Source: Thermodesulfobacteriota bacterium (GTDB lineage Bacteria; Desulfobacterota_D; UBA1144; Nemesobacterales; CSP1-2). Taken from it: a stretch of DNA of 49,804 nt. Positions within the stretch are counted from its first letter, which is position 1, and each line of letters opens with the position of its first letter. Shown here in pieces: positions 1-49,804 of this stretch. Position numbers and translations under genes: made by a program. The stretch spans positions 1 through 49,804 of the forward strand of contig DATMAT010000003.1 of assembly GCA_035559815.1 (NCBI GenBank). The letters run 5' to 3'. The notes beneath the pieces were generated by a model. The model was not told the DNA's origin. It worked only from the letters and a program-made list of their open reading frames with translations, and searched no databases.

Positions 1-1
1 T

Positions 2-274
2 AATCACCCTACGCATAAGGCCAAGCTGGTGAAAGCCTTTGAGAAACGGGCCAAGGGGAAGCTGCGGTTGTTCTATCTGCCTCCCTATTCGCCAGAGCTT
101 AATCCCGATGAATACGTCTGGAATGATGTGAAGAGCAACGGCGTCAGAAGATCGCTGATCACCAATGTGAAAGACCTCCGTTCTCGGGTGGAGTCCAGAC
201 TCCGTTACCTCCAGAAAAATCCAGAGCATGTTCGCAGATTCTTTCAATCCGACACAACCCGTTATGCCGCATGA
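2..274 (+). pseudogene. IS630-family transposase, C-terminal part (cut by window edge)
   Basis: The reading frame is open from base 2, so the gene starts outside the window. The visible 90 residues match the C-terminal end of the IS630/DDE transposase fold: an N-H-P-T-H-K segment, then the conserved L-P-P-Y-S-P-E-L-N-P-x-E block that carries the last catalytic acidic residue, then a helical tail. DDE enzymes of this type cut and paste the element at TA targets. No terminal inverted repeat is evident in the 44 bp between its stop and the next gene, so whether the element is intact cannot be told from this side. Confidence 0.85.
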
Positions 275-318
275 TCTATGTCTAAATACTTATGAACTCC
301 TTAATATATCCAAATACT

Positions 319-3300
319 TCAATTCCTTCCGTTAAGCACCTCGTGGAGGACCCTGGACAATTCTTGAAGTTTGTAGGGCTTGGTTACAACCCCGCTGAAG
401 CCGTATCTCCGGTAGTCCGACATAACCGGGTCGTTTGAGTAGCCACTCGACACTATTACATTCACCTTCGGGTCTATGTCTAAAAGCCTCTTAACCGCCT
501 CTCTTCCTCCCATGCCGCCGGGCACCGTTAAATCCATAATCACCGCATCGAATGCCTTGTTGCTATTCTTGGCTTCGGTATATAACTCTATCGCTTCGAC
601 CCCGTCCCTAGCACATCCGACCTCATATCCAATTTGGCTGAGCATATCCGCTAAAAAATCGGTTACCGTATCTTCGTCATCCATTACTAATATTCTTCCC
701 CGGCCCTGCACCGGTGCTTCCCTCTCTTCATACTGGCCTTGGGAGCGGGCCTTTTCAAAGGCAGGAAGGTATATGTAAAACTTCGTCCCGACCCCTAATT
801 TAGACTCTACTGCAATTTGACCGTCATGATTTTTTATTATGGAATAAGTTACAGCCAGTCCGAGCCCGCTACCCTTTTGTTTGGTGGTAAAATAGGGGTC
901 GAATATCTTTGGAATGTGCTCCTCAGGGATACCGATCCCGTAGTCCTCAGTTGTTATCTTTACATACTTTTTATCTCCTCCCAGGACAGAATCTTCTCCC
1001 CTATATTTGAGGCTTGCTGACTCATCCTTGCCTACCACATTCTCGGCAGTTATTTTTATAACCCCGCCCTGGGGCATAGCCTGCTGCGCATTTATGACCA
1101 GATTATTGATGACTTGGCTTATTTGCCCCTCGTCAACCTCTACATGCCATAAATCTTCCGGTACGGAGAACTCGCACCTTACATTAGAGCCCCTCTGGGC
1201 AAAACTGGCCGATTCCTTTATCAACTCACCTATTGTAGTGACCCTTTTAACTGGCGCTCCTCCTTTTGAAAAGGTAAGTAGTTGTTGAGTCAAATCTCTT
1301 GCCCTTACACTAGCTTTTTCTGCTTCGGTAAGCCTTCTATTCGTCTTCTCATCGGGATTTCCATACATCTTTATCAAAGAAATATTTCCTAAGATGGCAG
1401 TTAATAAGTTATTGAAATCATGGGCTATACCGCCGGCAAGCACGCCCAGGGATTCAAGCTTCTGGGCCTTGAATAATTCTTCCTCCATTCTCTTCCTCTC
1501 CGTTATATCCATGACCGTACCGGCCATGCGTACTGCCCTATCTTTCTCATCTCTGAAGACGTTACCCCTAGCTTCTAACCATCGTATACTTCCATCCGGC
1601 TTAAGAACCCGGTGCTCGACATAAAATTCATCCCTTTCTTCGATGGCTCTAGTTACCGCCTTGGCCACCACATCACGGTCGTCGGGATATATAAACTTAA
1701 GACCGGAATTAGTGCTCAAGGTAAATGAACCAGGACTAAAGCCAAGTAAAGTTTCTATTCCGTCAGAGAAACTCACCTTCCCGGTTACCAAGTCCCAATT
1801 CCATGTGCCCATGCGGGCGGCATTAAGCGCCAGCCTGAGCTGCGCATCGCTCTCCCTCAGTGCCCTTTCCGCCCGCCTTCGTTCCAGCTCGGCCGAGGCA
1901 CGGACCGCAAAAATCCGCAGCATGGATTCAGCGACTTTAAGGTTTTTAACCGGCTGCCGGTACAGCACCGCTACCAAGCCGAGGGCATTATCGGCGGTGT
2001 CGAAAAGCTGAGTTCCTACATATCCTTCTACCCCCATTTCGGCCAACAGATAATCGTTAGGGAACTTTTGCCGTACCCCGCTCACGTAGGAGCATAGCCC
2101 CTTTTCCACTACCTTCTCGCAGGGCGTGTTTGCCAGGTCATACTCAAAATTACCAACGTTCTTGCCGTCCGCACAAACGGCAATCGTTCTTATACGTTTA
2201 ACCTTATCCTCGACCAGCTCCCCAATGAAAGCGTAATCGGCCTCGAGCGACTTGGACAACTGCTCGGCCAGAGACTGAAAAAATACTTCACCGGTCGCCG
2301 AAGAAATACCCTTGGCGATATTTATCAGGGCCTCTTCCGACCGCTTTCTTTCGGTGATGTCCTCAACCACCGCCATACCACTGGTAACATGTCCATTCAC
2401 ATCACGTAGCGGTGTAACGCTGGCCGATAACCACAACTTTGCCGAACTGGTAGTGGCTTCATAATATCCCTCATAGTGGTATGTCTCACCTTGGAGTGCT
2501 CTCTTCATCGTGGGCATAAAGCTTTGGTCCTTTAACTCCTTCATGTCCAGGCCAGTGATCTTATCGCGAGACGATTGCAGAATCTGAGCCATGCGCTCGT
2601 TGCAATGCGTAATCTTGAAGTTCTTGTCGAAGATATAAACACCGACAGGGGATTGGTCAAAGAGTACCCTATATCGCTCTTCAGACCTCCTCAAAGCCTC
2701 AGCCCGCTTCGCATTGTTGATGGCTACTTCTATCTGCTGGGCCACTATTTCGAGCAACCGCAAGTCGTCCTCGCTAAAAGCATACTTTTTGAAAGAATTT
2801 ATACTTACGCACCCCACAGTCCTCTCTTCGAAGTGAATCGGCATGGATAGATAGCTCTTGATCCCCTCCTCCCTACCAGCCGGTCCGATATAACCGTCTT
2901 CTTCTACATCGATACAATACCTGGGCTTACCCTCTATTATCGTATTCCAGGTAAAACCTCTTGGAAAAGGTATTCTGCTCGCAGCTTCCAAATAATCATT
3001 ACTGAAGCCCTTATGAGCTTTTATAACCGCCTCTTCTCCCTCGACCATATAAATTGCAACTAAATTTGCACTATCTAAATTTTTAATAATCGCATCTACT
3101 GCATTCTCCAGTACTTCTTGCAGATTTATCGATTGATGCACACTTCTGGTGACGGCGCTTATTATGGTCTCATATCGATTCCTTTTAGATAATTGACCCA
3201 GGCTTTCTTTTAGTGCCTCTTCCGCCAGTTTGCGTTCAGCAACTTCATTTTGTAAGGCCTGGTTAGCCTTGGCTAACTCCGCCGTCCGCTCCTGCACCCG

Positions 3301-4338
3301 TATTTCCAGCTCTTCATAAGATTTTCTGAGCGCATCTTCCAACACCTTGCGTTCCGAGGCTTCAAAAGCTAGAGAAACCATATCGGCAACAGAGGCGGCA
3401 AAATCCTGTTCCTCCACCGTCCAATTCCTTTTGGGACCGCTATGCTCATGACAGAGAACTCCGACCACCTTGCCATGAAGCCTGATTGGAATATCCATCA
3501 TCGAGGTGATGCCGTAGGGTTTTAAATACCCATCGGTGAATTCTCTTGTGCGGGGGTCGGCCTGAGCATCGTCGGCCGCCAATATACGACTACCTTCTAA
3601 GGCTTCGAAATAAGTGGGATAATCCTTGGCTTTGAGCCTATGACCCTTCTCATGGTTATCCCGGTTATTTGCATATAAATCTTCACAAATAATTTCTGAG
3701 CCATCCTCATTGTAAAGCCAAACCCCTACCCTTTCCACACCTAAGGTCCTAGAATCAGCCTCAGCAATCCTTTTAAGCGTGTAGTCCAGATTGTTATTAT
3801 CCATCTTCGCCAACTCTAGTAATACCATCTGATAGTGAAGCACCCGTTCCGTTCTCTCCCTTAATATCTCCTCTAATTGCTTTCGTTCAGTAATGTCCTC
3901 ACAAACTATAATGGCGATTGGGTCGTGCTCTCCGTCTTTAACTACACACCGTGCTGACTCCTTCACCCACAGAATCCGCCCGTCCTTTCTGACCTTGCGG
4001 AATTCCCATCGAAAAACTTGCCCGGCGTTTTGAAAACAACTGTTAAGCTGTTTTGAGAAGGATTCTTTGTCCTCTTCATGACAAATATCGAGCACAGGCC
4101 GCCCCACCAGTTCTTCGACTGCGTAGCCAAGTTGCCTCGCTCCAAAGCGATTTACGGAAAGAACAGCCCCCCGTTTGTCTATGGTGAGGCAAATATTGGG
4201 GTTGTCCTCATATAAAAGCTTATATTCCTCTTCCTTTTCTCGGAGGGTATTTTCCACCTTTTTCCTCTCAGTGACCATGGCCTCTAACTCGGCCAAGCCC
4301 CGACGCAATTCGAGTTGAGTGATCACCTGGCGGCTCAA
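319..4338 (-). CDS. Hybrid sensor histidine kinase, multi PAS/GAF (3' part of a frameshifted gene)
   Basis: The 1339-residue product has alternating sensor domains: PAS (about 35-155), GAF (about 170-330), coiled coil (335-385), GAF (about 390-545), PAS (550-670), GAF (680-820) and PAS (825-950). These are followed by HisKA with the phospho-acceptor His in G-G-I-A-H-D-F-N-N (about 973), HATPase_c with G-S-G-L-G-L (about 1155-1162), and a C-terminal receiver with V-I-M-D-L (Asp about 1269). It would autophosphorylate and pass phosphate to its own receiver. PAS motifs end in the usual D-I-T-E-R-K. No separate response regulator lies nearby, so output is unknown. The start at 4338 is a TTG forced by a frameshift; the natural N-terminus is the GAF domain encoded at 4360-4798. 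Confidence 0.93.
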   Translation of the reverse strand: MSRQVITQLELRRGLAELEAMVTERKKVENTLREKEEEYKLLYEDNPNICLTIDKRGAVLSVNRFGARQLGYAVEELVGRPVLDICHEEDKESFSKQLNSCFQNAGQVFRWEFRKVRKDGRILWVKESARCVVKDGEHDPIAIIVCEDITERKQLEEILRERTERVLHYQMVLLELAKMDNNNLDYTLKRIAEADSRTLGVERVGVWLYNEDGSEIICEDLYANNRDNHEKGHRLKAKDYPTYFEALEGSRILAADDAQADPRTREFTDGYLKPYGITSMMDIPIRLHGKVVGVLCHEHSGPKRNWTVEEQDFAASVADMVSLAFEASERKVLEDALRKSYEELEIRVQERTAELAKANQALQNEVAERKLAEEALKESLGQLSKRNRYETIISAVTRSVHQSINLQEVLENAVDAIIKNLDSANLVAIYMVEGEEAVIKAHKGFSNDYLEAASRIPFPRGFTWNTIIEGKPRYCIDVEEDGYIGPAGREEGIKSYLSMPIHFEERTVGCVSINSFKKYAFSEDDLRLLEIVAQQIEVAINNAKRAEALRRSEERYRVLFDQSPVGVYIFDKNFKITHCNERMAQILQSSRDKITGLDMKELKDQSFMPTMKRALQGETYHYEGYYEATTSSAKLWLSASVTPLRDVNGHVTSGMAVVEDITERKRSEEALINIAKGISSATGEVFFQSLAEQLSKSLEADYAFIGELVEDKVKRIRTIAVCADGKNVGNFEYDLANTPCEKVVEKGLCSYVSGVRQKFPNDYLLAEMGVEGYVGTQLFDTADNALGLVAVLYRQPVKNLKVAESMLRIFAVRASAELERRRAERALRESDAQLRLALNAARMGTWNWDLVTGKVSFSDGIETLLGFSPGSFTLSTNSGLKFIYPDDRDVVAKAVTRAIEERDEFYVEHRVLKPDGSIRWLEARGNVFRDEKDRAVRMAGTVMDITERKRMEEELFKAQKLESLGVLAGGIAHDFNNLLTAILGNISLIKMYGNPDEKTNRRLTEAEKASVRARDLTQQLLTFSKGGAPVKRVTTIGELIKESASFAQRGSNVRCEFSVPEDLWHVEVDEGQISQVINNLVINAQQAMPQGGVIKITAENVVGKDESASLKYRGEDSVLGGDKKYVKITTEDYGIGIPEEHIPKIFDPYFTTKQKGSGLGLAVTYSIIKNHDGQIAVESKLGVGTKFYIYLPAFEKARSQGQYEEREAPVQGRGRILVMDDEDTVTDFLADMLSQIGYEVGCARDGVEAIELYTEAKNSNKAFDAVIMDLTVPGGMGGREAVKRLLDIDPKVNVIVSSGYSNDPVMSDYRRYGFSGVVTKPYKLQELSRVLHEVLNGRN

Positions 4339-4798
4339 GACCCGAAGCGCCTCCTTTTTGCTCCGTACTCAAATCCCTCGGCACGCGGTCCATTACACAA
4401 AGTGTTCCTACGGAGTAACCTTTAGGTGTCACTAATGGTACACCGGCATAAAACCTAATTTTGGGCTCTTCATTTACCACGGGGTAATGTGCAAATCTCT
4501 CATCCATAGTCAGGTCTGGAATCACCATTAAGTCATCTTGTAAGAAGGCTTGTGCGCATATTGAGTATTCTAGAGGTGATTCAGACAGGTCAAAACCCAG
4601 TTTAGACTTAAACCACTGCCTACTTTTATCTATGAAATTTATTAACGCTATCGGAGTGTCACATATATGCGCAGCCAGCCTGGTTATATCATCAAATGAC
4701 TCCTCCGGAGCCGTATCCAGAACCCTATATCGGCGTAGTATTCCTATTCTAGCCACGCTATCGGGTCTTGGACCTTTCATCTCTTTTTCCCCCGGCAA
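4268..4798 (-). pseudogene. N-terminal GAF domain of the same sensor kinase, split off by a +1 shift
   Basis: Residues 1-145 form a GAF domain of the type found at the N-terminus of many hybrid kinases (L-D-T-A-P-E-E-S-F-D-D near 27, S-I-C-A-Q near 80, Y-A-G-V-P-L near 115, G-T-L-C-V-M-D near 130). After S-T-E-Q-K the frame goes off into unrelated residues, while the other frame continues E-A-L-R-V-L-S-R-Q straight into the kinase. The break falls at a run of five T on the plus strand (4355-4359). Removing one base fuses both parts into one gene of about 1490 codons (319-4798). It may be a real mutation or a homopolymer sequencing error. Start is TTG 4798 or ATG 4780. Confidence 0.85.
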
Positions 4799-5129
4799 TT
4801 CATCAGATTAATAAGATGGTCATATAAATCAGTAACTCTTCGGAAGCCTTTGAGAGAAACAAAATGACCTGCTTGTCGAACAATATAAATCTAGCACCGA
4901 AGCTAGACCAAAAATCTAGCTAATTTTACACCTGCCCAGGATTCTACGTCAAGCCAAGCTGGCGAAGATTTCCTCAAGGACTGGGAGGAGTGATAAGTAG
5001 GATAGTGCTCTCATGTCGACCGATGAGCAGCCTCCCAGGCACTATCCCAATTCCTCCTATTGCTTTAAATTTTTCACTCTATTAGTATTCTTTAGTTTGT
5101 TAAAATAATACTGTTACCTGACCTTGGGT
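4799..5129. other. Intergenic gap with a possible structured RNA at 4981-5047
   Basis: No gene is seen here. Two perfect stems cross each other: CTGGGAGG (4981-4988) with CCTCCCAG (5031-5038), and GGATAGTGC (5000-5008) with GCACTATCC (5039-5047), with a small CTCAT/ATGAG hairpin (5010-5014/5023-5027) inside. Crossing stems would make an H-type pseudoknot or two alternative folds. It lies about 80 bp upstream of the dehydrogenase start. Function is unknown. Confidence 0.4.
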
Positions 5130-5903
5130 ATGGAAATGAAGCTCAGAGGAAAAATTGCCCTTATAACCGGTGGCGGAACGGGTATAGGAAGAGCGACTGC
5201 CCTGCTCTTTGCCGAGGAGGGCGCAACCGTGACCGTTGCCGGCAGAAGGGGAAATAAGCTTATAGAAACGGTAAAAAGAATCCAACAGCGCGGCGGTGAA
5301 GCGCACCATGTAGTAGGCGATATATCTAAAGTAGGCGATATCGAAAGGGTGATTGAACAAACCACGGATAAGTACGGCGGCCTGGACATCCTGGTAAACA
5401 ACGCCGGCGTGTTCAGGGGGATCAAAATAGTCGATACCTCAGAAGAACAATACGACCACATCATGAATATCAACTTAAAGGGCACGTTCTTCATGTGCAA
5501 ATATGCAATACCGGAACTCCAAAAGAGGGAAGGAGGCTCGATAATAAACATCGCCAGTGCAATCGGCATAAGAGGCATTAGACAGTCCCCGACCTCTGTC
5601 TATTCAGCTTCGAAAGCCGGGGTCATAATGCTCACGAAATCGCTCGCTCTCGAGCTTGCTCCGCATAAAATCAGGGTAAACTGTGTGTGTCCGGCAGTGG
5701 TGGAAACAGAGCTCTTTGAGACCCTGGGAATCCCGAAGGAGGAAATCCCCGAACGGATGAAGAAGTGGGAAGCATTTCATCCAATAGGTAGAAATGGACA
5801 ACCTGAGGACGTAGCCCGGGCAGTGCTCTACTTTGCCTCGGACGATTCTTCCTGGGCTACCGGGTCGATACTAAACCTGGATGGGGGAGTAACTGCGGAA
5901 TGA
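5130..5903 (+). CDS. SDR-family NAD(P)-dependent oxidoreductase (FabG-like)
   Basis: The 257-residue protein is a classical short-chain dehydrogenase. The Rossmann signature T-G-G-G-T-G-I-G is near residue 15, the N-N-A-G structural motif near 90, the catalytic Ser in I-A-S-A near 141, and Y-S-A-S-K (Tyr/Lys) near 156. The C-terminal D-G-G-V follows the usual family ending. R-R after the second strand suggests NADP(H) preference, as in 3-oxoacyl-ACP reductases, but the substrate cannot be read from sequence. Length is typical. It stands alone with no operon partner. ATG 5130 or ATG 5136 (M-K-L-R-G-K) are both possible starts, and no clear Shine-Dalgarno decides. Confidence 0.93.
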   Translation: MEMKLRGKIALITGGGTGIGRATALLFAEEGATVTVAGRRGNKLIETVKRIQQRGGEAHHVVGDISKVGDIERVIEQTTDKYGGLDILVNNAGVFRGIKIVDTSEEQYDHIMNINLKGTFFMCKYAIPELQKREGGSIINIASAIGIRGIRQSPTSVYSASKAGVIMLTKSLALELAPHKIRVNCVCPAVVETELFETLGIPKEEIPERMKKWEAFHPIGRNGQPEDVARAVLYFASDDSSWATGSILNLDGGVTAE

Positions 5904-5990
5904 ACCGCTTTCTTGAGTCAAATTAAAATGTGTAATAGTCAGAATTTGAGATTTCGGTCAATGTAAGCATAAGTTATCTCTTTAAACGCT

Positions 5991-6054
5991 GTCATTCTGA
6001 ATCGAAGATGAAGAATCTAGATAGTATTAGATGCTTCGCTTTGCTCAGCATGAC
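5991..6054. repeat. Short imperfect palindromic repeat (GTCATTCTGA family)
   Basis: The unit starts GTCATTCTGA and ends TCAGCATGAC, with an AGAATCT/AGATGCTTCGCT core between them, so it folds into an imperfect hairpin. Related units lie at 23213-23278, 32085-32106 (half copy) and 49661-49728. It sits in a gene-free gap (5904-6315) in which nothing else is seen. Confidence 0.75.
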
Positions 6055-6315
6055 AATGTAAGCCGCTCGTGGGTTCGGTCATATAAGAAGGGCTCCAGAG
6101 TGACATTAGAAAAGTGAAATCATTCTACTAGACACAACTTGCTAAGGCTTTGTCCGTTTGATTAAATCCTGACTATTACAAATAATACAAATTATGGTTC
6201 TAAGCTTAAGCCCGGATGCTGGACAGCACACTTCAACAAAATCAAGTTAAACACAGCTAAGGCGCGTTAACAAATAGAAGATGAATAAATCGAGATGAGG
6301 AACTTGAACCAACCC

Positions 6316-6765
6316 TTACCAGGAGAAACTGCAGGAACTCAGGCTAATTTTACACATTTGTGTATTATCCTCGAAGAAGCTTGAGGACATGGATTTGAAC
6401 TCCCCTACTACGGTCACGTCTTTTCCTATAATGGGAGCGTCTAATATGCTCTTGTTGCCAGCGGAATTACAAACACATTCCACTACGTACCACTTGGCAG
6501 AAACGATCTCCGCCGTGAACGCGTCGTCCGGACATAAGAAGGGGATTTTCCTGACCTCGGAGATCTTAATGATGGTGGAAGTAATCTTTTTCCCGCCATA
6601 TAACTCGTCTGCAATCATCGGGTTATCCAGGTAAAGCTGACAAGTTTCATCAAGTGATTTTATTTCAACCGTCCCCTTTTCCTCGGCAATGCCTCGAAAG
6701 GAACTGGTGCTGACCATCAATAACAAATAGATTAGGACTAAATTATTGAACCTATAATTCTTCAC
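6316..6765 (-). CDS. Secreted OB-fold protein, tRNA_anti-like
   Basis: The 149-residue product has a signal peptide (hydrophobic 8-24, cleavage near S-S-F-R-G-I-A). The mature part reads Y-L-D-N-P-M-I-A-D-E-L-Y-G-G-K-K-I, then an I-x-I-x-E strand, and G-K-D-V-T-V-V-G-E-F before a C-terminal C-x-I-S-L-S-S-C. This is the layout of small tRNA_anti-like/OB-fold exported proteins, whose role is not established. Four cysteines could form disulfides. The start is GTG with a strong AGGAGG 5 bases upstream (6771-6776). Family call is moderate; function is unknown. Confidence 0.65.
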   Translation of the reverse strand: MKNYRFNNLVLIYLLLMVSTSSFRGIAEEKGTVEIKSLDETCQLYLDNPMIADELYGGKKITSTIIKISEVRKIPFLCPDDAFTAEIVSAKWYVVECVCNSAGNKSILDAPIIGKDVTVVGEFKSMSSSFFEDNTQMCKISLSSCSFSW

Positions 6766-7219
6766 ACCGACCTCCTATTTCCAAATTCAGATATGCTCGT
6801 CATTAATCAAACTGCTCATGTACTATGTGCTAAAGAGTTTTTTGATCGCCGCAAATCTTCTTCAGGAAGGCCTCGGCTATCTGGCTTCGAGCACCGTTAT
6901 GAACGCACACAAAAAGGACCTTCGGGTTTCTTTTCATGTCAAACCTTCCAGTCTCTGTTTAACACCATTATATCTTGTCATACCAATAGCGCCAAGAATA
7001 TTCATAAATCAATATAGTCATGGAATACGGGAGCGCAGAGACCTATCATGTGCAGGATTATACTTTTCCACAGTGTAAAATCACCTAATTTAAACAAGTC
7101 CTTCCCTAATCCTATTGTAACCCTTCGAAAACATTTGGGATATGAACCATTTGTTCTTTGGCATAGATGTTGCCGTGATATACGTAATACCCAATGATTT
7201 GCGGCTAAGGACGGAGAAA
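6766..7219. other. Gap without a supported gene
   Basis: Short overlapping open frames exist on the plus strand (about 6818-7078), but they have no ribosome binding site, no recognisable motif and no codon bias to separate them. I see no RNA gene or repeat here. Confidence 0.4.
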
Positions 7220-7579
7220 ATGGCTCTTCAGATTCTTTTCGTGCTGGGCTTTTTGAGCTTTGGCGGCGGTCTTTTAATCATCTATATTACTTATCGTAAA
7301 CGTTTAGAGGGTTTTCTAAGTATGAGATTGTGGAGAAACCACTTTATGCCTCTCTACCTACGCTTCGATAAAAGAAGATATAAAAATGAAAAGCACACAC
7401 CGATCCTATTAGGGGCGGCTATGGCGCTAATAATATTAGGTATCTCGACTATGCTGCACGTAAACGGAATATATGATGCGCAATCGAAATTGAATAAGCA
7501 TGAGAGTGAGGTTGGACATCAACTAGAATCAAGAGAGATAAAAAGGGAACCCACCTCCACCCCAAAAGCTAACCTATAG
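7220..7579 (+). CDS. Small two-TM membrane protein, unknown
   Basis: I do not recognise this protein. From ATG 7220 it has 119 residues: a first membrane segment at about 3-23 (L-Q-I-L-F-V-L-G-F-L-S-F-G-G-G-L-L), a basic loop rich in R/K/W, a second membrane segment at about 60-80, and a charged hydrophilic tail. The open frame runs upstream to 7142, but GGAG just before 7220 favours the later ATG. It lies immediately upstream of the tRNA-bounded island, in the direction away from the tRNA gene. Confidence 0.55.
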   Translation: MALQILFVLGFLSFGGGLLIIYITYRKRLEGFLSMRLWRNHFMPLYLRFDKRRYKNEKHTPILLGAAMALIILGISTMLHVNGIYDAQSKLNKHESEVGHQLESREIKREPTSTPKANL

Positions 7580-7701
7580 CGAGGTCAGGTCCAGGGGATT
7601 TGGCGGATTAAATCTTTACACCAGTTCCGGCAGAACGATTAAATTACGACAATATTCATGGACATAAAAAATTATGGGCAAGGCGTTTCTGCTTGGTTGG
7701 C

Positions 7702-7751
7702 TTTATTGGTTGCGGGGGGAGGATTTGAACCTCCGACCTTCGGGTTATGAG
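7702..7751 (-). repeat. Left attachment-type repeat: orphan tRNA-fMet 3' half
   Basis: Fifty bases identical to 9559-9608. It keeps the anticodon CAT, the variable region, the T arm, the 3' acceptor strand and CCA, but lacks the 5' half of a tRNA, so it cannot make a tRNA itself. Confidence 0.9.
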
Positions 7752-7873
7752 AGCCAAATTTAGCTTTTGTGCTATTTTGCGTCAAAAAGAGTAGAGTTGA
7801 GAGATGCTAATAAAATCAGTGAGTTTTCTGACGGATTTAAAAAATTGGTTGAGGGTTGAGTTGTGTTAAAGTG

Positions 7874-7912
7874 TGTCAGTGGGAGAATGAGTTACTGACA
7901 AGTTTACTGACA
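7874..7912. promoter_or_regulatory. Possible recombinase or excisionase arm sites near the left end
   Basis: TTACTGACA occurs twice in direct orientation (7892-7900, 7904-7912) and its inverted core TGTCAGT once (7874-7880), about 120-160 bp inside the left repeat. Clustered short repeats at this distance are what integrase arm-type sites look like, but binding is inferred only. Nothing else is seen between 7580 and 7929 apart from the repeat. Confidence 0.3.
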
Positions 7913-7929
7913 GTTTCTTGGGCTTAGAT

Positions 7930-8181
7930 TTAGCGATATACGTCTTTTCTGTGTCCAATCATGAGGACAATTACCTCATTGCCCATGATCTCAAATATAA
8001 CTCTATAGTTACCTACTCGGAACTTCCTAAGCCCTGCGTATTTGCCCTTTAGCTGGGGAAATGATCCAGGTCTTTCAGATAGAACGGCCTCCAACTTTTT
8101 GACTATCCTAGTTGCTTCTTTCTTAGGTAGGTCTTCTAAATCCTCTTTAACGTTTTCGTGGTAGGTGATTTTATATGCCAA
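7930..8181 (-). CDS. RelE/ParE-family toxin
   Basis: The 83-residue basic protein has the compact RelE/ParE fold pattern: Y-K-I-T-Y-H-E-N-V-K-E-D-L at the N-terminus, then P-G-S-F-P-Q-L-K-G-K-Y-A-G-L-R-K-F-R-V-G-N-Y-R-V-I-F, ending I-G-H-R-K-D-V-Y. Arg in the R-V-G-N-Y-R strand and the terminal H-R-x-x-V-Y are the usual active-site region of ribosome-dependent mRNA interferases. It starts at a TTG that overlaps the antitoxin gene by 11 bp, so the two are translationally coupled. It lies inside the tRNA-bounded island and may stabilise it. Confidence 0.9.
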   Translation of the reverse strand: MAYKITYHENVKEDLEDLPKKEATRIVKKLEAVLSERPGSFPQLKGKYAGLRKFRVGNYRVIFEIMGNEVIVLMIGHRKDVYR

Positions 8182-8395
8182 GTGACTTTTTCAGTTGCTC
8201 ACTTGTTATAATTCGGCCTTTTTTATTCTTGGAACGTTCTAAGGCAATCTCTAAGTCCCTATACTCTTCCAGGTATAAGCGCAAGGCTTCTTTAATATGG
8301 TAATCCCTGGTCTTAGAGGTCTTTTTTGCTATCCTCTCAAGCTCTTTTAATAACTCTTCTGGAATCTTGATTTCAGCTAATCCCATTACATTCAC
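8171..8395 (-). CDS. Ribbon-helix-helix antitoxin of the RelE/ParE pair
   Basis: The 74-residue protein has an N-terminal beta strand (A-E-I-K-I-P-E-E-L), then helix-turn-helix residues K-T-S-K-T-R-D-Y-H-I-K-E-A-L-R-L-Y-L of the CopG/RelB-like ribbon-helix-helix class, and a C-terminal tail that should wrap the toxin. Such proteins bind their own promoter and neutralise the toxin. It precedes the toxin and overlaps it by 11 bp. The start may be the ATG at residue 1 or at residue 4. Confidence 0.88.
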   Translation of the reverse strand: MNVMGLAEIKIPEELLKELERIAKKTSKTRDYHIKEALRLYLEEYRDLEIALERSKNKKGRIITSEQLKKSLGI

Positions 8396-8456
8396 CTAGC
8401 TATCTTTGTAATATCAGGATATCACCTTTCTACAACAAAGTAAATTTGTTCAAATT

Positions 8457-9020
8457 TTAGTATCTATGTCGCTCTCGTTCCTGTAGTAGTTCTGTTCTTC
8501 TCCTACTTAACTCAGGCTCAAGTAGTTCGGGATATGCATTCAATTCATCCCACGCCCAAGGTTGAAGGTTATAAGCCCATCCACCCATGAGAGTACCGAT
8601 ACTTGCTGAACGGTAGATGATTTTCGCCTGTTCAAGACCGTTCACCACGCCACTCATCGAATCGAGATTCTGGCTCCTAGTCTGTGAGATAATATAGGCC
8701 ACAAGGACGGTTTTCTCCTCCGGGGTGAGATGTCGTAAGTATTCTTTACATGCTTTGAGTAAGCGCCTTTTCCTAACAGCTTCTACAAGGAAATCCTTGA
8801 GCCAGAAAACCAGATGGCTCATTAGTAGACAAGCCGTTCCAAGACCTATTAATCCAATCCACATCCTATAATTCTGTACTAAGACGTCAACACCTAATCT
8901 GGCAAGCACACTAATCGGAAGGAAAAGAAGAGCGAAAGAAAGAAATGCAATTGGTAGAAGGTACTTCGGCGAAAGCTTAATCCACTTGGTTATTTCACTG
9001 ATATCCATCCGTTGAATCAA
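8457..9020 (-). CDS. SieB-like superinfection exclusion protein
   Basis: The 187-residue protein has two N-terminal membrane segments (about 20-40 and 50-72, with L-L-F-L-P between) and a cytoplasmic domain. That domain carries the block L-T-P-E-E-K-T-V-L followed by S-G-V-V-N-G-L-E-x-A-K-I-I-Y-R-S-A and A-Y-N-L-Q-P-W-A-W. This matches the superinfection exclusion protein B family, known from lambdoid prophages, where it aborts growth of competing phages at the membrane. It is a typical cargo gene for a phage-related island and sits between the toxin-antitoxin pair and the RTX remnant. The family call rests on recognised motifs; activity here is inferred. Confidence 0.82.
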   Translation of the reverse strand: MIQRMDISEITKWIKLSPKYLLPIAFLSFALLFLPISVLARLGVDVLVQNYRMWIGLIGLGTACLLMSHLVFWLKDFLVEAVRKRRLLKACKEYLRHLTPEEKTVLVAYIISQTRSQNLDSMSGVVNGLEQAKIIYRSASIGTLMGGWAYNLQPWAWDELNAYPELLEPELSRRRTELLQERERHRY

Positions 9021-9261
9021 AAGACAAAGCTGAACTCTTTTCCAAAATTTGTCTTTTTAATATCTCATAATATATGACCCAAAGTTTAAATCAATAAGAT
9101 GAGATTTTGAGATATGTTAGGCATCGTATCAGTGTGTACGATACTTAATCTTTGTATACCTACAACCCTCGGTTTGACTCCCTGGGTATACACCCTGAAT
9201 ATAACTATTCTCTATTTAATTGCTATTTTGTCAGCTAGATAAAAGCCTTACAATACACATA

Positions 9262-9510
9262 TTAAGGACTAACCTTGCAACTTGCTACCAAAATATCCTC
9301 TAAATCACTAATACATAAATCAACACCCTTACCACCCCTTAATGAATCTGCCCCTTCTTTGCCATCTAAAGTATCTTTACCTTTGCCACCCCTTAAATCG
9401 TCATTGCCTATACCACCATAAATGAAATCATTTCCTTGATTTCCTAACAACAAATCATATCCTTCATCCCCCCATTATAGTATCGCTATTTTTCCCTCCC
9501 CTAACATAAA
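9262..9510 (-). pseudogene. C-terminal remnant of an RTX (calcium-binding nonapeptide) protein, frameshifted
   Basis: About 80 residues of G-N-D / G-K-D-T-L type nonapeptide repeats (G-G-x-G-N-D-x-L-x) end in C[12 protein letters not shown], a common tail of secreted RTX-repeat proteins. Only 63 codons (9262-9453) are open. Upstream the same pattern continues (G-K-N-S-D-T-I-M-G then D-E-G-Y-D) only if one base is removed from a run of six C on the plus strand near 9469-9474. The rest of the protein is missing, so this is a fragment carried next to the tRNA end of the island. Confidence 0.75.
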
Positions 9511-9563
9511 GACAAAGGGGAGAAATGGGAAACTGATGAATTGCCGGAAGCTCTCGATTTTAT

Positions 9564-9640
<77 letters not shown>

Positions 9641-9740
9641 TCAGGTTAGATTTATTAGTTTATTTAACTTTAGAAATCATGTCAAATTTGTTGCCGCCTT
9701 TTTTGATGATATGTGTCCTATCCGGACGTATTTATTTTTG

Positions 9741-9768
9741 TTGACAATCTACATGCATGATATAGATT
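9741..9768 (+). promoter_or_regulatory. Sigma-70-type promoter for the lipoprotein gene
   Basis: TTGACA (9741-9746), a 16-bp spacer and TAGATT (9763-9768) lie 43 bp upstream of the start codon at 9811. Confidence 0.5.
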
Positions 9769-9810
9769 AGATTATTCAGACAGCTTTAAATAATAAGGAG
9801 GATAACCAGT

Positions 9811-10164
9811 ATGAAGCGGTTTACCGGATTGTTTACCATCCTTTTACTATTCTTATCCGTTTCTTTAATGGCAGGCTGTGAGGGCAGGGTAAAGAAAGAG
9901 GAGTACGACGCAGTCAAGGCCCAGGTAGAGCAATTAACTAAAGACAAGTCAGACCTGGAAAAAAAGGTAGGGGAGCTCACCAATCAAATAAACACCCTAA
10001 CCGCAGAAAACGAACAGCTAAAGAACCAGCTTGCAGCGGTAACACAGCCAACGCCCGCTCCGGGAGAGGAAACTCAGGCAACACCAGCGCCGGAAGGAGA
10101 GACTCAGATACCTGGAGAGACCGCTCCCGAGGCTACGCCGGGTGAAGAAGAGCCCGCAGATTAA
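9811..10164 (+). CDS. Small coiled-coil lipoprotein
   Basis: The 117-residue protein has a lipoprotein signal with L-M-A-G-C (lipidated Cys 23). Residues 27-75 form a heptad coiled coil (V-E-Q-L-T-K-D-K-S-D-L-E-K-K-V-G-E-L type), and the C-terminal 40 residues are Pro/Glu/Thr-rich and probably extended. The shape recalls Lpp-like or LPP20-like structural lipoproteins that span or line the periplasm, but it has no motif that fixes a function. AAGGAGG lies 8 bases before the ATG. Confidence 0.75.
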   Translation: MKRFTGLFTILLLFLSVSLMAGCEGRVKKEEYDAVKAQVEQLTKDKSDLEKKVGELTNQINTLTAENEQLKNQLAAVTQPTPAPGEETQATPAPEGETQIPGETAPEATPGEEEPAD

Positions 10165-10347
10165 ACTTTTCTAACTCGCTGATTATATAAAAGTTCTTTC
10201 GAGATTTTCTAGTTTACGACAACTGGGAACGAACTGTCCCGTCAGCTAGTCGAACGTCTCTTTTTGTCGATACCATGAATTCAGCCAGTTTTTGAAACCG
10301 TGGGACGTATTGCCATGAGTTTTTATTTGGCGTCGGCGCATCATTTA

Positions 10348-11172
10348 TTAAATATTTTTTGCTTCGAGAATACGGTCCAGCCTGAAGCTACACCTTTCCT
10401 TCCGGACGTGGCAGTACGCTAGCACATAGGTATGACCACCGCTCACATTGACCTCGAACGGTTCGATGATTCGAGTCGTTGTAGTGTCACTGTATGCGGA
10501 GAGATACCTTATTTGAAGTTTACCCCTCGCCCTGAGCGCTTCCTCGATGCTCGGAGGTAGGACTAGCTCATCGCTCGCCGTCAACGCAACCGGCTTACCC
10601 TGGAGCTTTAGCACATCTTTTAACCGCTTGAGCCTGAGTCCCCTCCTTCCCAAGTCCCTCAGAAAATACTCAAAAATACCCATGGTAATCCTAACGTCCC
10701 CGAAAGCCCGGTGTTCTCCAGAGGTGGAAATTCCTAGATGCCTGGCGATTCTTCCCAGGCTGTTGCTAGGGAAATTATAGAATCGTCTGGCTATGCCCAA
10801 GGTGTCAACTACGATATTCTCCGGCGGCGAGAGTTTTATGCTAGAAAATTCAGCATGCAAAAATCCTAAATCAAAGGGAGCATTGTGAGCTACCATGACT
10901 GTATCTTTCAGCAAGCTTGAAATATCCCAAGCTATATCCCTGAAGAAGGGGGCCTTTTTGACCATCTCGTCGGTTATTCCGTTGACAGATACGGCCTGCT
11001 GTGGAATTCTTCTCCCCGGGTTTATCAGGGTCTCAAACTTATCCAGAACCTTTCCATCCCTGGTCTTTAGGACAGCAATTTCACAAATCCGGTCCCCCCA
11101 GTACGGGTCGAGACCGGTAGTCTCCACATCCAAAAATGCAAACGTGATTTCCTGGAGGTTCTTAGAGAGCAT
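10348..11172 (-). CDS. DEDDh exonuclease (DnaQ-like) fused to a WYL-type domain
   Basis: Residues 8-175 are a DnaQ/PolC-epsilon exonuclease: D15-V-E17-T-T-G (ExoI), H-N-A-P-F-D101 (ExoII) and E-H154-R-A-F-G-D159 (ExoIII, DEDDh). It should remove 3' nucleotides from DNA with two metal ions. After a charged linker, residues 215-272 read I-R-Y ... T-T-T-R-I-I-E-P-F-E-V ... G-G-H-T-Y-V-L-A-Y-C-H-V-R-K-E-R-C-S-F-R-L-D-R-I, the core of a WYL ligand-sensing domain normally found in transcription regulators. The pairing suggests nuclease activity tuned by a ligand or nucleic acid end. It is monocistronic. Exonuclease call is strong; WYL call is good. Confidence 0.85.
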   Translation of the reverse strand: MLSKNLQEITFAFLDVETTGLDPYWGDRICEIAVLKTRDGKVLDKFETLINPGRRIPQQAVSVNGITDEMVKKAPFFRDIAWDISSLLKDTVMVAHNAPFDLGFLHAEFSSIKLSPPENIVVDTLGIARRFYNFPSNSLGRIARHLGISTSGEHRAFGDVRITMGIFEYFLRDLGRRGLRLKRLKDVLKLQGKPVALTASDELVLPPSIEEALRARGKLQIRYLSAYSDTTTTRIIEPFEVNVSGGHTYVLAYCHVRKERCSFRLDRILEAKNI

Positions 11173-11276
11173 ATATTAGGCTAATACTCCTTCTTGCAAG
11201 TAACCAATCAAAACCAACGTCTTGCTGCATGCGGTAACCCGAAGGCTGAGTCTCATAAAATATAAATTGATATTGG

Positions 11277-12200
11277 CTAGGTTACCAGGCTAGATAGAAT
11301 TCTCTTGCCTCCATTTTCCAGGACCCTTTCAGCCAAATCTTTCCCCAGATACACGGGGTCCTCGGATGAACCCTCGCTCTTAAGCCTAATCATTTCTTTA
11401 CCATCGGGGGAGGCAATTAATCCAATAATCCTGATTCTATCCGCTATTACTTCAGCATAGCATCCCACCGGAACCCGGCAACTGCCACTCAACCTCTCCA
11501 GGAATGCCCTTTCCGCTAACGCGACAACCTCAGTCTCTTCGTGGTTAATCTCAGCGATTATCTCCTCGACCTCCTCATCGCCCTCCCGGGATTCTACTGC
11601 AATTATGCCCTGTCCCGGCGAGGGAACCAGTGACTCAAGCGAGAAGATTTCAGTAATCTCATTCTCTAACCCCATTCTTTTGAGACCGGAAACCGCAAGC
11701 ACGACACCGTCGAGCTCACTGCTCTTTAATTTCCCCACCCTAGTATCGACGTTTCCCCTGATTGGAAGAACCTCTATATCCGGACGAAGGCCAAGGAGCT
11801 GGGCTTGGCGTCTTAAGGAACCGGTCCCCAGGCGGGCCCCTTTTGAGAGGTCATAAAACTTGATACCTTCCCTCGATAATAAGGCGTCCCTGGGATCTTC
11901 CCTCTCGGTTACCGCACCAATCTTGAGTCCCTTGGGGAGAATGGTGGGCAGATCCTTCATGCTATGGACGGCCAGGTCGATTTCACCGTGTAAAAGGGGC
12001 TCTTCTATCTCCTTCACGAAAACCCCTTTCCCCCCGATTTTGGAAAGATGAGCATCGGACAGTTTGTCCCCGGTAGTGCGGATTATGTATATCTCTATTT
12101 TTATATCAGGGAATTCGGCTAGGATTTTGCTTTTTATGAATTCGGCTTGCCAAAGGGCCAGACGGCTTCCCCTACTTCCAATCCTTAGTGATCGCCTCAT
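11277..12200 (-). CDS. hemC: Hydroxymethylbilane synthase (porphobilinogen deaminase)
   Basis: This enzyme joins four porphobilinogen molecules into hydroxymethylbilane in haem synthesis. Visible motifs: R-I-G-S-R-G-S-x-L-A-L-W-Q at the N-terminus, H-S-M-K-D-L-P, R-I/L-G-T-G-S-L-R-R-Q, R-G-N-V-D-T-R, and the dipyrromethane-binding Cys in G-S-C-R-V-P-V-G. The open frame extends upstream to a TTG at 12224, but family length and AAGGGG just upstream favour ATG 12200. It overlaps hemA by 29 bp, so the two form one operon and translation is probably coupled. Confidence 0.96.
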   Translation of the reverse strand: MRRSLRIGSRGSRLALWQAEFIKSKILAEFPDIKIEIYIIRTTGDKLSDAHLSKIGGKGVFVKEIEEPLLHGEIDLAVHSMKDLPTILPKGLKIGAVTEREDPRDALLSREGIKFYDLSKGARLGTGSLRRQAQLLGLRPDIEVLPIRGNVDTRVGKLKSSELDGVVLAVSGLKRMGLENEITEIFSLESLVPSPGQGIIAVESREGDEEVEEIIAEINHEETEVVALAERAFLERLSGSCRVPVGCYAEVIADRIRIIGLIASPDGKEMIRLKSEGSSEDPVYLGKDLAERVLENGGKRILSSLVT

Positions 12201-13491
12201 CTTCCCCTTCATCATAGAGTTCAAATTCCCCCTCCAGTCTGAATAGCCTGTTTATGGCGTCTACGTAAAGAGCCCCGAGGGAAGTAGAGGATTCCTTTTT
12301 TAGATTCATCAGCGGGTTGTGAAGGATCTTGCCGATTATACCCGAAGCCATGCTCTCGATTATCTTCTTTTCCCTATCGGAGAAATTTCCCAGCCTACGA
12401 AGCGCCTTTTCTATCTCCATCGCTTTTATATCATCAAACCTTCTTTTAAGCTCGATTATGGTAGGAAAAACCTTGAGTGCGTCGAGCCACCCGAGGAAAT
12501 GCCTTTCTCCCTCGAGTACTACCTCTTCGGCCTTTTCCGCATTTTCACGCCTGGTCTTCATATTGTCGTCGAGCACCGCTTTCAGGTCATCGATATCGTA
12601 CAGGTAAACATTCGGTATTTCTTCGATCCGGGGGTCTATATCGCGGGGGACGGCTATGTCTATCATGAACATGGGCTCGTTTTTCCTCAGCTTGAGAGCT
12701 TCCCTGACGTGCTGGGGACGGATTACGAAATCAGCCGAGCCCGTTGCCGTGATGACTATATCCGCTTCCTTCAGCAGATAATAAACCTCCTCCATTTTCA
12801 CCGCCTTGCCGTTCAACACATCGGCCAGGGCTTTTGCGTTCTCCCGCCTTCTGCTCGCAATTATCAGCTCCCTTATCCCTGCTTTAATCAGATGCCGGGC
12901 GGCGAGCTCGGCCATATCCCCGGCTCCGATGAGCATAACCGTTCTTCTTGATAGGTCGTCGAAGATCCTCTTAGCCAGTTCGACGGCGACGTAGCTTACG
13001 GAAACAGACTGGGTGCCTATCCCGGTCTCCGCCCTGACCTTCTTTGCCACGAAAAAGGCGGTGTGGAAAAGGCGGTTAAGAATGAGTCTTACCGTTCCCT
13101 TGTTGGCCGCCACCCTGAAGGCCTCCTTGACCTGGCCCAAGATCTGAGGCTCCCCTATTACCATGGAATCGAGACTGGATGCTACCCTAAACAGATGCCT
13201 TACAGCCGAACGGCCGGTCAGTGTATAAAAATAGGAAGAAAAATGTTCCTCTTTGACGTCGTGAAACTCCGAAAGAAACCGCTTGATATCCTCTGCGCAA
13301 GTTTCAGCGTCCTCGGATACGGCATATACCTCGACCCGGTTACAGGTAGAGAGTATCAGACATTCCTCGATGCTCCTTTTTTTATGTAATTCTTCCAAAC
13401 CTACATCAAAGGCCGGTTCATGGAAAGAAAAGCACTCCCTTATTTCCACCGGAGCCGTCTTATGACTGAGGCCGACAACGACTATTTGCAT
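12172..13491 (-). CDS. hemA: Glutamyl-tRNA reductase
   Basis: This protein catalyses the first step of C5 tetrapyrrole synthesis, NADPH reduction of glutamyl-tRNA to glutamate-1-semialdehyde. L-S-T-C-N-R-V-E near residue 48 holds the catalytic Cys. G-E-P-Q-I-L-G-Q-V-K follows, then the NADPH-binding G-A-G-D-M-A-E-L-A loop, and the C-terminal dimerisation helices are complete. It is 439 residues from ATG 13491 (M-Q-I-V-V-V-G-L-S-H-K-T-A-P); a second ATG directly upstream and a GTG at 13509 are alternatives. It heads the hemA-hemC pair. Confidence 0.97.
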   Translation of the reverse strand: MQIVVVGLSHKTAPVEIRECFSFHEPAFDVGLEELHKKRSIEECLILSTCNRVEVYAVSEDAETCAEDIKRFLSEFHDVKEEHFSSYFYTLTGRSAVRHLFRVASSLDSMVIGEPQILGQVKEAFRVAANKGTVRLILNRLFHTAFFVAKKVRAETGIGTQSVSVSYVAVELAKRIFDDLSRRTVMLIGAGDMAELAARHLIKAGIRELIIASRRRENAKALADVLNGKAVKMEEVYYLLKEADIVITATGSADFVIRPQHVREALKLRKNEPMFMIDIAVPRDIDPRIEEIPNVYLYDIDDLKAVLDDNMKTRRENAEKAEEVVLEGERHFLGWLDALKVFPTIIELKRRFDDIKAMEIEKALRRLGNFSDREKKIIESMASGIIGKILHNPLMNLKKESSTSLGALYVDAINRLFRLEGEFELYDEGEDEAITKDWK

Positions 13492-13582
13492 CATCTGACG
13501 AAAGAGCACTCTAACAAAGGTCTGGTCTTAGAGCATAAAACAATAACAATATATAACATATAAATTTACTGTTGATAAGATT

Positions 13583-15607
13583 TTACCGGTCAAGTGCCTC
13601 AGGAAAAGCCGGGATTAGGACTATTTTTCTCCTAAGCGGGTCTACGCTCTCCACCTGAAGGCTTATTTCTTCCCCTTCTGTTAAAACCGTCTCCGAGCCT
13701 AATGATATAGGCACCTCCAAGAGGTAATCCGGCAGATAGACGGATGCCCCTCTTTCCCTTATCGAGCTCACTATTCCCTGGATCCGCTGTCCCTCGAACT
13801 CGCTCAGATACTTTAGAAGCCAGTATCTCTCCCTGGACCTTTCAATCATTTTTTTCTCGCGAACTCCAACCTCTATCTGCAGATACAACCTCTCTATATC
13901 ATCATCGGTATAGGACGGCCCCTCTCCTTCCATTTCTCCGAGCATTTGCCTCTGCAAAATTAGGTCGAAATACCGTCGGATAGGAGAGGTTATCTGTACA
14001 TAGGCATCAAGACCCAGGGACAGGTGGGGTTCGGCAGAGAGTCCGACCCGGGAGGGCTTGAGAAACTTCACCGCTTTCAACGGGAATAAAGGATCTTTTT
14101 CATCGAGCGCCCTGGCTTCCTCAGAGATAGGTTCCTGCTGCGAACGGAATATTGCCGGGAGCTTCTTGTCCTTGAAGAATCGCGCCGAAAGCCAATTCAT
14201 CAGGATCATGAACTCGGAGACCACTATGTGAGAAATCGTATTCATATAAATCTTCCGGATATGGATTTTCCCCCGGTCATCGATTCTTATCTTCAGTTGC
14301 GGAAGCTCCACGATGAAGGCACCGGCATCCAGCCTTCTTTTTCTGAGGGCCAAAGCTATCTCCACCAGCTTTGCCCTCTGAGGGCTCCGCCCGAAGAAAT
14401 CCGCGGCCTCGCCGTAGGTAAGGTTCTTTCTGACCAGGATCTTTGACCGGGCAAACCGGTAACTTTTCAAATTATAGTTCTCGTCGAATAACGCCAGTAA
14501 CGAGATTGCCAGCTTGGGAGACCCTTCAAACAGGCTCAGCTTCCGCCTTATAAGCTCGGCGGGGAACATGTGTATGTGCCCCTCCGGAAGGTAGATGGTC
14601 TCCCCGCGCCTGCTGGCCTCCTCGTCCAGATGACTCCATTTGGGGATAAAACTAGCGACATTGGCAATGTGCACACCGACCAAAAGGCCCTCCGGAAGCT
14701 CATCGACGGAGATGGCATCATCGATATCCTCGGTGGTCTCGTCGTCTACAGAATAGGTCTCCATACGGGTAAGGTCTTCTATACCCTCCTCGGGGGCCGC
14801 TTTCGCCGTGATCTCCTCTGCTTCTTCGATGGCCTTCTTGGGAAATTTTTCATCTATACCCAGCCTCTTGAAAAGCGGGTCCTCATCGTCTTTCCAGTTC
14901 CCGGTTTTTATCAGAAACTCGATAGCACCCTCTACGTCCTTTATCCCCACCTGAGACATGAAGGACCTTGCCTCAGACGACCTTTCGAAACGGTCGAGAT
15001 GAATCACGTACCCCTTGAGCAGCTCTACGTAATTGGTAAAATTAAATCCCTCGACCGTGACCTCATTTCCCTCTATTATGTCCTTAGCCCACCTCACGGC
15101 GGCTCTTTGCTCAAGGAGTCTCTTCCTTTCCGACTCTTTGCGGGCTATAGTATCCTCGACCTCTTTGGGCGTCCGTGGTTTATATCCCCCTTCCTCCCTC
15201 TTAAAATAGAGGTCGTCCTTGTCGATGGCCCAGAAAAATAAAAGGGCATCCTCGCTCTTGAAGTTATCATCGCCGAAATAGAGCTCCATCAGCTCATCCA
15301 GCGTTAATTCCCTCTCCGAGTCAAAAACGCATTCCCAGAGCGTTTTTAAGTCCACCCTTTCCCGCTTTTCCTCTAGTTCTCTCCTCAGTTCCCTGAGCCT
15401 GAGCTTCTTCTCCGACTGGGTAAGCTCGTCGACCACCTTGATCCCGGTGGAAAGGGTTATCTTCTCTAGCTCGATCTCGATCTCCCTGGCTTCTTCGGAG
15501 AACAGAGAAACCTTCTCGCCAACCCCTCCCCTCAGTATTCCAAATGAAGGCTCCCTTCTTTTTCTGAAGACGACTATCTCGTTAGGCTTGGGCGTCTTAT
15601 TAACCAT
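13583..15607 (-). CDS. RNase II/RNase R-type exoribonuclease (RNB domain)
   Basis: The 674-residue protein has a divergent N-terminal region (about 1-290; begins with the E-I-V-V-F-R-K-R-R-E-P-S-F-G-I-L strand seen in plastid/cyanobacterial-type RNB proteins). The RNB catalytic core starts near 295 with D-D-E-T-T-E-D-I-D-D-A-I-S, holding the metal-binding Asp residues, and runs through A-Y-V-Q-I-T-S-P-I-R-R-Y-F-D. An S1-like strand set closes the C-terminus. It should degrade RNA processively 3' to 5'. ATG 15607 is preferred over a TTG at 15688, because the extra 27 codons read into a 16-bp repeat that borders foreign-looking DNA. Confidence 0.88.
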   Translation of the reverse strand: MVNKTPKPNEIVVFRKRREPSFGILRGGVGEKVSLFSEEAREIEIELEKITLSTGIKVVDELTQSEKKLRLRELRRELEEKRERVDLKTLWECVFDSERELTLDELMELYFGDDNFKSEDALLFFWAIDKDDLYFKREEGGYKPRTPKEVEDTIARKESERKRLLEQRAAVRWAKDIIEGNEVTVEGFNFTNYVELLKGYVIHLDRFERSSEARSFMSQVGIKDVEGAIEFLIKTGNWKDDEDPLFKRLGIDEKFPKKAIEEAEEITAKAAPEEGIEDLTRMETYSVDDETTEDIDDAISVDELPEGLLVGVHIANVASFIPKWSHLDEEASRRGETIYLPEGHIHMFPAELIRRKLSLFEGSPKLAISLLALFDENYNLKSYRFARSKILVRKNLTYGEAADFFGRSPQRAKLVEIALALRKRRLDAGAFIVELPQLKIRIDDRGKIHIRKIYMNTISHIVVSEFMILMNWLSARFFKDKKLPAIFRSQQEPISEEARALDEKDPLFPLKAVKFLKPSRVGLSAEPHLSLGLDAYVQITSPIRRYFDLILQRQMLGEMEGEGPSYTDDDIERLYLQIEVGVREKKMIERSRERYWLLKYLSEFEGQRIQGIVSSIRERGASVYLPDYLLEVPISLGSETVLTEGEEISLQVESVDPLRRKIVLIPAFPEALDR

Positions 15608-15678
15608 GACTTGGATATATTTTATACCATTTAGAAAGATGGATTCCAAAAATTGAGTAGAGAAAACTTTAGGTTTGT

Positions 15679-15694
15679 ACACCGTCAATTTCTA
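15679..15694. repeat. 16-bp direct repeat, left copy
   Basis: ACACCGTCAATTTCTA, identical to 16832-16847. The two copies bound a 1.15-kb GC-rich patch with the cupin gene and the MaoC tail. Confidence 0.8.
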
Positions 15695-15787
15695 GATAAC
15701 GAGGGACAAAACCTGGCCACACGCCTAGCTCGCTTTCTTCCCCAGGCTGGAGTGACAACCACCCTGTCCACTTGGGTTGGTCGTGTA

Positions 15788-16005
15788 TCAGTCCTTCCGA
15801 TTGATAGAAAGTGGCTGGACTCGGGGAACGTGATCGCGCCGATACACCATAACAGTGCGCCTGAACTCGATGACCACCTTGCCGTCCTGGTTGAAACCCG
15901 TCGTTTTGAACCGCACGATCCCCATGTGCGGGCGCGAGCGCGACTCGCGTTTCTCTAGGACTTCACTCCGGGCATATAGCGTGTCCCCATCAAAAACCGG
16001 GCCCG
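15788..16005 (-). pseudogene. MaoC-like dehydratase, C-terminal fragment
   Basis: In the minus frame ending at TGA 15788-15790, about 70 residues read G-P-V-F-D-G-D-T-L-Y-A-R-S-E-V-L-E-K-R-E, then H-M-G-I-V-R-F-K-T-T-G, V-V-I-E-F-R-R-T-V-M-V-Y-R-R-D. This is the typical C-terminal hot-dog half of MaoC-type enoyl-CoA hydratases. There is no start codon or N-terminal half: the fragment runs directly out of the end of the cupin gene in another frame, so a deletion or recombination fused the two. Codon use is GC-rich compared with neighbours. Confidence 0.72.
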
Positions 16006-16514
16006 GACTTCATCTCAGTTGCCGCTTTTCCCTTAACGGCTTTGAGCGCCTCAGCCAGCGTAATCTCCTCCCCCCGTCCGTCCACGTAATGAATGTCGAA
16101 TGCTGAGTCAGAGTAAACGTAGAATAGGCAAGCCTGCTCGCATCGGAATTGATGGACATGACGAGAAGGTATCATCGCAAAACCGCCCGCTCGCAGTGTG
16201 AACGGTTTCCCATCCTTCATTTCCAGGCGGGCGACGCCGCTCACCAGCATCAGGTGCTCATTCGGTGTATGCCAGTGCCACGGGATCGAACACCCGGTCG
16301 CCACTTTGGCGAGGACAATAGAAGGCCCTTTCGTGGGATCACCGCTCTGCACAGAGCCCGGCGCGCATGTTGGCAGCCCCGGAACAATTACGAACTTCAT
16401 CTCCGCTATATTCTGCCCTGCCGATCTACCACCCGACTCCCGTCCCTGAGTGGGCGCCGAGACGAATAGAATCAATGACAGCGTGAATAAACAGAATTGC
16501 CATCGGATAGTCAT
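15990..16514 (-). CDS. Secreted cupin-domain protein
   Basis: The 174-residue protein has a signal peptide (hydrophobic 5-22, then A-P-T-Q-G-R). Its cupin fold has the metal-ligand pattern W-H-W-H-T-P-N-E-H (His-x-His-x4-Glu) near 80 and H-V-H further on, so it likely holds one metal ion in the periplasm. Such stand-alone cupins are often described as possible quercetinase-like or sugar-binding proteins, but no reaction can be assigned. ATG 16514 has GGGGG 8 bases upstream. The last few residues and the stop come from the fused MaoC fragment. It is GC-rich and flanked by a 16-bp direct repeat, so it looks acquired. Confidence 0.8.
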   Translation of the reverse strand: MTIRWQFCLFTLSLILFVSAPTQGRESGGRSAGQNIAEMKFVIVPGLPTCAPGSVQSGDPTKGPSIVLAKVATGCSIPWHWHTPNEHLMLVSGVARLEMKDGKPFTLRAGGFAMIPSRHVHQFRCEQACLFYVYSDSAFDIHYVDGRGEEITLAEALKAVKGKAATEMKSGPGF

Positions 16515-16831
16515 AAGCTCTACCCCCTGTATTTGAATAAATGTTCCCACCAAATTTTCCTGACATCAACCTGTTTAGCAATAGCCTAACTACTAGTCAG
16601 ACTGCGGAATGCAACACCGTATACTAAAAAGAGGATGTTATACCGCAAATCGTTGCTCTACCTAGCCTGTCCTACTTCCGTACTTCTTCTCATATTCCCA
16701 AATTAGATTTTCTGAGAACGTTGTTTATATCTTCTTTAACTATCCGATAATAAAACCTCAAGAAATGAACCCCAAGATTCTCGAGTCTCTGGCCATATCC
16801 TTTACATAAACCTCTTCAAAATATATGGCTA

Positions 16832-16847
16832 ACACCGTCAATTTCTA
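16832..16847. repeat. 16-bp direct repeat, right copy
   Basis: Exact match to 15679-15694, 1153 bp away. Confidence 0.8.
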
Positions 16848-16871
16848 TTGCCGGCATAACATACCCCTGCA

Positions 16872-16975
16872 TCCCCTCTCAAGAGGGGACTAAAGTGGTG
16901 CATTTCCTGCCAAGAGCTGACTCGATAAAAAATCCCCTCCCGAGACCTGTACTGAGCATGGCCGAAGGAGGGGTG
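16872..16975. repeat. Intergenic hairpin-forming repeats
   Basis: TCCCCTCT/AGAGGGGA (16872-16879/16882-16889) is followed at about 16933-16973 by a CCCCTCC ... GGAGGGG unit with a CTGAGCATGGCCGAAGG core. Both resemble the dispersed repeat units seen at 37775-37829. The gap 16515-17039 holds no gene. Confidence 0.55.
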
Positions 16976-17039
16976 GCTCGAAGAGTGTCAGGACGGGAAC
17001 CTAGGTTACAGAATAGACCGATTCTAATTGATTGGTCAG

Positions 17040-18038
17040 TTAATTTGATTGCTGCCGTACAGGTGGAGCCATGAACTCAGGGCCAACCGGGTCTTTTACC
17101 GTTTCATTTATGATTTTGTCTATAGTTTCAAGAGCTTCTTTATCGAGCGACCAGCCCATAATGTCATCCACAGAATCAAGCTGAGCAGGATTGCGGGCGC
17201 CCCATAGAGCAATGCCGGCACCCGGCTGGTCAAGCATCCAGCGAACGGCTAAGTGTATTACTCTTTTGCCGTATTTTTCTCTGGCAAAATTGTCCAATCT
17301 TTCCACCGCCCTCAAATACTGGCTATAGCGAGGTTCTTTGAACTTCGGGTCGAACTTCCGAATATCGTCCCCCTCAAACTTAGTGTCCGACTTCATTCTG
17401 CCGCTCAATAAACCTCGGCAAAGAGCACCATACAGGAGCGTCGTGATTTCGTTTTTATGACAGTAAGGCAAAACGTCTTTTTCTATTCCCCTCTCGAATA
17501 AATTATAAGGAGGCTGAGAGACACGTAGCAGGGCTGTCTTTCGAAAAATCTCCATCTGCTCTACCGAATAGTTGCTAACCCCAATCGCCTTGATCTTTCC
17601 CTGTTTATAAAGTTCATTCATTGCTTCTGCGGTTTCTTCAATCGGAACAATCGGGTCGGGCCAGTGAATTTGATAGATGTCAATATAATCTGTCTGAAGC
17701 CGTCTCAATGAATATTCTATTTCTTCAGCAATTCTAGCCTTGGATGAATTGCGAAATACCTTCCCGTCTTTCCATTCAAGTCCCACCTTGGTAGCAATTA
17801 CCACCTTTTCACGATTCCCATATTGAGCCACGGCTTTACCTACGATTTCTTCGGACAAACCAAATCCATAAACGGGAGCGGTGTCAATAAGGTTTATCCC
17901 CTTATCCAATGCGGAATGGATTGTGCGTATCGATGCCTCCTCTTCCGTCCCTCCCCACAACCAACCTCCGATTGCCCACGTTCCCAGCCCGATGCGCGAG
18001 GCTTTGATATCAGTTCCAGTTATTTGTATATACTCCAT
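17040..18038 (-). CDS. Aldo/keto reductase
   Basis: The 332-residue TIM-barrel oxidoreductase has the AKR tetrad: Asp and Tyr in L-I-D-T-A-P-V-Y-G, Lys in V-I-A-T-K-V-G and His in Y-Q-I-H-W-P-D. The NADPH-binding end I-A-L-W-G-A-R-N-P-A-Q-L is present. G-V-S-N-Y-S and the S-x-x-R-L-Q-T-D-Y-I-D motif place it in the YajO/general-stress AKR group, which reduces aldehydes. GGGAGG sits 5 bases upstream of ATG 18038, ruling out the GTG six bases before it. It stands alone. Confidence 0.93.
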   Translation of the reverse strand: MEYIQITGTDIKASRIGLGTWAIGGWLWGGTEEEASIRTIHSALDKGINLIDTAPVYGFGLSEEIVGKAVAQYGNREKVVIATKVGLEWKDGKVFRNSSKARIAEEIEYSLRRLQTDYIDIYQIHWPDPIVPIEETAEAMNELYKQGKIKAIGVSNYSVEQMEIFRKTALLRVSQPPYNLFERGIEKDVLPYCHKNEITTLLYGALCRGLLSGRMKSDTKFEGDDIRKFDPKFKEPRYSQYLRAVERLDNFAREKYGKRVIHLAVRWMLDQPGAGIALWGARNPAQLDSVDDIMGWSLDKEALETIDKIINETVKDPVGPEFMAPPVRQQSN

Positions 18039-18354
18039 AATCACCTCCCGAGTAATCTAAGATATTTGTACTTGCCATTTTTGTGGAAATAAAGCTTAAC
18101 ACAATATGCGTTAATGTTGGGGTAATCGTCCTACCGAACTCACGACGGAATCCTGGTGATTGACTATTCAATGGATCTTACCTTAAGGCAAACACAAGGT
18201 TTCTCCCTAGAGAATTCCACAAGATATCAAGAGAAAAGAACGTGATAAAAATTGGTCTGTTGGTTTAAGTGACAATGGTAGCGATAAGATTGGTTAAATT
18301 TGACCAAATAAGCTAACCACTAAGGCTCTTTTGGGAATAAAGCCTCTAAGCTAA
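18039..18354. other. Gap without a supported gene
   Basis: No open frame, RNA fold or repeat is evident. It must hold the promoter of the aldo/keto reductase gene, but no clear hexamers stand out. Confidence 0.4.
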
Positions 18355-19575
18355 TTAATCTCTTTGGTTCATCAATACCTTGTTTCTCCTCATGGGGTCA
18401 ATTGACTCTTGATAAATTAGAGCCCCTTCTGCAAGACCCCTGGCCTCAAGAACACGAACAAGATTCCGGTGCGCAAGTTCGTCATCAGGATTAATGTCAA
18501 TAGCTTTTTTAAACGCCTCTAACGCTTCGTCAGTTTTACCCATCTCAATCAAAGCGCGGCCCAGGTTTGTGTACGCCTCTCCAAAGTTTGGGTTAAGTTC
18601 GATTGTCTTTTTAAGCTCCTCTATCCCCTCTTTAATCTTTCCATCGAGTAACAAAAGAGTTCCTAGGTTATAATGGAAAAGAGCATTATTTGGGTCAGTC
18701 CCGACTGCTTTTTTGTATTCCCTCACGGCTTTGTCTATTTCTCCATTTTGCAACAAAGCATTAGCAAGGTTGCTACGAGCAAGGTTGTTATTCGGGTCAA
18801 TCTCAACTGATTTTTTGTATATCTTTATTGCTTCTTCTATCTTTCCTTTACCTGCCAGAGCGTATCCAAGGTTATTATAGGCAATTGCGTTCTCAGGACT
18901 AAGCTCAACCGTACGTCTAAAGTGATAAATGGCCTTTTCATGGTTACCACTGGCTAAATAGGCAGTCCCTAAGTCATTATGAACCAGAGGTAAATCTGGG
19001 TTCAAATCGAGGGCTTTTCTTATGTATTCACTTTCCGGGTCCTTACTCGTAGATTTCCAGAGTATAAAATATGCTTCTGCATCACTTGGATTCATCTCTA
19101 GAGCCCTCATTGCTTCACTCTTGGCCTCATCATTCATACCCAAGGCATAATAGCTTGTGGCCAAGGCGCGATGGGAGTGATATGAGTTTGGTGCTAACTG
19201 GACAGCCTTTAGGCTGTACTGAAGAGAATCATAAGAGGCCCCGCACTCCCCAACTTGCTCTTCAGAACCTATCCAAAATGAGTAAGTCTCTCCAAGTCCG
19301 GCATAAGCAGGTGCATATTTTTCATCTACCTCCAGCGCCTTTTTATACCAATTTATCGCATTCTCATATCCCATAGGTGTTGAAAGCAAATAAGCGTTTC
19401 TTCCCTTCACAAAGTACTCGTATGCACTTGATTTCTTGAAATCGGTGTCATTGATCATATTGTTAAGGCTCATATTATTAGAAGAATACCCATTCCCTAA
19501 GATGGGATGAAGCAATAAAAGAAAAGTGAGAATTCCACCAAAAAAACCAAATCTACCAATTCTCTGTACCCACAT
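18355..19575 (-). CDS. Secreted tetratricopeptide (TPR) repeat protein
   Basis: The 406-residue protein starts with a signal peptide (hydrophobic 9-27). From about 50 to 385 it consists of 34-residue TPR units, with the pattern A-x-x-x-L-G-x-x-Y ... A-I-x-x-Y-x-K-A-V-E-I-D-P-N-N repeated about nine times. TPR solenoids bind other proteins; nothing shows the partner. GGAGG lies 8 bases upstream of the ATG. It is monocistronic, facing away from the efflux operon that starts after 19.9 kb. Confidence 0.9.
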   Translation of the reverse strand: MWVQRIGRFGFFGGILTFLLLLHPILGNGYSSNNMSLNNMINDTDFKKSSAYEYFVKGRNAYLLSTPMGYENAINWYKKALEVDEKYAPAYAGLGETYSFWIGSEEQVGECGASYDSLQYSLKAVQLAPNSYHSHRALATSYYALGMNDEAKSEAMRALEMNPSDAEAYFILWKSTSKDPESEYIRKALDLNPDLPLVHNDLGTAYLASGNHEKAIYHFRRTVELSPENAIAYNNLGYALAGKGKIEEAIKIYKKSVEIDPNNNLARSNLANALLQNGEIDKAVREYKKAVGTDPNNALFHYNLGTLLLLDGKIKEGIEELKKTIELNPNFGEAYTNLGRALIEMGKTDEALEAFKKAIDINPDDELAHRNLVRVLEARGLAEGALIYQESIDPMRRNKVLMNQRD

Positions 19576-19914
19576 ATCTGTCCCTCCTTGGCCTTACAAA
19601 ACCCCGACCCATTCCAAAAAGGTCTCTTAGGCTGTATGAGTGCAAAAGCTATGCCAGATTTTTAATCAGGATTTTGCCTACATTTGTTCAAGAATTCCTC
19701 TTCAACTGCACAAAAAGCGGTCATCAGTGGTTAGTTACTAAGCACACTTATACCACCCAATCTTTTAGACCAGTTTTGACTAGATTAATGCTTCATCCCA
19801 GGACCCCAGTTGTGCGGCCTTTGCTAAAACCATATATATCGTTTATGGGGTAAAAGACACAATTTCCTCGATGAAAAGATCGGGAATCTTATTACAGAAT
19901 CTTATTACGTGATA

Positions 19915-19947
19915 TTGACATCAAAGTTTAAAGCGATATGTTATAAT
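19915..19947 (+). promoter_or_regulatory. Promoter upstream of the first small exported protein
   Basis: TTGACA (19915-19920) can pair with TATGTT (19937-19942, 16-bp spacer) or with a perfect TATAAT (19942-19947, 21-bp spacer). A long spacer of the second kind would need an activator. Transcription would start within a few bases of ATG 19959, so the leader is very short. The gap 19576-19914 shows nothing else. Confidence 0.5.
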
Positions 19948-19958
19948 TGTACCAAGCA

Positions 19959-20348
19959 ATGAAATACCTAAGCCTTTTATTAGTTTCCAGTGTGTTCTTC
20001 TGCTATACGGGTATTTGTTACGCCTTATACGCCTCTCTCACCCCAAATATAATGAAAACAAGTTGTCATACATCCCATCAGGATAAGGTTCCCAAAACTG
20101 ATGCCACCACTTATTCATACAATAACCCAGATTCCGAAATGAATCAGATCGGTATGTGTCAGGATGCGCTTCTAAGTGCGCACAATAGTTACGACCTTAA
20201 TCTAAAAGACACCCTTTTATACTCTCTTGTAGTAAACTTACCAAGCATAAAGATTAATAAACCTTTCAATTCTCTTTTGGACTCAGAAACAAACAGGGAA
20301 TACCGGCCACCCGATTTATTCATCTTAAATTCCAGCCTTTTACTATAA
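19959..20348 (+). CDS. Small exported protein, paralog A (possible metal-responsive leader ORF)
   Basis: I cannot name the family. The 129-residue protein has a signal peptide or membrane anchor (S-L-L-L-V-S-S-V-F-F-C-Y-T-G-I-C), a hydrophilic middle with a Cys-His patch (T-S-C-H-T-S-H), then S-E-M-x6-C-Q-D-A-L, and a C-terminus R-P-P-D-L-F-I-L-N-S-S-L-L-L. Paralog B at 35012-35404 shares the F-C-Y-T-G-I anchor, S-E-M ... C-x-D, and the same ending. Both lie ahead of a secreted-protein gene with an AGTGGT hairpin in between. The general shape (short, exported, Cys/His, R-P-P near the end) recalls CopL/DUF2946-type proteins linked to copper; that link is inference. Confidence 0.7.
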   Translation: MKYLSLLLVSSVFFCYTGICYALYASLTPNIMKTSCHTSHQDKVPKTDATTYSYNNPDSEMNQIGMCQDALLSAHNSYDLNLKDTLLYSLVVNLPSIKINKPFNSLLDSETNREYRPPDLFILNSSLLL

Positions 20349-20365
20349 TAGCCAATCATAGTCCT

Positions 20366-20435
20366 GCTTCTGCCTAGTGGTATAACGCCCAATAATACCA
20401 CTATTTTGCCTTTAACCTTATCCTTCGGCAGAAGC
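20366..20435 (+). promoter_or_regulatory. Two nested stems between paralog A and the lipoprotein gene
   Basis: The inner stem TAGTGGTA/TACCACTA (20375-20382/20396-20403) is followed by ATTTTG. The outer stem GCTTCTGCC/GGCAGAAGC (20366-20374/20427-20435) encloses it. It starts 18 bases after the stop of paralog A and ends 52 bases before the next start codon. It could be an attenuator or a partial terminator controlling the downstream operon. Confidence 0.6.
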
Positions 20436-20486
20436 CAGGCCACCGATAAATCCATTCGAAAAATCGAGAATAGGAGGTATAAAGCC

Positions 20487-20918
20487 ATGAGGAGATATGG
20501 TAGTGGCAAAAAAATGATTTGGGGACTCATCTTGTCTGTCCTATTGATTCCCCTATTTATAACCGCTTGTGCCCAGACGAAAGGAGAGTTCGTTAAGATT
20601 AGCACTGACATTTATCCGCCAAAGTCAGAGGCGCAAGAGATTCTAGTTACTAGGAGTGATGCCTACAGGCCTTACAAAGAGATTGGCATTGTGAAAGCAG
20701 AGGGAAATCAACATACCGATGAGGCGGCATGCCTTGCGAAAATAAGCCAGATTGCCAGAGAATCTGGAGCAGATGCGGTTATAAAGGCCCATGTAGAACA
20801 AAGGGAGAGATTAGTTTCCAGGCAACTCACGGCAGATAAGCTTCGTAGAACCGTGAAATATAAAGTCAAAGAACCGGTTTGTGAGGGAACTGCGGTTGTT
20901 TTCACGAATAACGTATGA
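20487..20918 (+). CDS. Lipoprotein of unknown function, first gene of the efflux cluster
   Basis: The 143-residue protein has a lipoprotein signal ending L-F-I-T-A-C. The mature part contains Y-K-E-I-G-I-V-K-A-E-G and, after a Cys-containing helix, E-S-G-A-D-A-V-I-K-A-H-V-E. This resembles the fold of YbjQ-like or DUF4156-like lipoproteins (strand, helix, G-A-x-A-V-I strand). AGGAGG lies 9 bases before ATG 20487; the open frame upstream is not used. A strong terminator follows directly, so it may be transcribed apart from the pump genes. Function is unknown; envelope stress or metal response is suggested only by position. Confidence 0.65.
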   Translation: MRRYGSGKKMIWGLILSVLLIPLFITACAQTKGEFVKISTDIYPPKSEAQEILVTRSDAYRPYKEIGIVKAEGNQHTDEAACLAKISQIARESGADAVIKAHVEQRERLVSRQLTADKLRRTVKYKVKEPVCEGTAVVFTNNV

Positions 20919-20927
20919 ATAAGCAAC

Positions 20928-20974
20928 AAAGGCTCTTCCCCTGAGCAAATTTTGGGAAGAGCCTTTCGCTTTTA
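20928..20974 (+). terminator. Rho-independent terminator
   Basis: A perfect 13-bp stem, AAAGGCTCTTCCC with GGGAAGAGCCTTT (20928-20940/20954-20966), is followed by CGCTTTTA. It separates the lipoprotein gene from the next secreted-protein gene. Confidence 0.85.
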
Positions 20975-21030
20975 TGAAGCAAGAGATTGAAAAGAAAATC
21001 AAAATTTCTACAAGAAGGAGACAACAAACA

Positions 21031-21408
21031 ATGGTCAATACTCGCAAATCAATCGTGATTTTAGGAATGGGATTGTTTTTATTGTCTTTTTCCAATGCTT
21101 TTGGTGAATCAATGCCTGCTAAAGAAGTAACGATTAAAGGCACAGTAATAGAGCCCTTTTGTTTGATAACTATGAATATGAAAGGAGAGGGTCATAGGGA
21201 ATGCGCTGTAAGTTGCGCTAAGGCCGGGATGAGCCTGGCAATCATTGATGAGAACGGAAAGATTTACCCAATCCTATCAAAAGAAGCTGTTACCAACCCG
21301 AATCAAACAGTTCTCGATTATGTCGAAAAACCAATAACCGTTAACGGGACTCTCTTCGAAAGCGGAGGAGTCAGCTACGTCATGGTTAAAGAGGTCAAGA
21401 GTAGTTAA
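21031..21408 (+). CDS. Small secreted OB-like protein with Cys pair
   Basis: The 125-residue protein has a signal peptide (I-V-I-L-G-M-G-L-F-L-L-S-F-S-N-A-F-G). The mature domain reads I-K-G-T-V-I-E-P-F-C ... G-H-R-E-C-A-V-S-C-A-K-A-G-M-S-L-A-I-I-D-E-N-G-K-I-Y and closes with I-T-V-N-G-T-L-F-E-S-G-G. This pattern recurs in uncharacterised exported proteins of many diderms; three Cys (C, C-x3-C) and a His could bind a metal or haem. AAGGAG 10 bases upstream selects ATG 21031. It precedes cusCBA in the same direction. Confidence 0.7.
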   Translation: MVNTRKSIVILGMGLFLLSFSNAFGESMPAKEVTIKGTVIEPFCLITMNMKGEGHRECAVSCAKAGMSLAIIDENGKIYPILSKEAVTNPNQTVLDYVEKPITVNGTLFESGGVSYVMVKEVKSS

Positions 21409-21440
21409 TTCCTATTTTAACAAAAAAGGAGGTGATTAGC

Positions 21441-21800
21441 GTGCTTAAGAAAACGTCAAGTTTAGTAACAGTATTGATGGCAACCTTACTAATTGTCTCC
21501 CTCATCTCTGGTGTTATCGGCAAGGCTTCCGAAGAGGAAGAGATAAGCCAATTAATAGAGACCGCTTCAACCCCAGAAGATCATATGAAAATTGCCGGAT
21601 TCTACGAGAAGGAGGCGGCAAAACTAGAGCAGAGAGCAAACTCCCATGCCGCTATGGCTGATGCCTACAGGAGAAGGACTAAGCCTATTCCCGGCATGGT
21701 TCAACACTGCTCAAATCTGTCGCAGAAATATAAAGACTCAGCGGAGGAATATAGAGCAATGGCATCAGAGCATACGAAAATGGCCCAGGAACTGCAATAG
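21441..21800 (+). CDS. Small secreted helical protein, unknown
   Basis: The 119-residue protein has a signal peptide (about 5-26), then an all-helical mature part: S-T-P-E-D-H-M-K-I-A-G-F-Y-E-K-E-A-A-K-L-E, M-V-Q-H-C-S-N-L, and a final Y-K-D-S-A-E-E-Y-R-A-M-A-S-E-H-T-K-M-A-Q-E-L. Conserved His/Cys/Met in an antiparallel helix pair hint at a four-helix-type metal binder, but that is inference. AGGAGG with 8 bases to GTG 21441 sets the start. It sits 77 bp upstream of cusC. Confidence 0.65.
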   Translation: MLKKTSSLVTVLMATLLIVSLISGVIGKASEEEEISQLIETASTPEDHMKIAGFYEKEAAKLEQRANSHAAMADAYRRRTKPIPGMVQHCSNLSQKYKDSAEEYRAMASEHTKMAQELQ

Positions 21801-21877
21801 AAGTATCAAGGGCTTTCCCAGGCATGGTGAAAAACCTGCCTGGGTAGCCTCATGACCTTGGTTAACGGAGGTTGAAG

Positions 21878-23137
21878 ATGAAATTAATGCTTTTAGCAGT
21901 AGCTCTCATGATTCTCGGCGTAGTAAATGCATCCACCGAAGAAGAGACTACATCACTGGAGTCTCTGGTCGAGGAAGCCTTACAAAACAATCCGGAGATA
22001 AAGGCGGCAAAGGCCAGGTGGGAAGCCTCTGTAAAACGCCCGTCTCAGGAAGGATCTCTTCCTGACCCGATGATTGGAGTTACATGGAGAAATGTACAGT
22101 TTGATCGTATAACCCTAACCGAAGACCCGGACAGCATGCTCATGTTCTCATTCTCCCAAGAATTCCCCTTCCCAGGGAAACTTTCACTCAAGGAAAAAAT
22201 AGCCGGTGAAGAGGCAAACGCTGAGGAGAAATCCTATGAAGCTACAACCAGAAAAATAGTTGCGGACCTCAAAGAGGCCTACTATGACTGGTATCTAGTA
22301 GATAAGACCATAGAACTGACCAAAAGGAACAAAGAGCTTCTAGAGAGTTTTGTGAAAATAGCCGAAGCTAAATACGAAGTAGGTATGGGAATTCAGCAGG
22401 ACGTGCTGAAAGCACAGGTGGAATTATCAAAATTCATCGAGCAGCTTGAAATCCTCGATGCGAGAAAAGGAGTGGTAGAGGCCAGGTTAAGAAGTATTGT
22501 AAATCGTCCTGCCGATTCGCCTTTGGGCAATCCAGGAACCCTAGAGGAATCGACAAAACCTTTGAATACAGACGAGCTTTACCAGCTGGCTCAGGATAAT
22601 GCTCCGCTCCTTAAGATGAGAGAGAAGCAGATTGTTCGAGAAGAGCAAGCCCTAAATCTGGCTAAAAGGGAATATTATCCGGACTTTGCTATAGAGGTCG
22701 GGCCTGGAATCATGGGGATGGAGGACAACGGAGTACAGGGGGTGTGGGAAGTAACACTTGGATTAAGAGTCCCACTCTACTTTTGGCGGAAGCAGAGGTT
22801 CGGAGTCGAGGAAGCGGCAGCACAGCTCAACGCGGCTAAGGATGACTACTCTAGTACAAAACAACTCTTACTGTTTGGCATAAAGGACAAATATCTAACT
22901 GCGAAAACTGCAGAGAACCTTTTAAGGCTCTATAAGGAGGGAATAATTCCACAGTCTAAGACGTCGCTGGAATCAGCGGTTTCGGCTTATCAGGTTGGGA
23001 AGGTCGACTTCCTAACTCTCCTGAATAATCTCGTAACCCTATTCAATTTTGAGATCGAGTACCACAGACAGCTTGCCGAATACCAAAAGGCCATTGCAAG
23101 ACTAGAGGAAATCATTGGGGTGGAGTTGATGAAATGA
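21878..23137 (+). CDS. TolC-family outer-membrane efflux protein (CusC/CzcC-like)
   Basis: The 419-residue protein has a signal peptide, then two outer-membrane-efflux repeats: S-L-E-S-L-V-E-E-A-L-Q-N-N-P-E-I-K-A-A near 28, a matching L-A-Q-D-N-A-P-L-L-K-M-R near 245, and long coiled-coil helices between. Trimers of this family form the outer channel of tripartite pumps; here it should receive Cu/Ag from CusA-CusB. GGAGG sits 6 bases before ATG 21878. A short palindromic repeat and 168 bp separate it from cusB. Confidence 0.9.
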   Translation: MKLMLLAVALMILGVVNASTEEETTSLESLVEEALQNNPEIKAAKARWEASVKRPSQEGSLPDPMIGVTWRNVQFDRITLTEDPDSMLMFSFSQEFPFPGKLSLKEKIAGEEANAEEKSYEATTRKIVADLKEAYYDWYLVDKTIELTKRNKELLESFVKIAEAKYEVGMGIQQDVLKAQVELSKFIEQLEILDARKGVVEARLRSIVNRPADSPLGNPGTLEESTKPLNTDELYQLAQDNAPLLKMREKQIVREEQALNLAKREYYPDFAIEVGPGIMGMEDNGVQGVWEVTLGLRVPLYFWRKQRFGVEEAAAQLNAAKDDYSSTKQLLLFGIKDKYLTAKTAENLLRLYKEGIIPQSKTSLESAVSAYQVGKVDFLTLLNNLVTLFNFEIEYHRQLAEYQKAIARLEEIIGVELMK

Positions 23138-23212
23138 TTATCAAGTGATGATTTTATGGAAATAATGAGGTACCACGTCACTAAAGATGGTTCGTAATGG
23201 CAAAGCAAAAAT

Positions 23213-23278
23213 GTCATTGCGAGTAGTGAAGCAACGAAGCAATCCGAAGATTAGATTCCTCGCTTCACTCGGAATGAC
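23213..23278. repeat. Palindromic repeat (GTCATTGCGAG family) between cusC and cusB
   Basis: Starts GTCATTGCGA and ends GGAATGAC, with a central inverted GAAGCAA...TTCGC/CGCTTC core. It is related to 49661-49728 and 5991-6054. Confidence 0.8.
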
Positions 23279-23305
23279 AAGAAGTTATGGTAGGAGGGTA
23301 GCAAA

Positions 23306-24811
23306 ATGACAAAAGAAAAAAGAAAAACGATATTTAAAGCTGGCTTAACCTTGGTCCTTTTCGTACTGATATTTCTCGGTCTATATAGCTACGGCTACAA
23401 GATTCCAGTTATAAACCAAATCCCATTTCTTTCTACGAAACACGAACATCAATATAGACCTGTCTTTAGTGAAGAGGGAGAAATCGAATACTGGACTTGC
23501 ACCATGCACCCATCGGTAAAATTAAAGGACCCGGGTACCTGTCCCCTATGCGGTATGGATTTAGTACCGGTGAAGAAGAAAGAGATTACCCAGAGGGAAA
23601 CAGAATCAGAGAAGATGGAAGGTATGGAGGGAATGCCAGGAATGGGTGGTATGCAAGGGATGCAGGGTATGCCCGGTATGGGAGATACGAGCAAAACTAA
23701 AGATGCTCAGTCAAAATCAGCATTCACTGTAAGCCCTCAAAGACAGCAACTAATCGGCGTAAAAACAGAACCGGCTAAGGTGAGGCCTATGAAAAAGGTA
23801 ATACGTACTGTAGGGATAGTAGAGTTAGATGAGACCAAGATTAAGGATGTTAACACCAAAATAAGCGGCTGGATTGATAAAGTGTTCGTCGATTTTAAGT
23901 GGGAGCACGTAAAAAAAGGAGAGCCACTCTTCTCAATCTACAGCCCTGAGCTTGTATCCACCCAGGAGGAATACCTCCTTGCCCTCAGGTCTAAAAAAAT
24001 TCTGGGCGATAGTCAGTTTGCTGAAATAGCAAGCAGTGCTAATTCCCTTCTGGAGGCGTCCCGCACAAGGCTTTTACTTTGGGACATTTCGGAAGATCAA
24101 ATTAGAAAGATAGAGAGAACGGGTAAAGTAAGTAAGAGCCTAACTATCCATTCACCGGCCACAGGTTTCGTCACAGAAAAGAATGTATTCGAGAACATGT
24201 ATGTGGAACCTAACACCAAAGCCTACACGATTGCAGACCATAGCGTAGTCTGGGTCGATGCGGACATATACGAGAATGAAATCTCTTTAGTTAAGTTAGG
24301 ACAGGAGGCTAAAATGACGGTGGCCTCACTTCCGGGTGAAGAGTTTCCAGGAAAGATAATTTACATCTTACCCCACCTTATGCCAGAGACCAGGACAATA
24401 AAGGTTCGCTTCGGGTTTCCAAATCCCGATTTAAAGCTACTTCCCCAAATGTATGCCAATGTAGAGCTTGAAATACCCCTAGGAGAAAGATTAACCGTCG
24501 CAGAGAGTGCAGTTCTACGAACAGGAAAACAAGACCTTGTTTTCGTGGATAAAGGCGAAGGAAATATGGAGATAAGAAGAATCGAGCTAGGTCAAAATAC
24601 CGATGGAATGTATGAGGTTCTAGGAGGACTGAAGGAGGGAGAAAAGGTAGTTTCACGCGCTAACTTCCTGATTGATGCAGAGAGTAAAATCCAGGCCGCC
24701 GTAGCTACCTGGGAGAAAGATACAGATGGCAATGATGAGGCAATATATGAGATGGAATTTCTCAAAGAAAATGGCGATGCAGAAAAGGATAAACAAAAAC
24801 ATGTTCACTGA
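23306..24811 (+). CDS. cusB: CusB-type periplasmic adaptor with heavy-metal-binding domain
   Basis: The 501-residue membrane fusion protein has a TM anchor (about 10-28). A heavy-metal-binding domain follows (W-T-C65-T-M-H68-P ... G-T-C79-P-L-C82-G-M-D-L), then a Met-rich stretch (103-127: repeated G-M / G-M-P-G-M) and the adaptor core: barrel-sandwich hybrid near 185-300, beta-barrel, and membrane-proximal domain. The Cys/His/Met residues should collect Cu(I) or Ag(I) in the periplasm and hand it to CusA. GGAGGG lies 7 bases before the ATG. cusB-cusA are 62 bp apart with a palindrome in the spacer. Confidence 0.92.
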   Translation: MTKEKRKTIFKAGLTLVLFVLIFLGLYSYGYKIPVINQIPFLSTKHEHQYRPVFSEEGEIEYWTCTMHPSVKLKDPGTCPLCGMDLVPVKKKEITQRETESEKMEGMEGMPGMGGMQGMQGMPGMGDTSKTKDAQSKSAFTVSPQRQQLIGVKTEPAKVRPMKKVIRTVGIVELDETKIKDVNTKISGWIDKVFVDFKWEHVKKGEPLFSIYSPELVSTQEEYLLALRSKKILGDSQFAEIASSANSLLEASRTRLLLWDISEDQIRKIERTGKVSKSLTIHSPATGFVTEKNVFENMYVEPNTKAYTIADHSVVWVDADIYENEISLVKLGQEAKMTVASLPGEEFPGKIIYILPHLMPETRTIKVRFGFPNPDLKLLPQMYANVELEIPLGERLTVAESAVLRTGKQDLVFVDKGEGNMEIRRIELGQNTDGMYEVLGGLKEGEKVVSRANFLIDAESKIQAAVATWEKDTDGNDEAIYEMEFLKENGDAEKDKQKHVH

Positions 24812-24819
24812 TCTGTATT

Positions 24820-24847
24820 GTACAGACGCATTGCAATGCGTCTCTAC
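24820..24847. repeat. 28-bp palindromic repeat in the cusB-cusA spacer
   Basis: The core is the perfect 20-base palindrome AGACGCATTGCAATGCGTCT (24824-24843), with near-matching GTAC/CTAC ends. This type of unit is widely dispersed in bacterial intergenic DNA. Confidence 0.8.
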
Positions 24848-24873
24848 ATTTAAAAACAAACAGGAAAGGGAAA

Positions 24874-27800
24874 ATGATAGAAAAAATAATCGAATACACT
24901 GCTAAAAACAGATTCTTAACAATAGTCCTTGTGCTCTTCATTGCCACATGGGGCTACTGGGCTATGAAGAACACTCCGCTCGATGCTATCCCGGATCTCT
25001 CGGATGTGCAGGTAATTGTCTTTACAGAGTGGGAGGGAAGAAGCCCTGATCTTGTCGAAGACCAGATTACATACCCGATTGCCACCACAATGATCGCTGC
25101 TCCCAAAGTGAGATATGTACGTGGACAGTCCATGTTCGGCTTCTCCTTTATCTATATTATCTTCGAGGATGGAACCGATATCTATTGGGCAAGAAGCCGG
25201 GTTCTTGAATACCTGAATGAAGTTACCGGTCAACTTCCGGAGGGAGTTACTCCGAAACTGGGTCCTGATGCGACAGGCGTAGGATGGGTTTTTGAATATG
25301 CCCTTGTTGATGAGACCGGAAAGCACGATTTAGCGGAGCTTCGTTCTTTCCAAGATTGGTATCTCCGTTACTGGCTTGAGTCTGTTCCCGGAGTTGCAGA
25401 GGTAGCCAGTATAGGCGGTTTTGTAAAGCAATATCAGGTAGAGATTGACCCCAATAAACTCTTCGCTTACGGCATCCCTATGAACAAAGTTGTAGAAGCA
25501 ATTAGAACAAGTAACAACGACGTGGGAGGAAGGGTAGTAGAGTTTGCCGCGACCGAGTTCTTCGTAAGGGGCAGAGGGTACATAAAATCAGTAGAAGACA
25601 TAGAGAAAATTCCCGTAAGCACTGACGGAAACGGTACACCTGTCTATATACGAGATATTGCAAACGTGCAGTTAGGGCCAGATATAAGAAGAGGACTTGC
25701 AGAACTCGACGGAAAGGGAGAGACGGTTGGTGGAATCGTCGTCATGCGCTACGGTGAAAATGCTCTTGATGTTATAGAAGGTGTAAAGCAGAAAATAGAA
25801 AATATAAAACCCTCCCTGCCAGAGGGTGTAGAAATCATAACTACTTATGACCGTTCCGACCTCATTGAGCGCGCCATAGAAACTCTGAAGGTAAAGCTTT
25901 TTGAAGAGAGCATTATCGTAAGCCTGGTGATCATCATTTTCCTATTTCATTTTAGAAGTGCAATAGTTCCTATACTTACTATTCCACTTGCTGTCCTGAT
26001 GGCTTTTATTCCCATGTACTACATGAAGCTAACATCAAATATAATGTCTCTCGGCGGAATTGCCATTGCGATAGGGGCTATGGTGGATGCCTCTATAGTT
26101 CTGGTCGAAAACGTGCATAAGAGGCTCGAAAAGACTGTAGGGGCGAGGCATGCCTCGCCCCTACAAATAAAGATAGATGCGATGAAAGAGGTAGGCAAAC
26201 CGATTTTTTTCGCCCTTCTTGTCATAACAATCTCTTTCCTCCCTGTGTTTACACTGGAATACCAGGAGGGAAGGCTCTTTAAACCCCTTGCCTATACCAA
26301 GACCTTCTCCATGTTCTTCGCGTCCCTACTCGCCATAACTATAACCCCGGCTTTGATTATCCTTCTAATAAGAGGAAAGATTAAGCCCGAAGAAAAGAAT
26401 CCTATAAACCGGTTCCTCATTCGGATTTATAACCCCGTAGTGAACTTGGCTCTACGTTTTAAAAAGACGGTGATAGCGGTATCGGCTGTGATACTGCTCA
26501 TAACCGTTATTCCATTTCTAAGGCTCGGTTCCGAGTTTATGCCCCCGTTAAATGAGGGAACTATTCTCTATATGCCTACCGCTGTTCCCGGGATATCCAT
26601 AACAGAGGCAGCCAAGATTCTTCAGATCCAAGATAAGATGCTAATGCAGTTTCCGGAGGTAGAAAGGGTATTTGGAAAAATAGGACGCGCCGAAAGCCCG
26701 ACAGACCCTGCACCTCTCAGCATGGTAGAGACAGTTATTACACTAAAGCCAGAACACCAATGGCGGGAAGGAATGACCTGGGACAAGCTCATATCAGAGA
26801 TGAATCAAACGGTAAAAGTCCCAGGAATGGCAAACATATTCTGGATGCCTATACAAACCAGGAACGAAATGCTTTCTACCGGGTTCAGAAGTAACCTAGG
26901 AATTAAGGTTTTTGGTTCTGATCTTGAGACTATAGAAAAGATTGCGGTAGATATCGAACAGGCGTTGTCTAAAGTTCCTGGAACGAGAAGCGTGTTTGCA
27001 GAGAGGGTCACCGGTGGCTATTTCCTGGATTTTAAGATCAACCGGCAGCAGGCGGCAAGATATGGTCTTACTGTAGGTGATGTAGAAGAAATTATCGAAA
27101 CCTCTATAGGCGGTAAAAACATATCTCAAACAATAGAAGGACGGGAGAGATATCCGGTCAATGTCAGATACCAAAGGGAATTCAGAATGGACATTAAAGA
27201 GCTGGAAAGGGTGCTCGTACCAACCCCTGCCGGCGCACAGGTTCCTATATCACTCCTAGCCGACATGTACTTTAGTACCGGACCCTCTGAGATAAAAAGC
27301 GAGGACGCGCAGAGGGTCGGCTATGTATTTATTGATGTGGAAGGAAAGGACTATGAGGGTTATGTAAATAAGGCAAGAGAAATTATAGGGGAAAATGTCA
27401 AACTCGAGCCAGGCTACCATATAGAGTGGGCAGGGCAGTATCAATACCTACTCAGGGTCAAAGAGAAACTAAAATATATTATACCTCTCACTATCTTTAT
27501 CATTTTCCTCCTACTCTACATCAACTTTAACTCCGTAACTGAAACCCTGATCGTGCTTCTCTCGGTGCCATTCGCTCTAGTCGGCAGTATCTGGCTTCTC
27601 TATATTCTCGGTTACAACACCAGCGTTGCCGTCTGGGTCGGAATTATTGCCCTCGCCGGACTGGCCGCTCAAACCGGAGTGGTAATGATAATTTACCTAG
27701 ATGAGTTCTATGAGAAGATGGTCAAAGAAGGCAAAACGGGCTGGGATAACCTGGCAAAAGCAATACACGACGGAGCCGTTCAGAGAGTGCGCCCCAAAAT

Positions 27801-28002
27801 GATGACTGTTATGGCGATGATTATGGGGCTTCTTCCTCTTATGTGGAGTCACGGCACCGGTGCAGACGTGATGAAAAGAATAGCAGCGCCCATGGTTGGA
27901 GGACTTGTAACGTCAACCATTCTCACACTCGTCATAATCCCGGCGATATATGCAATATGGAAAGGGAGGACTTTAAAAACTAAAGAGGAAGATCGAGGGT
28001 GA
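24874..28002 (+). CDS. cusA: CusA-type heavy-metal RND efflux pump
   Basis: The 1042-residue protein has the full RND layout: TM1 near 13-30, first periplasmic domain (30-335), TM2-6 (about 340-490), second periplasmic domain and TM7-12 to the C-terminus. The TM4 segment G-A-M-V-D-A-S-I-V-L-V-E-N places it with the Cu/Ag (HME4) subgroup, and D-A-I-P-D-L-S-D-V-Q and F-M-P-P-L-N-E-G-T are typical of heavy-metal RND proteins. It uses the proton gradient to export Cu(I)/Ag(I) through CusB and CusC. Residues after V-H-K-R-L-E-K are encoded by an in-frame palindrome (26136-26165) in the loop following TM4. Confidence 0.94.
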   Translation: MIEKIIEYTAKNRFLTIVLVLFIATWGYWAMKNTPLDAIPDLSDVQVIVFTEWEGRSPDLVEDQITYPIATTMIAAPKVRYVRGQSMFGFSFIYIIFEDGTDIYWARSRVLEYLNEVTGQLPEGVTPKLGPDATGVGWVFEYALVDETGKHDLAELRSFQDWYLRYWLESVPGVAEVASIGGFVKQYQVEIDPNKLFAYGIPMNKVVEAIRTSNNDVGGRVVEFAATEFFVRGRGYIKSVEDIEKIPVSTDGNGTPVYIRDIANVQLGPDIRRGLAELDGKGETVGGIVVMRYGENALDVIEGVKQKIENIKPSLPEGVEIITTYDRSDLIERAIETLKVKLFEESIIVSLVIIIFLFHFRSAIVPILTIPLAVLMAFIPMYYMKLTSNIMSLGGIAIAIGAMVDASIVLVENVHKRLEKTVGARHASPLQIKIDAMKEVGKPIFFALLVITISFLPVFTLEYQEGRLFKPLAYTKTFSMFFASLLAITITPALIILLIRGKIKPEEKNPINRFLIRIYNPVVNLALRFKKTVIAVSAVILLITVIPFLRLGSEFMPPLNEGTILYMPTAVPGISITEAAKILQIQDKMLMQFPEVERVFGKIGRAESPTDPAPLSMVETVITLKPEHQWREGMTWDKLISEMNQTVKVPGMANIFWMPIQTRNEMLSTGFRSNLGIKVFGSDLETIEKIAVDIEQALSKVPGTRSVFAERVTGGYFLDFKINRQQAARYGLTVGDVEEIIETSIGGKNISQTIEGRERYPVNVRYQREFRMDIKELERVLVPTPAGAQVPISLLADMYFSTGPSEIKSEDAQRVGYVFIDVEGKDYEGYVNKAREIIGENVKLEPGYHIEWAGQYQYLLRVKEKLKYIIPLTIFIIFLLLYINFNSVTETLIVLLSVPFALVGSIWLLYILGYNTSVAVWVGIIALAGLAAQTGVVMIIYLDEFYEKMVKEGKTGWDNLAKAIHDGAVQRVRPKMMTVMAMIMGLLPLMWSHGTGADVMKRIAAPMVGGLVTSTILTLVIIPAIYAIWKGRTLKTKEEDRG
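26136..26165. repeat. 30-bp perfect palindrome inside cusA
   Basis: The plus strand reads TGTAGGGGCGAGGCA followed by its exact reverse complement. It adds about ten codons (V-G-A-R-H-A-S-P-L-Q) in frame, with no stop, to a loop that varies among RND pumps. Confidence 0.88.
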
Positions 28003-28024
28003 GTCTGTATAGAACCATTTACCT

Positions 28025-28066
28025 GAGGAGTCAGATCGTTTGTGTAGAAAAACAACCTGACTCCTC
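28025..28066. terminator. Hairpin between convergent cusCBA and mer operons
   Basis: GAGGAGTCAG (28025-28034) pairs with CTGACTCCTC (28057-28066). There is no long T run on either side, but the position between two convergent operons suggests a shared terminator. Confidence 0.5.
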
Positions 28067-28089
28067 TAGTTGAGTCCCTGATTCAAGTA

Positions 28090-28356
28090 TCAGGTCGGTT
28101 GTCCTAATCCAGAAGCTTTCAATGTAGTCTCATCAGGACCGCGCCTTACACAGCAATCGGCAAGCTTTCCATCTATCACCACGGCGGGAATTGAACGAAT
28201 ACCCAAGCTTTTGGCTCGAATGGCCGCATCTGAATAATTCATATCCAGAACGCTGACTTCACAGTAGGGACAGGCAACTTGATTGACCAACTCAATTGTT
28301 TCTTTGCAGGTAGGACATCCCGCGCTAAAAATCTCAATCTTGCGTTTGGTGTTCAT
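28090..28356 (-). CDS. Small thioredoxin/glutaredoxin-like protein of the mer operon
   Basis: The 88-residue protein has a thioredoxin-like fold: I-E-I-F-S-A-G-C-P-T-C-K at the N-terminus (C-P-T-C redox pair), a second C-P-Y-C, and the cis-Pro segment I-R-S-I-P-A-V-V-I-D-G. A D-C-C pair lies near the end. No signal peptide is seen, so it should act in the cytoplasm, perhaps reducing thiols that carry Hg(II) or passing the ion to MerA. GGAGG with 8 bases to ATG 28356 sets the start. It is the last gene of the mer operon. Redox role is inferred. Confidence 0.78.
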   Translation of the reverse strand: MNTKRKIEIFSAGCPTCKETIELVNQVACPYCEVSVLDMNYSDAAIRAKSLGIRSIPAVVIDGKLADCCVRRGPDETTLKASGLGQPT

Positions 28357-28413
28357 TATTATCACCTCCTTCTTCAGTGTTTATCTGTATTCCTTCTTGA
28401 GTTAGTAGTCCTG

Positions 28414-28797
28414 CTATAGTCTTTGATTAAAGCCTGTCTTACGTTTCACAAACTCTTGTTCACAGGTTTTCTTAAGATAAATATCCCAAACGGAAGCTGT
28501 AACCAAGCCTATGAGTCCGATATAAACTAGCGGCTTTGAAAACCAGATAGAAGCAAAAACAACTATGGCGCTTACTACGACAAGGATTAGGCTACCATTA
28601 CTTCTGTGGGACTTTGATGATTTATAAATACCGTAAATGCTAATACCGAGAAAAATTACAAGAAGGGGAATAAGAATCTTATCATTAATTAAAAATCCAG
28701 CGCCAATGCTTGTGAGGAAAGCTAAAAGAGCAGGCGTTCCAATACAACATAGGCCTGCAAAGATTGATCCGAGTGAACCGATGATTTTTGATATCAT
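28414..28797 (-). CDS. MerC-like inner-membrane mercury transporter
   Basis: The 127-residue protein has four membrane segments (about 5-25, 35-55, 67-85, 88-105). The first holds G-L-C-C-I-G-T-P-A, the Cys pair that binds Hg(II) in the MerC/MerF/MerT group; the size and fourth helix fit MerC better than MerF. The tail is short and basic. MerC-type proteins bring Hg(II) in for reduction by MerA. It lies 33 bp after merA in the same direction, so the operon has two uptake routes (MerT and this one). Confidence 0.75.
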   Translation of the reverse strand: MISKIIGSLGSIFAGLCCIGTPALLAFLTSIGAGFLINDKILIPLLVIFLGISIYGIYKSSKSHRSNGSLILVVVSAIVVFASIWFSKPLVYIGLIGLVTASVWDIYLKKTCEQEFVKRKTGFNQRL

Positions 28798-28830
28798 TTT
28801 ATACCACTTGATTTATAGTTCCCTGAGTAT

Positions 28831-30519
28831 TCAGTCAGCACAGCAGCTAAGCTTTGTTACGTCTTTATCAAAGGACTGGGCACAGAGCTTTATGGATTCT
28901 GAAAGGGTAGGATAAACATCTATTGTATCCAGCACGTCCTGGATAGTCATTCCGTACTTAACAAAGAGTGCGGCCTTTTGAATAATATCCGCCGCATGAG
29001 GAGCAACCATTCGAACTCCAAGAATCCGATTTGTTTCTTCTTCCACGATCATTTTCATGAGTCCTCTAGTATCCTGAATTATTGCAGCCTTGGGAACGTG
29101 TTTAAAATCCAAATATCCCACTTTAACTCTGTAACCTTTATCTCTTGCTTCCCTTTCTCCGAGTCCAACCCCCGCAACCTCTGGTGTTGTGAATACTGCA
29201 TAAGGAACAGAGGGGTAATCTATCTTTTTGTGATTTCCTGTAAGGGCATTTTCCGCTGCAATGCTTCCCGCTCTTGCAGCAATTGTGACTAGCATAGGCA
29301 CTCCGCTCACTACATCTCCGGCAGCCCATACGTGGGCTACCGAGGTTTTCATCTCGTCATCAACAATTATTCCACCCTTCTTGTCTACTTTAATTCCCAC
29401 TTTCTCAAGCCCAAGCCCGGCGCTGTTTGGTCTTCTTCCGGTGGCCACAAGAAGCACTTCACCCTCAAACTCTATTTTCCTACCCTTTATCTCCGCTATT
29501 ATTTTTTTAGTTCTCCCGTTGCTACTTGCACTTAAAACATTCGCCTCTGTGTATATCTCGATACCCTCCTCTTCAAGATATCTCTTTAGAGTATCGGAGA
29601 TTTCCTCTTCCTCTCCCGGAAGGAGTCTTGGCAAAACTTCAAGAACCGTAACTTTAGAGCCGAAGTGGGCATACATTTGAGCAAATTCCAATCCAACAGC
29701 GCTGGCGCCAAGAACGATAATTGATTTAGGAAGTTCTTTAAGCTCAAGAGTAGTTGTGCTTGTTAAATAGTCAACTTGATCAATTCCCTCTATAGGAGGT
29801 ATCCAGGGTGATGAGCCTGTAGCTACTATAAACCTTTCAGACCTGTAGTTTTTATCTCCAATTCTTACCTCTTTTTTCGATACGAAATAAGCTTTTTCAT
29901 GAAAAAAAGTAATATCCGGATACGCTTCCAGAACATCCCAGTACTTCATCTGTCTAAACTCATCAAGCATAATGTCTTTCTGAGAGATTAATTTTGCGAA
30001 ATCCACTTTTCCCTGATGTGTTTCTACCCCCTCATAACCGTTTCTTTTTGGCATGTGATAAAGTTCCGCAGCTTTAATTAGAAATTTTGAAGGAACACAT
30101 CCTCTATTAAGACAGGTTCCACCTATAACATCTTCCTCTGCTATGGCTACCTTTGCACCAAGATCTGATGCTCTTATGGCTGCGGCGAATGCGGCAGAAC
30201 CACCTCCCAAGACTATTAGATCGAAATCCACCTTATTCTTTTCTTTAGCGAAAGGTATAACTTTCTCATCTTGTGGCTTGTTTTCAGCTTCGGGCAGACT
30301 GGCACTGTAATGTCTGTGTTTATTAAAAGTATCTATTATCTCTTGAATACTGGTTTCTCCTTCAATGTATTTAACCTCCGCTTTAGCTTCCTTATAGTTT
30401 GCTTTCGCTCCCACTACTCCCTTTATTTTTTTCAAAGTAGCCTCAACAGATTTATCACAATGTGAACAAGTCATACCATCTACCTTGAGCACAGTGTTTA
30501 CAGTGTTTTGTTTACCCAT
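28831..30519 (-). CDS. merA: Mercuric reductase
   Basis: MerA reduces Hg(II) to volatile Hg(0) with NADPH and FAD. The 562-residue protein has an N-terminal heavy-metal-associated domain (G-M-T-C18-S-H-C21) and a linker to about 95. The flavoprotein core begins L-I-V-L-G-G-G-S-A-A and has the redox-active G-G-T-C136-L-N-R-G-C141-V-P-S-K. The C-terminal L-S-C559-C560-A-D is the vicinal Cys pair that hands Hg(II) to the active site and distinguishes MerA from lipoamide dehydrogenases. AGGAGG lies before the ATG. It follows merP after 103 bp. Confidence 0.96.
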   Translation of the reverse strand: MGKQNTVNTVLKVDGMTCSHCDKSVEATLKKIKGVVGAKANYKEAKAEVKYIEGETSIQEIIDTFNKHRHYSASLPEAENKPQDEKVIPFAKEKNKVDFDLIVLGGGSAAFAAAIRASDLGAKVAIAEEDVIGGTCLNRGCVPSKFLIKAAELYHMPKRNGYEGVETHQGKVDFAKLISQKDIMLDEFRQMKYWDVLEAYPDITFFHEKAYFVSKKEVRIGDKNYRSERFIVATGSSPWIPPIEGIDQVDYLTSTTTLELKELPKSIIVLGASAVGLEFAQMYAHFGSKVTVLEVLPRLLPGEEEEISDTLKRYLEEEGIEIYTEANVLSASSNGRTKKIIAEIKGRKIEFEGEVLLVATGRRPNSAGLGLEKVGIKVDKKGGIIVDDEMKTSVAHVWAAGDVVSGVPMLVTIAARAGSIAAENALTGNHKKIDYPSVPYAVFTTPEVAGVGLGEREARDKGYRVKVGYLDFKHVPKAAIIQDTRGLMKMIVEEETNRILGVRMVAPHAADIIQKAALFVKYGMTIQDVLDTIDVYPTLSESIKLCAQSFDKDVTKLSCCAD

Positions 30520-30622
30520 TTTTTAACCTCCTACTTTTCTTCGAGATATCAACTTTAATTTCTTAGTACATGAATACATATCAAAAAAACTTCAAATATA
30601 ACTCTTCCTATCTGAAGAAAAT

Positions 30623-30943
30623 CTAATACAACACTTCACCTTTATTTCTATCCTTAAGTGGAACAGCCTTAAAACCGGCTTTCCCCACAGCTTTTACCAT
30701 ATCCTCGATCTTGACCTTGCCTTCTATATAATTTATATGAGCTATATCGCCCTCCATATTTACTTTCTCTACCCCACCTAACCTCTTTAGGGCTTTCGAT
30801 ACAGTAACACCACATAGGGAACAATAAATCCCTCCTATCTTGAGCGTAGCCTGCTTTGTACTGTTCTCAGCCGATAGAGTTGAAAGATTAAATGTTGTAA
30901 AAATAAGCGTTAGAGCAACTACTAGCACTTTTAATGACTTCAT
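30623..30943 (-). CDS. merP: Periplasmic Hg-binding protein MerP
   Basis: The 106-residue protein has a signal peptide (V-L-V-V-A-L-T-L-I-F, cleavage near S-A-E-N) and one heavy-metal-associated domain with G-G-I-Y-C-S-L-C (MerP Cys pair) and the usual beta-alpha-beta pattern. It captures Hg(II) in the periplasm for MerT. AAGGAGGT precedes the ATG; merT ends 22 bp upstream. The motif is Y-C-S-L-C rather than the common M-T-C-x-x-C. Confidence 0.88.
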   Translation of the reverse strand: MKSLKVLVVALTLIFTTFNLSTLSAENSTKQATLKIGGIYCSLCGVTVSKALKRLGGVEKVNMEGDIAHINYIEGKVKIEDMVKAVGKAGFKAVPLKDRNKGEVLY

Positions 30944-30965
30944 TTTTCATACCTCCTTTTCGTCA

Positions 30966-31322
30966 TTAAGCTAAGAGAAAAGCCAAGATATAAGGAGAGA
31001 GAATAAAACCAATGACCAGCACAGTTGCTACCCAGAGTATAATTTTATTCAGTCTTCTCTTTTCCGGATTCACAGCACAATTTGAACCCGGAGCACATTC
31101 CTCTCCACCTCTATAAGTAAAAAAGAAACCAAGTGCCAAAAATCCAAGAGCCACTGTCCCAAAGAGTAATCTATACTGCTCAAGCTTTGCAAAGAAAGCT
31201 GCTCCACTTAGTCCTAGAACTACAAATACCAGGGGACCTATACAGCATAGTGATGCTAAAAGTCCTGATATTACAGAGCCTATAGAGGAAAGAAGCGTAA
31301 TTTTTCCAGCTTTGTCAGCCAT
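30966..31322 (-). CDS. merT: Mercuric ion transporter MerT
   Basis: The 118-residue protein has three membrane segments. The first contains S-L-C-C-I-G-P-L (Cys pair for Hg(II)); a loop between segments 2 and 3 has C-A-P-G-S-N-C, the second MerT Cys pair. It passes Hg(II) from MerP to the cytoplasm. Its start overlaps the end of merR by 8 bp and has no good Shine-Dalgarno, so it is probably translated by coupling to merR. Confidence 0.92.
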   Translation of the reverse strand: MADKAGKITLLSSIGSVISGLLASLCCIGPLVFVVLGLSGAAFFAKLEQYRLLFGTVALGFLALGFFFTYRGGEECAPGSNCAVNPEKRRLNKIILWVATVLVIGFILSPYILAFLLA

Positions 31323-31758
31323 CTTTTACTCTACTTGTATTGTTAGCATCTTTTTTCGCCCTGGTATCAAGCACCTCTATTATCGGACATTCACCCGTTG
31401 GTCCCTGTCCACTGCACATCGTTACAAGCTTTGTGAGTGCTTTCTTTATACTCTTGAGAGTACGGATTTTTTCTTCTACGTCGGCAATCTTAATTTCTGC
31501 CAATCTTTTCACGTCACCGCAGGTAGTGCTCGGATCAACTCGTAAAGACAGAAGTTCCGAGATCTCCTTGAGAGAGAACCCCAGTTCCTTAGCGCGCTTG
31601 ATGAATTGAATACGTGCGACGACATCCTGGGGGTACTGCCTGTAACCAGGGTCACGGCGAGGTGGCTTGGGTATAAGCCCTCGTCTTTCGTAATAACGTA
31701 CTGTTTCAACATTTACTTCAGCTTTTTTGGCCAGTTTACCAATGGTCAAATGTTTCAT
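31315..31758 (-). CDS. merR: Hg(II)-responsive regulator MerR
   Basis: The 147-residue protein has the N-terminal winged helix (T-I-G-K-L-A-K-K-A-E-V-N-V-E-T-V-R-Y-Y-E-R-R-G-L-I) and a dimerisation helix. The mercury ligands are Cys 80, 115 and 124, with exactly the spacing of the classical MerR (35 and 9 residues). It represses the promoter without Hg and twists it open with Hg. Unlike the divergent layout of Tn501/Tn21, merR here is the first gene of the operon it controls, so it would autoregulate. GAGGTG precedes the ATG. Confidence 0.95.
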   Translation of the reverse strand: MKHLTIGKLAKKAEVNVETVRYYERRGLIPKPPRRDPGYRQYPQDVVARIQFIKRAKELGFSLKEISELLSLRVDPSTTCGDVKRLAEIKIADVEEKIRTLKSIKKALTKLVTMCSGQGPTGECPIIEVLDTRAKKDANNTSRVKDG

Positions 31759-31774
31759 TTTTCACCTCAATACT

Positions 31775-31806
31775 AGTATAAATTCCGTACCTAGGTACGG
31801 AGTCAA
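31775..31806 (-). promoter_or_regulatory. mer promoter with MerR operator
   Basis: On the minus strand, TTGACT (31801-31806) and TATACT (31775-31780) are 20 bp apart (19 bp if TTATAC is the -10), the long spacing that MerR needs. The spacer holds the dyad CCGTACCTAGGTACGG (31785-31800), close to the known mer operator. Confidence 0.92.
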
Positions 31807-32160
31807 GTCCTTTTTTGAATCTCTTAATTTTTTTCTTCTCATTCTTTTCCGCCTCTTATATAAGAACATTAAATCTTTATAATATTCTGGCAACATTAGA
31901 GAACACGTGGATATGAACTATTTACAGATACGTAAGGATGACGTGGGTAGATAGCTTCGAACTGCCACAATTCCGGAGACTTATCCAGAATTGAATTGCA
32001 GGCAAATAAAATATCGACCAGTACATATCCTATGAGGTTCTTCGCGGGGGTCTGAGGTAGCAACTGGGAGAGAGGAAGTTCAGAGAACCGCTTTGCTCAG
32101 AATGACAATATAGTGATAACCCTGTAGCAAGCTATAGTAAGCTATCATTGAGAATGCCGT

Positions 32161-32195
32161 TTGACATATACCCCCCAGGGGTGTATGGTATTAGC
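32161..32195 (+). promoter_or_regulatory. csoR-copA promoter with overlapping repressor site; leaderless transcript likely
   Basis: TTGACA (32161-32166), a 17-bp spacer and TATGGT (32184-32189) put the transcript start at about the ATG (32196). The spacer holds ATACCCCCCAGGGGTGTAT, the G/C-tract dyad that CsoR/RcnR-family repressors bind, so the repressor would block polymerase. The stretch 31807-32160 holds no gene, only a partial palindromic repeat at 32085-32106. Confidence 0.75.
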
Positions 32196-32468
32196 ATGAA
32201 AAACACAAATGAACCCAATAACCATGAATATACCAAAAGGATAAATATAATTAAAGGCCAACTGGACGGCCTACTTAGAATGATCGAGGAAGACGAATAC
32301 TGCATCGACATTCTCGACCAAAGTCTGGCTATTCAAAACTCCTTGAGGAGCCTGGACGCACTGATATTTGAGAGGCATCTGCAGAAACACGTCGTTCATC
32401 AGTTTAAGAATGAACGAGAAAAGGCCATCAAGGAATTATCAAAGCTATTCAAAAAGGTAAATCGCTAA
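32196..32468 (+). CDS. CsoR/RcnR-family metal-sensing repressor
   Basis: The 90-residue all-helical repressor has [16 protein letters not shown] near 15-30 and metal-ligand positions Cys 36 (E-Y-C-I-D-I-L), His 61 and His 65 ([10 protein letters not shown]). CsoR copper sensors have Cys-His-Cys here; RcnR nickel/cobalt sensors have Cys-His-His plus an N-terminal His, which is not at the matching place (Thr 4; there is a His at 10). So it is a CsoR-length protein with an RcnR-like third ligand. It controls its own promoter and the Cu-ATPase 11 bp downstream. Family is certain; metal is open. Confidence 0.9.
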
Positions 32469-32479
32469 GGAGAAGAAGG

Positions 32480-34942
32480 ATGAAGGTAATTTTCGCAAGT
32501 ACCCAGATCAGGAAAGACCCGGTGTGCGGAATGGACGTAGACCCGAAGTCAGCCGCAGGTTCCTATGAGTATGAGGGAAAACCCTACTTCTTTTGCAGCC
32601 ACCATTGCCTGAAAAAATTTGAATCTGACCCCGGTAAGTATATTGCCGACGAATCTGCCCCCTCTAGGAAATCATTACCTCGGGAGAAATCAGCAAATCA
32701 AACAGCGGATGCCGTTGAAATCTACATCTGTCCTATGGACCCGGAGGTTAAGGAGACGAAACCGGGTTCTTGCCCAAAATGCGGCATGTCCCTTGAACCG
32801 CTAACCCCCATAAGCAAAACAGCGACAAAAGTACAATACACCTGTCCTATGCACCCGGAGATTGTTCGCGATGAGCCTGGCTCCTGCCCCATCTGTGGTA
32901 TGGCGCTTGAACCTAGGATAATCACATTAGAAGAGGAAAACAAAGAACTCACAGATATGACCAGGAGGTTCTGGGTCAGCCTAGTTCTGTCGATTCCAAT
33001 CCTGTTTCTTACCATGTCCGAGATGATTCCCGGGCAGCCAGTGCAAAAGGTCTTCTCCATGCGAATCCTAAACTGGATTCAGTTTGTGCTGGCCACACCG
33101 GTAGTGCTGTGGGGGGGATGGCCCTTCTTTGAGCGCGGATGGGCATCCGTTATCAATCGTTACCTGAACATGTTCACTCTTATAGCCATCGGAACCGGCA
33201 CTGCCTACCTTTACAGCGTAGTGGCGACGTTATTACCCGGAATTTTCCCAGACTCTTTTCGCGGACCTAGCGGTGAGGTAGCTATATATTTTGAGGCCGC
33301 CGCAGTCATTACTACCCTGGTGCTATTGGGACAAGTGCTCGAGCTTCGTGCCCGTAGTCAAACCAGTAGCGCCATCAAAGCATTATTAGGGCTTGCACCC
33401 AAGTCGGCGATAATACTTCGTGAAGACGGAACGGAGGAGGAAATCTCATTAGATAAAATTAAACCCGGCGACCGCCTACGAGTACGCCCCGGAGAGAAGG
33501 TTCCGATTGACGGCACAATCCTAGAAGGAGAAAGCTTCATCGATGAATCCATGGTCACAGGCGAGCCGACCCCCGTTCAGAAGAAAAATGGGGATAAGGT
33601 CATAGGGGGCACTATTAATGGTACCGGCGGCTTTGTAATGAAAGCGGAGAGGGTGGGAAGCGACACTCTATTAGCCCGGATAGTGCAAATGGTTAGTGAA
33701 GCTCAACGAAGCCGTGCTCCTATCCAACGTCTAGCCGACGTTGTATCTTCATACTTCGTCCCGGCGGTGATAATAATCGCCATGCTAACCTTCATCGTAT
33801 GGAGTCTCGTCGGGCCTGAGCCCCGCCTAGCCCATGCCATAATCAATGCCGTGGCCGTACTCATAATCGCCTGTCCCTGCGCATTGGGGCTTGCTACCCC
33901 TATGTCCATAATGGTGGGAACGGGGCGCGGGGCGACGGCCGGTGTTCTCATCAAGAACGCAGAAGCTCTTGAAATTATGGAGAAGGTTGACACTATCGTC
34001 GTCGATAAGACCGGTACCCTAACCGAAGGCAAGCCGCGGCTTACCAGGGCAGAATCGCTATCAGAGCTAGATGAGTCAGAGCTACTTCAACTTGCGGCGA
34101 GCGTCGAACGAGGAAGTGAGCACCCTCTGGCTGTAGCCATAGTAGCGGCGGCTAAGGAAAGAAATCTGATATTGTCCGAAGCTCACGAGTTCCAGTCAAT
34201 TACCGGGAAGGGTGTCCTTGGAAAAGTAAACGGCCGGGTGATTGCCGTTGGAAACAGTAAGCTACTTGAGCAACTGCAGATTGATGCAAGTAAGCTACAA
34301 GAAAAAGCGGAAGTTTTGCGTAAAGATGGCGAGACGGTGATGTTTATCGCTATTGACAAAAAGGCAGCCGGGTTACTCGCCGTTTCTGACCCGATTAAGG
34401 AGACCACCCCAGAAGCCATAGAGTCTCTACACAGGGAGGGTATACGCATAGTAATGCTGACCGGAGACAATAAAACTACTGCGGAGGCAGTGGCCAGGAA
34501 GCTGGGGATTGACGAGGTAGAAGCGAATGTCCTTCCTGAGCAAAAAGGCGAAGTGGTCAAGCGGCTTCAGTCCGAAGGTCGAATTGTAGCCATGGCTGGT
34601 GACGGCATTAACGATGCTCCCGCCCTTGCTCAAGCCCAGGTAGGTATAGCCATGGGAACCGGTACGGACGTGGCCATAGAGAGCGCTGGTATAACCTTAG
34701 TGAAGGGCGATTTGCGTGGCATTGCTCGGGCCAGGCGGCTCAGTCGAGCCACCATGCGCAACATACGGCAGAATCTCTTCTTCGCTTTCATCTACAATAC
34801 GCTTGGTGTCCCCATCGCTGCTGGCCTACTCTACCCGGTGTTTGGATTGTTATTAAGCCCTATGATTGCCGCTGCGGCGATGACTTTCAGCTCTGTCTCA
34901 GTTATCGCCAATGCCCTCAGGCTTCGCAATGTTAAACTATAG
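32480..34942 (+). CDS. copA: P1B-1-type Cu(I)-exporting ATPase with YHS and two heavy-metal-binding domains
   Basis: The 820-residue pump has an N-terminal YHS domain (about 11-55: D-P-V-C-G-M ... F-F-C-S-H-H-C), two tandem heavy-metal-binding modules (about 77-107 and 117-147: C-P-M-D/H-P-E ... G-S-C-P-x-C-G-M), and no HMA domain. The ATPase core has T-G-E-P, C465-P-C467 in the sixth TM, D509-K-T-G-T-L-T, and G-D-G-I-N-D-A. Y-N in TM7 and M-T-F-S-S in TM8 complete the Cu(I) signature. It exports Cu(I) or Ag(I) to the periplasm at the cost of ATP. It follows the CsoR-family gene with GGAG before ATG and forms an operon with it. Confidence 0.94.
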
Positions 34943-35011
34943 AAGACTGGGTATGTGAATCAAAAATATTGATTGTGAGACCTCAAACGGCTAGAATATG
35001 ACTCAATCAGT

Positions 35012-35404
35012 ATGAATAATATAAGCTTCCTTGTGGTGATCAGTCTTTTGTTCTGTTATACCGGAATCCTTTCCAGCGCTCATCATTCCGCAGTTTTACC
35101 AGATAAAGGAGATAAGGTATTAACCCACCAGCATGGCCCTAAACACATAGATCATCATGACCCTACCAAGCCGATTTCTCCTAAAAACACGACTTCGGAA
35201 ATGCACGAAAGCATAAAGTGCTGTGATTATGCGTTGCCCAACGCTCCGCCCGTCTTTGGCTCCGACACGGTGCTTCTTTTGTTGACGGTTAGTAATTCAG
35301 TTAGTGGCATCGATAACTCTCGAAAGTTTATCTTGAATCCAAGAATATTCGGAAAACACGACCGGCCGGAGTTATTCATAACCAACTCTTCGTTATTAAT
35401 CTAA
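35012..35404 (+). CDS. Small exported protein, paralog B (possible metal-responsive leader ORF)
   Basis: The 130-residue protein has the signal/anchor S-F-L-V-V-I-S-L-L-F-C-Y-T-G-I. A His-rich middle (H-Q-H-G-P-K-H-I-D-H-H-D) and S-E-M-H-E-S-I-K-C-C-D-Y-A-L follow, and the end is D-R-P-E-L-F-I-T-N-S-S-L-L-I. It matches paralog A (19959-20348) at both ends and around S-E-M ... C-x-D. It lies 69 bp after copA and is followed by a hairpin and the His-rich gene. The His/Cys content suggests Cu binding; role is unknown. Confidence 0.7.
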   Translation: MNNISFLVVISLLFCYTGILSSAHHSAVLPDKGDKVLTHQHGPKHIDHHDPTKPISPKNTTSEMHESIKCCDYALPNAPPVFGSDTVLLLLTVSNSVSGIDNSRKFILNPRIFGKHDRPELFITNSSLLI

Positions 35405-35479
35405 AAAGGATTCATCACCTTAATTTTGTCAGTGGTGCTAATGGTAAAGGTACCACTGTCCCCGGAGTATCTATCCTTT
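35405..35479 (+). promoter_or_regulatory. Two nested stems between paralog B and the His-rich protein gene
   Basis: The inner stem CAGTGGT/ACCACTG (35430-35436/35452-35458) is enclosed by AAAGGAT/ATCCTTT (35405-35411/35473-35479). It has the same order and the same AGTGGT core as 20366-20435, although the rest of the sequence differs. Confidence 0.55.
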
Positions 35480-35511
35480 CTAAAACTTAAGTAATAAAGG
35501 AGTGAGCTCAA

Positions 35512-36630
35512 ATGAAGTATTTACGAATAACATTAATTATTTTTGCAAGTATCCTCCTATTCTCTACCTGGAGCGTCTTTTCAGCCAAAGGACAATGGGT
35601 AAAAAGAGACCACCGATGGCAACTGCGTGGCCCCTGGAACTGGTCTCTAAGCCGTGAGTTGCCCCAGCTATTTCGGGAATTCAACGGAATTGACTTTGGC
35701 CACGCTCGTGCGGCCCTAGCCTTACTCAAAACGCAAGATCCACACCAGATCGAGAAAGCACGCCTGGAAGTGCTTAACTTTATATTCAGTTCGCCTAGCG
35801 TTGCCCCAGACGAAGTGCAAATAGCACCTACTTTCGCCGAGATGGCATGGGAGGTTCAGCGCACATTTAATTGGGCGCACACCTTCCACCGCAGTCTTTA
35901 TGATCTCCTTTCGAGCGACAAGGTAAAGGACAAAGATAGCGCTTACCAAAAAATTCTTGCTGATTACCTAAAGATGCCGGAAGCAATCACCACTCACCCG
36001 CTTGACCACCACGGAAGACTATGGAGCTTCCCCGAATCCAAGTCTTTTCGCGACAAGTTCCCTAAATTTAATTCTCAGATCTGGGCTTATCACTGGCTCC
36101 AAGCTGCCGTATATGATGTTCAGCTTATGGGTGACGTAAAGAAACAAAAAGAGCTAATGCCGAAGATCATTGAGCACTACCATGGCTATCTCAAAAACCC
36201 GCCACTCGAATGGCAGTACATGCCCATGATGTATGAAGTAGCACCCGATTTCTCCAGCAAGTATCCGGAGGCGGCGGCAATCTTCGATAACCTGCACATG
36301 CTCCACGACAATGTAGATGACATACTGAGCCGCCCCGATCTTTACCCGACTTTGGAGGCAAAGCGGGAAGCAATCTTGAAAAGACTGGATATTTACCTTC
36401 ATCGTAACCACGAGACTAGGGAACGCTATGGTGAATACCATGCAACCACATCGAACGGCGAACACGCCGGACATGAAATGAGTGGACACGACATGGAAAT
36501 GGACATGGGTCCTCGTCCGCCATCGGCTGAGGAGGTACTTTTCGGAAAGGCATCAGGGGACCATAGCCATCAACCCGAAGAGATATCCGCTCCTCATCGC
36601 CACAAGCACTACACCGGAGGTGATAAATGA
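35512..36630 (+). CDS. Periplasmic protein with His/Met-rich C-terminus, unknown
   Basis: I do not know a named family. The 372-residue protein has a signal peptide (1-24) and a helical core of about 290 residues with W-A-H-T-F-H-R-S-L-Y, W-A-Y-H-W-L-Q, I-F-D-N-L-H-M-L-H-D and Y-M-P-M-M-Y. The tail (about 320-372) is full of H, M and D/E: N-G-E-H-A-G-H-E-M-S-G-H-D-M-E-M-D-M-G and H-S-H-Q. The many His and Met residues suggest Cu or Ag binding in the periplasm. Its stop overlaps the start of the outer-membrane gene (ATGA), so they are coupled. Similar unnamed proteins exist elsewhere, as far as I recall. Confidence 0.7.
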   Translation: MKYLRITLIIFASILLFSTWSVFSAKGQWVKRDHRWQLRGPWNWSLSRELPQLFREFNGIDFGHARAALALLKTQDPHQIEKARLEVLNFIFSSPSVAPDEVQIAPTFAEMAWEVQRTFNWAHTFHRSLYDLLSSDKVKDKDSAYQKILADYLKMPEAITTHPLDHHGRLWSFPESKSFRDKFPKFNSQIWAYHWLQAAVYDVQLMGDVKKQKELMPKIIEHYHGYLKNPPLEWQYMPMMYEVAPDFSSKYPEAAAIFDNLHMLHDNVDDILSRPDLYPTLEAKREAILKRLDIYLHRNHETRERYGEYHATTSNGEHAGHEMSGHDMEMDMGPRPPSAEEVLFGKASGDHSHQPEEISAPHRHKHYTGGDK

Positions 36631-37400
36631 ACCGCTTGTTCATCATATATCTGCTATCCGTCTTAGCTCTTGGATTAAATGGTTCCCTCGTACAAGCAAT
36701 AGACCACAGCAACTTGGACGAAGGACGGCCGTTACGCGTGGAAGACCCTTACCCTATTGCATACCGAGAATTAGCGCTCGAAGCCGGAGTGGGATTTAGT
36801 ATAAACCGCCGTAGCGACGACAGCTTTCTTTCCTCCGTTGAACTTCTTTACGGCGCTTACCCCAACCTTCAGGTAGGTATTGGTACAAGTCTTTCTACCG
36901 AACCTGACAACGAGCAAGCCAAATTCGGCGATATCGAACTGGAGGCCCTCTACAACTTCAATCAGGAGACTCTCCGAATTCCGGCCCTGGGTGTAAAGCT
37001 AGAGTTCACTATCCCCTCCGGAGTTGATTCGCCCGGAACCGCGGCAAAAATCAAGGGACTTATGACAAAATCTTACGGCCGCCTTAGCACCCACATCAAT
37101 GCCGGTTATCAGTATCTTAACGGGGATAGAGATGGAAAGAGAGACAACCGTCTCGAATTCATACTAGGAGCCAGTTATCCGGTAGGTGCACCCCAGTATA
37201 CACGGCTGACCATCATAGGAGATGTCTTTACCGACCTATCCGTCCAGCGTGATGACTCGAGTATTGTTGGCACAGAATTCGGTTTCCGTTATCAATTGAC
37301 CCAAAGAACCGTATGGGATGCCGGAGCGGGAACGGAGTTCGCCGGTGAATCCGAGCGTTCGTTATTTTACTTCACAACCGGTATATCTGTTGGGTTCTAG
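36627..37400 (+). CDS. Outer-membrane beta-barrel protein
   Basis: The 257-residue protein has a signal peptide (about 1-24), then alternating amphipathic strands typical of a barrel (E-L-A-L-E-A-G-V-G-F-S-I, N-L-Q-V-G-I-G-T-S-L-S, G-V-K-L-E-F-T-I-P-S-G). It ends with an aromatic strand F-Y-F-T-T-G-I-S-V-G-F, the usual BAM signal. It resembles the MetA-pathway/transporter-like barrel group. It is translationally coupled to the His-rich protein (ATGA overlap), so the pair may move metal across the outer membrane or sequester it there. Substrate is unknown. Confidence 0.78.
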   Translation: MNRLFIIYLLSVLALGLNGSLVQAIDHSNLDEGRPLRVEDPYPIAYRELALEAGVGFSINRRSDDSFLSSVELLYGAYPNLQVGIGTSLSTEPDNEQAKFGDIELEALYNFNQETLRIPALGVKLEFTIPSGVDSPGTAAKIKGLMTKSYGRLSTHINAGYQYLNGDRDGKRDNRLEFILGASYPVGAPQYTRLTIIGDVFTDLSVQRDDSSIVGTEFGFRYQLTQRTVWDAGAGTEFAGESERSLFYFTTGISVGF

Positions 37401-37774
37401 CTTACTTAAGGAGACTGAAAATTATTTCGGCAACCAGTTTATGGAGATATAGAGGCTTAAGTGTTTAAATATAATTAGAATCATGGCAAAGTGAATTCGA
37501 TATAATTTTTAAGGTCATAATATTAAGAGTAGCTCACCAGCTCCCTAGATATAATCAAGGCAGGTTTTGCTGGTGACTCGATGGCTGCAGGGAACGTATA
37601 TATGAGTTCTTTACAATTGCCTTTTATATGCGCTTTATCTCTAAATTTGTGTATCAAGTTAATAACGTCAATGAATAACGAATATCATTTTATCACCCAA
37701 TGGCTTGTCGTGAAAATAGACTAAGGATAATTTAGATGAACCACACTGCAAGCCGCAGGGTATCCGAAAATTTC

Positions 37775-37829
37775 CCCTCCCTTGACGGGAGGGTATTCAG
37801 CCTGACCTTCCCCCGTGAAAGGGGGAAGG
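37775..37829. repeat. Two hairpin-forming intergenic repeats
   Basis: CCCTCCC/GGGAGGG (37775-37793) and CCTTCCCCC/GGGGGAAGG (37806-37829), joined by TATTCAGCCTGA. Nothing else is seen in the 500-bp gap 37401-37902 apart from AAGGAGG ahead of the next gene. Confidence 0.65.
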
Positions 37830-37902
37830 GACAACTCTTGTGGTAAACCACAGAGAATTTTAAAGTTAAAGACACCAAACCAAGGAATAAGGAGGATAAG
37901 AC

Positions 37903-38532
37903 ATGAGAATCTTAGGCATACTCATAGCGATAGTCATTTTATTAATAGCCGCATCCCTGGTTTTTATATACTCCGGTGTTTACAACGTCGCTGCCACGGA
38001 ACCTCATATCAAACCCGTCGAGTGGGTGCTTAATATGACATTGGCAAAATCGGTCAGCCGTCACGCAAAAGGAATCGTGGCACCTCCACTTACGGATGAT
38101 TCGATTGTGCAGACAGGCTTTGTCCATTACAAAGAAATGTGCGTTACCTGCCACGGCGCACCTGGTGTTTCCCCTTCCGAGCTAGCTAAGGGACTCAACC
38201 CGGAACCGCCTGAACTGGTAGAAGAACTGGAGGAGGGCGAATGGTGGAGCACCGAGCAGTTGTTCTGGATTACAAAATACGGAATCAAGATGACCGGCAT
38301 GCCCGCCTTTGGTCCTACACACAGCGATGAGGAAATATGGGCAATCGTGGCATTCCTGAAGCGCTTGCCTGATTTGTCTCCGGAAGAGTATCGAGCTATG
38401 GAGGAAGCAACCAAGGATAAACAACATGAGCACGGCCACAGTCATGAACATGGACAAATGCATGAACAAAAAGACAATGAGAAAAAAAGGGAAACTCACA
38501 TTCACGAGGACGGCAGCAAACATAGCCATTAA
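37903..38532 (+). CDS. Membrane-anchored c-type cytochrome with His-rich tail
   Basis: The 209-residue protein has an N-terminal TM anchor (4-24) and one haem site C80-V-T-C83-H84, with the distal Met likely M133 (T-G-M-P-A-F-G). The cytochrome domain (about 65-165) is of the small class-I type. The tail (about 172-209) is H-E-H-G-H-S-H-E-H-G-Q-M-H-E-Q and ends H-I-H-E-D-G-S-K-H-S-H, probably a metal-binding segment. It may move electrons in the periplasm while sensing or binding Cu. It sits just upstream of the CcmG/CcmH pair needed to mature it. GGAGG precedes the ATG. Confidence 0.87.
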   Translation: MRILGILIAIVILLIAASLVFIYSGVYNVAATEPHIKPVEWVLNMTLAKSVSRHAKGIVAPPLTDDSIVQTGFVHYKEMCVTCHGAPGVSPSELAKGLNPEPPELVEELEEGEWWSTEQLFWITKYGIKMTGMPAFGPTHSDEEIWAIVAFLKRLPDLSPEEYRAMEEATKDKQHEHGHSHEHGQMHEQKDNEKKRETHIHEDGSKHSH

Positions 38533-38676
38533 TCTAAATAGGACAGCCCTGCGTATCCGTTTAAACTTGACAAGCATACAACTGAAAAATATTCTTTTAT
38601 TTACTAACGTATTTTTTCCACTCATGGCCAATTCACTAATTATTACACCAGGGTTTTCCAATAAGAAGGACAGTAA

Positions 38677-39258
38677 ATGAAGATATTGAGCACTATAACC
38701 AAATTAGCCATCTTCGCCGGGATAGTAATGCTTCTGGGCCTTTTTGGCTATGCCCTTTTTGGAAACAGAGAGTTTCTGAAACCCTCGCCGCTGGTAGGTT
38801 CAGAGGCGCCTGAGTTTACCCTCGATCTCTTTGACGGTGGCCAACTAAAGCTCTCCGACCTGAGAGGAAAGGCCGTACTCTTGAATTTCTGGGCTTCCTG
38901 GTGTGCTCCCTGCCGGGATGAAGCACCGGCGCTGGAGGCATCCTGGATAAAACATAAAGATAAGAATGTCGTCTTTATAGGGGTGAACGTATGGGACGAC
39001 AAAGACATGGCACTTCAGTATATCCAAAAATTTGGTGGGGGGTATGTGAATGGGGTCGACCCAAAGGGTGAAATAGCCGTGGAATACGGAATAGCCGGAG
39101 TTCCAGAAACCTACTTTATAGACCCGTCGGGTAAAATAGTAGATAAGTACACCGGGATCCTCACAGAGCAAAGCATTGATTATTTTCTGGAAAGGGCGCT
39201 TTCATCCCCGCGGGCCGACCGCACAATCAGCGATGATATACCGGTTGAAATAAAATGA
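38677..39258 (+). CDS. Thioredoxin-like protein, CcmG/DsbE type
   Basis: The 193-residue protein has one TM anchor (about 9-28) and a periplasmic thioredoxin fold with W-A-S-W-C76-A-P-C79-R and the cis-Pro segment G-V-P-E-T-Y-F. The E-x-P-x-L-E-A-S-W spacing and G-V-N-V-W-D-D insert are typical of CcmG/ResA-like proteins, which reduce the haem-binding Cys of apocytochrome c. It overlaps ccmH by the ATGA at 39255-39258. Together with the cytochrome gene it forms a small maturation cluster, though ccmA-F are absent from the window. Confidence 0.88.
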   Translation: MKILSTITKLAIFAGIVMLLGLFGYALFGNREFLKPSPLVGSEAPEFTLDLFDGGQLKLSDLRGKAVLLNFWASWCAPCRDEAPALEASWIKHKDKNVVFIGVNVWDDKDMALQYIQKFGGGYVNGVDPKGEIAVEYGIAGVPETYFIDPSGKIVDKYTGILTEQSIDYFLERALSSPRADRTISDDIPVEIK

Positions 39259-39749
39259 CTAAAAGAAAAAAACTATTCATGAGGGTCATCGCCATAACTT
39301 TTTTAATAGCAGTCATATTGCCGACGGCCAACTCCGCAGGAGACAATATCGACGACCAGGTGAGGGAGATTTCATATCTTCTGATGTGTCCGGTCTGTCA
39401 GGGACAGACGGTTGAGGAATCCAACTCTCAACTGGCCAAAGACATGAGGACCATTATCAGAAAAAAATTAGAAGAGGGACAATCAAAAGAAGAGATAATC
39501 GCCTATTTTGTGGATAAATACGGTGAGACCATCCTCGGCGCTCCCCCGGCAAAGGGTAGCAATTGGATATTATGGCTCTTTCCAGCTTTTGCCCTGGTAA
39601 TAGGGGCATTTGGCCTGGGGATATTCTTATATAGGTCGAAAGGTAAAGAATCGGGGAACGTCCGAGAGAACTCAAAGAAGGCATTAATGAACGTCGAGAA
39701 TAAATATCTAGAGAAGATAGACCAGGAACTGACCAAGCTCGAACCTTGA
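39255..39749 (+). CDS. ccmH: Cytochrome c maturation protein CcmH/NrfF
   Basis: The 164-residue protein has a signal peptide (about 10-27), then the CcmH domain with L-M-C45-P-V-C48-Q-G-Q-T-V, the L-R-x-C-x-x-C-Q pattern that handles apocytochrome thiols. It then runs through Y-F-V-D-K-Y-G-E-T-I-L-G-A-P-P and a TM segment W-I-L-W-L-F-P-A-F-A-L-V. It belongs to System I. It is coupled to the upstream thioredoxin-like gene. Confidence 0.92.
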   Translation: MTKRKKLFMRVIAITFLIAVILPTANSAGDNIDDQVREISYLLMCPVCQGQTVEESNSQLAKDMRTIIRKKLEEGQSKEEIIAYFVDKYGETILGAPPAKGSNWILWLFPAFALVIGAFGLGIFLYRSKGKESGNVRENSKKALMNVENKYLEKIDQELTKLEP

Positions 39750-40383
39750 CCACCGGCTTATATTCTCAATCCTGCTCCCTTAACTGCCCTCCTCTCTTCT
39801 CCCCAATTATGGCCGCTTAATACCTGTCCCTCGGGAATTTGCTCTTAAGGAGCATTTTCTTCAAAGAGGGTTTTCTCATCAACGTCTCGTGTGCCGAAGC
39901 GACCTTGAACACCCGTATTAGATGTTCCGGATATATTTAGTGATTGGGTTGAAAAAGTATATGAACGTAATCCCGGTTAACCCCTATTGCCTCGATGCTT
40001 ATTTTACAAAACTCTTGCACCTTTATTCCGGCTACATTAATTACCTCGACTACATTTTTTCCTATGACAGATTTTATTTTGTCCTTGGAGAAAAATATCC
40101 TGACCACATACCTGGCTTCCATTGTTTCCTCCTTCGATTCTTATTAATACATGCAGCAGTACTAGTGCACCGGACAACCTACGACAACAAATGTGCCAGT
40201 ATTATTTTGTTCTAACTTGTTCGAACTACTGGTGTTTTCAATTTTTGTGATATGATACGGCAAAGAACCGGGCAGAGCTTGTCACCGGTTAACATTTTTC
40301 GTCCGTTTGAACTATCTATGGGGTAACTATGCAAACTGGGGGAAATATTACGGAAACGAAGGATGGGTAGTAACTAAATACAA
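39750..40383 (-). pseudogene. Gap with possible IS200-like transposase remnant (about 39780-40122)
   Basis: A 61-codon frame (39937-40122) has GAAGGAGG before its ATG and contains I-S-I-E-A-I-G-V-N-R-D-Y-V-H-I-L-F-Q, close to the H-x-H region of IS200/IS605 TnpA, followed by N-P-I-T-K-Y-I-R-N-I. After the stop, another frame (to about 39816) reads M-R-K-P-S-L-K-K-M-L-L-K-S-K-F-P-R. It looks like a short decayed gene, but the match is weak. No ends or flanking hairpins are visible. Confidence 0.35.
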
Positions 40384-40620
40384 TCATGACTTGAGCTGTG
40401 ACTTCAGAAAGTCTTTCAATCTTTTCCTCACATCGGCACTGACAAAGGTTCTTTCCTTTAGCTTTCCGGTAAGCTCCAGCATCCTTTTATATGTCCTGAC
40501 GAAGGCCTGACACTCCGGACACTCATGGAGATGCTTCTCCAGCTCCTCGAGCGTCTTATCATCCAGTTCCGCGTCTACATACTCCATTATGTTCTCGACC
40601 ACATCTTTACATAACGCCAT
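40384..40620 (-). CDS. Anti-sigma factor (zinc-finger, zf-HC2 type)
   Basis: The 78-residue protein has the anti-sigma zinc motif H-L-H-E-C-P-E-C near residue 30 (His-x3-Cys-x2-Cys) after an upstream Cys at the N-terminus (A-L-C-K-D). There is no TM segment, so it is a cytoplasmic ZAS-domain protein, the kind that releases its sigma factor on thiol oxidation or metal stress. Its ATG overlaps the stop of the sigma gene (TGATG), so it is made in step with it. Confidence 0.88.
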   Translation of the reverse strand: MALCKDVVENIMEYVDAELDDKTLEELEKHLHECPECQAFVRTYKRMLELTGKLKERTFVSADVRKRLKDFLKSQLKS

Positions 40621-41279
40621 CACTTTCCTCCACTCCATTCGTAAAAATAGTCTGAAAGCTTATCCCTCAAAAAGAGTCTTCCCCGGTGAAGTCTGGACTT
40701 TATTGCCGGAATGGAAAGCCCCAGTATCTCCGCCACCTCCTCATTAGACAACCCTTCCACATCCCTCAGGTGAAAGACTACCCTGTAGGATTCAGGGAGC
40801 TGGTTGACCGCCTTATCTATCATATCTATTGCTTCTTTACTAAAAAGCACTTTGTCCGGCCGGTCAGTCCAATCCTTTGATGCAATTCTACCCATGAGGG
40901 TTCCTTTCTCGTCATAAGGCGCGTAACCTTCAAGACTGACATCAGCTTCGTGCTTCTTCTCAGCCCTAAGGTGCATATAGCTAGCGTTAACCGCAATCCG
41001 GTAGAGCCAGCTCGAGAATTTAGACTCTCCCCTGAACGTATCAATTTTTTTTGTAAGTGTCAGAAATACCTCTTGTAGGATGTCTTCTGCATCGGTTGGG
41101 TTGCGGGTAATCCTGAGGGCCAATCCGTAAATTTTGTCCTGGTATCGTTTTAAGATTTCTTCATAAGCACCTATATCCCGTTGGCCAACGAAGAGACCTA
41201 TCAATTCTTCGTCGGACTTATACCCCTTCTCTCCCCGCAGCGAGCTTATAATCCTGTGCAGGAAGCTAGCATCTGCCAC
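40620..41279 (-). CDS. ECF RNA polymerase sigma factor (RpoE-like)
   Basis: The 219-residue protein has region 2 (Y-Q-D-K-I-Y-G-L-A-L-R-I-T-R-N-P-T-D-A-E-D-I-L-Q-E-V-F), the W-L-Y-R-I-A-V-N segment, and region 4 (L-P-E-S-Y-R-V-V-F-H-L-R-D-V-E-G-L-S-N-E-E-V-A-E-I-L). A GTG start has GGAGA upstream. It is paired with the zinc-finger anti-sigma. Its promoters cannot be seen from this sequence. Confidence 0.94.
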   Translation of the reverse strand: MADASFLHRIISSLRGEKGYKSDEELIGLFVGQRDIGAYEEILKRYQDKIYGLALRITRNPTDAEDILQEVFLTLTKKIDTFRGESKFSSWLYRIAVNASYMHLRAEKKHEADVSLEGYAPYDEKGTLMGRIASKDWTDRPDKVLFSKEAIDMIDKAVNQLPESYRVVFHLRDVEGLSNEEVAEILGLSIPAIKSRLHRGRLFLRDKLSDYFYEWSGGK

Positions 41280-41589
41280 TGGCTATTCTCCAGAAATGTA
41301 ACTCTCTAAGTATCGGCTGTTCCATTGCCTACCTAGGTGCTTCCTTATAGTCTACACAGCCTGGTGCCAAATCGCCATACAAATTAAAGCCAATTAAAAA
41401 TAGGCTTTTAATATTCACAATTACTAGTATAATAAGGAGAAATCCTCAGGGACGCGGAAGTGTATCTAGTCTCTAATATTGTATCTGGCTTATTTGCTTC
41501 AAATACAAATTAATCCGAGAGGGATCAAGCTTTGTTCATCGACCGAGTTACTTGAGCCAAAGAAACCTTTTAAGGAGGGATAACCGTAG
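41280..41589. other. Divergent intergenic region
   Basis: This gap lies between the sigma gene (minus strand) and the MoxR gene (plus strand). AGTATAAT occurs near 41424, a possible -10 for the MoxR operon, but no matching -35 is clear. No gene or repeat is seen. Confidence 0.35.
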
Positions 41590-42987
41590 ATGTTCCAAAA
41601 ACCGAGGACGATCGGAGAATTAAAGGCAAGCGAGTACAAGGTGCTATCGGTAAAAGAGGAAATGAGAAAGAACCTCATCGACAAGCTTCGACGAGGCGAG
41701 CCAAGGTTCCCGGGCATAATAGGCTACGAAGAAACGGTGATCCCGCAAATTGAAACCGCTATCCTTGCCGGACACGATATGATCCTCATCGGAGAAAGAG
41801 GACAAGCCAAGACCAGGTTAATCCGGCTGCTAGCCAGCTTGCTCGACGAAGAGATTCCGGTTATCAAGGGCAGTGAGATAAACGATAACCCCTATGCCCC
41901 GGTATCCAAAAAATGCCGTGAACTGGTCAAGGAATTCGGCGACGATACCGAAATCACCTGGATAAGAAGGGATGAAAGGTACGGGGAAAAACTAGCCACC
42001 CCAGATGTCTCTATCGCCGACCTGATAGGCGAGGTTGACCCGATAAAGGTGGCCGAGGGTAGATACCTTTCTGACGAGCTTACCATACACTTCGGACTCA
42101 TTCCCAGGAGCAATAGAGGCATATTTGCCATAAACGAACTGCCCGACCTGGTAGAGAAGGTCCAGGTGGGGCTTTTCAACATAATGGAGGAAAAGGACAT
42201 TCAAATCAAAGGATATAAAATAAGGCTCCCGCTGGATATGTGCATAGTGGCCACCGCAAACCCGGAAGACTATACGAACAGGGGAAGAATAATAACGCCC
42301 CTCAAAGACCGGTTCCAGTCTCAGATTAAAACTCACTACCCCCCGACCCAGAGCGATGAGATACGCATAATGGAACAAGAGGCTCGCACTTTGAGAAGAG
42401 AGGGATACACAATAAAGGTGCCTAACTTCATCAAACAAATAATTGCCGAAATAACCTTCCAGGCCAGAGGGTCGAATGAAATAAATCAACGCTCCGGGGT
42501 AAGCGTTAGGACAACCATCGCTAATTATGAGAGTATAATCGCCGCAGCCGAAAAAAGGGGTATTCAGATGGGGGAACGTGAAGTTGCTCCCCGGATTACC
42601 GATTTTAATGCTCTCCTGCCCTCTACCATTGGCAAGATAGAGCTGGAGTATCTGGGCGAAGATACATCCGAGGTAACGGTAGTGGAAAAACTGATCAAAA
42701 GATCGGTCAAGATAGTAATGGACTCCTATTTCCCATCCTTGAACGTATTCTCGGAACTTCTGGAGAGCTTTGAACATGGTTATGTCGAGGTATCGGATAC
42801 GATGTCATCCGAGGAGTATCTGGTAGGAGTGAAAGAAATCAAGGGGCTAAAAAAATGCATAGATACTCTTCAGGTCGAGCAAACTCCGGCCCAAATAGCC
42901 TCGGCCATTGAATTCATCCTAGAGGGTCTTCACCTTAGCAACAAACTAAACAAGGAAAAGGTACAGGGGAAAATCATATACAAATGA
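41590..42987 (+). CDS. MoxR-family AAA+ ATPase
   Basis: The 465-residue protein has a Walker A-like G68-E-R-G-Q-A-K-T, a Walker B-like G-I-F-A-I-N-E-L-P-D-L near 175, and the sensor regions of the magnesium-chelatase-I/MoxR group (V-A-T-A-N-P-E-D, P-L-K-D-R-F). Such ATPases act with a VWA-domain partner as chaperones that insert a cofactor or metal into a client enzyme. The partner gene overlaps by 4 bp. Client is unknown. Confidence 0.9.
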   Translation: MFQKPRTIGELKASEYKVLSVKEEMRKNLIDKLRRGEPRFPGIIGYEETVIPQIETAILAGHDMILIGERGQAKTRLIRLLASLLDEEIPVIKGSEINDNPYAPVSKKCRELVKEFGDDTEITWIRRDERYGEKLATPDVSIADLIGEVDPIKVAEGRYLSDELTIHFGLIPRSNRGIFAINELPDLVEKVQVGLFNIMEEKDIQIKGYKIRLPLDMCIVATANPEDYTNRGRIITPLKDRFQSQIKTHYPPTQSDEIRIMEQEARTLRREGYTIKVPNFIKQIIAEITFQARGSNEINQRSGVSVRTTIANYESIIAAAEKRGIQMGEREVAPRITDFNALLPSTIGKIELEYLGEDTSEVTVVEKLIKRSVKIVMDSYFPSLNVFSELLESFEHGYVEVSDTMSSEEYLVGVKEIKGLKKCIDTLQVEQTPAQIASAIEFILEGLHLSNKLNKEKVQGKIIYK

Positions 42988-44588
42988 CCACTACATATAG
43001 ATACCTAAAATGGAATGGGGCACAGAACGAGTTCAAACTGGATATCGAGGACTTCTTCAAGGAATTTTCCAACTTCCTCATGGAGGGATGGACCCCTGAT
43101 GAAGCGTTTGAATGGATCATGAAGCAGGGGATCCGCGGAGCAAAAATAAAGGTTATGGGAATCGATGCCCTTCGCTCCGAGCTGGCAAAATATAAGGAAA
43201 AAAAGTTTCAGTCCCATAACCTTAAGGAATCCCTATCCGGTATAAGAAAAGAGCTAACCGAGATTGTAGAAAAAGAGATAGACACCTTGAAAAACACCCT
43301 CTCGGTGATATCTTCCGATTATCAAAAGCGAAAAAACTTTCTTAAAAACCTTCCCGATAAGTTGAGCTCGGCCATTGAAGCCCTCTCTAGTTACGATTTC
43401 GTAGATTCCGAGGCCAAAAATAGATTGGAGAAGCTCAAAAAACAATTGGAGAATATCAAGAAGATTGAAAACTTCATAAACCGTTTCGGGGAGAGGTTTA
43501 AAGGGAAAAATCCTCTTAACTTCGACGAAACACTGGACCTCATCCACGAGTTTGAGGAGATAGAGACATTGGAGCATGGCCTCATGTCCGGCACTTTTGA
43601 AGAGTTGAGCCTCGACGATTTTCAAGAGATTTTGAGCGAAGAGGGATACAAATCAATCCTGGTTCTCCGGAACATCAAGTCATCGCTCGAGCAAACGGGT
43701 CTGGTTAAGATACGTGGACACTATACCGAACTCACGCCAAAAGGAATAAGGAAGGTTGGTGAGATCGCTTTGAGGGATATCTTCTCTTCCTTGAAGAAAC
43801 ATCAGTTTGGCGGGCACGAGACCAGGCAGCGGGGATTCGGGGCGATAAAGCCCGAAAACGTCAAGGAGTACGAATTCGGGGACCCGTTCAACTTAAACGT
43901 GGTCGGTACCCTTAAAAACTCGCTGGTCCGTCAAACCCGCGGAAGCCCGATAAAGGTCCATCCAGAGGATTTCGAAGTTTTTGACATGGAATACCACACC
44001 CAGTCCACCTCCGCATTACTGCTTGACCTAAGCTGGTCCATGAGTTTTCAGGGAAGATTTCCCGCGGCCAAGCGCGTTGCTCTGGCCCTCGACCACCTGA
44101 TCAGGACGCAGTTCCCCAGGGATAATCTTTATATAGTCGGATTCTCTACCAGAGCTAGAACCCTTACCACCGAGCAGTTGACTACCATCACCTGGGATTC
44201 AAACGACCCGTTCACCAACATACAGGAGGCGTTGATACTGGCATCGAGGATGCTTTCACGACACAAGACCCCAAACAAACAGGTAATACTGATTACCGAC
44301 GGCCAGCCCACAGCCTATTTTTTGGACGGATATCTTCAGGTAGAGCTCCCCATGTTTTTTGGAGGTCTAAGCCCCAGGGCAACCTTCGAGACCCTTAAGG
44401 AAGTGAAGCGACTAACCAGGAAGCAGATTACTATTAACACCTTCATGCTCGATGACAGCTCGTCTTTAAGAAGGTTTGTGGACGAGATGACCCGTATCAA
44501 TAGAGGGCGCGCCTTTTTTACCACCCCAAGCCAATTGGGGAAGTATCTCTTAGTCGACTATTTGAAGAGAAAAAAGAAGATGCTGTAA
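42984..44588 (+). CDS. VWA-domain protein, partner of the MoxR ATPase
   Basis: The 534-residue protein has a long helical N-terminal half (about 1-280; coiled-coil K-K-Q-L-E-N-I-K-K) and a C-terminal von Willebrand A domain with the MIDAS motif D-L-S-W-S-M-S near 350 (D-x-S-x-S), T-N-I-Q-E-A near 415 and I-T-D-G-Q-P near 435. VWA domains bind a metal ion and protein ligands. The ATGA overlap with the ATPase and the conserved pairing suggest a MoxR-VWA chaperone complex as in CoxD/CoxE or BchI/BchD. Confidence 0.9.
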   Translation: MTTTYRYLKWNGAQNEFKLDIEDFFKEFSNFLMEGWTPDEAFEWIMKQGIRGAKIKVMGIDALRSELAKYKEKKFQSHNLKESLSGIRKELTEIVEKEIDTLKNTLSVISSDYQKRKNFLKNLPDKLSSAIEALSSYDFVDSEAKNRLEKLKKQLENIKKIENFINRFGERFKGKNPLNFDETLDLIHEFEEIETLEHGLMSGTFEELSLDDFQEILSEEGYKSILVLRNIKSSLEQTGLVKIRGHYTELTPKGIRKVGEIALRDIFSSLKKHQFGGHETRQRGFGAIKPENVKEYEFGDPFNLNVVGTLKNSLVRQTRGSPIKVHPEDFEVFDMEYHTQSTSALLLDLSWSMSFQGRFPAAKRVALALDHLIRTQFPRDNLYIVGFSTRARTLTTEQLTTITWDSNDPFTNIQEALILASRMLSRHKTPNKQVILITDGQPTAYFLDGYLQVELPMFFGGLSPRATFETLKEVKRLTRKQITINTFMLDDSSSLRRFVDEMTRINRGRAFFTTPSQLGKYLLVDYLKRKKKML

Positions 44589-44931
44589 ATAGTAAATAGT
44601 TGAGAGTTAAGTGTGATAACCTAGACTTAATATTACATAAATCGTAGCAAGAACTTCTGACCTGGGCCACCGGTCATTCCCTCATGTTACACGATTAATA
44701 CCTTTGGGTACAAGCTTAAGCCGAGGTCTTCTGATTTGTCATTCCCACGAAGCTTGTCCTCGCGGAAGCGGGGAGTGGGAATCCAGTTTTTGATTATGGA
44801 TACCTGATTAATGATTTCGGGTATGACAAAGAGGCAGGAATCTGATGAGATCTATCTATTCAAGAATCGACACTATCTGAAATTTCAAATCTTGACTCTT
44901 GCAAAAAAATAATAAAAATGTCTTTCAACTC
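44589..44931. repeat. Gap with palindromic repeat (GTCATTCCCAC family, 44738-44785)
   Basis: The unit begins GTCATTCCCACGAAGC and ends GGAGTGGGAATCCAG, so the ends pair. It is related to 49507-49532. Short TTGAGAGTTAAG-type sequence near 44600 and its inverse near 44925 flank the gap. No gene is seen. Confidence 0.65.
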
Positions 44932-45870
44932 TTAACTCCCAACTTTCAGCTTCTCACTATTTTCACACTGATATTTCTTAGAAAGCTCAAATACCATTCC
45001 CAGTTCTCGGTCAAATTTCCTTCTGCTATGGTTTCTGGATTCTATATACACCTTATCCGAGCCGCAGACGAAGGTTACAATCCGCGATTCCGATTTCTTG
45101 AGACCGAGAAGCTCGGAGCGAATTGAAGAGACATTAACAAATATGGTACCGTTATACTTATCCTTCCTCTCTATATTGCCGGCCAAAGAATGTGGGATGT
45201 GCAGATGCCCCGAGAACCACATATCCACCTTGTACTTCTTTAATACGTCCCCAAAACGACGAGAGTCTTTGATCTGCCTGTCTGGATGAATAGAAAATGG
45301 GATACCACTTCCCTCCAGCGGAGCATGGGTAACGACGACGATTATCTTATCCTGGTTGTTTATCACCAGATTTTTCCACCACTCAAAAGTCTCGTCTGAA
45401 ATCTCGGTAGGCTTGCCTCGTACCTCGTCGGACATCAGGACGAAAAGGATGTTGCCCTTGGTGAAAGAATAGTAAAAATCCTCCCTGATCTTTTCCTTAT
45501 AGCCCTTCCCATCATTCAGTTTCAAATCGTGGTTTCCGGCGATCTCATACCACTCCCGGACATGGGAAGACGGCTTTGTGGCCAGGTACCAGTCAAAATC
45601 CTCTTCGCTGGCGTCTTCTTCGATATCTCCAGCAACGATAACCAAGTCCACATCCGGGATGTTAAGGTTAACGTCCTCAATCGCTTCTTCAAATTCCTTT
45701 TTTTCTTTCCGGTTCCTGGGTTGGATATCGGAAAGAACCCAGACCCTCAGTGTCTCCTCGGGGGTATTGAGAATTTTCTCTATCGTCTCTGATTTAACCG
45801 CATTGCCGATGTAACATGCGGTAAAAACAAGCAGAACGGATGAGACGAATGTTAGTAGTTTAGCAGGCAT
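44932..45870 (-). CDS. Calcineurin-like metallophosphoesterase, exported
   Basis: The 312-residue protein has a signal-like N-terminus (V-S-S-V-L-L-V-F-T-A-C, possible lipobox). The metallophosphoesterase core has D48-I-Q50 (first motif, Gln where the common D-x-H has His), G-D near 80, G-N-H-D near 112, T-H-A-P, and S-G-H-L-H near 224. It should cleave phosphate esters with two metal ions; substrate is unknown. It lies 2 bp after mtaB and is probably the last gene of the mnmA-mtaB operon. Confidence 0.87.
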   Translation of the reverse strand: MPAKLLTFVSSVLLVFTACYIGNAVKSETIEKILNTPEETLRVWVLSDIQPRNRKEKKEFEEAIEDVNLNIPDVDLVIVAGDIEEDASEEDFDWYLATKPSSHVREWYEIAGNHDLKLNDGKGYKEKIREDFYYSFTKGNILFVLMSDEVRGKPTEISDETFEWWKNLVINNQDKIIVVVTHAPLEGSGIPFSIHPDRQIKDSRRFGDVLKKYKVDMWFSGHLHIPHSLAGNIERKDKYNGTIFVNVSSIRSELLGLKKSESRIVTFVCGSDKVYIESRNHSRRKFDRELGMVFELSKKYQCENSEKLKVGS

Positions 45871-45872
45871 TA

Positions 45873-47174
45873 TTAAACCGATGCGATATGTACCGGCGCC
45901 CCTAGAGCATCCTCCCCTTTTACGTCTCTAATCTCTACCTCAATCTCGTCGCCTATAGAGAAACAACTACTCAAGATTCTCACGCTCATGTAGTTGGGAG
46001 TGGTACCCCTATCTCCCTTTTCAACAAGTAGAGGAAACCTCCTTCCGATAAGGCTTCTATAGAATTCGGTTTTTTTCTTGAATCCCAGGTCCCTCAGTAT
46101 CTTGCTTCTCTCCTTCATGAGCCGTGGATGTACCTGATTTGACATCGAGGCCGCTGGGGTATTTTTTCTCCTCGAGTATGAAAAGACGTGGAAATAGGTA
46201 AGGGCGGAATCTTTCAACAAGCTAAAGGTGTTCTCAAATTCCTCGTCCGTCTCTCCAGGGAAGCCAACCATGACGTCCGTGCCGATTGCCGCATCCGGCA
46301 TCCTTTTCCGGATAAGGTCGGTGCAGTGGAGGAACTGTCCCGGGTTATATCTTCTCTTCATCCTTTTGAGTACGTTTGCATCTCCGCTCTGAAGGGCAAC
46401 GTGAAACTGGGGACATATCGTTTCTGAATCGGCGACGAAATCAACTAGCTCGTCGCCAGTGTCGGCAGGGTCGAGTGAGGTCAGCCTTACCCTCTTCACT
46501 ACCTTTCTTTGGTCGATTTCCCGTAGGAGCTCCAGAAGGTTTGTCCCGATGTCCCTCCCATAACTGGCTATATGAACCCCGGTCAAGACCACTTCCTTAT
46601 AACCGGATTGAGATAGGACCTCCATCCGCCTCAAAACTTCATCCACGGAAAGGCTCCTCGACCTTCCCCGGGCATAGGGAATTATGCAAAAGGTGCATCT
46701 ATAATTGCATCCGTCCTGAATCTTGAGAAAAGCCCTTGTTCTCTCTGGAAAGGTGCTAATCTCCGGTGTCTCAAATTTCCTTTTCTTCTCCTTGAATATA
46801 TCAGACACCAGAACCTGTGGCTCGGCCTGAATCTCCCCTTCCCGTATGACCTTGACCAGAGAAGAAAATTTATCCGAGTTTCCGATAACATAATCAACGC
46901 CACTCACTTCCATAAGCTCGCCAGAAGAGACCTGAGCGTAGCAGCCGGTGACAATTACTACCCCGTTCGGGTTGATCCTTTTAGCCCGGCTTATATAATG
47001 TCTTGCCTCCGCATCAGCCTTGTGAGTAACGGTGCAGGTATCGATTACATAAACGTCCGCCTCTCCCGGGAATGGAACCTTTTTGTACCTACTATCGGGC
47101 AGCATGTTAAGTATGGCCGCGGTGTCGTACTGATTGACCTTGCATCCCAACGTTACGACGGATATTCTCTTCAT
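45873..47174 (-). CDS. mtaB: tRNA t6A37 methylthiotransferase MtaB
   Basis: MtaB converts t6A to ms2t6A at position 37 of tRNAs. The 433-residue protein has the N-terminal UPF0004 domain (V-T-L-G-C-K-V-N-Q-Y), the radical-SAM cluster C-N-Y-R-C-T-F-C near 155, and a C-terminal TRAM-like strand set. V-N-Q rather than M-N in the first motif favours MtaB over MiaB/RimO. It is 2 bp from mnmA and from the phosphoesterase gene, so all three share one transcript. Confidence 0.95.
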   Translation of the reverse strand: MKRISVVTLGCKVNQYDTAAILNMLPDSRYKKVPFPGEADVYVIDTCTVTHKADAEARHYISRAKRINPNGVVIVTGCYAQVSSGELMEVSGVDYVIGNSDKFSSLVKVIREGEIQAEPQVLVSDIFKEKKRKFETPEISTFPERTRAFLKIQDGCNYRCTFCIIPYARGRSRSLSVDEVLRRMEVLSQSGYKEVVLTGVHIASYGRDIGTNLLELLREIDQRKVVKRVRLTSLDPADTGDELVDFVADSETICPQFHVALQSGDANVLKRMKRRYNPGQFLHCTDLIRKRMPDAAIGTDVMVGFPGETDEEFENTFSLLKDSALTYFHVFSYSRRKNTPAASMSNQVHPRLMKERSKILRDLGFKKKTEFYRSLIGRRFPLLVEKGDRGTTPNYMSVRILSSCFSIGDEIEVEIRDVKGEDALGAPVHIASV

Positions 47175-47176
47175 TT

Positions 47177-48235
47177 CTACATTACCTCGTTTATCCAGCC
47201 CCCGCCGAGTACTCTATCCTCCTGATAGAAAACTATGGCTTGTCCGGGTGTCATTGCCCGCTGGGGTGCCTTAAACTCGACCAAAGCCTCGCTATCCGAC
47301 TGCACGCTGACCCTTGCTTCACTCTCAGCATGGCGGTATCGAATCTTAGCCTTGACCTCGATTTCGCCGGAGGAAATCCCATCAACCCAGCTTACGTTAT
47401 TTGCTAAAAGCCTGGTCTTGAAGATGTCCTTCTCCTCTCCCACTACAACTCTATTTCTTTCCGGATCTACCTTAACCACGTAAAGAGGTTTCCCCTTCGC
47501 AATCCCCAACCCCCTTCTCTGTCCCACCGTGAAGGAATAAACACCGTCATGATGACCAAGCACGTTCCCATCAACATCTACAATCTCTCCCCTTTCTTTT
47601 TTATAATCTTTCAGGAAATCTCTGTAATCGCCAGCGGTGATAAAGCATACCTCCTGGCTATCGGGCTTGTTTGCCACCCGGAGGTTCATATCCTTTGCAA
47701 TAGTTCTAACCTCATCTTTGGTCATGGAACCCAGGGGAAACATTATGCGGCTAAGTTCATTCTGGGTTAATGTAAAAAGAAAGTAGGACTGATCCTTAGA
47801 CTTATCCACAGCCTTACCTAAATAAAACTTTCCGGATTCCTCTTCGGTTTCAACCCGGGCATAGTGGCCGGTTGCCAGATAATCGGCGCCAAGCTCAAGT
47901 GCCCTTCTCAGGAGAAAATTAAACTTCATGAATTGATTGCATAGCACGCAGGGGCTGGGTGTCTTGCCGGACAAGTATTTACCGACGAAGTCTTCCACAA
48001 TGTACTTCTTGAAAACGTCCATATAGTTGACGACGTAGTGAGGAATACCAATCTGTTCTGCAACCCTTCTGGCGTCTCTTACATCATCGGCTGAACAGCA
48101 GCCGCCGTCTGCATCCCCATAGTCCCAGAGCTGCATGGTCACACCGATGACATCGTGCCCTTCTTTCTTAAGAAGAGCAGCAGCCGTCCCGCTATCTACC
48201 CCACCGCTCATTGCCACCAATATTCTCTTTTTCAT
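47177..48235 (-). CDS. mnmA: tRNA-specific 2-thiouridylase MnmA
   Basis: MnmA puts sulfur on U34 of tRNAs for Lys, Glu and Gln. The 352-residue protein begins K-R-I-L-V-A-M-S-G-G-V-D-S (PP-loop for ATP), has the catalytic cysteines in P-C-V-L-C-N and Q-E-V-C-F-I, and the G-H-Y-A-R and D-Q-S-Y-F-L motifs. It heads the mnmA-mtaB-phosphoesterase operon; two genes modify the tRNA anticodon region. Confidence 0.97.
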   Translation of the reverse strand: MKKRILVAMSGGVDSGTAAALLKKEGHDVIGVTMQLWDYGDADGGCCSADDVRDARRVAEQIGIPHYVVNYMDVFKKYIVEDFVGKYLSGKTPSPCVLCNQFMKFNFLLRRALELGADYLATGHYARVETEEESGKFYLGKAVDKSKDQSYFLFTLTQNELSRIMFPLGSMTKDEVRTIAKDMNLRVANKPDSQEVCFITAGDYRDFLKDYKKERGEIVDVDGNVLGHHDGVYSFTVGQRRGLGIAKGKPLYVVKVDPERNRVVVGEEKDIFKTRLLANNVSWVDGISSGEIEVKAKIRYRHAESEARVSVQSDSEALVEFKAPQRAMTPGQAIVFYQEDRVLGGGWINEVM

Positions 48236-48411
48236 AGTGAATTTAAAAGGTTACCTGAGATTGACGGGCAGGCAAAATAAAGATTTTATATTACGCCTTA
48301 TACATAATCTGTCCCAAGTAAGAGATAGATTGGCAGAGTTCACCCGAGAGCAATCAAAGGGATCCAATGACGGACGAAGAGAAAGCAACCCCCTCTTTAA
48401 TAGAAACAAAG

Positions 48412-49419
48412 TCACTTAACCAAGAGCCGTGAAAGATAAAATTGTCCGCCAAACGGAGTGTAAGCAACAACCCAAACATTACCATTATTTACTTCCAGCA
48501 TGGTAATATTGGAAGAAGGAATCTCGACGACCCGGCCAGTTCGAGGGTCGATTTTGTATACCACATCCTTTACAAAAGCCGAGTCATAATCTGAATGGTT
48601 AAGCCATACGGCCCCATCGCCGACTGTTGCCTGCCATGCCGCTCCTCCCAGCCTGGTCGGCTCGCCTAGAACTTTATTGGATGAAGGGTCTATTTTCAAC
48701 AACTCGCTTCTCCATCCGTTAACACCGGCATACCTGACTACCCATACAAGCCCCTCACCCACGGCCACTCCCGCTGCATCTTTACCCACCGTGATAGTGG
48801 CCGTAACTCGGTTTGTACCGGGGTCAATCTTGGAAACAGTGCCATCCAGTTTATTGGTTACCCAAATACTTCCCTCACCTACCGCTATCGCCGTCGGAAC
48901 TTTTCCCACCGGAATTGTAGCCGCTATCTTATTGCTTGTTGGTTCTATACGAGTAATAGTGCCTTTATAAGGGTTAGCAACCCACACCGCACTTTCGCCG
49001 ACGGCTATAGCTCCACATTTCCGGCCAACGGAAATTATGGCTGCAATCTGATTTGTCTTTGGGTCAATCCTGAGAACCTGGTTCTTGTTGCTACCGGAAA
49101 CCCATACCGCGCCCTCTCCTACCGATATCTTTGCTAGGGGCGAATCAGTCATTATGCTTGCGATAACCTCTCCCGTTTGTAAATTTACCCTTTGCACGCT
49201 GTTCTCGTAACTAAAAGGAATGAATCTATGCTTAGGGACACTCTCGGTGAACCAAACATCCCCATCACTAAACGCAACTCCGCCAACATCTCCCTTAAAC
49301 CTGATGGAAGGCTCGGCTTTAGGCGCCCACTCAACAACATTCACCGGAACGGTGGTGCAACCGGGGACGGTAAGGATATTCAGGAGAATAAAGATTATCG
49401 AGATTTGGTTTAATTTCAT
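48412..49419 (-). CDS. Beta-propeller lipoprotein (YVTN/Vgb-like repeats)
   Basis: The 335-residue protein has a lipobox (T-V-P-G-C near residue 21) followed by seven or so repeats of about 40 residues: I-x-V-G-E-G-A-V-W-V, then a D-P-x-T-N-x-x-x-A-T-I strand, T/A-V-G. This is the virginiamycin-B-lyase/YncE-type beta-propeller. Such proteins often bind ligands or act as redox or stress factors in the envelope; no catalytic His pair is obvious. Operon partner: none; the gap to mnmA (176 bp) shows nothing. Confidence 0.82.
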   Translation of the reverse strand: MKLNQISIIFILLNILTVPGCTTVPVNVVEWAPKAEPSIRFKGDVGGVAFSDGDVWFTESVPKHRFIPFSYENSVQRVNLQTGEVIASIMTDSPLAKISVGEGAVWVSGSNKNQVLRIDPKTNQIAAIISVGRKCGAIAVGESAVWVANPYKGTITRIEPTSNKIAATIPVGKVPTAIAVGEGSIWVTNKLDGTVSKIDPGTNRVTATITVGKDAAGVAVGEGLVWVVRYAGVNGWRSELLKIDPSSNKVLGEPTRLGGAAWQATVGDGAVWLNHSDYDSAFVKDVVYKIDPRTGRVVEIPSSNITMLEVNNGNVWVVAYTPFGGQFYLSRLLVK

Positions 49420-49506
49420 ACAAGCGAAATTTAAATTAATCTGAAGAAAAATACAACTCTTGTTCTTACACTCTTATTAAAAGAACTAGACGCAAGCGAC
49501 CAGTCT

Positions 49507-49532
49507 GTCATTCCCGCAAAAGCGGGAATCCA
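49507..49532. repeat. Hairpin repeat GTCATTCCCGC family
   Basis: GTCATTCCCGC with TTCCCGC/GCGGGAA (49511-49517/49522-49528) and ATCCA end. Same family as 44738-44785. Confidence 0.7.
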
Positions 49533-49660
49533 TTTCTTTTTTCTTGTTTTGTATGCTTTTGTTAATCATGCAAATATTTGTCTTAAATTCAGCAGTTTTG
49601 TAGAATGATTTGCCCTCTAACTCGTGCAAGGAATCAGTACCTAAACAAACTGACTCCCAT

Positions 49661-49728
49661 GTCATTGCGAGGAGCAAACCGACGAAGCAATCTAAAACTA
49701 GAGATTGCTTCGCTTCGTTCGCAATGAC
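49661..49728. repeat. Palindromic repeat GTCATTGCGAG family
   Basis: Starts GTCATTGCGA and ends GCAATGAC, with AGCAATCT/AGATTGCT in the middle. Closest to the copy between cusC and cusB. The gap 49420-49804 holds no gene inside the window; a start may follow after its end. Confidence 0.8.
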
Positions 49729-49804
49729 ATAATACAAGAGTCATTACCGCAAGAGATATGATGAATAAAGACAAGAAATTCTATCTAAGGAGTGTGAGGT
49801 AAGA

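Follow-up and report, generated by a model that had tools for sequence, protein, structure and literature searches.

Two open reading frames (ORFs), A and B, in the window, that is, the whole stretch of 49,804 nucleotides that was analysed, are probably upstream ORFs that serve as nascent-chain metal sensors, likely for copper, and that by analogy with CutF and CruR would control the next gene through ribosome pausing. The small exported protein that each of them encodes most likely acts during its own synthesis. The protein family, its fixed spacing, the conservation of its ending at the peptide level, the promoter position, the structured and partly covarying RNA, the excess of C over G and the copper-operon context are all directly supported by what is laid out below.

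The putative leader ORFs and their family

ORF A: 19959 to 20348, plus strand, a 129-aa exported putative leader protein ending in EYRPPDLFILNSSLLL-stop
ORF B: 35012 to 35404, plus strand, a 130-aa exported putative leader protein (upstream ORF) that has diverged from the rest of its family
Cys codon of B residue 71, in KCCDYAL: 35222 to 35224, plus strand, a putative metal ligand, invariant in 25 of 25 members
Conserved C-terminal segment of B, HDRPELFITNSSLLI: 35357 to 35401, plus strand, a putative pausing segment in which RP replaces the PP of the family

The frame of A as listed begins at 19947, and 19959 is the start used here. The two proteins are 32% identical over a full-length alignment (E=2e-10) and share FCYTG in the hydrophobic N-terminal segment, which is the signal-peptide region, a C-x-D motif, and C-termini that read LFIxNSSLL[IL]-stop. 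Downstream of each lies the gene of an exported protein with a ribosome-binding site, its ATG at 20488 behind A and at 35512 behind B. The original prediction was that B repeats the layout of A, with ORF, hairpin and exported-protein gene in the same order, and this is borne out by coordinates, alignment and folds. That B is diverged and still keeps the SEM...C-x-D region and the ending also agrees with the alignment; SEM, however, is restricted to A and B within the family, whose invariant residues are two Cys. The N-terminal region proposed as an anchor is indeed kept, but it is more likely a signal peptide than a membrane anchor. Neither A nor B has a match in Pfam or NCBIfam, and the window searched against Rfam gave no RNA family or riboswitch, the sole match being a tRNA.

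Relatives were found in 24 of 61 related genomes with a profile of A and B, and in 24 of the 58 genomes of the phylum, all of one order, with a profile of 25 members. Within this order of Candidatus Dadabacteria 24 of 44 genomes carry the family, in about 30 copies, and none of 14 small genomes of another Dadabacteria family has a member. No member was found in the about 330 genomes sampled outside the phylum, 387 genomes being searched in all. The single extra match among the 387, in genome G098, is to an ORF of another kind, lipoprotein-like and without the ending, and it was rejected as a homologue. Since this only outside match is without the ending and unrelated in character, the family is confined to Dadabacteria in the genomes searched.

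The members are proteins of 123-136 aa with a hydrophobic, signal-peptide-like N-terminus, and so fall within the limits used for CutF-like proteins (below 150 aa, with an N-terminal Sec signal). The signal-peptide-like N-terminus has one of the two Cys that are invariant in the 25 members, and the [SMK]C[CQ]xx[L] or C-x-D region has the other; most members have a CH motif about 30 residues before this region. From the Cys of this region to the end there are 58-65 residues (60 in B, counting Cys 71 itself), the second Cys of L004, at 41 residues from the end, lying outside this range; the distance from the Cys to the first Pro, derived from the Cys-to-end spacing, is 44-51 residues. The last 16 residues are conserved as [H/R]xPP[DE]Lxx.NSSFLL-stop. 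Pro is found at position -13 and at position -12 in 25 of 27 complete endings each, a set that includes A, and PP within the last 15 residues in 25 of 27; a separate search found no PP there in B (RP), L007 and L022. What precedes it makes most endings HDPP or HHPP, with HAPP in L006, HGPP in L014, L019 and L030 and HSPP in L021 and L023; A has EYRPP and B has HDRP.

Mean pairwise identity is 0.53 in the last 16 residues against 0.11-0.13 in the preceding 42. A check for conserved synonymous sites near the stop codon, proposed with the original prediction, came out negative: third positions vary in the conserved codons of the ending, and the selection is therefore on the peptide. The NSSFLL ending could also serve as a tag by which the exported protein is rapidly degraded, and not as a pausing segment, as non-polar C-termini are proteolysis signals and have been discussed as such for CruR (PMC9426467). 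A tag would however not need PP[DE] at a fixed place, and we find this explanation improbable; it is in any case compatible with a nascent-chain sensor, and the two could coexist. AlphaFold2 with the family alignment gave a pLDDT of 56 with residues 3-17 as the sole confident helix, and the mature protein is thus predicted to be without a fold beyond the signal helix.

Promoter position and the RNA behind the ORFs

Promoter-like site of A, TTGACA-16 nt-TATGTT: 19915 to 19942, plus strand, ending 16 nt before the ATG
Promoter-like site of B, TTGATT-17 nt-TAGAAT: 34969 to 34997, plus strand, ending 14 nt before the ATG
Nested hairpin after the stop of A: 20366 to 20435, plus strand, outer stem GCTTCTGCC/GGCAGAAGC, inner stem TAGTGGTAT/ATACCACTA
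Nested hairpin after the stop of B: 35405 to 35479, plus strand, outer stem AAAGGAT/ATCCTTT, inner stem CAGTGGTGCT/GGTACCACTG

TTGAC[AT] stands 35-47 nt upstream of the ATG in 23 of 28 members, where mononucleotide shuffles average 0.9, and at such a position in 1 of 125 control genes of the same genome. A -10-like hexamer follows 15-17 nt past it and ends 7-18 nt before the ATG; the box of B, TTGATT, is a variant off the TTGAC[AT] consensus. By this promoter geometry the transcript would start at most about 12 bases before the ORF, which would therefore be nearly leaderless.

The stems of A pair 20366-20374 with 20427-20435 (outer) and 20375-20383 with 20395-20403 (inner), and those of B pair 35405-35411 with 35473-35479 (outer) and 35430-35439 with 35449-35458 (inner). 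The inner stem of B includes AGTGGT/ACCACT, so that the nested stems with the inner core of A that had been described behind B are there. Compared with dinucleotide shuffles, the claim that the stems are better than chance stands for A (z=-4.3, 0 of 200 shuffles) and more weakly for B (z=-2.0, 8-9 of 200), whose hairpin is only modestly above chance. Over the family, z for the first 90 nt past the stop averages -2.2 in 28 loci, compared with -0.25 for 73 windows taken from downstream genes; the p-value of this test is optimistic because the loci are related, and the family statistics in general pool related loci that are not independent.

When nine A-type loci were aligned, RNAalifold found the outer stem CCTCTGC/GCAGAGG unaided, with changes on both sides in 5 of 9 pairs. 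Outer and inner stem together have 6 such pairs, against 2.0 in shuffles (0 of 500) and 0-2 when the stems are slid. The covariation that had been looked for in the inner stem is found in the outer one; in the inner AGTGGT core 1 of 9 pairs changes on both sides, and 3 of the nine loci do not have this core intact. Scanning the 58 genomes with a covariance model built from the A-type RNA gave 9 matches, all directly 3' of these ORFs, and only the absence of further matches is meaningful, as the 9 are the loci on which the model was trained. The region behind B, at 35402-35503, is the best match to this model within 1 kb, at the right place and weak (10.6 bits, E=0.12). The recurrence of the family, RNA above shuffles and control windows, the covariation in A-type loci and the finding of model matches only behind the ORFs support the proposal that ORF and hairpin form a functional unit.

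That the RNA past the stop is an ordinary attenuator or terminator, to which the ORF is incidental, would agree with the hairpins 3' of the ORFs in most loci. The intergenic intervals of A and B hold no intrinsic terminator, however, the A-type RNA never occurs without the ORF in 58 genomes, and the ending of the ORF is conserved as a peptide; we regard this explanation as very improbable. Two further features were seen in this RNA. In most A-type loci a conserved AAATAAATCC-like stretch lies 3' of the outer stem (20441-20453 in the window). In L008 the stop is followed by two mutually exclusive hairpins, TAGTATAG/CTATACTA and TAGTGGT/ATCACTA; the same region matches the next ribosome-binding site over 8 bp, TCCATCAC/GTGATGGA, and the locus looks switch-like.

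At the family level the strand after the stop complements its own ribosome-binding site more than those of other loci (permutation p=0.001), most strongly ahead of multicopper oxidases. A stem-loop that hides the ribosome-binding site is supported in L014, L019, L020, L022 and L025, and when the first bases past the stop are blocked, the next ribosome-binding site opens up strongly in L014, L019 and L025 and less so in L020, L022 and L029. In L019, L020 and L025 a TCTCCA past the stop is complementary to TGGAGA of the ribosome-binding site. Blocking the same bases in A and B does not free the next site, and sequestration by the post-stop strand is in these two no better than in shuffles. A longer fold of B pairs ATCCTTT with AAAGGA of the ribosome-binding site, but we do not claim this pairing, because the site is not clearly less free (0.20 against 0.28 in shuffles) and the pairing is lost in L028.

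The excess of C over G is +0.085 in the last 180 nt of the ORFs and +0.137 in the 40 nt past the stop, compared to -0.054 and -0.025 in control genes. This composition, to which the region past the stop of B is an exception, resembles Rho-utilisation sites, and the bias may in part come from the content of Pro, His, Ser and Thr. All in all, B is a divergent member and among the weakest of the family: it has RP in place of PP and no CH motif, departs from the TTGACW consensus and shows no C>G bubble past its stop.

Copper genes and known leader peptides

Genes behind A: 20488 to 27999, plus strand, exported proteins at 20488, 20974 and 21432, then efflux genes
Efflux genes of A: plus strand, a CusC-like OEP at 21872, a CusB-like protein at 23306 and a CusA/CzcA-like RND pump at 24874
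Gene behind B: 35512 to 36630, plus strand, an exported protein of 372 aa whose C-terminal part is rich in Met and His
Next gene of the B operon: 36627 to 37400, plus strand, a Phenol_MetA_deg-type outer-membrane protein (PF13557, E=2e-10)

The efflux genes match OEP, HlyD_D23 with HMBD, and ACR_tran in Pfam, and A is the head of a CusCBA-like set. Upstream of B in the window are a CsoR-like repressor and a copper-type P-ATPase. The protein at 35512..36630 has no match in Pfam, NCBIfam or the PDB; a homologue with 70% identity stands behind the related ORF L028 in genome G005, and with its Met/His-rich part, HAGHEMSGHDMEMDMG, it is possibly a new copper-binding protein. The next gene in most loci encodes a CusC-type outer-membrane efflux protein, in L014, L019, L020 and L025 a multicopper-oxidase-like protein (the one fragment of this set that was scanned matches Cu-oxidase_3 at E=5e-4, slightly short of the curated cut-off), and in other loci, A and B among them, a small exported protein or an exported one rich in Met and His. 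In the loci with an assigned start, 88-183 nt separate the ORF from the next gene on the same strand; the filter for CutF-like proteins asks for a downstream gene within 1000 nt, typically a metal-related one. It is from these neighbour genes that we infer copper, with silver or another soft metal as the alternative.

Other features of these loci can be mentioned. The A operon is separated from the B operon by mercury-type resistance genes on the opposite strand (28090-31758), namely a MerR regulator, an HMA protein, small membrane proteins, a thioredoxin-like protein and a mercuric-reductase-like flavoprotein. The non-coding DNA at 37770-37835 has REP-like G/C-rich inverted repeats (CCCTCCCTTGACGGGAGGG, TTCCCCCGTGAAAGGGGGAA). 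In L028 (G005:C10, about 32240-32400) a short MITE-like insert with inverted ends, ACTGTCGAAAAAGT / ACTTTTTCGACAGT, interrupts the B-type ORF, whose ending is retained along with the AGTGGT hairpin and the gene behind it.

Small exported metal proteins are common in copper operons, and the ORFs could encode ordinary small periplasmic proteins, chaperones or buffers, that bind metal and act as finished proteins, with a hairpin that protects the mRNA or separates expression levels. A signal peptide, Cys and His residues and copper operons are what one would expect of such proteins. On the other hand, the ending is conserved to its last residue (0.53) while the 42 residues before it drift (0.11-0.13), no fold is predicted, the RNA behind the ORF is conserved, the spacing is fixed and the start near-leaderless, which makes this explanation unlikely, if the least unlikely of those weighed against a nascent-chain sensor.

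In Rhodobacter capsulatus, CutF is encoded upstream of cutO, has a Cys-Pro spacing of about 45 residues and is followed by a stem-loop that hides the next ribosome-binding site (PMC9973294). Like CutF, the members of the Dadabacteria family are small exported proteins in which some 45 residues separate a Cys metal motif from a Pro-rich one at the C-terminus, with an intergenic stem-loop and a copper gene downstream. In loci before multicopper oxidases the strand after the stop pairs with the ribosome-binding site as in CutF, and in L014, L019, L020 and L025 the ORF stands directly before a multicopper-oxidase-like gene, as with CutF and CutO. The family differs from CutF in its [H/R]xPP[DE]Lxx.NSSFLL ending, its near-leaderless start and its phylum, in having no match to DUF2946, the family to which CutF is assigned, and in that A and B do not sequester the ribosome-binding site. 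The filters by which CutF-like proteins were collected (PMC9973294) would let A through and would exclude B, which has no PP.

CruR (DUF2946), upstream of bfrG in Bordetella pertussis, has a Cys-Pro spacing of 45 residues (PMC9426467), and the ribosome pauses on it when both Pro codons of RAPP occupy the P and A sites. The likeness is in a Cys motif at fixed spacing to a C-terminal xxPP, a long intergenic region, C>G-rich RNA and the place at the head of a copper operon. Compared with the CXXC about 45 residues before RAPP in CruR, the spacing of 44-51 agrees, while the motifs are mostly CC or MC, and HxPP. Unlike in CruR, where it is near the very end, PP is 12-13 residues from the end, and the next genes are mostly for efflux or oxidase and not for uptake. 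DUF2946 (PF11162) matched 1 of 25 members, at E=0.19 only, and nothing in the Dadabacteria genomes searched, and hhalign against six DUF2946 proteins gave Prob 1.5; membership of this family was rejected.

The RAPP-like (RQH) arrest peptides such as SecM and ApdP (PMC10987492, PMC12992588) are likewise encoded by short exported upstream ORFs with a C-terminal motif of the [R/H][A/G]PP type. Among the members, HAPP, HGPP and HSPP fit the C-terminal pattern [R/Q/H]-[A/G/S]-P-P of this class, and the first two are counted as RAPP-like arrest motifs (PMC10987492). Here the motif is however mostly HDPP or HHPP, a conserved tail of 11 residues follows PP, and the link is to copper genes in place of Sec/YidC. 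Proteins of the CzcI/CopL type are by description also small, exported and at the head of metal efflux or oxidase operons, and CzcI has no C-terminal Pro motif (PMC9973294).

Proposed mechanism and its meaning

We hypothesize the following for the nascent-chain sensor. The promoter that abuts the start codon would give a transcript almost without a leader, and the ORF a short exported protein without a predicted fold. With the ribosome at the C-terminal segment, about 44-51 residues past the invariant Cys, this Cys would just be emerging from the ribosome or the translocon, and metal bound to it could alter the length of a ribosome pause near the end of the ORF. The pause may then decide the expression of the next gene, either by keeping Rho off the C-rich RNA, as for CruR, or by shifting the pairing past the stop and with it the access to the next ribosome-binding site, as for CutF. 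For A the outcome of the Rho and CruR type is somewhat more likely, since sequestration of the ribosome-binding site is not supported there. Metal binding, the pause, its coupling to the next gene and the direction of the response are what we infer from the features described above.

With a pause of the RAPP type at PP, 12-13 residues or about 40 nt before the stop, the ribosome would not get as far as the hairpin. Strict conservation to the last residue hints at another pause, in addition to this one or in its place, at the final codons or the stop codon, and this is the least certain step of the model. A more specific version, tentative and rather doubtful, is that the Dadabacteria sensor evolved independently of DUF2946 and CutF, is near-leaderless, and pauses at NSSFLL-stop with PP[DE] in the tunnel and not at PP. 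An origin independent of CutF and CruR is possible.

Few metal-sensing leader peptides have been studied, and these mainly in Proteobacteria. The same spacing in another phylum, without detectable homology, suggests that the design has originated repeatedly, or that it is of an age beyond the reach of sequence search. The family is a clean test set, with one type of ORF that precedes genes for efflux pumps, for oxidases and for other exported proteins.
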